From assembly GCA_030430155.1 (NCBI GenBank), contig JAUIFV010000024.1, forward strand, positions 1 through 38,655: a stretch of 38,655 nucleotides of DNA, in the 5' to 3' direction. The DNA is from Gammaproteobacteria bacterium (GTDB lineage Bacteria; Pseudomonadota; Gammaproteobacteria; Xanthomonadales; SZUA-5). The translations under genes were made by a program, and so were the position numbers. The notes under the pieces are model-generated. The model saw only the letters and a list, made by a program, of their open reading frames with translations. It was not told the DNA's origin and did not search any database. Positions 1 through 38,655 of the stretch are shown one piece after another (positions within the stretch are counted from its first letter, which is position 1; each line of letters starts with the position of its first letter).

Positions 1-2
1 CC

Positions 3-1817
3 GTGAGCGCCTTCCTGCTCCGTCCAGGCACCGCTTGGGATGCGCCGCTGCTAGGGCATACCAGCGCCGAGCCCGCACTGCCTACGGCAGCCGAGTTTGA
101 CGCCCGCGTGCTGCCCACCGAGTCCTTTGATGCCGCCCCGCCGCCCAGCACCGGATTGGGGATCAGCGCGACCTCGTCATCACCGGCATCGGTGCTTGAT
201 CCGGGAGTACATAGCGAAATCGGCAGCAACAATTTTGCCGTCGGCGGGGCAATCAGCGGCCACGGCGCCGCGATCCTGGCCAACGACATGCACCTGGGCC
301 ACGGCGTACCCAACATCTGGTTTCGCCTCTGCCTGTACGACGCCAGCGCTGCCATCGAGCGGGTCTGCGGGGTCAGCCTGCCCGGTCTGCCCGGCGTGGT
401 CTCCGGCAGCAACGGTCATGTGGCCTGGGGTTACACCAACAGCTATGGCGATTGGTTCGACTATGTCGAGGTGCAGGTCGATCCCGGCAACCCTGACCGC
501 TATTTGACCGCGACTGCCGCGCAGCCCTTCATCGATCACCAGGAGGTGATTGCTGTGGCCGGCGCCGACGCGGAGAAGCTGCAGGTGCGCGAGACCGTTT
601 GGGGCCCGCTGATCGCCAGCGAAGACGGTGCGCCGTTGGCGCTGCGCTGGGTGGCCCACCTGCCCGGTGCGATGAATCTGGGCGTGGCCCATCTGGCGGC
701 GGCCCACAGCGTGGACGAGGCCTTGGCGGCAGCGGAGCGAACCGGCATGCCGGCGCAGAATCTGCTGGTGGTTGATCGCCACGGCGATCTGGCCTGGACT
801 CTGATCGGACCGATCCCAAAGCGTCAGTTCCAAACCAACCCTGCCCTGCCCATCCAGGCCCCGGCTGCGGAGCAGATCTGGAGCGACTGGCTGGCAGCCG
901 ATGCGCGGCCGCGGCTGATCAATCCAGACGATCATCGGCTGTGGACCGCGAACAACAGGGTCGTCAGTGACCAGGCGCTGCAGTTGCTCGGCGACGGCGG
1001 CTATGACCTCGGCGCCCGCGCCGGACAAATCCGCGATCGACTACGCGCACTCCGCAGCGTCAGCGAAAGCGACCTGCGCGCCATCCAACTCGATGATCAG
1101 GCGCTGTTCTTGGAACCCTGGTGGCACCTGCTCAGCGCGACGGCGGAGCGCATGCCGAACACGCCTCGCGGCGTAGAGATAGCCGCAGTCGCGGCGCGCT
1201 GGAATCGCCAGGCGGCCGTGGATTCAACCGCCTACAGGCTGGTCAGGGCGTTCCGACTGCAGACCCACCAGCGCCTGCTGGCGCCCTTTGCGGTGGCAAT
1301 ACGCACTGAAGTGGCTGATTTTGAGTGGCCACGTATTCCGCAGAGCGAGGGCGCGGTATGGCAGCTGCTGCGCGAACGCCCGCCGCATCTGCTTGGATCA
1401 CCGTGGCAGGACTACGACGCACTGCTGGCCGAAGCGCTGCTCAGCGCCGCCGACGATCTCGCACCGGCGGGCGAGTTGGCCGAGCAAACCTGGGGCGAAC
1501 GCAACACCAGCGCCATCGCCCACCCGCTGTCGCGAGCGGTTCCGGCGCTGAGCTGGCTGTTGGACATGCCAGTGCATCAACTGCCCGGCGACAGCAACAT
1601 GCCGCGCGTGCAGGGCCCGGCGTTTGGCGCTTCAGAGCGGCTGGTGGTCGCCCCCGGCCATGAGGAACACGGCCTGTTCCACATGCCCGGCGGCCAGAGC
1701 GGCCACCCGCTCTCGCCCTTCTACGGCAGCGGCCACGATGATTGGGCGGAGGGCCAGCCGACGCCATTCTTGCCTGGCGAAAGCTTGTACCGTTTGGTGC
1801 TACAGCCGAAGTCGTAG
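3..1817 (+). CDS. Penicillin acylase family hydrolase (5'-truncated)
   Basis: Ntn-hydrolase precursor of the penicillin/acyl-homoserine-lactone acylase type, normally exported and self-cleaved into alpha and beta chains; it hydrolyses amide bonds. The beta-chain N-terminal nucleophile is visible as Ser75 in GSNNFAVGG, followed by NDMHLGH and SGSNGHVAWG. Further family signatures are LWTANNR, GDSNMPRVQGPAFGASER and the C-terminal GGQSGHPLSP. The reading frame is open to the window edge and only about 74 residues precede Ser75, so part of the alpha chain and the signal peptide lie outside. The GTG at position 3 is merely the first in-frame start-like codon. Downstream it converges on panB across a repeat element. 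Family is secure; substrate (beta-lactam, quorum-sensing lactone or other amide) cannot be told from sequence. Confidence 0.88.
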   Translation: MSAFLLRPGTAWDAPLLGHTSAEPALPTAAEFDARVLPTESFDAAPPPSTGLGISATSSSPASVLDPGVHSEIGSNNFAVGGAISGHGAAILANDMHLGHGVPNIWFRLCLYDASAAIERVCGVSLPGLPGVVSGSNGHVAWGYTNSYGDWFDYVEVQVDPGNPDRYLTATAAQPFIDHQEVIAVAGADAEKLQVRETVWGPLIASEDGAPLALRWVAHLPGAMNLGVAHLAAAHSVDEALAAAERTGMPAQNLLVVDRHGDLAWTLIGPIPKRQFQTNPALPIQAPAAEQIWSDWLAADARPRLINPDDHRLWTANNRVVSDQALQLLGDGGYDLGARAGQIRDRLRALRSVSESDLRAIQLDDQALFLEPWWHLLSATAERMPNTPRGVEIAAVAARWNRQAAVDSTAYRLVRAFRLQTHQRLLAPFAVAIRTEVADFEWPRIPQSEGAVWQLLRERPPHLLGSPWQDYDALLAEALLSAADDLAPAGELAEQTWGERNTSAIAHPLSRAVPALSWLLDMPVHQLPGDSNMPRVQGPAFGASERLVVAPGHEEHGLFHMPGGQSGHPLSPFYGSGHDDWAEGQPTPFLPGESLYRLVLQPKS

Positions 1818-1830
1818 CTAAAGGCTGGGG

Positions 1831-2032
1831 AAAGAAAGGGCACAGGGCCCAGGGCATAGGGCCCAGGAGAGCGCGCTACGTTGCTGCATCTGCCTCGACC
1901 CCTGGCCTTCGCCCCAGGCTCGGACCAGGAGCGATGCGGGCGGGAACCCCGCGGTCCGCAACACGGCTTCCGACCTTACGTAGCGGCTACGCCATCTGAG
2001 CCCTGGGCCCTCGCCCCCTGGGCCCTTTCTTT
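1831..2032. repeat. Intergenic element with 11-bp terminal inverted repeats and GGGCCC boxes
   Basis: The gap between the convergent acylase and panB genes holds a 202-nt unit. Its ends are perfect inverted repeats: AAAGAAAGGGC at 1831-1841 and GCCCTTTCTTT at 2022-2032. Inside each end lies a double AGGGCCCAGGG-type box, forward at 1844-1867 and reverse at 1998-2025. Nested further in are CGCTACG (1874-1880) / CGTAGCG (1979-1985) and a small hairpin at 1935-1960. No coding sequence was recognised. The layout resembles a MITE or a long REP-like element; which one cannot be decided here. Confidence 0.65.
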
Positions 2033-2036
2033 GCTC

Positions 2037-2897
2037 TCAGCCGTAACTGTGCTCGGCATCCGGGAAGCTGCCTTCGCGCACCGCCGTCACATAGGCCGAC
2101 AGCGCAGTTCGAATCGGCAACCGGCCTTCGGAAAAGTCCTTGACGAAGCGCGGGCGGCGCCCGGCGCTGATGCCGAGCAGATCCTGCAGCACCAGGATCT
2201 GCCCGTCGCAGTGCGGCCCGGCGCCGATGCCGATGGTCGGAATGGCGATGGCGGCGCTGACCTCGGCGGCCAGATCGGTGGGCACGCACTCCAGCACCAA
2301 CGCGCTGGCGCCGGCGTCGGCCAGCAACTGGGCGTCGGCCAACAGCTGCTGCCGCGCCTGTTCGTCACGACCTTGCACTTTGTAGCCGCCCAGTCGATGC
2401 ACCGACTGAGGAGTCAGACCGAGGTGTCCGCACACTGGAATGTCATTGGCCACCAGCAGCGCGACCCGATCCACCATCGCGCCAGCGCCTTCCAGCTTGA
2501 CCATTGCCGCGCCACCTTCGCTGAGCATGCGCCCGGCATTGTGTAGCGCGCGCTCATCGGTCGCCGCGCTCAGAAACGGCATGTCGGCAACCAGCAGCGC
2601 CGCCTGCAGACCCTGCGCCACCGCCCGGGTGTGGTAGACGATGTCGTCCACGCTGACCGGCAGCGTAGTCGAGCGACCCTGGATTACATTGCCCAGCGAG
2701 TCACCGACCAGCACCAGGTCGACACCGGCCTCGTCCAGGAGACGGGCAAAGCTGGCGTCGTAGGCGGTCAAGGCAACGATCTTGCGGCCTTCCTGCTTGG
2801 CGACTCGCAATCCCGGTGCGGTCACCGTTTTACGGTCGATGGGGGGCAAATTGGCGTACAAGTCGCGCTCCTGATCCGTCATGTCGCAGTGCAACAT
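2037..2897 (-). CDS. panB: 3-methyl-2-oxobutanoate hydroxymethyltransferase
   Basis: Makes ketopantoate from alpha-ketoisovalerate and methylene-tetrahydrofolate, the first committed step of pantothenate/CoA synthesis, in the cytoplasm. The 286-residue product has the usual length. It shows the family signatures [41 protein letters not shown] and [14 protein letters not shown] at 2897 is used here; a second in-frame ATG at 2882 (MTDQERD) is an equally good start, and neither has a clear ribosome-binding site. It lies downstream of pcnB-folK in the same direction, 75 nt after folK. That spacer carries a GGGCCC repeat rather than a compact operon junction. panC and panD, which often follow panB in related genomes, are not here. 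Confidence 0.95.
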
Positions 2898-2915
2898 GGT
2901 AACTCATGGGGGAAC

Positions 2916-2945
2916 AGGGCCCAGGGAGTAGGGCCCAGGGCCCAG
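2916..2945. repeat. GGGCCC-box repeat between folK and panB
   Basis: Two AGGGCCCAGGG boxes (2916-2926 and 2930-2940) and an extra GGGCCCAG fill the spacer between the folK stop and the panB start. The following bases (AGTAGAACGCGC) match the flank of the copy at 1844-1867 (AGGAGAGCGCGC), so similarity extends beyond the simple box. The repeat is strongly self-complementary and would lie within a pcnB-folK-panB transcript, where it could affect stability or attenuation; that role is inference. Confidence 0.6.
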
Positions 2946-2972
2946 TAGAACGCGCAGCGTCGCGGCTGCAGG

Positions 2973-3503
2973 CTAGCTTGCGTCGGTGAGTGCTTCGCCC
3001 AACCTGGCCCCGTCAATCGGCGCCAGGCCTTGATCGGCCACTGCGGGCAACAGCTGCTGCAGGCTACCCAGGCCGGGAATCTGCAGATCAGGAGTGATCT
3101 CGGCCAGAGGAACCAGCACGAAGGCGCGCTCGCCCATGCGCGGATGCGGTATCTGCAGGCGCGGCAGCGCCAACTGCGCATCGCCGTATAGCAGCAGGTC
3201 CATATCCAGCGTGCGTGGATGATTGCGCTGGCCGGCCTGTCTGATCCGCCCGGCCTCGGTCTCGATGGCCAGCAGCGCGTCCAGCAGCTGCTCAGCGTCG
3301 CCGTCCCAGCACAGGCTGGCCACCGCGTTGAGGTAGTCAGACTGTTTGGGACCGCCGATGGGCGCGCTGCGATACAGCGAGGAACCGACGAACTCGCTGA
3401 CCTGCGGCAGGGCGATCAGCTTCGCTGCGGCCTGGCGCAGCTGCTGTTCGGGCTGAGCAAGATTGGCGCCGAATGCCACATAGGCGCGCTGCGCAGAACT
3501 CAT
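2973..3503 (-). CDS. folK: 2-amino-4-hydroxy-6-hydroxymethyldihydropteridine pyrophosphokinase
   Basis: HPPK transfers pyrophosphate from ATP to 6-hydroxymethyl-dihydropterin in cytoplasmic folate synthesis. The 176-residue protein has the typical order: YVAFGANL near the N-terminus, SSLYRSAPIGGPKQSDYLN (substrate loop), then HPRTLDMDLLLYGD with the metal-binding DxD, and PHPRMGERAFVLVPLAEI. The ATG overlaps the pcnB stop by 4 nt (ATGA), so translation is probably coupled to pcnB. pcnB-folK adjacency is common in gammaproteobacteria. Confidence 0.95.
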   Translation of the reverse strand: MSSAQRAYVAFGANLAQPEQQLRQAAAKLIALPQVSEFVGSSLYRSAPIGGPKQSDYLNAVASLCWDGDAEQLLDALLAIETEAGRIRQAGQRNHPRTLDMDLLLYGDAQLALPRLQIPHPRMGERAFVLVPLAEITPDLQIPGLGSLQQLLPAVADQGLAPIDGARLGEALTDAS

Positions 3504-4849
3504 TCGCTGGCGGCGGTCGCGCCGCCCTTGGGTTTGCGCCGACGACGCCGACGGCGGCGCTTGGGTGCGGCGGGGTCGGCGTCGGCGCCGTCGTGATCAC
3601 TGTCAGCGCCAGCAGCGGCGCCGCGGCCGGGCTGGAACAATCGATCGAAATCGGCCCCTTCAACCTCTTGCGCAAGGGTCCAGCGCTCCGCTTGCGCAGC
3701 CAGCTCGGGCTCGGTGGCCGCGCGCAGCAGCAGAAAATCGTAGGCCGCGCGAAAGCGTGGGTGACGCAGCAGTCGCCTGGCCCTGCCCACCCCCATCGCC
3801 GCGAATCGCGGCTGCAGCAGCCAGATCTCCTTGGCCACTGAACTGAAGCGCCGTGGCAGAGCGACCCGCTTGGCGGTGTCGGCGAAGACCCGCTCTGCGG
3901 CCTCCGCCGCGGCATGTATCCAGTCTTCGACGCCGAGTTCGGCGTGCCGCTGCATACGCTTTTGATAGTTCGGCCAGAGCAGCGCGGCAAACAGAAAGGC
4001 CGGGGTCACCGGCTTGTCCACCGCGACCCTGGCATCGGTACTGGCCAGGGCAGCCAGGATCAGCTCACGGTGAGCGGCGCTGACCTTGGCCAGCCCCGGG
4101 AACAGGTGGCGCAGCAGATCCAGCTCCTCGAGCTTTGCATAGCTGAGCACCGCATAGCCGCCCATGAACAGCTTCAGCGACTCATCAAACAGCCGCGCCG
4201 GGGGAATGTCGTCCAGCAGCGGGGCCAGTTCGGCCATCGGCTGCAGGGTTGCTGGCGCGATGTCGAACTTGAGCTTGGCCGCCAGCCGCGCGGCGCGCAG
4301 CATGCGCACCGGATCCTCGCGATAGCGCACTTCCGGATCGCCGATCAGCTGCATCTGGCGGGCCTTCAGATCCTCCAGACCGCCGGCGAAATCGAGCACG
4401 CTGTAGTCGGCGATGGAGTAGTACAGCGCGTTGACGGTGAAGTCGCGACGCAGCGCGTCCTCCTCCAGCGTACCGAAGACGTTGTCACGCAGGATCCGAC
4501 CGTCCTCAACCTGGCGGTGCTCGCTGTCTTCGTCGACCCCATCGCTGCCGCCCCTGAAGGTGGTTACTTCGATGATCTCGGCGCCAAAGCGCACGTGGGC
4601 GATGCGGAAGCGGCGACCGATCAAGCGGCAGCGCCTGAACACCTGCTGGACCTGCTCTGGCGTGGCGTTGGTGGCCACGTCGAAGTCCTTGGGCGCGCCG
4701 CCCAGCAGCAGATCGCGCACCGCGCCGCCAACCAAATAGCTTTCATAGCCCGCTTCATGCAGGCCATAGAGAACCCTCACTGCGGCACTGCTCATTCCTT
4801 TGCGAGACACGCTGTGCTGGTCTCGGGCGATCCGCTTGCACTCACTCAT
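3500..4849 (-). CDS. pcnB: Poly(A) polymerase I
   Basis: Template-independent polynucleotide adenylyltransferase that tags RNA 3' ends for decay. The 449-residue protein begins with the PcnB-like RDQHSVSRKG and LYGLHEAGYESYLVGGAVRD. It has the nucleotidyltransferase motif KDFDVATNATPEQV with catalytic Asp55/Asp57 and RRFRIAHVRFG. The tRNA-NTase/PcnB RNA-binding region RYREDPVRMLRAARLAAKL follows. The C-terminus is a very basic, low-complexity Arg/Lys tail ending PKGGATAASE, which fits RNA binding. ATG at 4849 keeps the full N-terminal homology. It is the first gene of pcnB-folK-panB and is divergent from tRNA-Glu. The N-terminal sequence separates it from a CCA-adding enzyme. Confidence 0.94.
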   Translation of the reverse strand: MSECKRIARDQHSVSRKGMSSAAVRVLYGLHEAGYESYLVGGAVRDLLLGGAPKDFDVATNATPEQVQQVFRRCRLIGRRFRIAHVRFGAEIIEVTTFRGGSDGVDEDSEHRQVEDGRILRDNVFGTLEEDALRRDFTVNALYYSIADYSVLDFAGGLEDLKARQMQLIGDPEVRYREDPVRMLRAARLAAKLKFDIAPATLQPMAELAPLLDDIPPARLFDESLKLFMGGYAVLSYAKLEELDLLRHLFPGLAKVSAAHRELILAALASTDARVAVDKPVTPAFLFAALLWPNYQKRMQRHAELGVEDWIHAAAEAAERVFADTAKRVALPRRFSSVAKEIWLLQPRFAAMGVGRARRLLRHPRFRAAYDFLLLRAATEPELAAQAERWTLAQEVEGADFDRLFQPGRGAAAGADSDHDGADADPAAPKRRRRRRRRKPKGGATAASE

Positions 4850-4936
4850 CGTTGTTGCTCATTGCTTCCTGTGCCGTCACCGCTACCTTGCACGGCGACC
4901 AGCATCGTTCATTTGCGCGGCCATTGTCCGTTGCCG

Positions 4937-4965
4937 TTGTCGCGCGGACCGCGAACCGCTATCAT
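4937..4965 (+). promoter_or_regulatory. Likely sigma-70 promoter of tRNA-Glu
   Basis: TTGTCG (4937-4942) and TATCAT (4960-4965) are separated by 17 nt, as expected for -35 and -10 boxes. Transcription would begin near 4972, about 16 nt before the mature tRNA. The bases just after the -10 are GC-rich, as in stringently controlled stable-RNA promoters. Inferred from sequence alone. Confidence 0.5.
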
Positions 4966-4987
4966 TCGACGCCCGCGATTGACCTGC

Positions 4988-5062
4988 GCTCCCTTCGTCT
5001 AGCGGTTAGGACACAGCCCTCTCAAGGCTGGAACACGAGTTCGATCCTCGTAGGGAGCGCCA
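4988..5062 (+). tRNA. tRNA-Glu (anticodon CTC)
   Basis: A complete cloverleaf can be folded by eye. The acceptor stem GCTCCCT (4988-4994) pairs perfectly with AGGGAGC (5052-5058). The anticodon stem is CAGCC/GGCTG with loop CTCTCAA, giving anticodon CTC at 5021-5023. The T-arm is ACGAG-TTCGATC-CTCGT. The 3' CCA is encoded (5060-5062). The anticodon reads GAG codons, so it is a glutamate isoacceptor. fdxA starts 27 nt downstream and may share the transcript. Confidence 0.96.
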
Positions 5063-5089
5063 CTTCTACTCGTCAGACCGGTTGAGCCC

Positions 5090-5413
5090 ATGACCTTCGT
5101 CGTCACCGAGAACTGCATCAAGTGCAAGTACACCGATTGCGTCGAGGTGTGCCCGGTGGATTGTTTCAAGGAAGGTCCGAACTTCCTGGTCATCGACCCG
5201 GAGGAGTGTATCGATTGCACTCTGTGCGAGCCGGAATGCCCGATCACCGCCATCTTCCCCGAAGACGACCTGCCCGAGGGCCAGGAGTCCTTCCTTGAGC
5301 TGAACGCCGAATTGGCCAAAGACTGGCCAACCATTACCACCCGCAAGGAGGCGCCAGACGACGCCAAGGAATGGGAGAACCGGCCAGACAAGCTCAAGCT
5401 GTTGGAGCGGTAG
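5090..5413 (+). CDS. fdxA: Seven-iron ferredoxin FdxA ([3Fe-4S][4Fe-4S])
   Basis: Small soluble electron carrier of the Azotobacter ferredoxin-I type, 107 residues. Cluster ligands are visible as [14 protein letters not shown] (Cys9, 12, 17, 21), Cys25, and [12 protein letters not shown] (Cys40, 43, 46, 50), the pattern for one [3Fe-4S] and one [4Fe-4S] cluster. The acidic C-terminal extension after residue 60 ([17 protein letters not shown]) is also typical. It follows tRNA-Glu and converges on bamC. The redox partner is not indicated by neighbours. Confidence 0.96.
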
Positions 5414-5471
5414 CGGCACCCACCTGGAGCGCCGCGCGGACCTATCTCGCGCGCGTGCCGTTGATCCGGCT

Positions 5472-6098
5472 TCAACCCAATCCCAACCGATCTTCGACAA
5501 TCGCGATCACGCGCTTGGCACGGTCGTCTATCAGTAGTTCGCCGCCCAGATCGTAGATGTCGACGCGTATCTGCGAGCCCTGTTCGCTCAGCTTCACCAT
5601 CACTTCCGATGAAGTGGTCTGCTCCGGCTCTTCGCCCCAGCCCAGCGTGCGCTTCCACCACGGACGCGGATCGCGCACGATCGGTGCCGGCAGACCCACC
5701 TTGTAGCTGGCCTGTTCGCGATCGCGCTCCAGTATCGCAAATGCGCCGCTGCGCTCGATCGCCTGTCCGACCCGGCGCCAGCCGTTGTCCAGGGTGTCAG
5801 GGAAGCTGACGCTGGTGCGGCCCGTACCGAGCACACCACTACCCCCAGGGCCGGCCGAGCCCAGCGGCGGCGGGGCCAGATCCGCGCCCGCCAGCAGCGC
5901 CTGATTGTTGGCAGCAGGCACGGTCAGGCTGGGATCATAGCCGGGCGTGTCCAGGTCACCGGGAACGCGCATGGCGGGTATCTCGCCGCTTTGCACGTAG
6001 CGATCCTTTTTCTTGAAGTAGCTGCAGCCACCGACGCTCAGCAGCGTTGCTGCTACCAACAGCAGCACCACCAGGCGCTTTGCGGCATTACTCGGCAT
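5472..6098 (-). CDS. bamC: Outer-membrane protein assembly lipoprotein BamC (short form)
   Basis: Accessory lipoprotein of the BAM complex that inserts beta-barrels into the outer membrane. From ATG 6098 the protein is 208 residues and starts with a lipoprotein signal (MPSNAAKRLVVLLLVAATLL, lipobox SVGGC, Cys25). A Pro/Gly-rich linker follows, then one alpha/beta domain (FPDTLDNGWRRVGQAIERS ... IRVDIYDLGGELLIDDRAKR). E. coli BamC has two such domains, so this looks like a single-domain form. Its place directly after dapA supports the name, because dapA-bamC order is conserved. A start at 6116, overlapping dapA by 8 nt, is possible and would suit translational coupling; the 6098 start gives a more compact signal peptide. 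Confidence 0.82.
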   Translation of the reverse strand: MPSNAAKRLVVLLLVAATLLSVGGCSYFKKKDRYVQSGEIPAMRVPGDLDTPGYDPSLTVPAANNQALLAGADLAPPPLGSAGPGGSGVLGTGRTSVSFPDTLDNGWRRVGQAIERSGAFAILERDREQASYKVGLPAPIVRDPRPWWKRTLGWGEEPEQTTSSEVMVKLSEQGSQIRVDIYDLGGELLIDDRAKRVIAIVEDRLGLG

Positions 6099-6108
6099 AC
6101 GGCCGTAC

Positions 6109-6996
6109 TCAATCATGGATGGCCCGGTCAAAGGCAGCGGCGAGGGGCGATTCATGACGTGTCTCCAGTTCGGTCAAGGGTAGGCGCAAGGCAGGGCCAC
6201 AAAGCCCCATTCTTGCCGCCAACCATTTGATGGCAATTGGGTTGGGCGCCAGCGACAGCGCCCGGTAGAGCGGCTGCAGGCGCTGATCAAGCGCGCTGCT
6301 GCCGACATGATCTCCGGCTAGAGCCAGCGCCGACATCTGCGCAAACAGCGCCGGCACCACATTGGCGGCAACGCTGACCACACCGTCGGCACCGCCGTTG
6401 ATCCAGTCCGCGGCAGTCTCATCGTCACCGGAGAGGATCGCAAATTGCGTGGTCGATTGTGAATCCCGCAAGGCCAACAGCGCCTGAAGCCGACCAGAAT
6501 CGGCCACCGCATCCTTGATGCCGACGATGCGTGGGTGCTGGGCCAGTTCGGCTACGGTCTCGGGCAGCAGATCGCAACCGGTGCGCGGCGGCACGTTGTA
6601 GAGCACGATCGGCACGCTGACCGCATCGGCCAGGGTCAAATAGTGGCGTAGCAATCCAGTCTGGGTGGGCCTGGAATAGTAGGGCGTCACGGCCAACAGG
6701 GCCTGCGCGCCAGCCTGCTGCGCCTGCTCGGCCAACCGCACACACTTGCCCGTCGATACCGCGCCCACGCCAGCCCAGATCGCCGGACCGCGCGGCTGGT
6801 TCACTGCGCGTTCGATCAAAGCCACCAGTTCGGCGCTCTCCAGCGCTCCTGACTCACCGGTGGATCCGCCAACCACGACGGCGCTGGTGCCGGCCTCACG
6901 ATGCAGGGCCAGCAGATCATCCCAACGCGCCAGGTCCACGGCATCGGTGGCGTCAAATGGGGTGATCAGGGCACAAATACTGCCGCGCGGCTGCAA
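6109..6996 (-). CDS. dapA: 4-hydroxy-tetrahydrodipicolinate synthase
   Basis: Condenses aspartate semialdehyde with pyruvate, the first step of the lysine/diaminopimelate branch, in the cytoplasm. The 295-residue TIM-barrel enzyme keeps the Schiff-base lysine (Lys161 in VGIKDA), Tyr133 (VLYNVPPRTG), Arg138 and Tyr107 (VTPYYSRP), numbered exactly as in E. coli. The catalytic-triad Thr of the usual GTTGES motif is Ser here (GSTGES, Ser45-Thr46). The start codon is TTG with AAGGA about 7 nt upstream; no ATG lies at the expected N-terminus. It is divergent from gcvR and followed closely by bamC, the enterobacterial-type arrangement. Confidence 0.95.
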   Translation of the reverse strand: MQPRGSICALITPFDATDAVDLARWDDLLALHREAGTSAVVVGGSTGESGALESAELVALIERAVNQPRGPAIWAGVGAVSTGKCVRLAEQAQQAGAQALLAVTPYYSRPTQTGLLRHYLTLADAVSVPIVLYNVPPRTGCDLLPETVAELAQHPRIVGIKDAVADSGRLQALLALRDSQSTTQFAILSGDDETAADWINGGADGVVSVAANVVPALFAQMSALALAGDHVGSSALDQRLQPLYRALSLAPNPIAIKWLAARMGLCGPALRLPLTELETRHESPLAAAFDRAIHD

Positions 6997-7141
6997 CGAG
7001 CTTCCTTATAAAGGCCAGGGGCCGCGGGATGTTACTTGCGGCGTCCGGAGGCTGACAAGTATGCTCGCCATCGGCGCACCCGGCCGCGCGACAACTATTA
7101 CCGTCCGATCCTGCAGTTCTTCGTTCTGGAGCTGACTGTCC

Positions 7142-7702
7142 TTGAGTGCCAGCAAGTCCCGACCCTCGGTCCCTGAAAACTACCTTCTGGTATCGGCTAT
7201 AGCGCCGCAAAGTACCGCGCTGCTGACCGTCTTGGGCAAGCGCGTGGTCGACGCGGGCTGCAATCTGATGGAAGCACGGGTGTCGATGCTCGGACAGGAG
7301 GTTTGTGCCCTGCTGCTGTCCACCGGCAGCTGGGATGCGATTGCCAAGTTTGAAAGCGCGCTGGCGCGTCTGGCCCGCGACGAACAGATCAGTCTGAGCA
7401 GCCGGCGCACCTCGCAGCGCGAACTAGCTGGCACCACGCTTCCCTACGCCGTGGAGGTGATCGCTGCCGATCAATCCGGGGTGCTCTATCAGCTCGCTGA
7501 CTTCTTTGCCCGGCGCAGCGTGACCATCGAGAATCTCTCCAGTTCACGCTATCGCGCATCGCAAACCGGGGCCGAGATGTTCAGTGCGCAGATCACCATC
7601 GGTATTCCGGTGACCATGCACATTTCCGCCCTGCGCGATGAGTTCCTGGAGTTCTGCGATACCCTCAACCTTGATGCCATTCTTGAACCGATCAAAGGGT
7701 GA
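7142..7702 (+). CDS. gcvR: Glycine cleavage system regulator GcvR-like (double ACT domain)
   Basis: A 186-residue protein with two ACT domains, about residues 14-90 (NYLLVSAIAPQSTALLTVLG) and 98-180 (YAVEVIAADQSGVLYQLADFF), and no DNA-binding domain. In E. coli GcvR binds glycine and antagonises the activator GcvA of the gcvTHP operon; whether the partner exists here is unknown. The name is supported by context: it lies divergent from dapA and directly before bcp, as in E. coli. The start is TTG at 7142 with GGAG 10 nt upstream. It is probably co-transcribed with bcp (6-nt gap). Confidence 0.85.
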   Translation: MSASKSRPSVPENYLLVSAIAPQSTALLTVLGKRVVDAGCNLMEARVSMLGQEVCALLLSTGSWDAIAKFESALARLARDEQISLSSRRTSQRELAGTTLPYAVEVIAADQSGVLYQLADFFARRSVTIENLSSSRYRASQTGAEMFSAQITIGIPVTMHISALRDEFLEFCDTLNLDAILEPIKG

Positions 7703-7708
7703 CCGCAC

Positions 7709-8167
7709 TTGACCATCAGTTCCCTGCCTGAATTCACCGCCGCAGCAACCAGCGGCCTGCAAGTCCACAGCAAAGACCTCATCGGCAAACCCCTGATTCT
7801 CTACTTCTACCCCAAAGACTCCACCCCGGGCTGCACCCGTGAGAGCGTGGATTTTGCCTCGGCGTACCCGGAACTGAGTTCGCTGGGCGTGCAGATCTAC
7901 GGCATTTCCAGGGACTCGCTGAAGTCGCATGAGAACTTCCGTGCCAAGCAGAACCTGCCGTTTGAATTGATCTCCGATGCCGACCAGAGTCTGTGTGAGA
8001 GCTTCGACGTGATCCGCGAAAAGAACATGTATGGACGCAAGGTGATGGGCATCGAACGCAGCACCTTTTTGTTCGACCGCGAGGGCAAGCTGGTCCGCGA
8101 GTGGCGCAAACTCAAGGTCCCTGGTCATGTCGATGAAGTCATGCAAAGCGTCAAAGAACTGGCCTGA
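7709..8167 (+). CDS. bcp: Thioredoxin-dependent peroxiredoxin (BCP/PrxQ type)
   Basis: Reduces hydrogen peroxide and organic peroxides. The 152-residue protein has the thioredoxin fold and the peroxidatic motif YPKDSTPGCTRES, then GISRDSLKSHENFRAK, SDADQSLCESFDV and RSTFLFDREGKLVREW. The resolving cysteine five residues after the peroxidatic one, present in many BCPs (PGCTxxxC), is Val here. The only other conserved-position Cys is in SLCESF, so it may use that residue or act as a 1-Cys enzyme. The start is TTG at 7709, the only start-like codon after the in-frame stop at 7700, preceded by AGGGTGA. It lies between gcvR and the PIN-PhoH gene, probably in one transcript. Confidence 0.92.
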   Translation: MTISSLPEFTAAATSGLQVHSKDLIGKPLILYFYPKDSTPGCTRESVDFASAYPELSSLGVQIYGISRDSLKSHENFRAKQNLPFELISDADQSLCESFDVIREKNMYGRKVMGIERSTFLFDREGKLVREWRKLKVPGHVDEVMQSVKELA

Positions 8168-8181
8168 CCCCTAAAACCCAG

Positions 8182-9594
8182 ATGCCGCAGAGCGTGCCGA
8201 TGACCCGATCACGAATCTACGTGCTCGACACCAACGTGTTGATGCACGACCCGACCGCGCTATTCCGTTTCGAAGAGCACGATGTGTTCCTGCCGATGAT
8301 GGTCCTGGAGGAACTGGACCACGCCAAGAAGGGCATGTCCGAGGTCTCTCGCAACGTCCGCCAGGTCAGCCGCTTTCTGAGCGAGTTGGTGGAGGACCAC
8401 GGCGAGCGCATGCTGGAGGCAGGCGTTCCGCTCAATCGTCCTGGCGGGCTGGATCTGGGCCGCCATACGCCGCGCGGCAAGCTGTATTTCCAGACCAACA
8501 GCACCAAGACCAGTAGCAACGACTTCGGCACCGTGCTGCCGGACAATCAGATCCTGCACGCGGTGCTGGAGCTCAAGCACGCGCAGCCGGACCTGGCCGT
8601 GGTGCTGGTCACCAAGGACATCAACCTGCGCATCAAGGCGACGATCCACAAGATCCCGGCCGAAGACTATGAGAACGATCGCGCGCTGGATGATTTGAGC
8701 CTGCTCTACTCGGGCGTGCGTGAGCTGGCGACTGACTTCTGGTCCCTGCACCCGGAGTTGGAGTCGTGGACCGAGCGCGGCCAGACCTGGTATCGGCTGA
8801 AGCTGCTTGAGGATGAGCGCTGGTCGGCCAACGAGTGCTTGTATCTGCCTGAAGACAACGACGTCGAACTGCGGGTCAGCCGTATCGAGGGCGAGCACGC
8901 TGTACTGCAGCTGGCACGGGACTATCGCGGCAATCTGCATCAGGTGTGGGGGGTCAGTGCGCGCAACCGCGAGCAGAATTTCGCCCTCAACGCGCTGATG
9001 GATCCGGAGATCGACTTCGTTACCCTGCTCGGTACCGCCGGCACCGGCAAGACCCTGCTCGCTCTAGCGGCCGGCCTGGCGCAGACCATGGACCAGCAGC
9101 TGTACAAGGAGATCATCGTCACCCGCGCCACCGTGCCGGTTGGCGACGACATCGGCTTCCTTCCCGGCACCGAGGAGGAGAAGATGACACCGTGGATGGG
9201 CGCCCTGCACGACAACCTGGAAGTACTCGCCAGTCCTCAGGACAGCAGCACCTGGGCACGCGCGGCGACCAATGATCTGTTGGCCTCAAGAGTGAAAATC
9301 CGCTCGCTGAATTTCATGCGCGGGCGCACTTTCCTGTCGCGCTACGTAATCATCGATGAGGCGCAGAACCTCACTCCCAAGCAGATGAAAACGCTGCTCA
9401 CTCGCGCCGGTCCCAATACCAAGATGATCTGCCTGGGCAACGTCGAACAGATCGACACACCCTATCTGACCGAAACCACCTCCGGGCTGACCTACGCCGT
9501 CGATCGGTTCAAGGAATGGCCGCACAGTGCGCACGTCACCCTGCGCCGCGGCGAGCGCTCGCGTTTGGCTGACTTTGCCTCGGAGGTTCTTTAG
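8182..9594 (+). CDS. PIN domain / PhoH-type ATPase (PhoH2-like)
   Basis: Two-domain protein of 470 residues. Residues ~10-145 are a PIN ribonuclease domain (IYVLDTNVLMHDP with the first acidic residue, VLEELDHAKKG, VTKDINLRIKA). Residues ~250-470 are a PhoH ATPase with Walker A GTAGTGKT at 284-291, Walker B VIIDEAQNLTP, and GNVEQIDTPYL. PIN-PhoH proteins are known as RNA-unwinding ribonucleases, some in toxin-antitoxin settings (PhoH2). No small antitoxin-like gene precedes it; instead it follows bcp by 14 nt, suggesting a housekeeping RNA role. A start at the second ATG (8200) is possible. Confidence 0.9.
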   Translation: MPQSVPMTRSRIYVLDTNVLMHDPTALFRFEEHDVFLPMMVLEELDHAKKGMSEVSRNVRQVSRFLSELVEDHGERMLEAGVPLNRPGGLDLGRHTPRGKLYFQTNSTKTSSNDFGTVLPDNQILHAVLELKHAQPDLAVVLVTKDINLRIKATIHKIPAEDYENDRALDDLSLLYSGVRELATDFWSLHPELESWTERGQTWYRLKLLEDERWSANECLYLPEDNDVELRVSRIEGEHAVLQLARDYRGNLHQVWGVSARNREQNFALNALMDPEIDFVTLLGTAGTGKTLLALAAGLAQTMDQQLYKEIIVTRATVPVGDDIGFLPGTEEEKMTPWMGALHDNLEVLASPQDSSTWARAATNDLLASRVKIRSLNFMRGRTFLSRYVIIDEAQNLTPKQMKTLLTRAGPNTKMICLGNVEQIDTPYLTETTSGLTYAVDRFKEWPHSAHVTLRRGERSRLADFASEVL

Positions 9595-9629
9595 GGGCTG
9601 AGGGCTGAGGGCTGAGGGCTGAGGGCTGA
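9595..9629 (+). repeat. Tandem heptamer GGGCTGA, five copies
   Basis: Five perfect head-to-tail copies of GGGCTGA begin at the base after the TAG stop of the PIN-PhoH gene and end at 9629. A 7-bp period is a classic slippage-prone tract; copy number may differ between strains. It runs directly into a GGGCCC-box repeat. Confidence 0.9.
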
Positions 9630-9633
9630 GTTT

Positions 9634-9664
9634 AGGGCCCAGGGCTCAGGGCCTAGGGCCCAGG
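9634..9664. repeat. GGGCCC-box repeat after the PIN-PhoH gene
   Basis: AGGGCCCAGGG (9634-9644), a degenerate middle box (CTCAGGGCCT) and GGGCCCAGG (9656-9664) match the copies at 1844 and 2916. A hairpin GCCGGCAA (9667-9674) / TTGCCGGC (9694-9701) follows and could be a weak terminator for gcvR-bcp-PIN/PhoH, although no T-tract is present. Confidence 0.65.
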
Positions 9665-9770
9665 AAGCCGGCAACCTGTGGCGTATGCGCTGATTGCCGG
9701 CCTTACGGCAAGCAACGGGGCTCCAAGGCCGGAGAAGTCGGCGGTTCGCGGGTTGGTCGCGTTTTCGATA

Positions 9771-9923
9771 GCGCTCAGCGAGGAACGCCGCTCACGGCGA
9801 AGAAGCGGACATCGCGCTCTTCCCTGGCGCTCAGCGAGGAACGCGGCTCAGGGCCCAAAAAGCGAACATCGCGCGGGCTGGGCGCTCTTCCTGGGCCCTA
9901 TGCCCTGGGCCCTGGGCCCTCCC
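9771..9923. repeat. Imperfect direct repeat with embedded GGGCCC element
   Basis: The 389-nt gap 9595-9983 has no supported gene. Beyond the heptamers it holds a ~55-nt direct repeat: copy 1 at 9771-9826 and copy 2 at 9827-9893, both starting GCGCTCAGCGAGGAACGC and both containing a form of AAGCGgACATCGCGC then TCTTCC. Copy 2 differs by an extra ~11 nt and by conversion to GGGCCC boxes. It overlaps a GGGCCC unit at 9846-9920 whose right end is a reverse double box (CCCTGGGCCCTGGGCCC). The convergent beta-barrel gene ends 60 nt further on. Confidence 0.7.
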
Positions 9924-9983
9924 AACGCAACAACGCCGCCGAACACCTTCGGCTGCAGAAAGTGGCGTGGAAAAACCGCTGAA

Positions 9984-11135
9984 CTAGAACAAAACCTGCC
10001 AGACCGCTTCGAACTCGATCTGTTCGCCGCTTTCGGCGTTGGCCTGATAGGTCGGCATGCCGAGTACGTACTCACGCGCCGCGTAGCTGGCGTTGAAGGT
10101 GAGCTGGGAGGCGTCGCCAACGCGGCGGGTCACGCCGAGGGCGAAGTTCTGGTCGGTGAACTCGTCTTCCAGCGCCCGCCGCAATAGCGCCGAAGTGGGT
10201 TCGGGCTGCTGTTGGGTGCTGTAACGCAGCTCCAAGGTCCAATCCTCGGACGGCTGCATACCGATACTGGCGGAGTAAACGGTCAGGTCCTGCCATTCGA
10301 ACACCGGGCTGGTGCTGTCGCCGAGCAGATTGAGGAAACGGCGAGGCAAGGACTGCGAGGTGAAGCCCTGGACATCGCTGTAGAACACCCGTTCAACGCC
10401 CAGCTGCAGCCAGCTGTTGTTGGTCAGCCGAGTAGACAGACCGGCACCGGCACCAGCAGGGATATCAAAATCGCCCGGATCGCCGTACAGGCCGCGGTGG
10501 CGCTGCAGCGGGTCCATATCCACCTGAGTGCGGGCCGAGGTGTACAGCGCGATGCGATCATTCAGGGCAAATTCCCAGGTCGCCGCTATACCCGAGCCGG
10601 TGGACACTTCATCGCCTGCCGCAAGGCCCTGAACGTTGCGATCAGCGATGACGGTTTGCCCCAGACCGAGGCCGAAACTGGAATACTGCTGACGCGCCAG
10701 GATCGCTTCCACGGTGAAACGGGACGCGCCTACAGACGCCGACAAACCCGGGGTCAGGATTGACTCGCCAAAACCGAAGCCGGCGAACTGACCACGCTGA
10801 CGTCCCCAGCGCGTGCTTTGTTCAAAACGTTCCACGCCGTTGTCGAACTGATTGGCGAAGCCAACCTCGACAGTTTGTCCACCCAGACGCAGCGGGAACA
10901 CAACCTCGGCGCGCAGTCCCAGACGAGAAGTGCTGGAACGACGACCGACGGGCGCTGGCTGCGCCCATGAATAATTCGGGGTGAGACGTTGCGAGGCGAT
11001 CTGCTTCCATTCACCACGCAGCACGGACGGCGCGTTGGCGCTTGCCGATTGCGCCGCAATCAGCAAAGAAAAGGGGAGCATCAGGCTCACACCTGATACC
11101 CCCCGAAAGATCTTGGAAGCTGCTCTAGCCTGCAT
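9984..11135 (-). CDS. Outer-membrane beta-barrel protein, function unknown
   Basis: A 383-residue exported protein with a signal peptide (basic start MQARAASKIFRG, hydrophobic VSLMLPFSLLIAA, Ala-rich cleavage region near residue 33). Many alternating amphipathic strands follow, rich in aromatic and Gly residues (VEVGFANQFDNG, NNSWLQLGVERVFYSD, DWTLELRYSTQQQP, FALGVTRRVGDASQLTFNASY), and the last residue is Phe (AVWQVLF), the usual BAM-recognition signal. These features mark an outer-membrane barrel, somewhat like FadL/OmpP1-type transporters, but no diagnostic motif was seen. ATG 11135 has GAGGG just upstream. It is divergent from the His-rich protein/metalloprotease pair across a GCAAC/GTTGC-rich region. 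Confidence 0.75.
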   Translation of the reverse strand: MQARAASKIFRGVSGVSLMLPFSLLIAAQSASANAPSVLRGEWKQIASQRLTPNYSWAQPAPVGRRSSTSRLGLRAEVVFPLRLGGQTVEVGFANQFDNGVERFEQSTRWGRQRGQFAGFGFGESILTPGLSASVGASRFTVEAILARQQYSSFGLGLGQTVIADRNVQGLAAGDEVSTGSGIAATWEFALNDRIALYTSARTQVDMDPLQRHRGLYGDPGDFDIPAGAGAGLSTRLTNNSWLQLGVERVFYSDVQGFTSQSLPRRFLNLLGDSTSPVFEWQDLTVYSASIGMQPSEDWTLELRYSTQQQPEPTSALLRRALEDEFTDQNFALGVTRRVGDASQLTFNASYAAREYVLGMPTYQANAESGEQIEFEAVWQVLF

Positions 11136-11167
11136 AACCCTCGAAGCCCTTGGTCGGAAGCTGGAGT

Positions 11168-11258
11168 GTTGCTCCGAACCAACACCAGTTTAGCGCCGAC
11201 GCAACAGATGGGTCAAGAAAAATTCGCGATGAATGCAACATTGTTGCTTTCTTGCAAC
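11168..11258. promoter_or_regulatory. Cluster of GCAAC/GTTGC half-sites in a divergent promoter region
   Basis: The 275-nt spacer 11136-11410 separates the beta-barrel gene from the divergent secreted-protein pair. It has five GCAAC or GTTGC pentamers: GTTGC 11168-11172, GCAAC 11201-11205, GCAAC 11235-11239, GTTGC 11243-11247 and GCAAC 11254-11258. The last three form overlapping inverted repeats (GCAAC-ATT-GTTGC and GTTGC-TTTCTT-GCAAC) in an AT-richer stretch. This could be an operator for an unknown regulator; no regulator is encoded next to it. Confidence 0.35.
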
Positions 11259-11410
11259 AGGTGCGTTCGTTTCCATGAAGTCAAACCGGCCGGAAGTCAA
11301 CGTCGTATGCACGCTGGCGTGTCAGACTATGCCGTTGTGGAATGACTGATCGCCCGGGAATCGGGCCTCGTGACGGCTTGTGCGTGGACTATAGCAATGG
11401 GAGCAATACG

Positions 11411-11683
11411 ATGAAATCCATAATGTTGGCGGCGGCGGTCCTGCTGCTCCAGGGTACGGCTCAGGCCGAGCAGATCCGCAGCGTCAAACCGGAGTTTCAT
11501 CCGCTGTCCGCCGACCCCGCCGCGCCCAAGCGACGCCTGTCTGGCGCCCACAAGCAGGCCGGGACAGAGGCGCCGATACGCTTCGAAACCCGCGTTGAGC
11601 TGGACGAGCAGGGCCAGCCGCATCTGCATTGCGATCAGGTTCACCATGCTGAGCAGGCGCACGCGGAGCACCGTCATGACTAA
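11411..11683 (+). CDS. Small secreted His-rich protein
   Basis: A 90-residue protein starting at ATG 11411, chosen because GGGAG lies 7 nt upstream and the N-terminus is then a clean signal peptide (MKSIMLAAAVLLLQGTAQA, cleavage after residue 19 or so). The mature part is polar, about 70 residues, and ends in a histidine-rich tail (HLHCDQVHHAEQAHAEHRHD) with one Cys, which could bind metal. Its last 8 nt overlap the start of the metalloprotease gene, so the two are probably co-translated. No family is recognised. A role as a metal-loading factor, chaperone or inhibitor of the protease is only a guess. Confidence 0.7.
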   Translation: MKSIMLAAAVLLLQGTAQAEQIRSVKPEFHPLSADPAAPKRRLSGAHKQAGTEAPIRFETRVELDEQGQPHLHCDQVHHAEQAHAEHRHD

Positions 11684-14036
11684 GTACCGGATCATGACCG
11701 GCGTGATCTGTGCCGCGACCCTGCTGATCTTGCTCAGCCCGACTATCCAGGCCGCCGAAACGGTGCGTCTGGAAGACGAGATCAGCGTCAGCTTTACGAT
11801 TCCGGCCAACACCTACAGCAACGCCTTCTTCTTCGACTTGCCGGCCGGGGTGCGCAAATTCCGCCTGGAATTGGACGGCACCCCGACCTTCAACACCGAT
11901 CTGGATCTGTTTGTGCGTTATGGCGAGCCCTTCCCGGACGCCAACAGCTATGGGCTGGCACCGGCCAACATCGAGCGCAGCTTCGAATGGCTCGCCGATT
12001 TGTCCCACTATCAATCGATCAGCTTCGGCAACGAGGAATTCATCGCTGTTTCCGAACACGCCGTGCGTCCGCCTCAGGCAGGCCGTTGGCACGCCGCGAT
12101 AGTCAATTTCTCTTCGGTGCCCGTGGATGCGGTCCTGCGCCTGGACGTGCGCGCCGATGAACCGCCGGCGGCGGCGACCTTCAGCGTGCGCTTCGACCTG
12201 CCCTGTACGCCAGACGACGGGCCCACCTGCGAATGCGACCTGAGCGGCTGGAATGATCCGGCGCCGCCGTTTCCTGCACCCGGCAACACCGGCGCCACAC
12301 TGGGTGAGCAGCGGCGCATTGCTCTGCAGGAGGCAACCCAGCGCATCGCCGCCAATTTCCGCACCGAGGCGCCTATCGTGATTCGCGCCTGCTGGGCTGA
12401 TCTGGAGGCGGACGCAACCAGCGCCGTGCTGGCCCAAGCCGGCACCGAAGGGATATTCATCAACGACACCAGCCTGTTCGTCAACAGCGGCGGCGGTCCG
12501 CGCCCTGGCCGTCGTCAGGCCTTCCTGCCCGAATCCCACGCCTGGTATGCGGCAGCGCCCACCAGCAAGTCGGGCGGCACCAGTTTCTGCCGCGTCTCCG
12601 GCGGCCCCTGTTCATCGCGGGTGGACGTCACTGCCACCTTCAACAGCCGCATCGACACACCGGTCGGCCTGGGCGCGGTGAGCTATTACTACGGCCTGGA
12701 TCCGGCACCGGCCGGCACCGTCGACTTCATTGGCGTGGCCATGCACGAAATCACCCACGGGCTGGGCTTCATCAGCTTTGTCAGTCTGGGCAGCGGCAGC
12801 ACCCCGGCCGGAGCGGAGTTTCGCGGTAGAGATGACATCTACGAGCGGCAGATCCTGGTCGACAATCAGAACAACCCGCGGCTGCTGTCACGGTTGACCG
12901 ACAGCGGGCGGGCCAGCGCGCTGACCTCGGGCAATGCCTTGCAGTGGATCAGCGCCGAGGCGGTGGCCTCGCAGTTCAACGACCCGCGGCCGGGCGAGGT
13001 GGGGATACGCATGTTCGCACCCAACCCGATCCGCCCCGGCTCCAGCCTGTCGCATCTGGATTCCTTCTATCGCGGCGAGCTGATGGTCCCCAGCGCCAAC
13101 GCCCAGGCCGGTGCCAGACAGCTGTTCCTTGCTGCACCTATGCTCAATGCGGTGGGCTGGGATCCCGCGCCCAAGCCCTTCCCCGAGGCCGTGATTCCCT
13201 ACAGCAGTCAGTGGTACGACCGCGACCGGGTTGGCCACGGCATCGACTTCCAGCGTGTGTTTACCGATGCCAACGGCTATGACATCTATAGCCTGCTGTT
13301 CTACAGCTACGATCAAAACGGTGACCCGGAGTGGTTCCTGGCCATCGGCCCGGTGGTCGACGGGGTGTTCCTCGCCGACACCAACGAGTTCGACTCCAGC
13401 CTGGTGGCCTACCTCTACCAGCAGGGCCGTTTCCCACCGCAGCGCGCCGACAGCAGCCGCCGTGGACAGGTGCGGATGGACTTCAATCAGGCCATCGACA
13501 GCTTCGCCTGCGCCGACGGCACGACCCGGGAAGACGGGCTGCCGCTGGCCGTGTTCAGCTGGTCCATCGACGGCGCCAGCGGCAGCTGGTGCATGGAGCC
13601 GCTGATCGGCGCCGCCGAGCGCGGCGGGGTCGATCTCACCGGCACCTGGTATGCCGGTAGCGACGATCAGGGCTGGGGCGCGTCCATCGCCAGCGCGCAG
13701 CGCGCCGCCGGCGAGCTGTTCTTCGCCTTGATCTACTACCCTGATGCCAACGGCGCCGGGCGCTGGGCATTCGCCCTCACCGAGGACTACCAGCCCGGCA
13801 GCACGCTACCGCTGCTGCAGCGCCGCGGCTACTGCCGCACCTGCACCGCAACCGCGCTGGTGGACACGCCGGTCGGCACCCTCACTCCGGCGTTGATCAA
13901 CGCCACCCAGGAGGACCTGAGCACCGGCAACCGGATCGGCGTCGACGTCACCTACGGCAGCGCCCCGGGCGGTAGCTTCATCCGAGCGAATGACACGCCC
14001 TACACCCTGCTCAGCGCGCCGGCGCAGTCGCGCTGA
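11676..14036 (+). CDS. Secreted HExxH metalloprotease with PPC-like and two C-terminal Trp-rich domains
   Basis: From ATG 11676 the product has 786 residues. A signal peptide (1-26, TLLILLSPTIQA) is followed by a PPC-like beta domain (~30-170; FFFDLPAGVRKFRLELDG, TDLDLFVRYG). A catalytic region comes next, with HEITHGLGFIS (His357, Glu358, His361) and a later SLSHLDSFYRGELMVPS. HExxHxxG resembles metzincins, but the expected third ligand three residues after the Gly is Ser367 rather than His or Asp; His in SHLD may substitute. Residues ~507-644 and ~651-786 are two related domains (SQWYDRDRVGHGIDFQRV; GTWYAGSDDQGWGASIAS), each with a tyrosine-rich FYSYDxxGxPEW-like strand. It ends just before a hairpin. 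Probably extracellular; substrate unknown. Confidence 0.8.
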   Translation: MTKYRIMTGVICAATLLILLSPTIQAAETVRLEDEISVSFTIPANTYSNAFFFDLPAGVRKFRLELDGTPTFNTDLDLFVRYGEPFPDANSYGLAPANIERSFEWLADLSHYQSISFGNEEFIAVSEHAVRPPQAGRWHAAIVNFSSVPVDAVLRLDVRADEPPAAATFSVRFDLPCTPDDGPTCECDLSGWNDPAPPFPAPGNTGATLGEQRRIALQEATQRIAANFRTEAPIVIRACWADLEADATSAVLAQAGTEGIFINDTSLFVNSGGGPRPGRRQAFLPESHAWYAAAPTSKSGGTSFCRVSGGPCSSRVDVTATFNSRIDTPVGLGAVSYYYGLDPAPAGTVDFIGVAMHEITHGLGFISFVSLGSGSTPAGAEFRGRDDIYERQILVDNQNNPRLLSRLTDSGRASALTSGNALQWISAEAVASQFNDPRPGEVGIRMFAPNPIRPGSSLSHLDSFYRGELMVPSANAQAGARQLFLAAPMLNAVGWDPAPKPFPEAVIPYSSQWYDRDRVGHGIDFQRVFTDANGYDIYSLLFYSYDQNGDPEWFLAIGPVVDGVFLADTNEFDSSLVAYLYQQGRFPPQRADSSRRGQVRMDFNQAIDSFACADGTTREDGLPLAVFSWSIDGASGSWCMEPLIGAAERGGVDLTGTWYAGSDDQGWGASIASAQRAAGELFFALIYYPDANGAGRWAFALTEDYQPGSTLPLLQRRGYCRTCTATALVDTPVGTLTPALINATQEDLSTGNRIGVDVTYGSAPGGSFIRANDTPYTLLSAPAQSR

Positions 14037-14040
14037 GAGG

Positions 14041-14060
14041 AAGCGGCCAGCCGGCCGCTT
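14041..14060. terminator. Perfect 8-bp hairpin after the metalloprotease gene
   Basis: AAGCGGCC (14041-14048), tetraloop AGCC, GGCCGCTT (14053-14060), five bases after the TGA stop. The stem is perfect but no T-run follows, so it may be a bidirectional or mRNA-stabilising hairpin rather than a strong intrinsic terminator. Confidence 0.5.
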
Positions 14061-14136
14061 ACATCGGGTCAATTACGGGAGGCAGGCCCCGACACGGCGT
14101 CATGAGTGACTTTCTGGGCGATAGGACGCGTAGCGA

Positions 14137-14252
14137 GGCCGCCGGAGGGCGGCTGTGGTGCGGACCGCGGACCGAAACTCGACGAAGGCGTACTTCAGTA
14201 CGTCGAGACGGGTGCAGGGAGCAGGCCGTGCCACAGCCGTCCTCCGGCGGCC
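14137..14252. repeat. 116-nt imperfect inverted repeat between convergent genes
   Basis: The left arm from 14137 and right arm ending at 14252 pair over about 26-29 nt with few mismatches (both read GGCCGCCGGAGG, then CGGCTGTGG, on their own strands). The interior has a second inverted repeat built on CTCGACG and CGTCGAG with GTACTTCAGTAC at its centre. It fills the gap between the metalloprotease hairpin and the end of the isocitrate dehydrogenase gene. It may be a REP/BIME-type element or a bidirectional terminator; no coding function is supported. Confidence 0.65.
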
Positions 14253-14263
14253 GCAGTAGGAAA

Positions 14264-15271
14264 TCAGCCGAGGTGGTCGATGATGGCTTGCCCAAAGCTA
14301 TGCGTAGACCCATTGCCACCCAGGTCAGGCGTCAGCCGATCCTTGGCCTGGTAGGTGGTGCGGATGGCCTCGCGGATGCGCTGGGCGGTATCGATCTTGC
14401 CCAGGTGGTCGAGCATCATGCAGGCTGCCAACAGCACGGCAGTGGGGTTGGCCACGCCCTGCCCGGCGATGTCCGGCGCCGAGCCGTGCACCGCTTCGAA
14501 AATCGCGGCATTGGCGCCGATGTTGGCACCCGGGGCAACGCCCAAGCCGCCGACCAGACCGGCTACCAGGTCGGAAACGATATCGCCGAATAGATTGGTA
14601 GTGATCAGCATATCGAAGCGCGACGGGTCCATCACCAGCTGCATGCAGGCGTTGTCGACGATCAGCTCGCTGATCTGCAGATCATCGAACTCCTTGCCGA
14701 CTTCGCGGGCCACGCGCAAGAACAGCCCTGAGGTGGTCTTGAGGATATTCGCCTTGTGAATGATCGCCACCCGCTTGCGACCCAACCGACGGGCCAGCTC
14801 GTAACCGTGGCGGACGATACGCTCTGAGCCGCGGCGGGTGATCTGCATGATCGACTGGGCCACTTCGCCGTCGGCGGACAGGGTCTGCCCTTCGCTGCGA
14901 TAGGCACCCTCGGTGTTCTCACGCACGGTGATCAGGTCGACGTCGCTGTAGCGCGCCTTGGTGTTCGGCAGCGAATGCGCAGGGCGTACGTTGGCGTAGA
15001 GGTCAAAGCGCTTGCGCAGTTCGACATTGATAGAGGAAAAGCCCTCGCCCACTGGTGTCGTCAGCGGTCCTTTTAGCGCCACGCGATGTTTGCCAATGGC
15101 CTCCAGCGTGTCTGCCGGCAGCAACTCACCACAGCTGTTGTAGGCAACCAGTCCAGCGTCGACGAATTCGTAGCTCAGGTTGGCGCCGGCGGCATCCATG
15201 ACGCGCAGGCTGGCGTCGACGATCTCCGGACCGATACCGTCACCTCGGATGACTACTATCTTCTCACTCAT
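14264..15271 (-). CDS. NAD-dependent isocitrate dehydrogenase
   Basis: Beta-decarboxylating dehydrogenase of the isocitrate/isopropylmalate family, 335 residues. It has VIRGDGIGPEIV at the N-terminus, KGPLTTPVGEGFSSINVELR (substrate loop with Ser and Arg), DLITVRENTEGAYRSEGQ, and the catalytic region HKANILKTTSGLF with the conserved Lys. The metal site is in DMLITTNLFGDIVSDLVAGL and the cofactor loop in EAVHGSAPDIAGQGVANPTA. The NTEGAYRSEG form and short length fit the NAD-linked IDH of xanthomonads and mitochondria better than LeuB or NADP-Icd. ATG 15271 has AAGGA about 10 nt upstream. No operon partner; it converges with the metalloprotease gene. Confidence 0.85.
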   Translation of the reverse strand: MSEKIVVIRGDGIGPEIVDASLRVMDAAGANLSYEFVDAGLVAYNSCGELLPADTLEAIGKHRVALKGPLTTPVGEGFSSINVELRKRFDLYANVRPAHSLPNTKARYSDVDLITVRENTEGAYRSEGQTLSADGEVAQSIMQITRRGSERIVRHGYELARRLGRKRVAIIHKANILKTTSGLFLRVAREVGKEFDDLQISELIVDNACMQLVMDPSRFDMLITTNLFGDIVSDLVAGLVGGLGVAPGANIGANAAIFEAVHGSAPDIAGQGVANPTAVLLAACMMLDHLGKIDTAQRIREAIRTTYQAKDRLTPDLGGNGSTHSFGQAIIDHLG

Positions 15272-15571
15272 CGGGCTGTTTCCTTATCTGGTTGAATCCC
15301 GGCAGCGGCGTCGATGCAGAGCCATCAAAGCAGTGCTTGCGCACCGCTGGGCTTGCGTAATGACGGCGAAAGCCGGATGCTTGCGCGCGTTCGCGCGGCT
15401 GATGTCAGCCGGCAAGGATGCATGAAAGCGGGATGAATTCAAATCCCGGCGCTGACTGCGCACTGAATGTGCTGCTTTTGGGGAACCCTTTGCGGTGCCG
15501 ACAGTCACCCCTTTCGGGTTGATTTAACGCTCGCGTTGTATCCTGCGGGCGAGTTTGGATCATCGATACCA
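15272..15571. other. 300-nt intergenic region with REP-like palindromes
   Basis: This gap separates the divergent isocitrate dehydrogenase and secreted-protein genes. Between about 15325 and 15425 it has repeated GCTTGCG motifs and short palindromes (CGCGCG around a TT near 15380; GGCTG-ATGT-CAGCC; GCCGGC), resembling a REP cluster. The secreted-protein gene must take its promoter from the last ~100 nt, but no convincing -35/-10 pair was found: TTGATT at 15519 and TATCCT at 15539 are only 14 nt apart. No gene is supported here. Confidence 0.4.
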
Positions 15572-16657
15572 ATGTACAGAGCCTTTGCCATCGCTATCGT
15601 CCTGCTGCTAGGCGTGAGTTCCGGCGCGTCCGCGTCTGCGCCCTGGCATCTGCTCAGCACCGAGCCGGCGACCCCGGCGCCCGGGGAGAGCTTTCTAATA
15701 GCCGTGGACGGCACCTGGCCGAACGGTTGTCCGTTTGAGGTTTCTCCAGTCAGCCGTGAGGGCAACATGCTCAAACTGCGGTTGACTGAACAGCCTGGGG
15801 TTTGCACCGAAGCGCTGCGCCCATATCAGCTGCGGATTGACCCGGCTCCTACGCTGGCCCGCGGGCTGGATGCCGGCAGCTACCAGATTGAGCTCGAGGC
15901 TGAGGACCGTAGCGGTGTACGCACCATCGGCTTTGGCGTTTTTGACGTCGCCCCGGCCGATCGCGTGGTTCGGCCAGAAGCCGGATTCTGGGTCGCCGAT
16001 CCGAGCGGGCGCTATGCCGATAGCGGTAGCGGCGTGGGTTTCAACCTGGAGCGCCAGGACGACGCTCTGGCGATGATCGCCTACTTCTATGACCACAGCG
16101 GCGAACCGCGCTGGTACTTCAGTGCTGGCGATGCCCGCCGCACCGGCTACGCTGGCGATTTGCTCGAGATACGCGGCGGTCAGGCTGTATTCCAGCCCTA
16201 TCAAGCGCCGCGCGACATGCGCCCCTTCGGCCGCATTGATCTGAGCTTCAGCGATCGTGGCCATGCGGTGGCCTGGTTCAGCCAGCCGCAGGACGAGGGA
16301 ATTCTCGCCGAGCTGCGCGTCATGCCCATTTCGCTGGTGCGCTTTGGTTTCAAGGCCGGAGCCACCGCGCCGGCCCTGAGCGGACGCTGGATGCTGATGG
16401 AGCTGGACGGCGTGGACGGCAGCGGCAGGGTCATCGATTTGCAGCCCGACGTCAGCGCCGCGCCGCTGCAGCTGCGACTGGAGGATCAACGACTGGCCGT
16501 CAGTCTGGACTGCGGCATCGTCACCAGCAATCTCGATCAGCCGCCTGCGCTATGCGTGCTGGCGACCGAGCAGGGGCAGGTAAGCCTCGAGCACAACGGC
16601 ATACATGAGCTGCACTCGGCCGACGGCCAGACCCGGCTCATCCGTATCGACCGCTGA
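15572..16657 (+). CDS. Secreted protein with the Trp-rich domain shared with the metalloprotease
   Basis: ATG 15572 gives 361 residues with a signal peptide (MYRAFAIAIVLLLGVSSGASA). The frame is open further upstream, but only this start places the signal at the N-terminus. Residues ~25-135 look like an Ig-like beta domain (PGESFLIAVDGTWPNGCPF, RPYQLRIDPAP, SYQIELEAEDRSG). Residues ~145-275 carry the Trp-rich domain (EAGFWVADPSGRYADSGSGV, then YFYDHSGEPRWYFSAG), clearly related in pattern to the two C-terminal domains of the metalloprotease 1.5 kb upstream. A tail with two Cys follows. No catalytic motif was seen. It is probably an extracellular or periplasmic binding protein; function unknown. 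Confidence 0.72.
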   Translation: MYRAFAIAIVLLLGVSSGASASAPWHLLSTEPATPAPGESFLIAVDGTWPNGCPFEVSPVSREGNMLKLRLTEQPGVCTEALRPYQLRIDPAPTLARGLDAGSYQIELEAEDRSGVRTIGFGVFDVAPADRVVRPEAGFWVADPSGRYADSGSGVGFNLERQDDALAMIAYFYDHSGEPRWYFSAGDARRTGYAGDLLEIRGGQAVFQPYQAPRDMRPFGRIDLSFSDRGHAVAWFSQPQDEGILAELRVMPISLVRFGFKAGATAPALSGRWMLMELDGVDGSGRVIDLQPDVSAAPLQLRLEDQRLAVSLDCGIVTSNLDQPPALCVLATEQGQVSLEHNGIHELHSADGQTRLIRIDR

Positions 16658-16672
16658 TCCTGCGACGTGTAG

Positions 16673-17092
16673 TCAGCGACTCGCTGACGACTCACCGGCC
16701 GACTGGGATTGGACGTGTAGTTCGCAGCCTTCGGCCGCCGGCGTCTCATCGGATTCCAACTGATCAAGAAAATCGACTGCCCGCCGCAGGTGCGGGATGA
16801 CGATAGACCCGCCAACCACCAGGCCTACGCTCATCGCCTCGAAGATCTGCGCCGGGGTCAGACCCTGCTTGCGGGACTGCGCCAGGTGGTAAGCGATGCA
16901 GTCGTCGCAGCGCAGCACCAGCGAGGCCACCAATCCCAGCAGTTCCTTGGTTTGCGCGCTGAGGTGCTCGCTGTCGGCATAGGTCTGCTTATCCAGCGCA
17001 AAGAAGCGCCGTACGACCTGATTGTCGACGCTGAGGATACGCTCATTCATCTGCTGCCTGTAGCGAGCAAACTCCTCGGGCCGACTAGCCAT
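16673..17092 (-). CDS. AhpD-like / carboxymuconolactone decarboxylase family protein
   Basis: From ATG 17092 the protein has 139 residues, all-helical in pattern, with the AhpD-type redox motif CDDCIAYH (Cys62, Cys65, His69). LGLVASLVLR precedes it and AMSVGLVVGGSIVIPHL follows, as in the CMD/AhpD fold. Members with CxxC act as alkylhydroperoxidase partners or disulfide reductants. The frame extends upstream through grxC in another phase, but the chosen ATG overlaps the grxC stop by 8 nt, which suggests a co-translated pair. The C-terminal ~25 residues are polar and variable. A small inverted repeat (GTCAGCG-ACT-CGCTGAC) sits at the stop codon. Confidence 0.8.
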   Translation of the reverse strand: MASRPEEFARYRQQMNERILSVDNQVVRRFFALDKQTYADSEHLSAQTKELLGLVASLVLRCDDCIAYHLAQSRKQGLTPAQIFEAMSVGLVVGGSIVIPHLRRAVDFLDQLESDETPAAEGCELHVQSQSAGESSASR

Positions 17093-17354
17093 TGATGTCT
17101 TCTCCACCGAGCAATCGATCCAGATCACCAGCGCGATCGAGCGCAAGCAGATCATCGTGTCCACCAACATGGTGCTCACCGATGAATATCTGCGGCACGG
17201 TGCGGCGACCGCTCAGCTCCATCATTTTCTCTCGCGCGCCCGGCACCTGATCAATGCGCACCTCGCTGAAGCTGGCGCCCTTGCGCTGGAGGATGTTTTT
17301 CGCCGCGCTGCAGTAGCCACAGAACGCCGAGGTATAAATCACCACCTCACTCAC
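17085..17354 (-). CDS. grxC: Glutaredoxin 3
   Basis: Glutathione-dependent dithiol oxidoreductase of 89 residues in the cytoplasm. It has the thioredoxin fold with VVIYTSAFCGYCSAAK (active site Cys12-Gly-Tyr-Cys15), the cis-Pro segment RTVPQIFIG and the glutathione-binding VGGHDDLLALD. The active site is CGYC instead of the common CPYC, which may shift its redox potential; that is inference. The short length and PQIFI motif fit GrxC (GRX3). It is first in a two-gene unit with the AhpD-like protein and divergent from bepA. Confidence 0.93.
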   Translation of the reverse strand: MSEVVIYTSAFCGYCSAAKNILQRKGASFSEVRIDQVPGAREKMMELSGRRTVPQIFIGEHHVGGHDDLLALDRAGDLDRLLGGEDING

Positions 17355-17510
17355 GGTTTACTCCTGGTTGCTAACGCGCCTGAAATCGCGGACTGACGCG
17401 GTTACTTTGGGCAGCGAGCCGATTTACAAGTCGCCGCGGCGAAGGTCATTCATCGCTCGCTGATCCACGTCATGTTAAACAATAGCGATCATGCCCGTAG
17501 GTTTGTTGTG

Positions 17511-19016
17511 ATGATTGCCCATTTCACGCGGCGCAGCCCAAACAGCGTCCTGGTTGTCGCCCTTATCGCTACGCTGTCGGCGGCACCGGCGCTCAGCGAG
17601 GACTTCAACCTGCCGGACTTTGGCGACTCGGCTGGCGCTGTTTTCTCGCGCGACGACGAGCGCGCCTACGGCCGCGAACTCATGCGGCAACTGCGCAACT
17701 ACCAGGTGGTGATCGAGGATCCGCAGCTGGTGGAGTATTTGGACACCCTGGCCTACCGGCTGGTGGAGGCGGCCAATAGACCCAACTACAGTTTTCAGTT
17801 CGTCATGCTGGATAGCCCGATCGTCAACGCCTTCGCCGCGCCCGGAGGAGTGATTGCGCTGCATTCGGGGCTGCTGCTGGAGGCCGAGCGGGAAAGCGAG
17901 GTTGCCGCGGTACTGGCCCACGAAATCGCCCACGTCACCCAGCACCATCTGGCGCGCGCGCTGGAGAGCTCGATCAAGGATCAGATTCCTATCCTGCTTG
18001 CCACCCTGGGTGCCGCAATGGCTGGTTCCGGTCACGGCGATGCAACTCAGGCGGCTATCGTTTCGGGCATGGCGTTGCTACAGCAGCGGCAAATCAACTT
18101 TACTCGCGCCAACGAGAAGGAGGCTGATCGGGTCGGCATTCAAACGCTGGCCAAGGCGGAATTTGAAGTCGACGGAATGGCCAGCTTCTTCGGCCGCCTG
18201 AATCGAATCACCCGCGCCAATTCGGGCGGCCTGCAGGCATCGGAGTTCCTGCGCACCCATCCGCTATCGCTGGCACGGGTCTCCGAGGCCAAAGCGCGTG
18301 CCGAGCAGGTGCGTAGCGAGACCGTGCGTGAAAGCGAACTATTTGACTACATGCGCGAACGGATCCGGGTCCGCAGCGAGAGGATGCCGGGTGAGCTGGA
18401 CAACTACTACGCGGACATCGCCAAACTGCGCCCGTTGAGCGCAGCCGAGCGCTACGGACAGGCGCTCACCGCGCTGCGCCTGGGCAAGGGCCAGCGCGCA
18501 TTGGCGCTGCTTGCCGACGATAGCGCCGCAGGAGTAGACGGTCTGCCCATCGCATTGGCCAGAATTAGCGCGCACGTTGAGGCCGAACAGCCGGACCGTG
18601 CCAGATACCTGATGGCCAAGCTGATATCTGAACTGCCCGAGAATCGCGTGGTCGTGGCCAGTCAGGCGCAACTCGCGGTCAAGCTCAATGATCCAGATCT
18701 GGCCGCCGATGCCCACTCACGGCTGCGCTCGCTGCTGCTGCGCTTTGAGGTGGACCCCGGTCTGCGCGAGCTGCATGCCCGCACCGCCGAGCTGTCGGGG
18801 GACCAGATTCGCGCGGCCGAGTCCTATGCCGAAGCCACCTTCCTGCGTGGGCGGGCTCGCGACGCAATGAGTCAGCTGGAGCGTCTGGAACAGCGTAGCG
18901 ATCTGTCCTACTACCAACGCGCGCGGATTCAGGCGCAGATTGCACGGATGGCGCCGGTGGCGCTCAACGAAGAGCGCGAGTATGGCAACTACCACCCGGA
19001 CGACGGCGCCGGGTAG
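17511..19016 (+). CDS. bepA: BepA-like M48 metalloprotease, outer-membrane protein quality control
   Basis: Periplasmic zinc metallopeptidase and chaperone that helps or degrades outer-membrane proteins such as LptD (known for E. coli BepA/YfgC). From ATG 17511 it has 501 residues: a signal peptide (MIAHFTRRSPNSVLVVALIA, cleavage near LSAAPALS), M48 domain ~45-270 with HEIAHVTQHH (His137, Glu138, His141) and the third ligand region NEKEADRVG. A TPR-like helical half follows (~290-490; AERYGQALTALRLGKGQRAL). The conserved RTHPLSLARVSEA loop is present. ATG 17472 is an alternative, but it would put 13 residues before the signal. GTAGG lies 9 nt before the chosen ATG. Confidence 0.9.
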   Translation: MIAHFTRRSPNSVLVVALIATLSAAPALSEDFNLPDFGDSAGAVFSRDDERAYGRELMRQLRNYQVVIEDPQLVEYLDTLAYRLVEAANRPNYSFQFVMLDSPIVNAFAAPGGVIALHSGLLLEAERESEVAAVLAHEIAHVTQHHLARALESSIKDQIPILLATLGAAMAGSGHGDATQAAIVSGMALLQQRQINFTRANEKEADRVGIQTLAKAEFEVDGMASFFGRLNRITRANSGGLQASEFLRTHPLSLARVSEAKARAEQVRSETVRESELFDYMRERIRVRSERMPGELDNYYADIAKLRPLSAAERYGQALTALRLGKGQRALALLADDSAAGVDGLPIALARISAHVEAEQPDRARYLMAKLISELPENRVVVASQAQLAVKLNDPDLAADAHSRLRSLLLRFEVDPGLRELHARTAELSGDQIRAAESYAEATFLRGRARDAMSQLERLEQRSDLSYYQRARIQAQIARMAPVALNEEREYGNYHPDDGAG

Positions 19017-19135
19017 GGCACTTTCCCAGGCGCTGGCGAGGCGCCGCTGGCGCATTCTGCTCCGCAACCCGGGCTTCCGCCAGCCGTCACAAAATTCTGC
19101 TAAGTTCCCAGGTCGTTGCCGCATGCTGCCCGCCC

Positions 19136-21193
19136 ATGGATCTGAACGACCCGAGTCTGTATCTCAATCGTGAGCTCAGCCTGATCGAGTTCCATCGTCG
19201 GGTGCTGGAACAGGCACACGACAAGCGCATTCCGCTGCTGGAACGGGTGCGCTTCTTGTGTATCTCATGCACAAACCTGGACGAATTCTTCGAGGTTCGG
19301 GTCGCCACCATTCGCTTCCAGCTGTCGATCCCTGGCGCCAATCCCTGGCCGGATGGGCTTAGTCCGGCCGAAGTGCTGACCCGCATACGCTCCAAGTGTC
19401 TGGCTTTGGTGCGCGAGCAGTATCGCTGCTGGAATGAGGAGCTGATACCGGCGTTGCGCGAAGAAGGCATACGCGTGCTGACCCGGGATAGCTGGAACGC
19501 CAAACAGCGGCGTTGGCTGCAGAGCTACGTTGAAGAGCAGCTGCTGCCGGTGCTCAGCCCGCTGGGGTTGGATCCGGCCCATCCATTCCCGCGCATCCTC
19601 AACAAGAGCCTTAATGTGGCAGTGCGCCTGCGCGGCAAGGATGCTTTTGGTCGCGAGGCCGGCATCGCCCTGGTGCGCGCGCCGCGCTCGCTGCCCCGGG
19701 TCATTCGCTTGCCCCCAGAGGTGGCCGGAGGACCGAACGATTTCGTGTTCCTTTCGGGCATTCTTCAGGCCCATGTGGACATGCTGTTTCCGGGCATGCA
19801 GGTCAAGGGTGCCTATCCCTTCCGGGTCACCCGCAACAGCGAGCTGCTGGTCGACGAGGACGATGTGGAGAACCTGGCCCACGCGCTCAAGGACGAGCTC
19901 TACGAGCGCGGCTTTGCCGATGCGGTGCGGCTGGAGGTGTCGGCCAGCTGCCCGCGCACCATGGTGCGCTTCCTGACCAGTCACTTCGAGCTTGGCGACA
20001 GCGAGGTCTACCGTTGTGACGGCCCGGTGAACCTGAATCGGGTGATGGCGATCTACGACATGGTCGATCTGCCGCACCTGAAATTCACCCCCTTTACGCC
20101 GCGGATACTACCCACCGGTGTGCTCTCCGGAGGCAATCTGTTTGAGCACCTGGGTCGGCACGACGTGCTCTTGCACCATCCCTTCGACAGCTTCGCCACG
20201 GTCATCGAATTCATGCGCCAGGCGGCTACCGATCCACAGGTGCTGGCGATCAAGCAGACGCTGTACAGAACCGGCAAGCAGTCGCCGCTGGTGGCCTATC
20301 TGATCGACGCGGCCCGGGCCGGTAAGGATGTGACGGTGGTGGTCGAGGTGCGGGCCCGCTTCGATGAGGAGGCCAACATCGCCCTGGCCAATCGCCTGCA
20401 GGAGGCCGGCGTGCAGGTCGTTTATGGCGTGGTGGGATACAAGACCCACTCGAAGATGATGCTGGTGGTTCGCCGCGAAGCCGACAAGCTGCGTCGCTAT
20501 GTGCATTTGTCCACCGGCAACTACCACCAGGGCACTGCGGCCGCCTACACCGACATTGGGCTGCTTACCGCCCATCGTGAGATTGGCGAGGATGTGAGCA
20601 AGCTATTTCAGCAGATGAGCGGGCTGGGACCGGTCATCAAGCTCAAGCGCCTGCTGCAGTCGCCATTTACCCTGCTCCGCGGCCTGCTGGAGAAGATTGC
20701 GCGAGAGGCAGAGCACGTCAAAGCCGGACGCCGGGGCCGGATCATTGCGAAGATGAATTCGCTTTCGGAGCCTACAGTGATTCAGGCCCTGTACGAGGCC
20801 TCCAGAGCAGGTGTACAGATCGACCTGTGCGTGCGCGGTTTGTGTTCACTGAAGCCTGGCGTGCCGGGCGCCTCCGAGACCATCACCGTGCGCTCCATCG
20901 TCGGCCGCTTCCTGGAGCACAGCCGGGTCTATTATTTTCTCAACGACGGGGACGAGGAGCTCTATTGCTCAAGCGCAGACTGGATGGATCGCAACCTGCT
21001 GCGCCGGGTAGAGACCTGTTTTCCCATACTCGATCCTGAGCTGCGTGCGCGGGTATTCCGCGAGGAGCTGGAGATCTATCTGGCTGACAACACCCAGGCC
21101 TGGGTGCTCAATTCCGACGGCAGCTATGAGCGCGCTCAGCCGGGAGATGAAGAACCGCAGTCGGCGCAGTCCACGCTACTGTCGACGACCTGA
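19136..21193 (+). CDS. ppk1: Polyphosphate kinase 1
   Basis: Reversibly polymerises the gamma-phosphate of ATP into polyphosphate; membrane-associated cytoplasmic enzyme. The 685-residue protein has the N-domain (YLNRELSLIEFHRRVLEQA, CISCTNLDEFFEVR), head domain and two PLD-like C domains. Active-site histidines align with E. coli His435 and His592: His438 in VGYKTHSKMML and His595 in GRFLEHSRVYYF. Other signatures are HHPFDSFATVIEF, IKQTLYRTG and CSSADWMDRNL. Length and order match PPK1. No clear Shine-Dalgarno precedes ATG 19136. ppx starts 2 nt after the stop, so the two opposing activities are expressed together. Confidence 0.97.
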   Translation: MDLNDPSLYLNRELSLIEFHRRVLEQAHDKRIPLLERVRFLCISCTNLDEFFEVRVATIRFQLSIPGANPWPDGLSPAEVLTRIRSKCLALVREQYRCWNEELIPALREEGIRVLTRDSWNAKQRRWLQSYVEEQLLPVLSPLGLDPAHPFPRILNKSLNVAVRLRGKDAFGREAGIALVRAPRSLPRVIRLPPEVAGGPNDFVFLSGILQAHVDMLFPGMQVKGAYPFRVTRNSELLVDEDDVENLAHALKDELYERGFADAVRLEVSASCPRTMVRFLTSHFELGDSEVYRCDGPVNLNRVMAIYDMVDLPHLKFTPFTPRILPTGVLSGGNLFEHLGRHDVLLHHPFDSFATVIEFMRQAATDPQVLAIKQTLYRTGKQSPLVAYLIDAARAGKDVTVVVEVRARFDEEANIALANRLQEAGVQVVYGVVGYKTHSKMMLVVRREADKLRRYVHLSTGNYHQGTAAAYTDIGLLTAHREIGEDVSKLFQQMSGLGPVIKLKRLLQSPFTLLRGLLEKIAREAEHVKAGRRGRIIAKMNSLSEPTVIQALYEASRAGVQIDLCVRGLCSLKPGVPGASETITVRSIVGRFLEHSRVYYFLNDGDEELYCSSADWMDRNLLRRVETCFPILDPELRARVFREELEIYLADNTQAWVLNSDGSYERAQPGDEEPQSAQSTLLSTT

Positions 21194-21195
21194 CC

Positions 21196-22737
21196 ATGCA
21201 GCAAGTCATCCGCCCCGGAGATCTCGAAGGCCAGACCATTGCCGCGGTAGACATCGGCTCCAACAGTTTCCACATGATCATTGCCCGCGTCGATCAGGGC
21301 CAGATCGCCGTGTTGGATCGGCTGCGCGAGTCGGTGCGCATGGCGGCCGGACTGTCATCGGATGGCCGCCTGGATCCGCTGGTGCGCGATCGTGCGCTGG
21401 ACTGCCTGGCCCGATTCGGTCAACGCCTGCGCAGCCTGGATCCGGCCTGGAAGCGCGCGGTAGCCACCAACAGCGTGCGCCAACTGAGCAACCCGCGCAG
21501 CTTTCTGATGACTGCCGAAACCGCGCTGGGCACCCCCATCGAGGTGGTTGCAGGCCGCGAGGAGGCGCGACTGATCTATGTCGGCGTGGCCCAAGGCCTG
21601 GCCGAGGAAAAGGGGCGTCGGCTGGTCATTGATATTGGCGGTGGCAGCACCGAGCTGATTATCGGCAAGGGCTTCAGCGCCCAAGAGACCGAAAGCACGC
21701 AAATGGGATGTGTTGCCAGTACCAAGCGCTTCTTTGCCGATGGCAAGCTCACCGCAAAACGTTGGCAGAGCGCCTGCGCGGCGCTGCAGCTGGAACTCGC
21801 ACCAACAGCCCAGAATTTTATCAATCGCGGCTGGAAGCAGGCCTACGGGGCATCCGGCACCATGCGCGCCATCAGTGGCGTGCTCCATGCTCGTGGCGGA
21901 CGCATACGCCACATCGATAGCGCCGACCTGCGCGCCTTGGTCGATGATTTGATCAAGGCGGGGGGAATCGATGCGATACGGCTCAAGGGGTTGAGCGAAG
22001 AGCGGCGCGCCGTTTTTCTAGGCGGGGTATGCGTCTTGTGTGCGGTGTTCGAACAGCTGCAGTTGGAACACCTGCGGGTCAGCGACTACGCGATGCGCGA
22101 GGGCATTCTCTACGATCTGATTGGCCGCTCGCGTCACGAAGATCCCTGCGAGGCCAGTGTGAAGAAGCTGGCCAAACGCTACGGCGTGGATCAGGCCCAG
22201 GAACGACGCGTTTGGCGCGTACTGCAGCTGCTATACGATCAAGTTCGGGCATGCTGGGGTCTGGACGACAGTGACCGCGAGATGCTTTCCTTCGCCTCGC
22301 GCACGCACGAGGTCGGCCTGGCTATCGCGCATAGCCAGCATCATCGCCACGGTGCCTACATCCTTGCCAATACCGATCTCCCAGGATTCTCCCGGCAACA
22401 GCAGCAGCGCTTGGCCAATCTGGTCGGCCATCATCGTCGATCGCTTTCCAATAATGCGTTGGCCAGCCTCAGCGGTGAAGAGCACACCCACGCACTCAGA
22501 CTGCTCATGCTGCTTCGGCTGGCGGTGCTGCTAAATCGCTCACGTACCGATGAACCACTGCCGGAACTGCGTATCTCCCCTATCGAGAACGGTATCGAGC
22601 TAACGCTCAACGCGAGTTGGTTGCGCGCCCATCCGCTCACCCGCGCCGACCTGGACCAGGAAAAGAGCTTCCTCAAACAGGTCAAACTGGAGTTGAAGGT
22701 GGTCGCTGCAGTGCAGAGCCTGGCGCAGAGCGCGTAG
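21196..22737 (+). CDS. ppx: Exopolyphosphatase (Ppx/GppA family)
   Basis: Releases phosphate from polyphosphate ends and/or hydrolyses pppGpp. The 513-residue protein has the ASKHA phosphate-binding motifs IAAVDIGSNSFHMIIARV (residues ~15-32) and LVIDIGGGSTELIIGKG (~140-156), the catalytic-Glu region VVAGREEARLIYVGVAQGL, and GASGTMRAISGVL. The C-terminal HD-like helical region (SRTHEVGLAIAHSQHHRHGA, NLVGHHRRS) is also present. The length and ppk1 adjacency favour Ppx over GppA. Only 2 nt separate it from ppk1. A long hairpin region follows the stop. Confidence 0.95.
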   Translation: MQQVIRPGDLEGQTIAAVDIGSNSFHMIIARVDQGQIAVLDRLRESVRMAAGLSSDGRLDPLVRDRALDCLARFGQRLRSLDPAWKRAVATNSVRQLSNPRSFLMTAETALGTPIEVVAGREEARLIYVGVAQGLAEEKGRRLVIDIGGGSTELIIGKGFSAQETESTQMGCVASTKRFFADGKLTAKRWQSACAALQLELAPTAQNFINRGWKQAYGASGTMRAISGVLHARGGRIRHIDSADLRALVDDLIKAGGIDAIRLKGLSEERRAVFLGGVCVLCAVFEQLQLEHLRVSDYAMREGILYDLIGRSRHEDPCEASVKKLAKRYGVDQAQERRVWRVLQLLYDQVRACWGLDDSDREMLSFASRTHEVGLAIAHSQHHRHGAYILANTDLPGFSRQQQQRLANLVGHHRRSLSNNALASLSGEEHTHALRLLMLLRLAVLLNRSRTDEPLPELRISPIENGIELTLNASWLRAHPLTRADLDQEKSFLKQVKLELKVVAAVQSLAQSA

Positions 22738-23344
22738 GCGTTTCCAACGAAGCGATCGCTGCGCCCCTGCAGTGCGGCTCAGTGAAGAAGCGGCGGCGCA
22801 GCGTCCTGGAAACGGGGCAAGCTTGTAGTGGTGCGATGCCGCTATCGTGGTCTCCCTAAACTGCATTGGATCAGATGGATTTTGATCTGGGAGCAGGCGC
22901 GAGGAGCAAGGCACAGCTTTGCCTATGGCTGCAACGAGCAACGACGCATCAGGGCAAGAGACGCTGGCAAGTCAAGAAAACTGGGGACACCCACTAGTGA
23001 CCTAAGATCAGGCCGACGGCTTACACATAGGTCAATGCCGAAGCGTCTGAGGCGACAAGCTCTTACCGGGGAAGTGCTGGACTCTGACCAGCTGCGCCGA
23101 TCCTCATGCCCCCTCCTGCTGCGGACGCCGGCCTAGACAAGCGTGGCACGGCAACCCGCTCGCTTAGGCGCCTCTATGTCGTTTGCTACGCCTTCCTCGC
23201 GCTTGGGCCCGCCGATGGAACTGCGCCACTCTGACGACTTCGGCAACGCTGACGCTGGACGCCTTCGGCATGAAGAGCAGGGCATGGGATTTGTCGGTGT
23301 CGGTACTGACTCGCTCCGTCCCAAGCATTCTCGCCGTTGCAAAC
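22738..23344. other. Non-coding region with hairpins and a possible RAYT transposase remnant
   Basis: No full gene is supported between ppx and the terminator near 23345. At 22739-22814 nested inverted repeats follow ppx: CGTTTCCA (22739-22746) with TGGAAACG (22807-22814), and CGCTGCGCC (22757-22765) with GGCGCAGCG (22795-22803). Near 22978-22997 is AACTGGGGACACCCACT, a sequence type I associate with degraded REP-associated tyrosine transposase loci. ATG 23035 would then start MPKRLRRQALTGEVL, which resembles the N-terminus of such transposases but ends after about 34 residues. The remnant call is tentative. Confidence 0.3.
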
Positions 23345-23378
23345 GAAAACAGCCGCCGAGCTTGCGCTCGGCGGCTGT
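23345..23378 (-). terminator. Intrinsic terminator of the surface-protein gene
   Basis: ACAGCCGCCGAGC (23349-23361), loop TTGC, GCTCGGCGGCTGT (23366-23378) form a perfect 13-bp stem. On the minus strand it is followed by TTTTCGTTT, the expected T-rich tail. It lies about 45 nt after the stop of the gene ending at 23422. Confidence 0.85.
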
Positions 23379-23421
23379 GCGTTTCAGCCGTGCTCCGAAT
23401 TACCGGAGCGCGGTTTGTTAC

Positions 23422-24876
23422 TTAGCTGCGGCGGATCGCCACCATGCCGACACCAGCCAGCAACAGGCCGATGAGCAGCAGACCCAGGTGACCCAGGGTC
23501 GGGACCTGCGTGGCCTGGAAACCAACCACGATCTGAGTCGCGTTGTTGACCAGGTTCGGGTCCGGGGTGGCCGAGGTCACGTCGGCGGTGACAATGATGT
23601 CGCCCGGGGCCACAACGGCGACAGTGATGTCGCAGCTGGTGGACGCGCCGGAGGCCAGGGCCGGAACCGACCAGGACACGATGTTGCCGGCAGCCGCGGC
23701 ACCGCAGGTGCTGGAGACGAAGCTGATCTTGGTCGGCAGCAGCATGGAGAACAGTAGGCCAGTCGCATCACTGGGACCAGCGTTGGTGCCGGTGATGGTG
23801 TAGGTGTACTGCTGACCGACTCCAATGTTGGCCGGCGCGTCGCTCACCGCGGTGATCGACAGATCGGCCAGCATCGCACCGGCCAGGGCCGACGTGCTGG
23901 AGTTGTTGGCAGCATTCGGATCGTTGTTGCTGATCGTGATGCTCGCGGTATTGGAGATCGCACCAACCGCATTCACGGTGGTGTTGATGGTGCAAACAGC
24001 GCTGGCGCCGTTGGCCAGTGCGCCGATGGTCCAGGTCACGGTCTGACCGGCGACTGCCGCACCACAATCGTTGCTGACGTAGGTCAGGTTGGCCGGCAGG
24101 GTGTCGGTGACGACGGCGTCGGCAGCGTCAGCCGGACCGGCGTTGCTGGCGGTCAGGACGTAGGCGATCGGATCATTGATGGCCACCGGATCGGTCGCGG
24201 TAGTGGTCTTGGTGATGCTGACGTCGGAGTCAACAATCAACAGGCTCACATCCAAAGTTGCATCGCAAAGATTACCCGTGTCGGCGGCGGCAGAATCACC
24301 GACGCAGACCATCCAGTTTCCACCCGCAACGACCAGTCCGTTGAAGTCAGCCAAGCCGGTACCGACAGCTGCGCCTGGGGCGGAAACGAAGTTGCACTCA
24401 GCATCGTCGATACAGACATTGTTCGTGCTGGCGGTCCCACCCATGTCTTCAGCCGATCCGCCGCCACCTTGGTCGTCATAGGTGATCTGACCAGCCATTC
24501 CCGCGACCAGGTTGTCGGAGTTACCGAAGGGCGGGTCGCCGCCATCATCGGCGGCCTCAGCGGCTCCAGGCCGGCTCAGCAGAGTGGCGGTGGTGTTGTC
24601 AGGCGCAACGACCTTGATCGCCAAATCGCCGATCCACGTGTGCTCCATATCGATGGTCACGTTGACGTCGTCGATAGTTCCGGTAGGACCGGCAATGGAC
24701 AAGCACGCCATCGACGCGATGGTGCCGTCGTATCCGTCGTCAGGAATCGCAACGCAACCACCGCGCGGCGGCAGCGATTCGGACCCTGGACCCTTGGTTT
24801 CTTGAGCAATAGCGCCTGTCGAGAACAGGCTCATGGCGAGGCAACCCGCCACCAAGCTGATGATTTTTTGATTCAT
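23422..24876 (-). CDS. Cell-surface protein with P-like domain, two DUF11 repeats and VPTL/IPTL-CTERM tail
   Basis: ATG 24876 (AGGAA 9 nt upstream) gives 484 residues with a signal peptide (MNQKIISLVAGCLAMSLFS, cleavage near AIAQ). Residues ~40-215 resemble the proprotein-convertase P domain (DDVNVTIDMEHTWIGDLAIK, NTTATLLSRPG, GNWMVCVGDSA). Two DUF11-type beta repeats follow at ~220-340 (DVSITKTTTA, VLTASNAGPADA) and ~345-450 (DLSITAVSDAP, YTITGTNAGPSDA). The last 27 residues are a sorting tail: VPTLGHLGLLLIGLLLAGVG, then MVAIRRS. That is the IPTL-CTERM pattern (motif, one TM helix, basic end), with Val for Ile. No sorting enzyme is in the window. Probably a monocistronic surface or biofilm-matrix protein; exact role unknown. 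Confidence 0.85.
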   Translation of the reverse strand: MNQKIISLVAGCLAMSLFSTGAIAQETKGPGSESLPPRGGCVAIPDDGYDGTIASMACLSIAGPTGTIDDVNVTIDMEHTWIGDLAIKVVAPDNTTATLLSRPGAAEAADDGGDPPFGNSDNLVAGMAGQITYDDQGGGGSAEDMGGTASTNNVCIDDAECNFVSAPGAAVGTGLADFNGLVVAGGNWMVCVGDSAAADTGNLCDATLDVSLLIVDSDVSITKTTTATDPVAINDPIAYVLTASNAGPADAADAVVTDTLPANLTYVSNDCGAAVAGQTVTWTIGALANGASAVCTINTTVNAVGAISNTASITISNNDPNAANNSSTSALAGAMLADLSITAVSDAPANIGVGQQYTYTITGTNAGPSDATGLLFSMLLPTKISFVSSTCGAAAAGNIVSWSVPALASGASTSCDITVAVVAPGDIIVTADVTSATPDPNLVNNATQIVVGFQATQVPTLGHLGLLLIGLLLAGVGMVAIRRS

Positions 24877-25026
24877 TTCGTCAATTCCTAGTTGAGCAAA
24901 CGCCGGGCGCGGCACGTACTTGCGCCGCAGAGTCTACAGCCAAGCTGAATGTGACTCAACAATGAAGGGCACTATCGGGAACTTTTTTCGCCCACGATTT
25001 GGTGGTTGCGTCGGAGTGAGTGAGAA

Positions 25027-25776
25027 CTAGTCCGCAAAAGGAAGTCGGATATTGTTCATCTGACCGACGATCCAACCGACCCGCTCGGCGCTGTAGCCCT
25101 CCAGCCGGTCTGGACGGCGCCGCCGAGGCGCCGGCAGCACGACGGCCAGCTGAGCCGCTTTGCGTCGGTCCAGCGCGGTCGGTGCGACGGCGAAGTAGCG
25201 CTGCGCGGCGGCACAGCCGCCGAACAAGCCCGGGCCCCACTCGGCGACATTCAGATACACCTCGAGTATGCGCTGCTTGCTCCAGGTGGCCTCAATCAGA
25301 ACGGTGAACCACAGCTCCGGAGCCTTTCGCAGCCAGCTGCGGTGGGTGGTCAGAAAGACATTCTTGGCCACCTGCTGGCTGATGGTGCTCGCGCCGCGCA
25401 GCCCACCGCCCTGCTGCGCCTCCTCTATGGCCTTGCCGATCTCGGTGAAATCGAATCCGTGGTGGTCGAAGAAGCGCTGATCCTCCGCGGCAAGGACAGC
25501 GCGCGGCAATACACTGCCGATCTCCTCCAAACTGCACCAGCGGCGCTCCAGCGCGGTAGGCTGACCGGCCACGGCGGCTTCGATCTTGCGCTGGAGCATG
25601 ACCCCGGTGATTGGCGGGTTGACCCAACGCAGGAACAGCACCAGCAGGACGCTGCCAAGCAGTGCCAGCGCGCCCAGTTTGAGTATCAGGCTTAGCAATC
25701 GGCGCAGCAGCGAGCGGCGCTTGGTCGCCGCCCCTGTTGATTTGTCACGGCGTCGGCCTTTGCCCATCAGCGGCAA
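25027..25776 (-). CDS. mtgA: Monofunctional peptidoglycan glycosyltransferase
   Basis: Polymerises lipid II into glycan strands at the periplasmic face of the inner membrane. The 249-residue GT51 protein has a basic N-terminus (GKGRRRDKSTGAATKRRSLL), one membrane helix (~35-52, LGALALLGSVLLVLFLRWV) and the catalytic motifs in order: AVLAAEDQRFFDHHGFD (first catalytic Glu), GGLRGASTISQQVAKNVFL, RKAPELWFTVLIEATWSKQR and ILEVYLNVAEWGPGLFG. No transpeptidase domain follows, so it is MtgA rather than PBP1. ATG 25776 or the ATG three codons later are both possible. It is divergent from hslO. Confidence 0.96.
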   Translation of the reverse strand: MPLMGKGRRRDKSTGAATKRRSLLRRLLSLILKLGALALLGSVLLVLFLRWVNPPITGVMLQRKIEAAVAGQPTALERRWCSLEEIGSVLPRAVLAAEDQRFFDHHGFDFTEIGKAIEEAQQGGGLRGASTISQQVAKNVFLTTHRSWLRKAPELWFTVLIEATWSKQRILEVYLNVAEWGPGLFGGCAAAQRYFAVAPTALDRRKAAQLAVVLPAPRRRRPDRLEGYSAERVGWIVGQMNNIRLPFAD

Positions 25777-25841
25777 GTCCGCATCCAGAGGTTATGCTTG
25801 CTGTCCATAGCTAAGCGCCGCTCCCGCACGCCAATACGACC

Positions 25842-26744
25842 ATGCCCGTTTTCGATCAGCTCACCCACCTGCAATTCCCACAGCTCGGCGTCAAAGGCGC
25901 CTACGTTGAGTTGCGCGGCAGTCTTGCCGAGCTGCCTGCCTATGGCAACTACCGACCGCTGGCCCAGGCACTGCTCGGCGAAGCGCTGGCCGCGGCGGCG
26001 CTGCTGCACGCCAATGTCAAGGGCAAATCGAGGATCAGCGTGCAGCTGCAGTCACGTTCCGCGCTGCGCCTGCTCTACGCCGAATGCAGCGAATCAGGTG
26101 AAGTGCGCGGCCTGATCCAATCCCAACCGGGCAGCGACGCACCCCCGCTGAATCAGCTGGGCGCCAACGCGGCCCTGGCCATCACCCTGGAATCCCGATC
26201 CGAGGGCGAACGCAGCGGTACCCGCTATCAGGGTCTGGTGCCGCTGGTGGGCGAACGACTGGACCAGGCCCTGGAGCACTACTTCGCCAGCTCCGAACAG
26301 CTGCCCACAGCTCTGCTGCTGGCGGCTGACGCGCAGTGCGCGCGCGGACTGTTGATCCAGAAGATGCCAAGCAACGCGGCGCAACAGCTGCTTGCCGAAG
26401 ACTTCGATGCCGACGGATGGAATCGTACGCGTTTGTTGATGGAGACCTTGACCGCGGCCGAGTTGCTAGCAGCCGACCGCGATACCGTGCTACGCCGCCT
26501 TTTCCATGAGGAGCAGCTGGCGCTGGTGGACGGGCTGCGGCTGCGCTTTGGCTGCACCTGCAGCCAGCAACGGGTGGAGGCGATGTTTCGCGGGCTTGGT
26601 CGCAGCGAAGCGATGCTGGCTTTGGAAGATGGCGTGGCCAGCGTGCGTTGCGAATTCTGCGACCGCCTGTACCGCTTCGACCGGGTCGACCTGGAAGCGC
26701 TGTTTCACCCCTTGAGCCAGCCCGCCAGCGACGTACAGCAATAA
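25842..26744 (+). CDS. hslO: Redox-regulated chaperone Hsp33
   Basis: Cytoplasmic holdase activated by oxidation and unfolding. The 300-residue protein has the Hsp33 core (GNYRPLAQALLGEALAAAAL, LHANVKGKSRISVQLQS) and the C-terminal zinc switch with all four cysteines: CTC (Cys238, Cys240) and CEFC (Cys270, Cys273). The start ATG 25842 lacks a clear ribosome-binding site. It is a single gene, divergent from mtgA and convergent with the membrane regulator gene (15-nt gap). Confidence 0.96.
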   Translation: MPVFDQLTHLQFPQLGVKGAYVELRGSLAELPAYGNYRPLAQALLGEALAAAALLHANVKGKSRISVQLQSRSALRLLYAECSESGEVRGLIQSQPGSDAPPLNQLGANAALAITLESRSEGERSGTRYQGLVPLVGERLDQALEHYFASSEQLPTALLLAADAQCARGLLIQKMPSNAAQQLLAEDFDADGWNRTRLLMETLTAAELLAADRDTVLRRLFHEEQLALVDGLRLRFGCTCSQQRVEAMFRGLGRSEAMLALEDGVASVRCEFCDRLYRFDRVDLEALFHPLSQPASDVQQ

Positions 26745-26759
26745 CCGCTCTGACCTCGC

Positions 26760-29051
26760 CTAAAGCCCCTCCAGCAGCATCACATCGATATCGCCATTGA
26801 GCTGCGCGGACGTGTAGAAGGCCTGACCAGACTCGATACTGAAGCCGAGCTGGGCCAGTTCTACGGGCGCATCGACCTCGGTGTTGATGGTACGTATCAG
26901 CGGTGCGGATCCGGGTTCGGCCTGCAGTGGCCAGTGAAAGATTGCCCAACTGCTCTCGCGGGATCCGTTGGGATTGCGCTTGAGCGCGTGCACGCCATCA
27001 GCGCGCACCACCCAGGCATCGCGGTTGCCGTAGCCGATGGCGCTGTCGAGATCGACGATAACGCCCTGCTGCAGGTCCACCCGCATCAGCCGGTAGTAGT
27101 GGTTAAGGAAATAGACGAAACGGCCACTAGGGTCGGGTTGCGGATGGAAGCCGGACAGTTCGCTGATTTGTTCGGCGCCGCCGCCGTCGCGCGGGGCGCG
27201 AAACGCCTGTCGGGTTGGACCGACTTCGGCATCAAAGAAGATCCACTGTCCATCAGCGCTGAAGCGACCGTGCCTAGCGTCCACCACCGGCAGGTCGATA
27301 TCGCTCATCCGCCGCGTGGCCAAGTCCAGCTCCACCAGCACCGCGCCGCCTTCGCGACGATGGGTAAACAGTACGCTCTGCCCGTCAGGCGCCCACTGCG
27401 GATCGCTCACCTCACCCGAATGGGTGCGAGTAAGCCGGGTCACCGAGCCTGACGCGATGTCGCCCAGCATAATCTCGTTGCGACCCCCGCGATTCGATAC
27501 GAATGCCAGGGACTTCTGGTCCGGCGATATCACCGGGTAACCGTCGGCTCTGGAAGACTGAAACACCGGCACGACCTGATCGACACCCTCTTCATTGAGC
27601 TCGACGCGGATCAAGTTATAGGGCTGCAGCTGCTGCTGAAATACCAGGCTGTCGCCGGACTGGGCGACGCTGGGGATGCTGGCACCGTAGGCCCCTACCG
27701 GTTGCACGTCGCCGTTGCTGGTATCCAGCAGCCACAGCGAAAGTGATCCGTTGTGGTCGGAAGAAAACACAATATGGCGGCTGTCAGGGAGCCAATCCAT
27801 GCCGCGGATGGTGGTGCGCAGGGTGGTCAGTCGACGCACCACGCCGCCATCGGCGGCGGTCAGGTAGATGTCGCTGTAGGGCGATGCGCCGCGTCTAAAG
27901 GCCAGACTGCTGCCGTCTGGCGAATAGATCCCCTGCACATCGTTGTCCCATTCGCTACGCTCATATTCAAAGCTCTTGTAGCGGCCGCTCTGCAGATCCA
28001 GCACGCGCAGCTGCGGAGCCACATCGTCGACGGCGCGGGAAAGCAACAGACCGCGCCCATCCGGGGTGAAATCGATCCAGTCCACGAAGCTGGGGTAGCA
28101 CTCGCCGACCTGGCGCTGATCACCGCTGACGCTGTCGACCATCATCAGCCGGCAGCTGTCATCGTCGGCGCTTTGGAACACCACTGAGCGACCGTCAGGC
28201 GCCCACACTGGAGAGATCTCCGCGCGATCTTCAACGCCGGTCAGCGGCCGCGCACTTTCGGCACCGATGGTGCGGATCATCAGCCGGGTGTAGCCGGTGC
28301 GTACATCGGCCCACTGCGAATAGACCACGATGCGACCGTCCGGCGAGATCGCCGGCATCGATTCGGCACCGGATTCGGCGGCGATGGGCTTGAGCGCAAC
28401 GTTGAGCCGACCAGCCAACAATATGGGCAGGCCGTCGGCAGGCGCAGTCCGAGCTGCAGGCGGGCTGGACGGCTGCTGACGCCAGCCCAAAGCGGCGATC
28501 ACCAGCAGTATGGGCACCAATGCCAGGGCCACCCAGGGCCACCGCGAACTTCGCGACCGACTGCTGGCGATTGGCTCTGCAGAGCCATTCTCGGCCTCAG
28601 GTTGGCTAAACGTCGGCGAAACGTCGGCTGTTTCCGCAGGCTCTGACGGCGCGCTTTCGGGAACCTGCTGCTCGATCTGCGGCAGTGCACCGTCACTATC
28701 GAGCCACTGCACTACCGTTACCAGTCTGTAGCCGACGCGCGGGATGGTCTCGATGATCTGCTCGTCGGCGCCGGCCAGCGTACGGCGCAATTCGCCTATG
28801 GCCTTGGTCACCACGTCGTCGGATGGGCACTGATCGCGCCAGACCTGATCGATCAGCAGTTCGCGAGCCACCGGTTCACCTTCGTGACGCAGCAGCACCT
28901 TGAGAACCTCGGCAGACTTCGGCGTCAATCGGGTCAGGTCACCGTCCAGACGGACCTCATGGGTCGCCAAATCGACCTTCGCTGCGCCCAACTGTACGTA
29001 TCGAGCGGCCGGCCTCAGGCCCTGCACGGCGGTGGGGTCGTCGTAGGTCAT
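26760..29051 (-). CDS. CadC-like membrane transcription regulator with periplasmic beta-propeller
   Basis: A 763-residue one-component regulator. Residues ~20-112 are an OmpR/CadC-type winged helix (LTPKSAEVLKVLLRHEGEPV, DDVVTKAIGELRRTL, ETIPRVGYRLV). A Pro/Glu/Ser-rich linker follows, then one membrane helix (~172-190, PWVALALVPILLVIAALGW). The C-terminal ~550 residues form a TolB-like propeller with at least eight PD40 repeats (ISPDGRIVVYS, WAPDGRSVVF, FTPDGRGLLLS, YSPDGSSLAF, WLPDSRHIVFSS, ISPDQKSLAFVS, WAPDGQSVLFT, FSADGQWIFFD). The DNA-binding part should be cytoplasmic and the propeller periplasmic, sensing an unknown signal. Its ATG overlaps a small upstream reading frame by 4 nt. Target genes are unknown; the divergent AraC-type gene is a candidate. 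Confidence 0.88.
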   Translation of the reverse strand: MTYDDPTAVQGLRPAARYVQLGAAKVDLATHEVRLDGDLTRLTPKSAEVLKVLLRHEGEPVARELLIDQVWRDQCPSDDVVTKAIGELRRTLAGADEQIIETIPRVGYRLVTVVQWLDSDGALPQIEQQVPESAPSEPAETADVSPTFSQPEAENGSAEPIASSRSRSSRWPWVALALVPILLVIAALGWRQQPSSPPAARTAPADGLPILLAGRLNVALKPIAAESGAESMPAISPDGRIVVYSQWADVRTGYTRLMIRTIGAESARPLTGVEDRAEISPVWAPDGRSVVFQSADDDSCRLMMVDSVSGDQRQVGECYPSFVDWIDFTPDGRGLLLSRAVDDVAPQLRVLDLQSGRYKSFEYERSEWDNDVQGIYSPDGSSLAFRRGASPYSDIYLTAADGGVVRRLTTLRTTIRGMDWLPDSRHIVFSSDHNGSLSLWLLDTSNGDVQPVGAYGASIPSVAQSGDSLVFQQQLQPYNLIRVELNEEGVDQVVPVFQSSRADGYPVISPDQKSLAFVSNRGGRNEIMLGDIASGSVTRLTRTHSGEVSDPQWAPDGQSVLFTHRREGGAVLVELDLATRRMSDIDLPVVDARHGRFSADGQWIFFDAEVGPTRQAFRAPRDGGGAEQISELSGFHPQPDPSGRFVYFLNHYYRLMRVDLQQGVIVDLDSAIGYGNRDAWVVRADGVHALKRNPNGSRESSWAIFHWPLQAEPGSAPLIRTINTEVDAPVELAQLGFSIESGQAFYTSAQLNGDIDVMLLEGL

Positions 29052-29350
29052 CGATGCCGCGACCTCCCGATCCCTTGCCGCGGCGGCGAACCCTGCTGGC
29101 GCCCGAGTTCACCGCGGAGACGGTCTGTCCCTATGTCGCTGGCGTCGTGCACAGGCATCGTTGACTGACGGATCTCCCAGGTTCTTCCCACATGCGGTGA
29201 GCCGAACGCGCGCGGCAACGCTGCGTACAGACGCACCCACCACCCAGTGTCGGCGATGGCGCTTTGCTCGTCCATAGCCCGATCGCCATGCGAGACCGGC
29301 GTGGTCCTGTCAACGGCTGATTCAGCAACAATCGCGACGCAATGTGCCAA
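29048..29350 (-). CDS. Possible small protein upstream of the membrane regulator
   Basis: A 100-codon open frame ends with TGA overlapping the regulator's ATG (ATGA), the geometry of a translationally coupled gene. A start at 29350 or at ATG 29275 (MDEQSAIADTGWW) is possible. The product has no recognised motif, signal peptide or membrane helix, and its Arg/Gly-rich end (LGRQQGSPPRQGIGRSRHR) looks like chance translation of GC-rich DNA. If it is not a gene, then 29052-29487 is a 436-nt divergent regulatory region with no other feature that I could identify. Confidence 0.22.
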   Translation of the reverse strand: MAHCVAIVAESAVDRTTPVSHGDRAMDEQSAIADTGWWVRLYAALPRAFGSPHVGRTWEIRQSTMPVHDASDIGTDRLRGELGRQQGSPPRQGIGRSRHR

Positions 29351-29487
29351 ATGTTGAGCAGAACCAAGCTAAACATCGATCGTCGGCAATACGTCGGCAC
29401 AAATTCCGGGCAACGCCGCTGCTGCGTCAGGACATCGCTTCGCGACCAGTCCAACCTGAACCCACCATGAGTCGGGAGCAAAACGAG

Positions 29488-30432
29488 ATGGATCTGGTAC
29501 TGGTCAAGCAAAGCCAAGCCGCAGCACCGAGCTTCGCCCACCCTGGGCATTTCAATCAGCGCTATCACGGCATGAGCTTGGCCGTTATCAGCAATCCGCG
29601 CGGTGCAGAAGCGCCTCGCGCCTGGTGCCCGCCGAGCGTGGTTATGGCGTTGGGCGGCCCAGTGCTGCTGCGTCGCGGTGCCGTACAGGCACAGATTCCC
29701 GCCGACGCAGCCATGGTCCTGGAGGAAGGGGCGCAATACAGCCTGCTCAGCCAGGGTTCGTCGAGCGTACTGACGGTGATGCTTGGTAGTGACGCGCTGA
29801 GCGCTGGCGCCACTCAACACGGACCCAAGCGACGTCTGTTGCCGGGTTTGATCGGCGCGGCTGATCCGATCATCGACAGCCTGCATTCGCTCAGTCGGCG
29901 CTGTCGCTTCGAGCCCGAGGGGCTGATCGAGGATCAGGGCACTCTGCATCGCTTTTTGAGCGACCTGTGGGCTCGACAACGGGCCAACGACCACCTGCTC
30001 AATCGCTGTCCGGGACGCACTCTGGCTCACCAGCGTGACGTGCTGATGCGCCTGTCGCGGGTCGCCAGTCTGCTTGACGCCCCCGGTGGCGCACCGGCTG
30101 ACCTGGCCACCCTGGCTGAATTGGCCAGCTACTCACCCACCCATTTCCTACGCTTGTACTCAGCGGTGTTCGGCGCCAGCCCTCACGACTATCAGGTCAA
30201 CGTGCGTCTGGCCAAGGCACGCAGGATGGTCGCCGAGACCTCGCTGGCAGTGCGCGATATCGCCGAAGCGGTCGGCTTCGAATCACGCTCCACCTTCAAT
30301 CGGCTGTTTCGGCGGGCCTTCGGAACCTCCGCCGCCGATCTGCGCCAGCGTCTGGCACGGAGCTCGCACAGCCGGGGAATGATCCGCGGCATGGGCGTGA
30401 GCGAGCGCAGCAGCGCCCACGCCGCAGCCTGA
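29488..30432 (+). CDS. AraC-family transcriptional regulator
   Basis: ATG 29488 is chosen because GGGAG lies 9 nt upstream; an in-frame ATG at 29467 and the longer open frame are less likely. The 314-residue product has an N-terminal region with a short cupin-like stretch (GPVLLRRGAVQAQIPADAAM, EEGAQYSLLSQGSSSVL). The C-terminal AraC domain has two helix-turn-helix units (LATLAELASYSPTHFLRLY and VRDIAEAVGFESRSTFNRLF), with FGASPHDYQVNVRLAKARRM between. The inducer is unknown. It is divergent from the CadC-like regulator and followed by a strong hairpin. Confidence 0.9.
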   Translation: MDLVLVKQSQAAAPSFAHPGHFNQRYHGMSLAVISNPRGAEAPRAWCPPSVVMALGGPVLLRRGAVQAQIPADAAMVLEEGAQYSLLSQGSSSVLTVMLGSDALSAGATQHGPKRRLLPGLIGAADPIIDSLHSLSRRCRFEPEGLIEDQGTLHRFLSDLWARQRANDHLLNRCPGRTLAHQRDVLMRLSRVASLLDAPGGAPADLATLAELASYSPTHFLRLYSAVFGASPHDYQVNVRLAKARRMVAETSLAVRDIAEAVGFESRSTFNRLFRRAFGTSAADLRQRLARSSHSRGMIRGMGVSERSSAHAAA

Positions 30433-30457
30433 GTCTAGAGAAACAGTGACCCCACCC

Positions 30458-30481
30458 GCAGGGCCCGACGCCGGGCCCTGC
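30458..30481 (+). terminator. Hairpin terminator of the AraC-family gene
   Basis: GCAGGGCCCG (30458-30467), loop ACGC, CGGGCCCTGC (30472-30481): a perfect 10-bp stem 26 nt after the stop, followed by GCTCTTTGCC. The T-tract is short, so termination may be partial. The stem contains a GGGCCC core, but otherwise differs from the dispersed GGGCCC repeat. Confidence 0.6.
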
Positions 30482-30520
30482 GCTCTTTGCCCTGCGCCCG
30501 ATTTGCGTGAACCCCTTGGG

Positions 30521-31189
30521 CTACGGCCCCGATCGCAGTCTGGGAATGGCCGCGATCAGCTTGCCCCGGACCTGTACCCGGGCCCGATCGCGCAGCCAGC
30601 GCTGATCGGCGCGCAACACCAAGCGGCCGCTGGCATCGGCATAAAGCGCCTGCTCGTAGTCAGCTGTGCTGATCAGCAGTTCGCCGCCGCTGCGTTGGAA
30701 ACGGTATTCAATGCCTTGCACCTGCGCGCCGTCGTAGTCGCCACCGAGGCGATCCAGCGCAGATTGCGCCTGCTCGATGGCCTCCCAAACCTGCTGGTAG
30801 GGAAAATCGTCCTTGGACGGCAGGCGCGCCTCCAGCGAGACCTGAATATTCAAGCTGCCGCGAGGCTGATTGCTGTACACGGGTGGGTTTTCGGCCAGCA
30901 GTGCGTCCGTCAAGGGGAAACGCGCCCGGCCGCGCGAGTCGACAGCAATTTCCAATCGACCCTGCGCTGACGCTATCCAGATCTGTATCTGGGTTGGCGC
31001 CACCTCAGGCAGTCGGCTCTCCACCCGCTGCACCGCACGCAAGCGTGGGTAATCGTTCATCACCAAGCCGGGCTGCAGTACCCGGTAGATGGCCGCATAG
31101 GGAACCTTGCCCGGCTCCTCGGCCAGTGCCGCGCCACCCGCAAGAGCCAACGCAAAGAGCACCGCAACGGCCGAGCAAGGTCGTAACAC
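30521..31189 (-). CDS. Periplasmic protein of unknown function
   Basis: A 222-residue protein with a signal peptide (MLRPCSAVAVLFALALAGGA, cleavage near ALAEE). The mature part is mixed alpha/beta (YAAIYRVLQPGLVMNDYPRL, ESRLPEVAPTQIQIWI, RLEIAVDSRGRARFPLTDAL, SLNIQVSLEARLPSKDDFPY), with a helical stretch AIEQAQSALDRLGGDYDG and a basic end. I do not recognise a named family; the pattern could fit a DUF2987-type domain, but that is uncertain. It follows nadB in the same direction after 113 nt. No catalytic motif was seen. Confidence 0.7.
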   Translation of the reverse strand: MLRPCSAVAVLFALALAGGAALAEEPGKVPYAAIYRVLQPGLVMNDYPRLRAVQRVESRLPEVAPTQIQIWIASAQGRLEIAVDSRGRARFPLTDALLAENPPVYSNQPRGSLNIQVSLEARLPSKDDFPYQQVWEAIEQAQSALDRLGGDYDGAQVQGIEYRFQRSGGELLISTADYEQALYADASGRLVLRADQRWLRDRARVQVRGKLIAAIPRLRSGP

Positions 31190-31302
31190 ATCAGCACCGA
31201 AGTCGATCCGGGATCTCGACTATAGCGAAGTGCAGCGGGCTGGGAATCCCCTGGCGATGCGCACCGAATTACTCGCCAAGCTGCGAAAGCCGCGCTTGCT
31301 GG

Positions 31303-32826
31303 CTAGGCCGCCGCCTGTCCCGACACCTGCGGGCGTCGCGGTTGGATCGAGTGAGCACCGATGCTTTCGGTGCGCTTGCGCGCTGCGCTGACCAGCAGTC
31401 GGCCAACCAACAGCTGGTCGAGCACCTTGGCCCCAGCCAGACAGCGCCGTTCCAACAGCTGCAGCTGGTCTACTGCCGATTCCAGCGCGTCTTCGTAGCG
31501 CATCAGGCCGGCGGTGGACCACATTAGTTGGCGCAAACGAGCGAATACCATCGCCTCGGAAATGGGTGCGCCCTTGTTGGGTTCGCGCCAAATGCCCAGA
31601 CCCACTGGCGGTATGCGCGCGGTCTTGGGCATCCGCGCCAGGCGTTCGCCGAGCGCGCGCCCGAAGGCGACACCTTCAAGCATGGAGTTGCTGGCCAGAC
31701 GATTGGCTCCGTGTACACCGGTGCAGGCCACCTCGCCCACCGCATAGAGCCCGGGAACGGTGCTCATGCTGTGCAAATCGACTTTGATCCCGCCCATGTG
31801 ATAGTGCGCCGCCGGAACGACCGGAATCAGCTCACTGCGCGGATCGATTTGCCGCTGCTGGCAGCTGCGAACCACGGTGGGGAACCGCTGGCGAATGGCA
31901 TCGCCGATCATCCGCGCGTCCAGATAGACCTGATGCCCCCGCTCCATCTGGGTCCAAACGGCACGAGCCAGAATATCGCGCGGTGCCAATTCTGCCGCTT
32001 CGTGCAGTGACAGCATGAAACGCTGGCCCTGTTCATTGACCAACCGCGCCCCCGCCCCACGTAGTGCCTCGGTGATCAGCGGCAGCTGTTCACCCTGACC
32101 GGGTTGCTGCGGCGCGAGCGCAGTCGGATGAAACTGGATGTACTCCAGATCATTGAGTTCGGCGCTGGCTCGGTGGGCCAGGGCCAAACCGCTGCCGTCA
32201 CATTCGGGCGGGTTGGTGGTGTTGAGAAACAGCTGGCCAATGCCACCGGTCGCCATCACCACATGCGGGGCGTAGAGCTCAAACGCCTCGGCCTCGCCGT
32301 CCGCGCGCGCGGCGCCCTGCACGGCCACGCCAACCACGGATTGATTGAGTTTGATCAGCTCTCGGACCTGGCTGCGCTCGAAAACCTTAATATGGGAGGC
32401 AAGCTCCACGGCGCTGCGCAATGCCCGCATGACCTCCGCACCGGAGGCATCACCGCCGGCGTGGACTATGCGCGGAAAACTGTGCGCAGCCTCGCGGGCC
32501 AGGGCCAAGTTGGCGCCAATGTGATCGAACTCGGCACCGATATCGACCAGCCAGCGAACCACGTCGGGCGCACTTTCGGCCATCCAGCGCACCGCCGCCT
32601 TGTGATTGCGGCGACAGCCAGCTTTGAGCGTATCCAGCGCGTGCTGAGCTGGAGAGTCACCGGGACCGATGGCCGCCGCAATGCCGCCCTGCGCCCACGC
32701 ACTGGCGCCATCCAGACCGATGACGCCACGAGTGACCACCGCCACCCGTACGCCTCGCGCAGCCAAGGCGGTGCTCAGCCCGGCGACGCCGCTGCCCACC
32801 ACGATGACATCAAATTGCTCGGCCAT
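31303..32826 (-). CDS. nadB: L-aspartate oxidase
   Basis: FAD-dependent oxidation of L-aspartate to iminoaspartate, the first step of de novo NAD synthesis, paired with NadA. ATG 32826 is preferred because GGGAGA precedes it and the FAD-binding motif then starts at once (FDVIVVGSGVAGLSTALA). The 507-residue product also shows GASAWAQGGIAAA, HSFPRIVHAGGDASG, MATGGIGQLFLNTTNPP, EYIQFHPTAL and the catalytic HYHMGGIKVDLHS, then GEVACTGVHGANRLASNS. The motif order fits NadB rather than fumarate reductase. It lies 236 nt after nadA in the same direction. Confidence 0.95.
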   Translation of the reverse strand: MAEQFDVIVVGSGVAGLSTALAARGVRVAVVTRGVIGLDGASAWAQGGIAAAIGPGDSPAQHALDTLKAGCRRNHKAAVRWMAESAPDVVRWLVDIGAEFDHIGANLALAREAAHSFPRIVHAGGDASGAEVMRALRSAVELASHIKVFERSQVRELIKLNQSVVGVAVQGAARADGEAEAFELYAPHVVMATGGIGQLFLNTTNPPECDGSGLALAHRASAELNDLEYIQFHPTALAPQQPGQGEQLPLITEALRGAGARLVNEQGQRFMLSLHEAAELAPRDILARAVWTQMERGHQVYLDARMIGDAIRQRFPTVVRSCQQRQIDPRSELIPVVPAAHYHMGGIKVDLHSMSTVPGLYAVGEVACTGVHGANRLASNSMLEGVAFGRALGERLARMPKTARIPPVGLGIWREPNKGAPISEAMVFARLRQLMWSTAGLMRYEDALESAVDQLQLLERRCLAGAKVLDQLLVGRLLVSAARKRTESIGAHSIQPRRPQVSGQAAA

Positions 32827-33062
32827 ACTGCATCTCCCGCCGGCGACGTCGTCACATCGCCCAAGCTGGCTTACCGTCATCAGTTTGAATCGAAATCAAG
32901 TCCTGGTGTGTGATCCAGACTGCAATCTTTGCCCGCGTTGCTCATGACTTTTTGTTGCGCGACCGCTGCAACGACGCATGCACGAGCCCGCTGCGCAAAT
33001 CCACCGGGCCCGGCATTGTGCCCCAGCGAGACCAAAAGTGACACTACGCGCTTGCCGTGCGA

Positions 33063-34073
33063 TCAGCCGATGGCCAGCATTCGCTCCACCGCACGTCTGG
33101 CCCGCTTGCCCAACTCAGGGTCTACCTGAACTTCATGATGCATGTGTACAAGCGCGTCGCGAATCTTCTCCAATGTAATGCGCTTCATGTGCGGACACAG
33201 ATTGCAGGGCCGCACGAACTCGATCTCCGGCAGTTCCAGGGCGACGTTGTCGCTCATCGAACACTCGGTGATCAGCACCACCCGCTGCGGTCGACTGCGC
33301 TTTAGGTGATTGATCATGGCTGAGGTGGAGCCAACATAGTCGGCCTCGGCCAGCACGTCCGGGGGGCACTCGGGATGGGCCAGCACCTGCAGCGACGTCG
33401 CACCTTCGCGCAAGCCGCGCACCTGCGCCGCGCTGAAGCGCTCATGCACTTCACAGGCGCCCTGCCACAGGATCAACTCCTTGCTGGTCTGCCCGGCGAC
33501 CCAGTGACCCAGGTAGCGATCCGGCAGGAACAGCACGCGCTGGGCGTCCAGCGACTTCACCACTTCAACGGCGTTGGAAGAGGTGCAACAGATGTCCGAT
33601 TCGGCTTTGACCTCGGCGCTGGTGTTCACATAGGTCACTACAGGCGCGTCGGGATAGCGCTGCCGCAGCAGACGCACGTCGGCGGCGGTTATCGATTCGG
33701 CCAGTGAACAGCCGGCGGACAGGTCCGGAATCAGCACGGTCCGCTCGGGACTGAGGATCTTCGCGGTCTCGGCCATGAAGTGCACACCGCACATCAGGAT
33801 GACCTCGGCCTCGCTTTGCGCGGCCAGCCTCGCCAGCGCCAGCGAATCGCCGGTGACATCGGCAACGCCGTGAAAGATCTCCGGGGTCTGATAGTTGTGC
33901 GCGAGTACCACCGCTTTGCGCTCAACCTTGAGTCGCTGTATCTCCTCGATCAACGGCTGGTGCAGCAGCCATTCCTCATCGGGCAACACCCGCTGCCGTG
34001 CGCTGGGTTGGCTGGTGGCTTCGAATACGCTGACCTCCATTTCGGCCACACGGTCATCCAGCTGCTCGATCAT
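33063..34073 (-). CDS. nadA: Quinolinate synthase
   Basis: [4Fe-4S] enzyme that condenses iminoaspartate with dihydroxyacetone phosphate to quinolinate. The 336-residue protein shows [102 protein letters not shown] and [15 protein letters not shown]. By family pattern the cluster ligands are most likely Cys95, Cys207 and Cys293. AGGAGA lies just before ATG 34073. A palindromic site overlaps the likely promoter. nadB follows; nadC is not nearby. Confidence 0.96.
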
Positions 34074-34089
34074 CGATTTCTCCTGGCTT

Positions 34090-34104
34090 TGCTCAGATTG
34101 AGCA
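34090..34104. promoter_or_regulatory. Palindromic operator candidate upstream of nadA
   Basis: TGCTCA-GAT-TGAGCA is a perfect 6+3+6 palindrome 16 nt before the nadA start. On the nadA strand it overlaps a possible -10 (TATGCT), so a bound repressor would block transcription. AGCATAA (34101-34107) is mirrored by TTATGCT at 34149-34155, with an AGCCGAC/GTCGGCT hairpin (34112-34135) between. This suggests NAD-linked repression, but the site does not match the NrtR or NadR consensus as I know them. Confidence 0.45.
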
Positions 34105-34190
34105 TAAATAAAGCCGACGACGGCGCGAGTCGGCTGCAGATAGGCTGGTTATGCTAATGCTGAGTAAAAGCAGAAGTCAATGCAGGGAGA

Positions 34191-34262
34191 GCTCAGGGCC
34201 CAGAAAAGCTGGGTTTCGCGCACTTGCTGTGCTGGGCCCTGGGCCCTATTGCCCTGGGCCCT
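34191..34262. repeat. ~72-nt GGGCCC element upstream of nadA
   Basis: It starts GCTCAGGGCCCAGAAAAGC and ends with a reverse double box (CTGGGCCCTGGGCCC, TATT, GCCCTGGGCCC). Its length and both ends match the unit at 9846-9920, while the middle is diverged. It lies between the nadA promoter and the end of the L,D-transpeptidase-like gene, so it belongs to a dispersed family rather than one local duplication. Confidence 0.65.
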
Positions 34263-34267
34263 TCAAT

Positions 34268-34984
34268 TCACTGAGTAGCAAGCCGATATCGCCCGTCCAC
34301 CATTTCCACTGCCGGCGGCTCGCGCTTGCTCTGAAAGGCCGCGTAAATGGGCTGCAGCTCGCTCCAGAATTCAAACCAGCGATGCCCGCTTTGCTCGGCC
34401 AGCTTGGCCGCTTCCAGTCGAAACGGGAACAAATGCACCGCCACGCGGCGCTGTCCGCCGGCCAGTGCGGCGGCGACCAGGGTGTAGATCTCCTCGATGC
34501 CGGCGTGGGTCATCGCGTAGCAGCCGATGGACACGCAGTCGCCGTGCACCATCAGATAGTCGCCAGTGCGCCGGTGGTGGCGATCGTAGGCGTTGGGATA
34601 GCCCAGATTGAACGACAGGTGATAGCTGCTGGCCGGATTGAGCTGGCGCTGACCGACGCTGTAGATCCCTTCAGGGGTCTGCCGGTCGCCTTGGGCCAGC
34701 TTCGGACCGAGCTGACCGGACCAGGCACAGATGGGATAGGTTTTGAGCAGCCGCCAGCCAGCGTTGCCCTGCACCCACAGCTCCATCTCGCCTTCGAGTT
34801 TGAAGGCACGAAGGAATACCGCAGAGCCCAGCTGCGCCTGAGCCTGCTGCAGCAAGGGCTGCAGCAGCGGAGTGACTCGTTCAGCGGCACGGTCAGCGCG
34901 TTCAGAGGCGGCCACTGGTGAGACGCTAGCAGCCAGCGCGAAAGCCAAGCCGATCAAACCCGCCCGACGATCGAGCGTTTGCAT
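34268..34984 (-). CDS. YafK-like L,D-transpeptidase-fold (YkuD) protein
   Basis: From ATG 34984 the protein has 238 residues, with a signal peptide (MQTLDRRAGLIGLAFALAAS, cleavage near PVAAS). The YkuD domain has TYPICAWSGQLGPKLAQGDR, TPEGIYSV and the catalytic HGDCVSIGCYAMT, with the nucleophile Cys in SIGCYAM. The HGDCVSxGCYAM form and the following IEEIYTL are typical of YafK (DpaA), which in E. coli releases Braun lipoprotein from peptidoglycan; here only the family is certain. Its ATG shares one base with the upstream RND permease stop (TGATG), implying translational coupling. Confidence 0.88.
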   Translation of the reverse strand: MQTLDRRAGLIGLAFALAASVSPVAASERADRAAERVTPLLQPLLQQAQAQLGSAVFLRAFKLEGEMELWVQGNAGWRLLKTYPICAWSGQLGPKLAQGDRQTPEGIYSVGQRQLNPASSYHLSFNLGYPNAYDRHHRRTGDYLMVHGDCVSIGCYAMTHAGIEEIYTLVAAALAGGQRRVAVHLFPFRLEAAKLAEQSGHRWFEFWSELQPIYAAFQSKREPPAVEMVDGRYRLATQ

Positions 34985-37900
34985 CAACGCACATCGGCGA
35001 TCGTGGCCCGCTCGCGGTCGCCGGCCACGCGCGCCCACGACGCCCTGAACACTCGTGATGTCCAGTTGCTCAGATCATCCATCATCGCGTAAATCGTCGG
35101 TAGCACAATCAAACTAACCACGGTGGAGAACAGCAGTCCACCCGCAATAGCTCTGGCCATCGGATAATAAGGCGGTCCCTCGCCACCAATCTGGACTTGC
35201 GAGATGCACAAAGGCATCAGCCCCAGCACCGTGGTGCCCACCGTCATCAGGATCGGCCGCAGCCGCTCGCGGCCGCCGTTGGCCAGCGCCAGATCGCGCG
35301 ACATCCCGCTGCGGCGCAAGTTGTTGACGTGTTCGATCAGCACGATGCCGTTATTGACCACCACGCCCATCAGTATCAATGCGCCAATGCCGGCGGTCAG
35401 CGAGAAGGTCGTGCCAGTGAACATGAAGGCCCAAAACACACCGCAAATTGAAAACACGATCGAGGTGAGTATGGTCAGCGGATACAGCGTACTTTCAAAC
35501 AGCGCGGCCATGATCATATAAATGAAGATCAAGGCGACGAGGAAATTGAACGACATCTCGGTCTGTGCCTCCTGATCGCGGTCGAAGCCGCGACCAAAAC
35601 TCCAGCGGTAGCCGGCCGGCAGGGCCAGCACGCCCAGCGCCTCCTCGATACGCTCGCGCGCCTGGGGCATGGTGATGTCATCCAAATTGGCTTTGATGGT
35701 CAGGCTCACTTGACGATCCTGCCGATCTATGGCCACCGGACCCTGGGTAACGTCGATGCTGACGACCGCGGACAGCGGCACGGTGCTGCCGTCCGGTCGC
35801 GTCAGCTGGATCTGCCCCAGTTGATCCATGTTGATTGTTTCGGAGTCCTTGAAGCGCAGCCACATCGGCACCTCGCCGTCGGAACCGCGATACTCGCTCA
35901 GCGGCAGTCCACGCATACCGGTGGCGACCACGTCGGCTACCGACTGCGCGTCCATCCCCAGCGCCGCAACCCGATCCCGATCGACCCGCAGTTGCACTTC
36001 ACGATCGGCATTGCCGCCGTCGACGCCGACTTCGGTTAGGCCTTCGACATCCTCAAGCACCTTGACAACGCTGCGCGAGATCTCTTCCAACACTTCGGTG
36101 GAATCACCGATCAGCGCAATCCGCACGCCCTCGTTGCCGCTGCCATCGTCATCGCCGCTTTGAATGCCAACCTTGCCGATCGCCAGCTTGGGCAATCCTG
36201 GGCGCAATTTTTCAACCACCTCAGAGCTGCTCAGGGTCGCGCCAGCGTCGTCCCGCAGCTGCACCCAGGTGGCCATCCCATTGCCTTCCGAGAAGTAGCT
36301 GTAGATGGATTTGATCTCCCACTCCTCGCGGTGCTCTTCAAGGTAGTCAACCACCTTCAGGATTGCCGGTTCCAACTCGTCCAGCCGATAGCTACCCTGC
36401 AGATCGTAGTTCAGCCGAATGGTGCGGCTGTCGTCGGCTGGGAACATGTCGAACTGCACCACATTTATCGGGATCAAGGTCAGCAGCAGCAGTCCGGCGA
36501 TGGACAAGGCGCTCTTCCAACGATGCTGCAGCGTCCAGGTGAGAAAGCGGCCGTAAGCATTGCGGAAATACTCGAAACGCTCGGCTTTGTCGGACCGCTT
36601 CGGTGGCTTAATTCGCGCAGCCAGCATGGGTATGAGGGTGACGGCGACCAGCCACGAGGAGAGCATCGACAGGGTCACCGGGATGGCCACATCGATCAAA
36701 AAGATGGTGACGTCCGATGGGCGGCCAAAGATGATCGGCAAAAACACGATAATCGTGGTCAAGGTGCCTGCCGTAACCGCCAAGGTGACCCCGTTGGCAC
36801 CTCGGCTCGCCGCTTCGGCTGGGGTCACGCCGGGCTTGTCGCGCTCTTGGAAGATGCTTTCAACCACGACCACAGCGTTGTCGACCAGCATGCCCACCGC
36901 CAGCAGCAACCCCATCATCGAGAGGATGTTCAGGCTCAGCCCAGCGAAGTACATGCCGCCCAAGGTGATCGTCAGGCTGATCGGCACTGCCAAAGAAACC
37001 ATCAGCGTCGACGGCCAGTGGCGCAGGAAGGCGTAGAGCACAAACAGCGACAGGGCCATCCCCAGCAAGCCGGAATTGAACAACTCGCGCAGCGAACTGG
37101 TCACGCCGTCGGCGCGATCGGAGAATTGGATCAGATTCAGCTCGCCGAGTGCACCGCTCTCATTGATCCGCTGCACTTCTTCGCGTACCAGGCGACCGGT
37201 TTCCACCAAATTGGCGCCGCGTTCTTTGAAGATGTCTATGCCGACCGCGTACTTGCCGTCGAGAATACGGCGATAGTTCATCTCCTGCGGTTGGTAGCGG
37301 ATCTCGGCAATGTCGCGCAGGCGGATGCCGGCCGGGGTCACGATCAGATCACCGATCTGCTGCAGACTGCGGAACTCGCCCTCTGGCTGCACCCGCATGC
37401 GCGTCGCGCCGTCGTCGATCAGCCCACCCGACATGGAGAAGTTCTCCGCCTGCAGCATCATGGCCAGCGCGTTGATGTCCACCGAATGTGAGGCAACCCT
37501 TTCGGGCATCAGCTCGATGTGCACCTCGTCGGGAGCGACGCCGGAGAGATCAACCCGGGCAACCCCACTTATCCGTTCCAGCGGCCGCTTTACCAGCCGC
37601 TCCAGCTTGTTGTATTGCCCACGCAGGTCGATATCCGCGTCCGATGCCGATAGACGCACTCGCAGGATCGGGTCATCGGCTGTGGAGAACTTGAAAACGT
37701 TGAAGCGACGTACGTCTGAAGGCAGCTCGGAACGGGTGTTTTCGACGCGCTCACGCACCTCAGCCGCCTTCACCGCCAGATCCACCTCCCAGTCGAAGAC
37801 CATGAAGATCTGCGAGCTGTCGGCGCGGGTCTCACTGAACATCTGCTTCACACCAGGCACGGTGGACAACGCTTCCTCCACCGGTCGGGTGATCTCCCGC

Positions 37901-38079
37901 TCAATCTCCTTCGGCGCTGATCCCTGATAGGGCACGTTGACCGCAATGAACGGGGCGTCCAACTCCGGGAAGTATTCCAGCGGCAGCCTCTGTGAGGAGA
38001 TCAGGCCGATCACCACCAGCGAAACGAAAAACATCACGGTGGTGACCGGGCGGCGCATGGCCAAACGCGCGACGTTCAT
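34984..38079 (-). CDS. RND-family efflux permease (second of a tandem pair)
   Basis: Proton-driven inner-membrane pump of a tripartite efflux system, 1031 residues. The N-terminal helix (RRPVTTVMFFVSLVVIGLIS) is followed by a porter loop and a helical block with GMLVDNAVVVVESIFQERD. The second half repeats this, with FLVALIFIYMIMAALFESTL, LTAGIGALILMGVVVNNGIV and RLRPILMTVGTTVLGLMPL. The TM4 proton relay is Asp-Asn where AcrB has Asp-Asp, and the TM10 lysine of AcrB is Asn (VVVNNGIV). It starts 2 nt after the preceding RND gene. Two different permeases in tandem recall MdtBC-type heteromers. Substrate unknown. Confidence 0.92.
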   Translation of the reverse strand: MNVARLAMRRPVTTVMFFVSLVVIGLISSQRLPLEYFPELDAPFIAVNVPYQGSAPKEIEREITRPVEEALSTVPGVKQMFSETRADSSQIFMVFDWEVDLAVKAAEVRERVENTRSELPSDVRRFNVFKFSTADDPILRVRLSASDADIDLRGQYNKLERLVKRPLERISGVARVDLSGVAPDEVHIELMPERVASHSVDINALAMMLQAENFSMSGGLIDDGATRMRVQPEGEFRSLQQIGDLIVTPAGIRLRDIAEIRYQPQEMNYRRILDGKYAVGIDIFKERGANLVETGRLVREEVQRINESGALGELNLIQFSDRADGVTSSLRELFNSGLLGMALSLFVLYAFLRHWPSTLMVSLAVPISLTITLGGMYFAGLSLNILSMMGLLLAVGMLVDNAVVVVESIFQERDKPGVTPAEAASRGANGVTLAVTAGTLTTIIVFLPIIFGRPSDVTIFLIDVAIPVTLSMLSSWLVAVTLIPMLAARIKPPKRSDKAERFEYFRNAYGRFLTWTLQHRWKSALSIAGLLLLTLIPINVVQFDMFPADDSRTIRLNYDLQGSYRLDELEPAILKVVDYLEEHREEWEIKSIYSYFSEGNGMATWVQLRDDAGATLSSSEVVEKLRPGLPKLAIGKVGIQSGDDDGSGNEGVRIALIGDSTEVLEEISRSVVKVLEDVEGLTEVGVDGGNADREVQLRVDRDRVAALGMDAQSVADVVATGMRGLPLSEYRGSDGEVPMWLRFKDSETINMDQLGQIQLTRPDGSTVPLSAVVSIDVTQGPVAIDRQDRQVSLTIKANLDDITMPQARERIEEALGVLALPAGYRWSFGRGFDRDQEAQTEMSFNFLVALIFIYMIMAALFESTLYPLTILTSIVFSICGVFWAFMFTGTTFSLTAGIGALILMGVVVNNGIVLIEHVNNLRRSGMSRDLALANGGRERLRPILMTVGTTVLGLMPLCISQVQIGGEGPPYYPMARAIAGGLLFSTVVSLIVLPTIYAMMDDLSNWTSRVFRASWARVAGDRERATIADVR

Positions 38080-38081
38080 CC

Positions 38082-38655
38082 TTATGCCTCCAGCGGCGGT
38101 TCGGAAATCCCGGCCAGGCTGCGCTTGGGCAGGCTCGCCTTCTCACCGCCGAAGCGGTCGTAGAGCACCGGGATCAACACCAAAGTGAGCAATGTGGAGA
38201 AACTCAGTCCGCCGATCACCGTGATCGCCAACGGTCGCCGCAGCTCGGCGCCATCGCCCAGCCCGATAGCCATTGGCAAGAAGCCGAAAAGGGTGGTCAC
38301 GGTGGTCATCAGAATCGGACGCAGGCGGGCCCTGGAGCCTTCCAGCACCGCTTCGCGGCGCGCCATGCCGGCGGCACGCAGCTGATTGACCCGGTCGATC
38401 AACACGATGGCATTGGAGACCACGATACCGACCAGCATGATCAGGCCGATGAACACCACCACGCTGAGCGCCATGCCTAGCAAATACAGCGCAAACACGG
38501 CGCCCACCAGGGCCAGCGGCACGGTGAACAGGATCAGGAAGGGGTGACGCAAGGACTCGAACTGACTGGCCATCACCAGATAGACCATGAACACGGCCAG
38601 CCCCAGCGCAAATATCAACGAGTTGAAGGAGCGCGCCATTTCTTCGTTCTGACCC
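38082..38655 (-). CDS. RND-family efflux permease (C-terminal part, cut by window edge)
   Basis: The visible 190 residues are the C-terminal membrane block of an RND pump: FALGLAVFMVYLVMASQFES, VGAVFALYLLGMALSVVVF, GLIMLVGIVVSNAIVLIDRV, SRARLRPILMTTVTTLFGFL and a final helix VLIPVLYDRFGG. The frame continues past the right edge (GQNEE precedes the first Met), so the start is outside. It precedes the complete permease by 2 nt, with a ribosome-binding site inside its last codons (GGAGG). A membrane-fusion protein gene is expected just outside the window. Confidence 0.9.
   Translation of the reverse strand, partial: GQNEEMARSFNSLIFALGLAVFMVYLVMASQFESLRHPFLILFTVPLALVGAVFALYLLGMALSVVVFIGLIMLVGIVVSNAIVLIDRVNQLRAAGMARREAVLEGSRARLRPILMTTVTTLFGFLPMAIGLGDGAELRRPLAITVIGGLSFSTLLTLVLIPVLYDRFGGEKASLPKRSLAGISEPPLEA

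What the first reader, a model, noticed from the sequence alone, without database searches (positions are those of the whole stretch)
11411..14036. Small His-rich secreted protein overlapping a HEITH metalloprotease gene
Two exported products, one 90 residues with a His/Cys tail and one a zinc-protease-like enzyme, overlap by 8 nt and so are likely made in a fixed ratio. A small partner could deliver metal, act as a propeptide-like inhibitor or help export. I know of no described pair of this kind.
Basis: partly seen in the sequence, partly recalled or inferred. Interest (0 to 1): 0.55.

Follow-up and report, generated by a model that had tools for sequence, protein, structure and literature searches.

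The report
Detached pro-domain upstream of its protease
A tiny exported protein encoded just upstream of a zinc protease appears to be the enzyme's own pro-domain made as a separate gene, probably keeping the protease off through one metal-binding residue, an arrangement seen across several bacterial phyla.

Summary
In detail: a 90-residue exported protein (11411-11683) overlaps by 8 nt a 786-residue exported HEITH protease (11676-14036). The pair is conserved. All 31 window-type protease loci examined in the order carry a small secreted partner directly upstream, and so do all 39 shorter relatives; [quoted passage not shown] The shared core is not the His tail but a short G-x5-Cys motif. In 59 separate partners the residue is Cys (46) or, where Cys is absent, His at the same place (13 of 13). 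The longer partners match NCBIfam NF047450 ("post-PEP-CTERM-1"); the window's partner does not reach it. The window's catalytic domain models confidently (pLDDT 92) and matches MMP/karilysin structures (Z 9); third zinc ligand and Met-turn look leishmanolysin-like. Best reading: a detached pro-domain acting in trans, with Cys74 capping the catalytic zinc (cysteine switch, sometimes a histidine). Pairing, fusion and Cys/His exchange are shown; binding, inhibition and zinc contact are inferred. Known protease-inhibitor pairs (potempins, Spi) are similar in kind; my searches found nothing in print on this one.

The parts
11411..11683 (+). small exported partner, 90 aa; proposed detached pro-domain
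   Evidence: homologues upstream of the protease in relatives
11411..11467 (+). signal peptide of the small protein (19 residues, by eye; no lipobox Cys)
   Evidence: sequence
11597..11632 (+). conserved core ELDEQGQPHLHC: invariant Gly68 and Cys74, the proposed zinc-capping residue
   Evidence: G68 invariant in 26 of 26; C or H; coordinate of Cys74
11633..11680 (+). His-rich tail DQVHHAEQAHAEHRHD, recurrent but not conserved
11676..11683 (+). 8-nt overlap of the two genes
   Evidence: 4-nt overlap in 16 of 26 loci
11676..14036 (+). exported metzincin-like protease, 786 aa
11676..11753 (+). signal peptide of the protease (by eye)
11754..12170 (+). N-terminal domain of window-type proteases; no Pfam match, nature unknown
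12171..13190 (+). catalytic domain (predicted pLDDT 91.9, pTM 0.92; best structural match karilysin, Z 9.4)
12744..12758 (+). HEITH: proposed zinc ligands His357 and His361, general base Glu358
   Evidence: H, E, H invariant in 27 of 27
13053..13055 (+). His460 of GSSLSH, proposed third zinc ligand
   Evidence: invariant; in register with leishmanolysin 1lml, (E 0.084)
13083..13085 (+). Met470, proposed Met-turn
   Evidence: invariant; register
13188..14033 (+). C-terminal domain (about residues 505-783), shared with many otherwise different proteins of the order; absent from shorter proteases that still have a partner

Best explanation
The 90-residue protein is the pro-domain of the protease made from its own gene. 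Both are exported separately (each has a signal peptide), meet in the periplasm, and the small protein's short hairpin lies on the active site, with Cys74 (His in some relatives) as fourth ligand of the catalytic zinc, so that the enzyme is latent, and perhaps helped to fold, until the partner is displaced or degraded. Shown: conserved pairing, in-frame fusions in relatives, purifying selection, Cys/His exchange at one position, metzincin-like catalytic domain. Inferred: binding, inhibition, contact of Cys74 with zinc, place and trigger of activation.
For: Pairing: a small secreted partner lies directly upstream at all 31 window-type loci examined: 26 complete genes; L103, L104, L105; L028 truncated by a contig end; G004 split over two contigs. 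The same holds at 39 of 39 shorter-protease loci fetched: 33 separate genes (two cut by a contig end), 5 in-frame fusions, 1 frameshifted fusion. Fusion: 7 of 24 fused proteins match both NF047450 and the NF038122 protease model in one polypeptide. Independent check with a curated model: 3 of 3 NF047450 matches in 398 genomes of the phylum sit directly upstream of a HExxHxxG protease. In 74 non-duplicate loci of named genomes, a profile trained on other loci hits at E<0.01 in 39, always 566-671 nt before the HExxH codon; it hits 2 more where my HExxH pattern failed, and nowhere else in those loci. Residue: 46 Cys and 13 His in 59 separate partners; His at G+6 in 13 of 13 Cys-less ones, in families f5, f2 and f12, plus L091 in f8. 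Protease: the listed structural matches are all MMP-type. Conserved protease Cys mostly fall into pairs, which leaves no spare Cys for a disulfide to the partner.
Against: No complex was modelled and the models give no coordinates, so the zinc contact is untested. The similarity of the window's partner to the longer, fusion-type pro-domains covers only 35 columns (hhalign probability 94.9%, E 4e-8), and the window's protein itself does not match NF047450. Proteases above the NF038122 cut-off (HEIGHALGF type) had no such partner at 7 of 7 loci where a frame could be read, so the pairing belongs to a sister group, not to all NF038122 proteins. Conservation of a Cys/His could also serve folding or metal transfer. 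The sequence identity of small partners is low.
Confidence: 0.62

Rival explanations
1. Steric chaperone: the small protein helps the protease fold or be exported and is not an inhibitor; the Cys/His shapes a fold or a transient metal site.
For: Co-linear upstream gene, in-frame fusions and translational overlap fit a folding pro-domain equally well. RhpC, a small partner of the protease RhpP, helps translocation as well as suppressing harm (PMC6490944, abstract).
Against: A chaperone role does not by itself explain why the one conserved reactive residue is Cys or His and nothing else.
Confidence: 0.22
2. Metal delivery: the His/Cys tail loads zinc into the protease.
For: His is enriched in the tails (6.3% against 2.3% before the motif); some tails are very His-rich.
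Against: 22 of 59 tails have no His and only 14 of 59 have three or more; the 5 fused forms continue into the protease and have no such tail.
Confidence: 0.07
3. An independent inhibitor of the potempin type, unrelated to any pro-domain, protecting the periplasm.
For: A gene directly upstream of the protease is how potempins are arranged (PMC7296668, passages).
Against: In-frame fusions of homologues as N-terminal segments of homologous proteases make a pro-domain origin more likely; no lipobox in the window's protein.
Confidence: 0.07
4. Two neighbouring exported proteins with no functional link.
For: None beyond absence of an assay.
Against: Pairing at 31 of 31 and 39 of 39 loci, and fusions.
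Confidence: 0.02

Closest known systems
NCBIfam NF047450 post-PEP-CTERM-1 domain
   Same: 25 of 36 longer partners and fused segments match it; in fused proteins it lies N-terminal to the protease.
   Different: The window's 90-aa protein is shorter and does not match. The model's name states no function, and a search of the name found no paper.
NCBIfam NF038122 metallo_LGF protease
   Same: The window's protease matches it over the HExxH region (40 bits).
   Different: Below the cut-off of 80 bits; members above the cut-off that I could read lack the partner.
Cysteine-switch zymogens: MMPs, promirolysin; aspartate switch in karilysin and astacin (PMC6949598, abstract and passages)
   Same: Metzincin-type catalytic domain, a single pro-segment residue proposed to cap the zinc, variation of the capping residue between relatives.
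   Different: There the pro-segment is part of the same chain; here it is a separate exported protein in the window and most relatives, and the alternative residue is His, not Asp.
Potempins and KLIKK proteases of Tannerella forsythia (PMC7296668, passages)
   Same: Small exported protein from the gene directly upstream, specific for the downstream protease.
   Different: Potempins are lipoproteins; descent from a pro-domain is not stated in what I read. No sequence comparison was made.
Spi/SpeB and staphostatins/staphopains (PMC3462683, passages)
   Same: Small inhibitor co-transcribed with its protease.
   Different: Cysteine proteases, inhibitors thought to act in the cytoplasm.
Leishmanolysin, 1lml
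   Same: HExxHxLGF plus a distant GSxxSH and ELMxP in the same order.
   Different: E 0.084 only; Pfam Peptidase_M8 reached 0.086 in 1 of 24 fused relatives.

Membership tests
NF047450 post-PEP-CTERM-1 (for the small protein) | score above the curated cut-off of 28 bits | tested here: not met
   P0001: no NF047450 match at E<=1; 4 of 26 window-type partners match weakly, best 0.0029
NF047450 post-PEP-CTERM-1 (for the small protein) | profile similarity of the C-terminal core | tested here: met
   hhalign A1 vs A4: probability 94.9%, E 4e-8, 35 columns
NF038122 metallo_LGF (for the protease) | score above the curated cut-off of 80 bits | tested here: not met
   40 bits, E 4.6e-10
metzincin clan | metzincin fold of the catalytic domain | tested here: met
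   window domain model pLDDT 91.9, pTM 0.92; karilysin 2xs4 Z 9.4, rmsd 3.8, 142 aligned; all 50 listed rows are MMP-type. Foldseek alone gave no E<=0.001
metzincin clan | HExxHxxGxxH/D with third ligand six residues after the second His | tested here: not met
   Ser367 at that place; invariant His460 proposed instead
metzincin clan | Met-turn | tested here: inconclusive
   M470 invariant, in register with 1lml; geometry not seen
leishmanolysin (M8) | third His far downstream, then Met-turn (the M8 features are recalled) | tested here: inconclusive
   same order in 1lml, E 0.084
cysteine-switch zymogen | pro-segment in the same chain | tested here: not met
   separate gene in the window; met in fused relatives
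cysteine-switch zymogen | pro-segment residue ligates the catalytic zinc | not testable with these tools
   no complex, no coordinates; only the Cys/His exchange supports it
potempin-type protease inhibitor | gene directly upstream of the target protease | tested here: met
potempin-type protease inhibitor | lipoprotein | tested here: not met
   no Cys in or just after the signal peptide (by eye)
potempin-type protease inhibitor | inhibits the neighbouring protease | not testable with these tools
   needs an assay

The most novel reading that the evidence does not exclude
A whole branch of bacterial metzincins (Xanthomonadales, Burkholderiales, Acidobacteria, Eisenbacteria, Krumholzibacteria, Chloroflexi) is controlled by one pro-domain that occurs in cis in some lineages and in trans in others, and whose zinc-capping residue is Cys or His: a trans-acting cysteine/histidine switch, explaining the unassigned NF047450 domain and reduced in the window to little more than the switch hairpin.
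Probability: 0.45. Interest if true: 0.75.

Novelty: new variant of a known kind. Interest (0 to 1): 0.6.

Why it matters
It gives a testable function to a named but unassigned domain (NF047450), shows how a protease pro-domain can exist as a separate gene or as a fusion within one family, and offers a natural series (Cys or His, cis or trans) for testing what a zinc-capping switch needs. If the trans pro-domain inhibits, it is also a small, genetically encoded, specific inhibitor of a leishmanolysin-like protease.

Tried and rejected
Pfam found nothing for either window protein. The HPE1-like NCBIfam hit of the small protein (E 0.035) covers residues 1-27, mostly the signal peptide, and was set aside. 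L004 (E 0.008 hit) is a frame antisense to a transporter-like gene and was rejected. The hit at G001:C743 (E 1.7e-4) lies in a 486-aa frame with no HExxH protease near it and is taken as chance; the other weak hits (E 1e-3 to 1e-2) that have no fetched protease next to them were not followed. An interchain disulfide between partner and protease was considered and set aside, since conserved protease Cys come in pairs and His replaces Cys in the partner; in L016, L019 and L022 one Cys of a pair is displaced in the alignment, which I did not resolve. Foldseek alone gave no significant match for either model; the MMP matches come from VIA-align's second look. The fused-protein model had only pLDDT 73.6, pTM 0.61, and its searches say nothing about the pro-domain part. 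A PDB profile search with the pro-domain alignment gave only chance-like hits. No phage record holds the protease. L023's start is a CTG chosen by script and is probably wrong. Junction distances depend on start codons picked by script.

Paper searches: 'NF038122' 0 papers, 'post-PEP-CTERM' 0, 'PEP-CTERM' with metalloprotease and propeptide 0, 'histidine switch' with metalloprotease, propeptide and zinc 0, cysteine switch with in trans, leishmanolysin with cysteine switch, separate gene with propeptide and operon: nothing on this pair seen in the listings. The library lacks most subscription papers.

Full report
Observation.

Is the small frame a gene? In the nearest genome with a match (G001) it is 46% identical, dN 0.48 and dS 0.88; the protease there is 76% identical, dN 0.17 and dS 1.02. 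Closer pairs of partner genes give dN/dS of about 0.1 (L029/L030) and 0.2 (L073/L077). It is under purifying selection but evolves faster than the protease.

Is the pair conserved? Protease relatives occur in 84 of 151 genomes of the order (many matches are to the C-terminal domain only). For window-type proteases I examined 31 loci and found a small secreted partner directly upstream at all: 26 complete genes, three more where a longer stretch was fetched (L103, L104, L105), one cut by a contig end but with its motif visible (L028), and one where the start of the protease and the partner lie on another contig (G004). In 16 of 26 the genes overlap by 4 nt. A profile of the 26 partners, run over the 151 genomes, gave 31 matches at E<=1e-4, and by the coordinates every one lies beside a protease match, or in G007 within a frameshifted fusion; only five of the 31 were outside the training set.

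Shorter proteases. Many relatives lack the window protein's N- and C-terminal domains. I fetched 39 such loci. All 39 have a partner: 33 as a separate upstream gene (L097 and L100 cut by a contig end), 5 fused in frame as the N-terminal segment (L064, L067, L075, L078, L086), and one fusion broken by a frameshift (L085). These were recognised by me in ORF lists, not by an automatic rule. The separate partners are longer than the window's. 25 of 36 aligned ones (31 separate, 5 fused) match NF047450, 'post-PEP-CTERM-1', and 7 of 24 fused proteins match NF047450 and NF038122 in one chain. Profile-profile comparison joins the window-type partners to the longer ones over 35 columns, with probability 94.9% and E 4e-8.

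Named genomes. A scan with the fused subfamily returned 80 loci: Lysobacterales, Acidobacteria including Blastocatellia, Burkholderiales (Duganella, Rugamonas, Ideonella, Pelomonas), Eisenbacteria, Krumholzibacteria, Chloroflexi, Nevskia and others. A motif profile trained on 58 partners from the other loci hit 39 of 74 non-duplicates at E<0.01, all 566-671 nt before the HExxH codon, two more (L144, L150) where my HExxH pattern failed, and nothing else in those loci on either strand. The 33 misses include most fused Acidobacteria, in which the motif can be seen by eye (whose output was cut); I did not count those. With the curated model and no training of mine, NF047450 matched 3 places in 398 genomes of the phylum, and all 3 are directly upstream of a HExxHxxG protease (G037 = L081; G438 twice = L189, L190; search).

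Limits of the pairing. Proteases that pass the NF038122 cut-off (HEIGHALGF type, several ending in a PEP-CTERM-like anchor) had no such partner at 7 of 7 loci where a protease frame was read (L191-L197; three more regions, L198-L200, gave no frame, and L201, below the cut-off, had none). In that 398-genome sample the two curated models did not hit the same genomes, because the NF038122 model scores this branch weakly (40 bits for the window). So the pair marks a sister group, not all NF038122-like proteases.

The conserved residue. The partners share little: one Gly is invariant in the 26 window-type ones. Six residues after it (five in 4 cases) stands a Cys in 46 of 59 separate partners; the other 13 have no mature Cys and all have His at Gly+6. 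His occurs in families f5, f2 and f12, and in L091 of f8, so probably more than one exchange happened; I made no tree. Cys and His are both zinc ligands, and a disulfide is unlikely because the conserved protease Cys are paired.

The protease. HExxH, a distant GSxxSH and LMxP are conserved, with His357, Glu358, His361, His460 and Met470 invariant. The window's catalytic domain was predicted at pLDDT 91.9, pTM 0.92; VIA-align put karilysin first (Z 9.4, rmsd 3.8, 142 residues) and all 50 listed rows are MMP-type enzymes, while Foldseek alone had no significant match. Residue 367, where metzincins have the third His or Asp, is Ser. The profile's best PDB sequence match is leishmanolysin, with HExxHxLGF, GSxxSH and ELMxP in the same order, but only at E 0.084. 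I read it as a leishmanolysin-like metzincin.

Mechanism. [quoted passage not shown] The known precedents are cysteine switches in MMPs and promirolysin and aspartate switches in astacin and karilysin (PMC6949598, abstract and passages). Here it would act in trans. Not shown: binding, inhibition, the zinc contact, the site of action, how the enzyme is released. A folding role could coexist.

Relation to known systems. Small exported inhibitors encoded directly before their protease are known (potempins; PMC7296668, passages), as are co-transcribed inhibitors of cysteine proteases (PMC3462683, passages) and the RhpP/RhpC pair (PMC6490944, abstract). What I have not found in print, in the searches, is a metzincin pro-domain as a separate gene or a Cys/His exchange at the switch. 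Hence 'new variant of a known kind'.

Noticed in passing
15467-16657 +: A neighbouring exported protein seems to share the repeat type of the protease's C-terminal domain; the pairwise match is weak (25% over 85 residues, E 5e-4).
   Followed up: partly
14264-15271 -: An isocitrate/isopropylmalate dehydrogenase-like gene lies next to the pair; very similar genes show up near the pair in relatives (for example L013, L015, L017, L022 in the ORF lists). The name is recalled, not from a search.
   Followed up: no
L168, L171, L189 upstream of the partner: A PEP-CTERM-like anchor sequence (VPEP/LPEP...) precedes the partner frame, which may explain the name post-PEP-CTERM-1.
   Followed up: no
L085 (G007:C138) 3159-4106: A pro-domain/protease fusion broken by a frameshift (pseudogene or sequencing error).
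   Followed up: no
L090, 2159-2524: A partner with CH at the motif (Cys at Gly+5, His at Gly+6), as if between the two states.
   Followed up: no
protease residues 720 and 723 (GYCRTC): A CxxC in the C-terminal domain, present in 19 of 29 aligned proteases; both Cys are lost together in the other 10.
   Followed up: no
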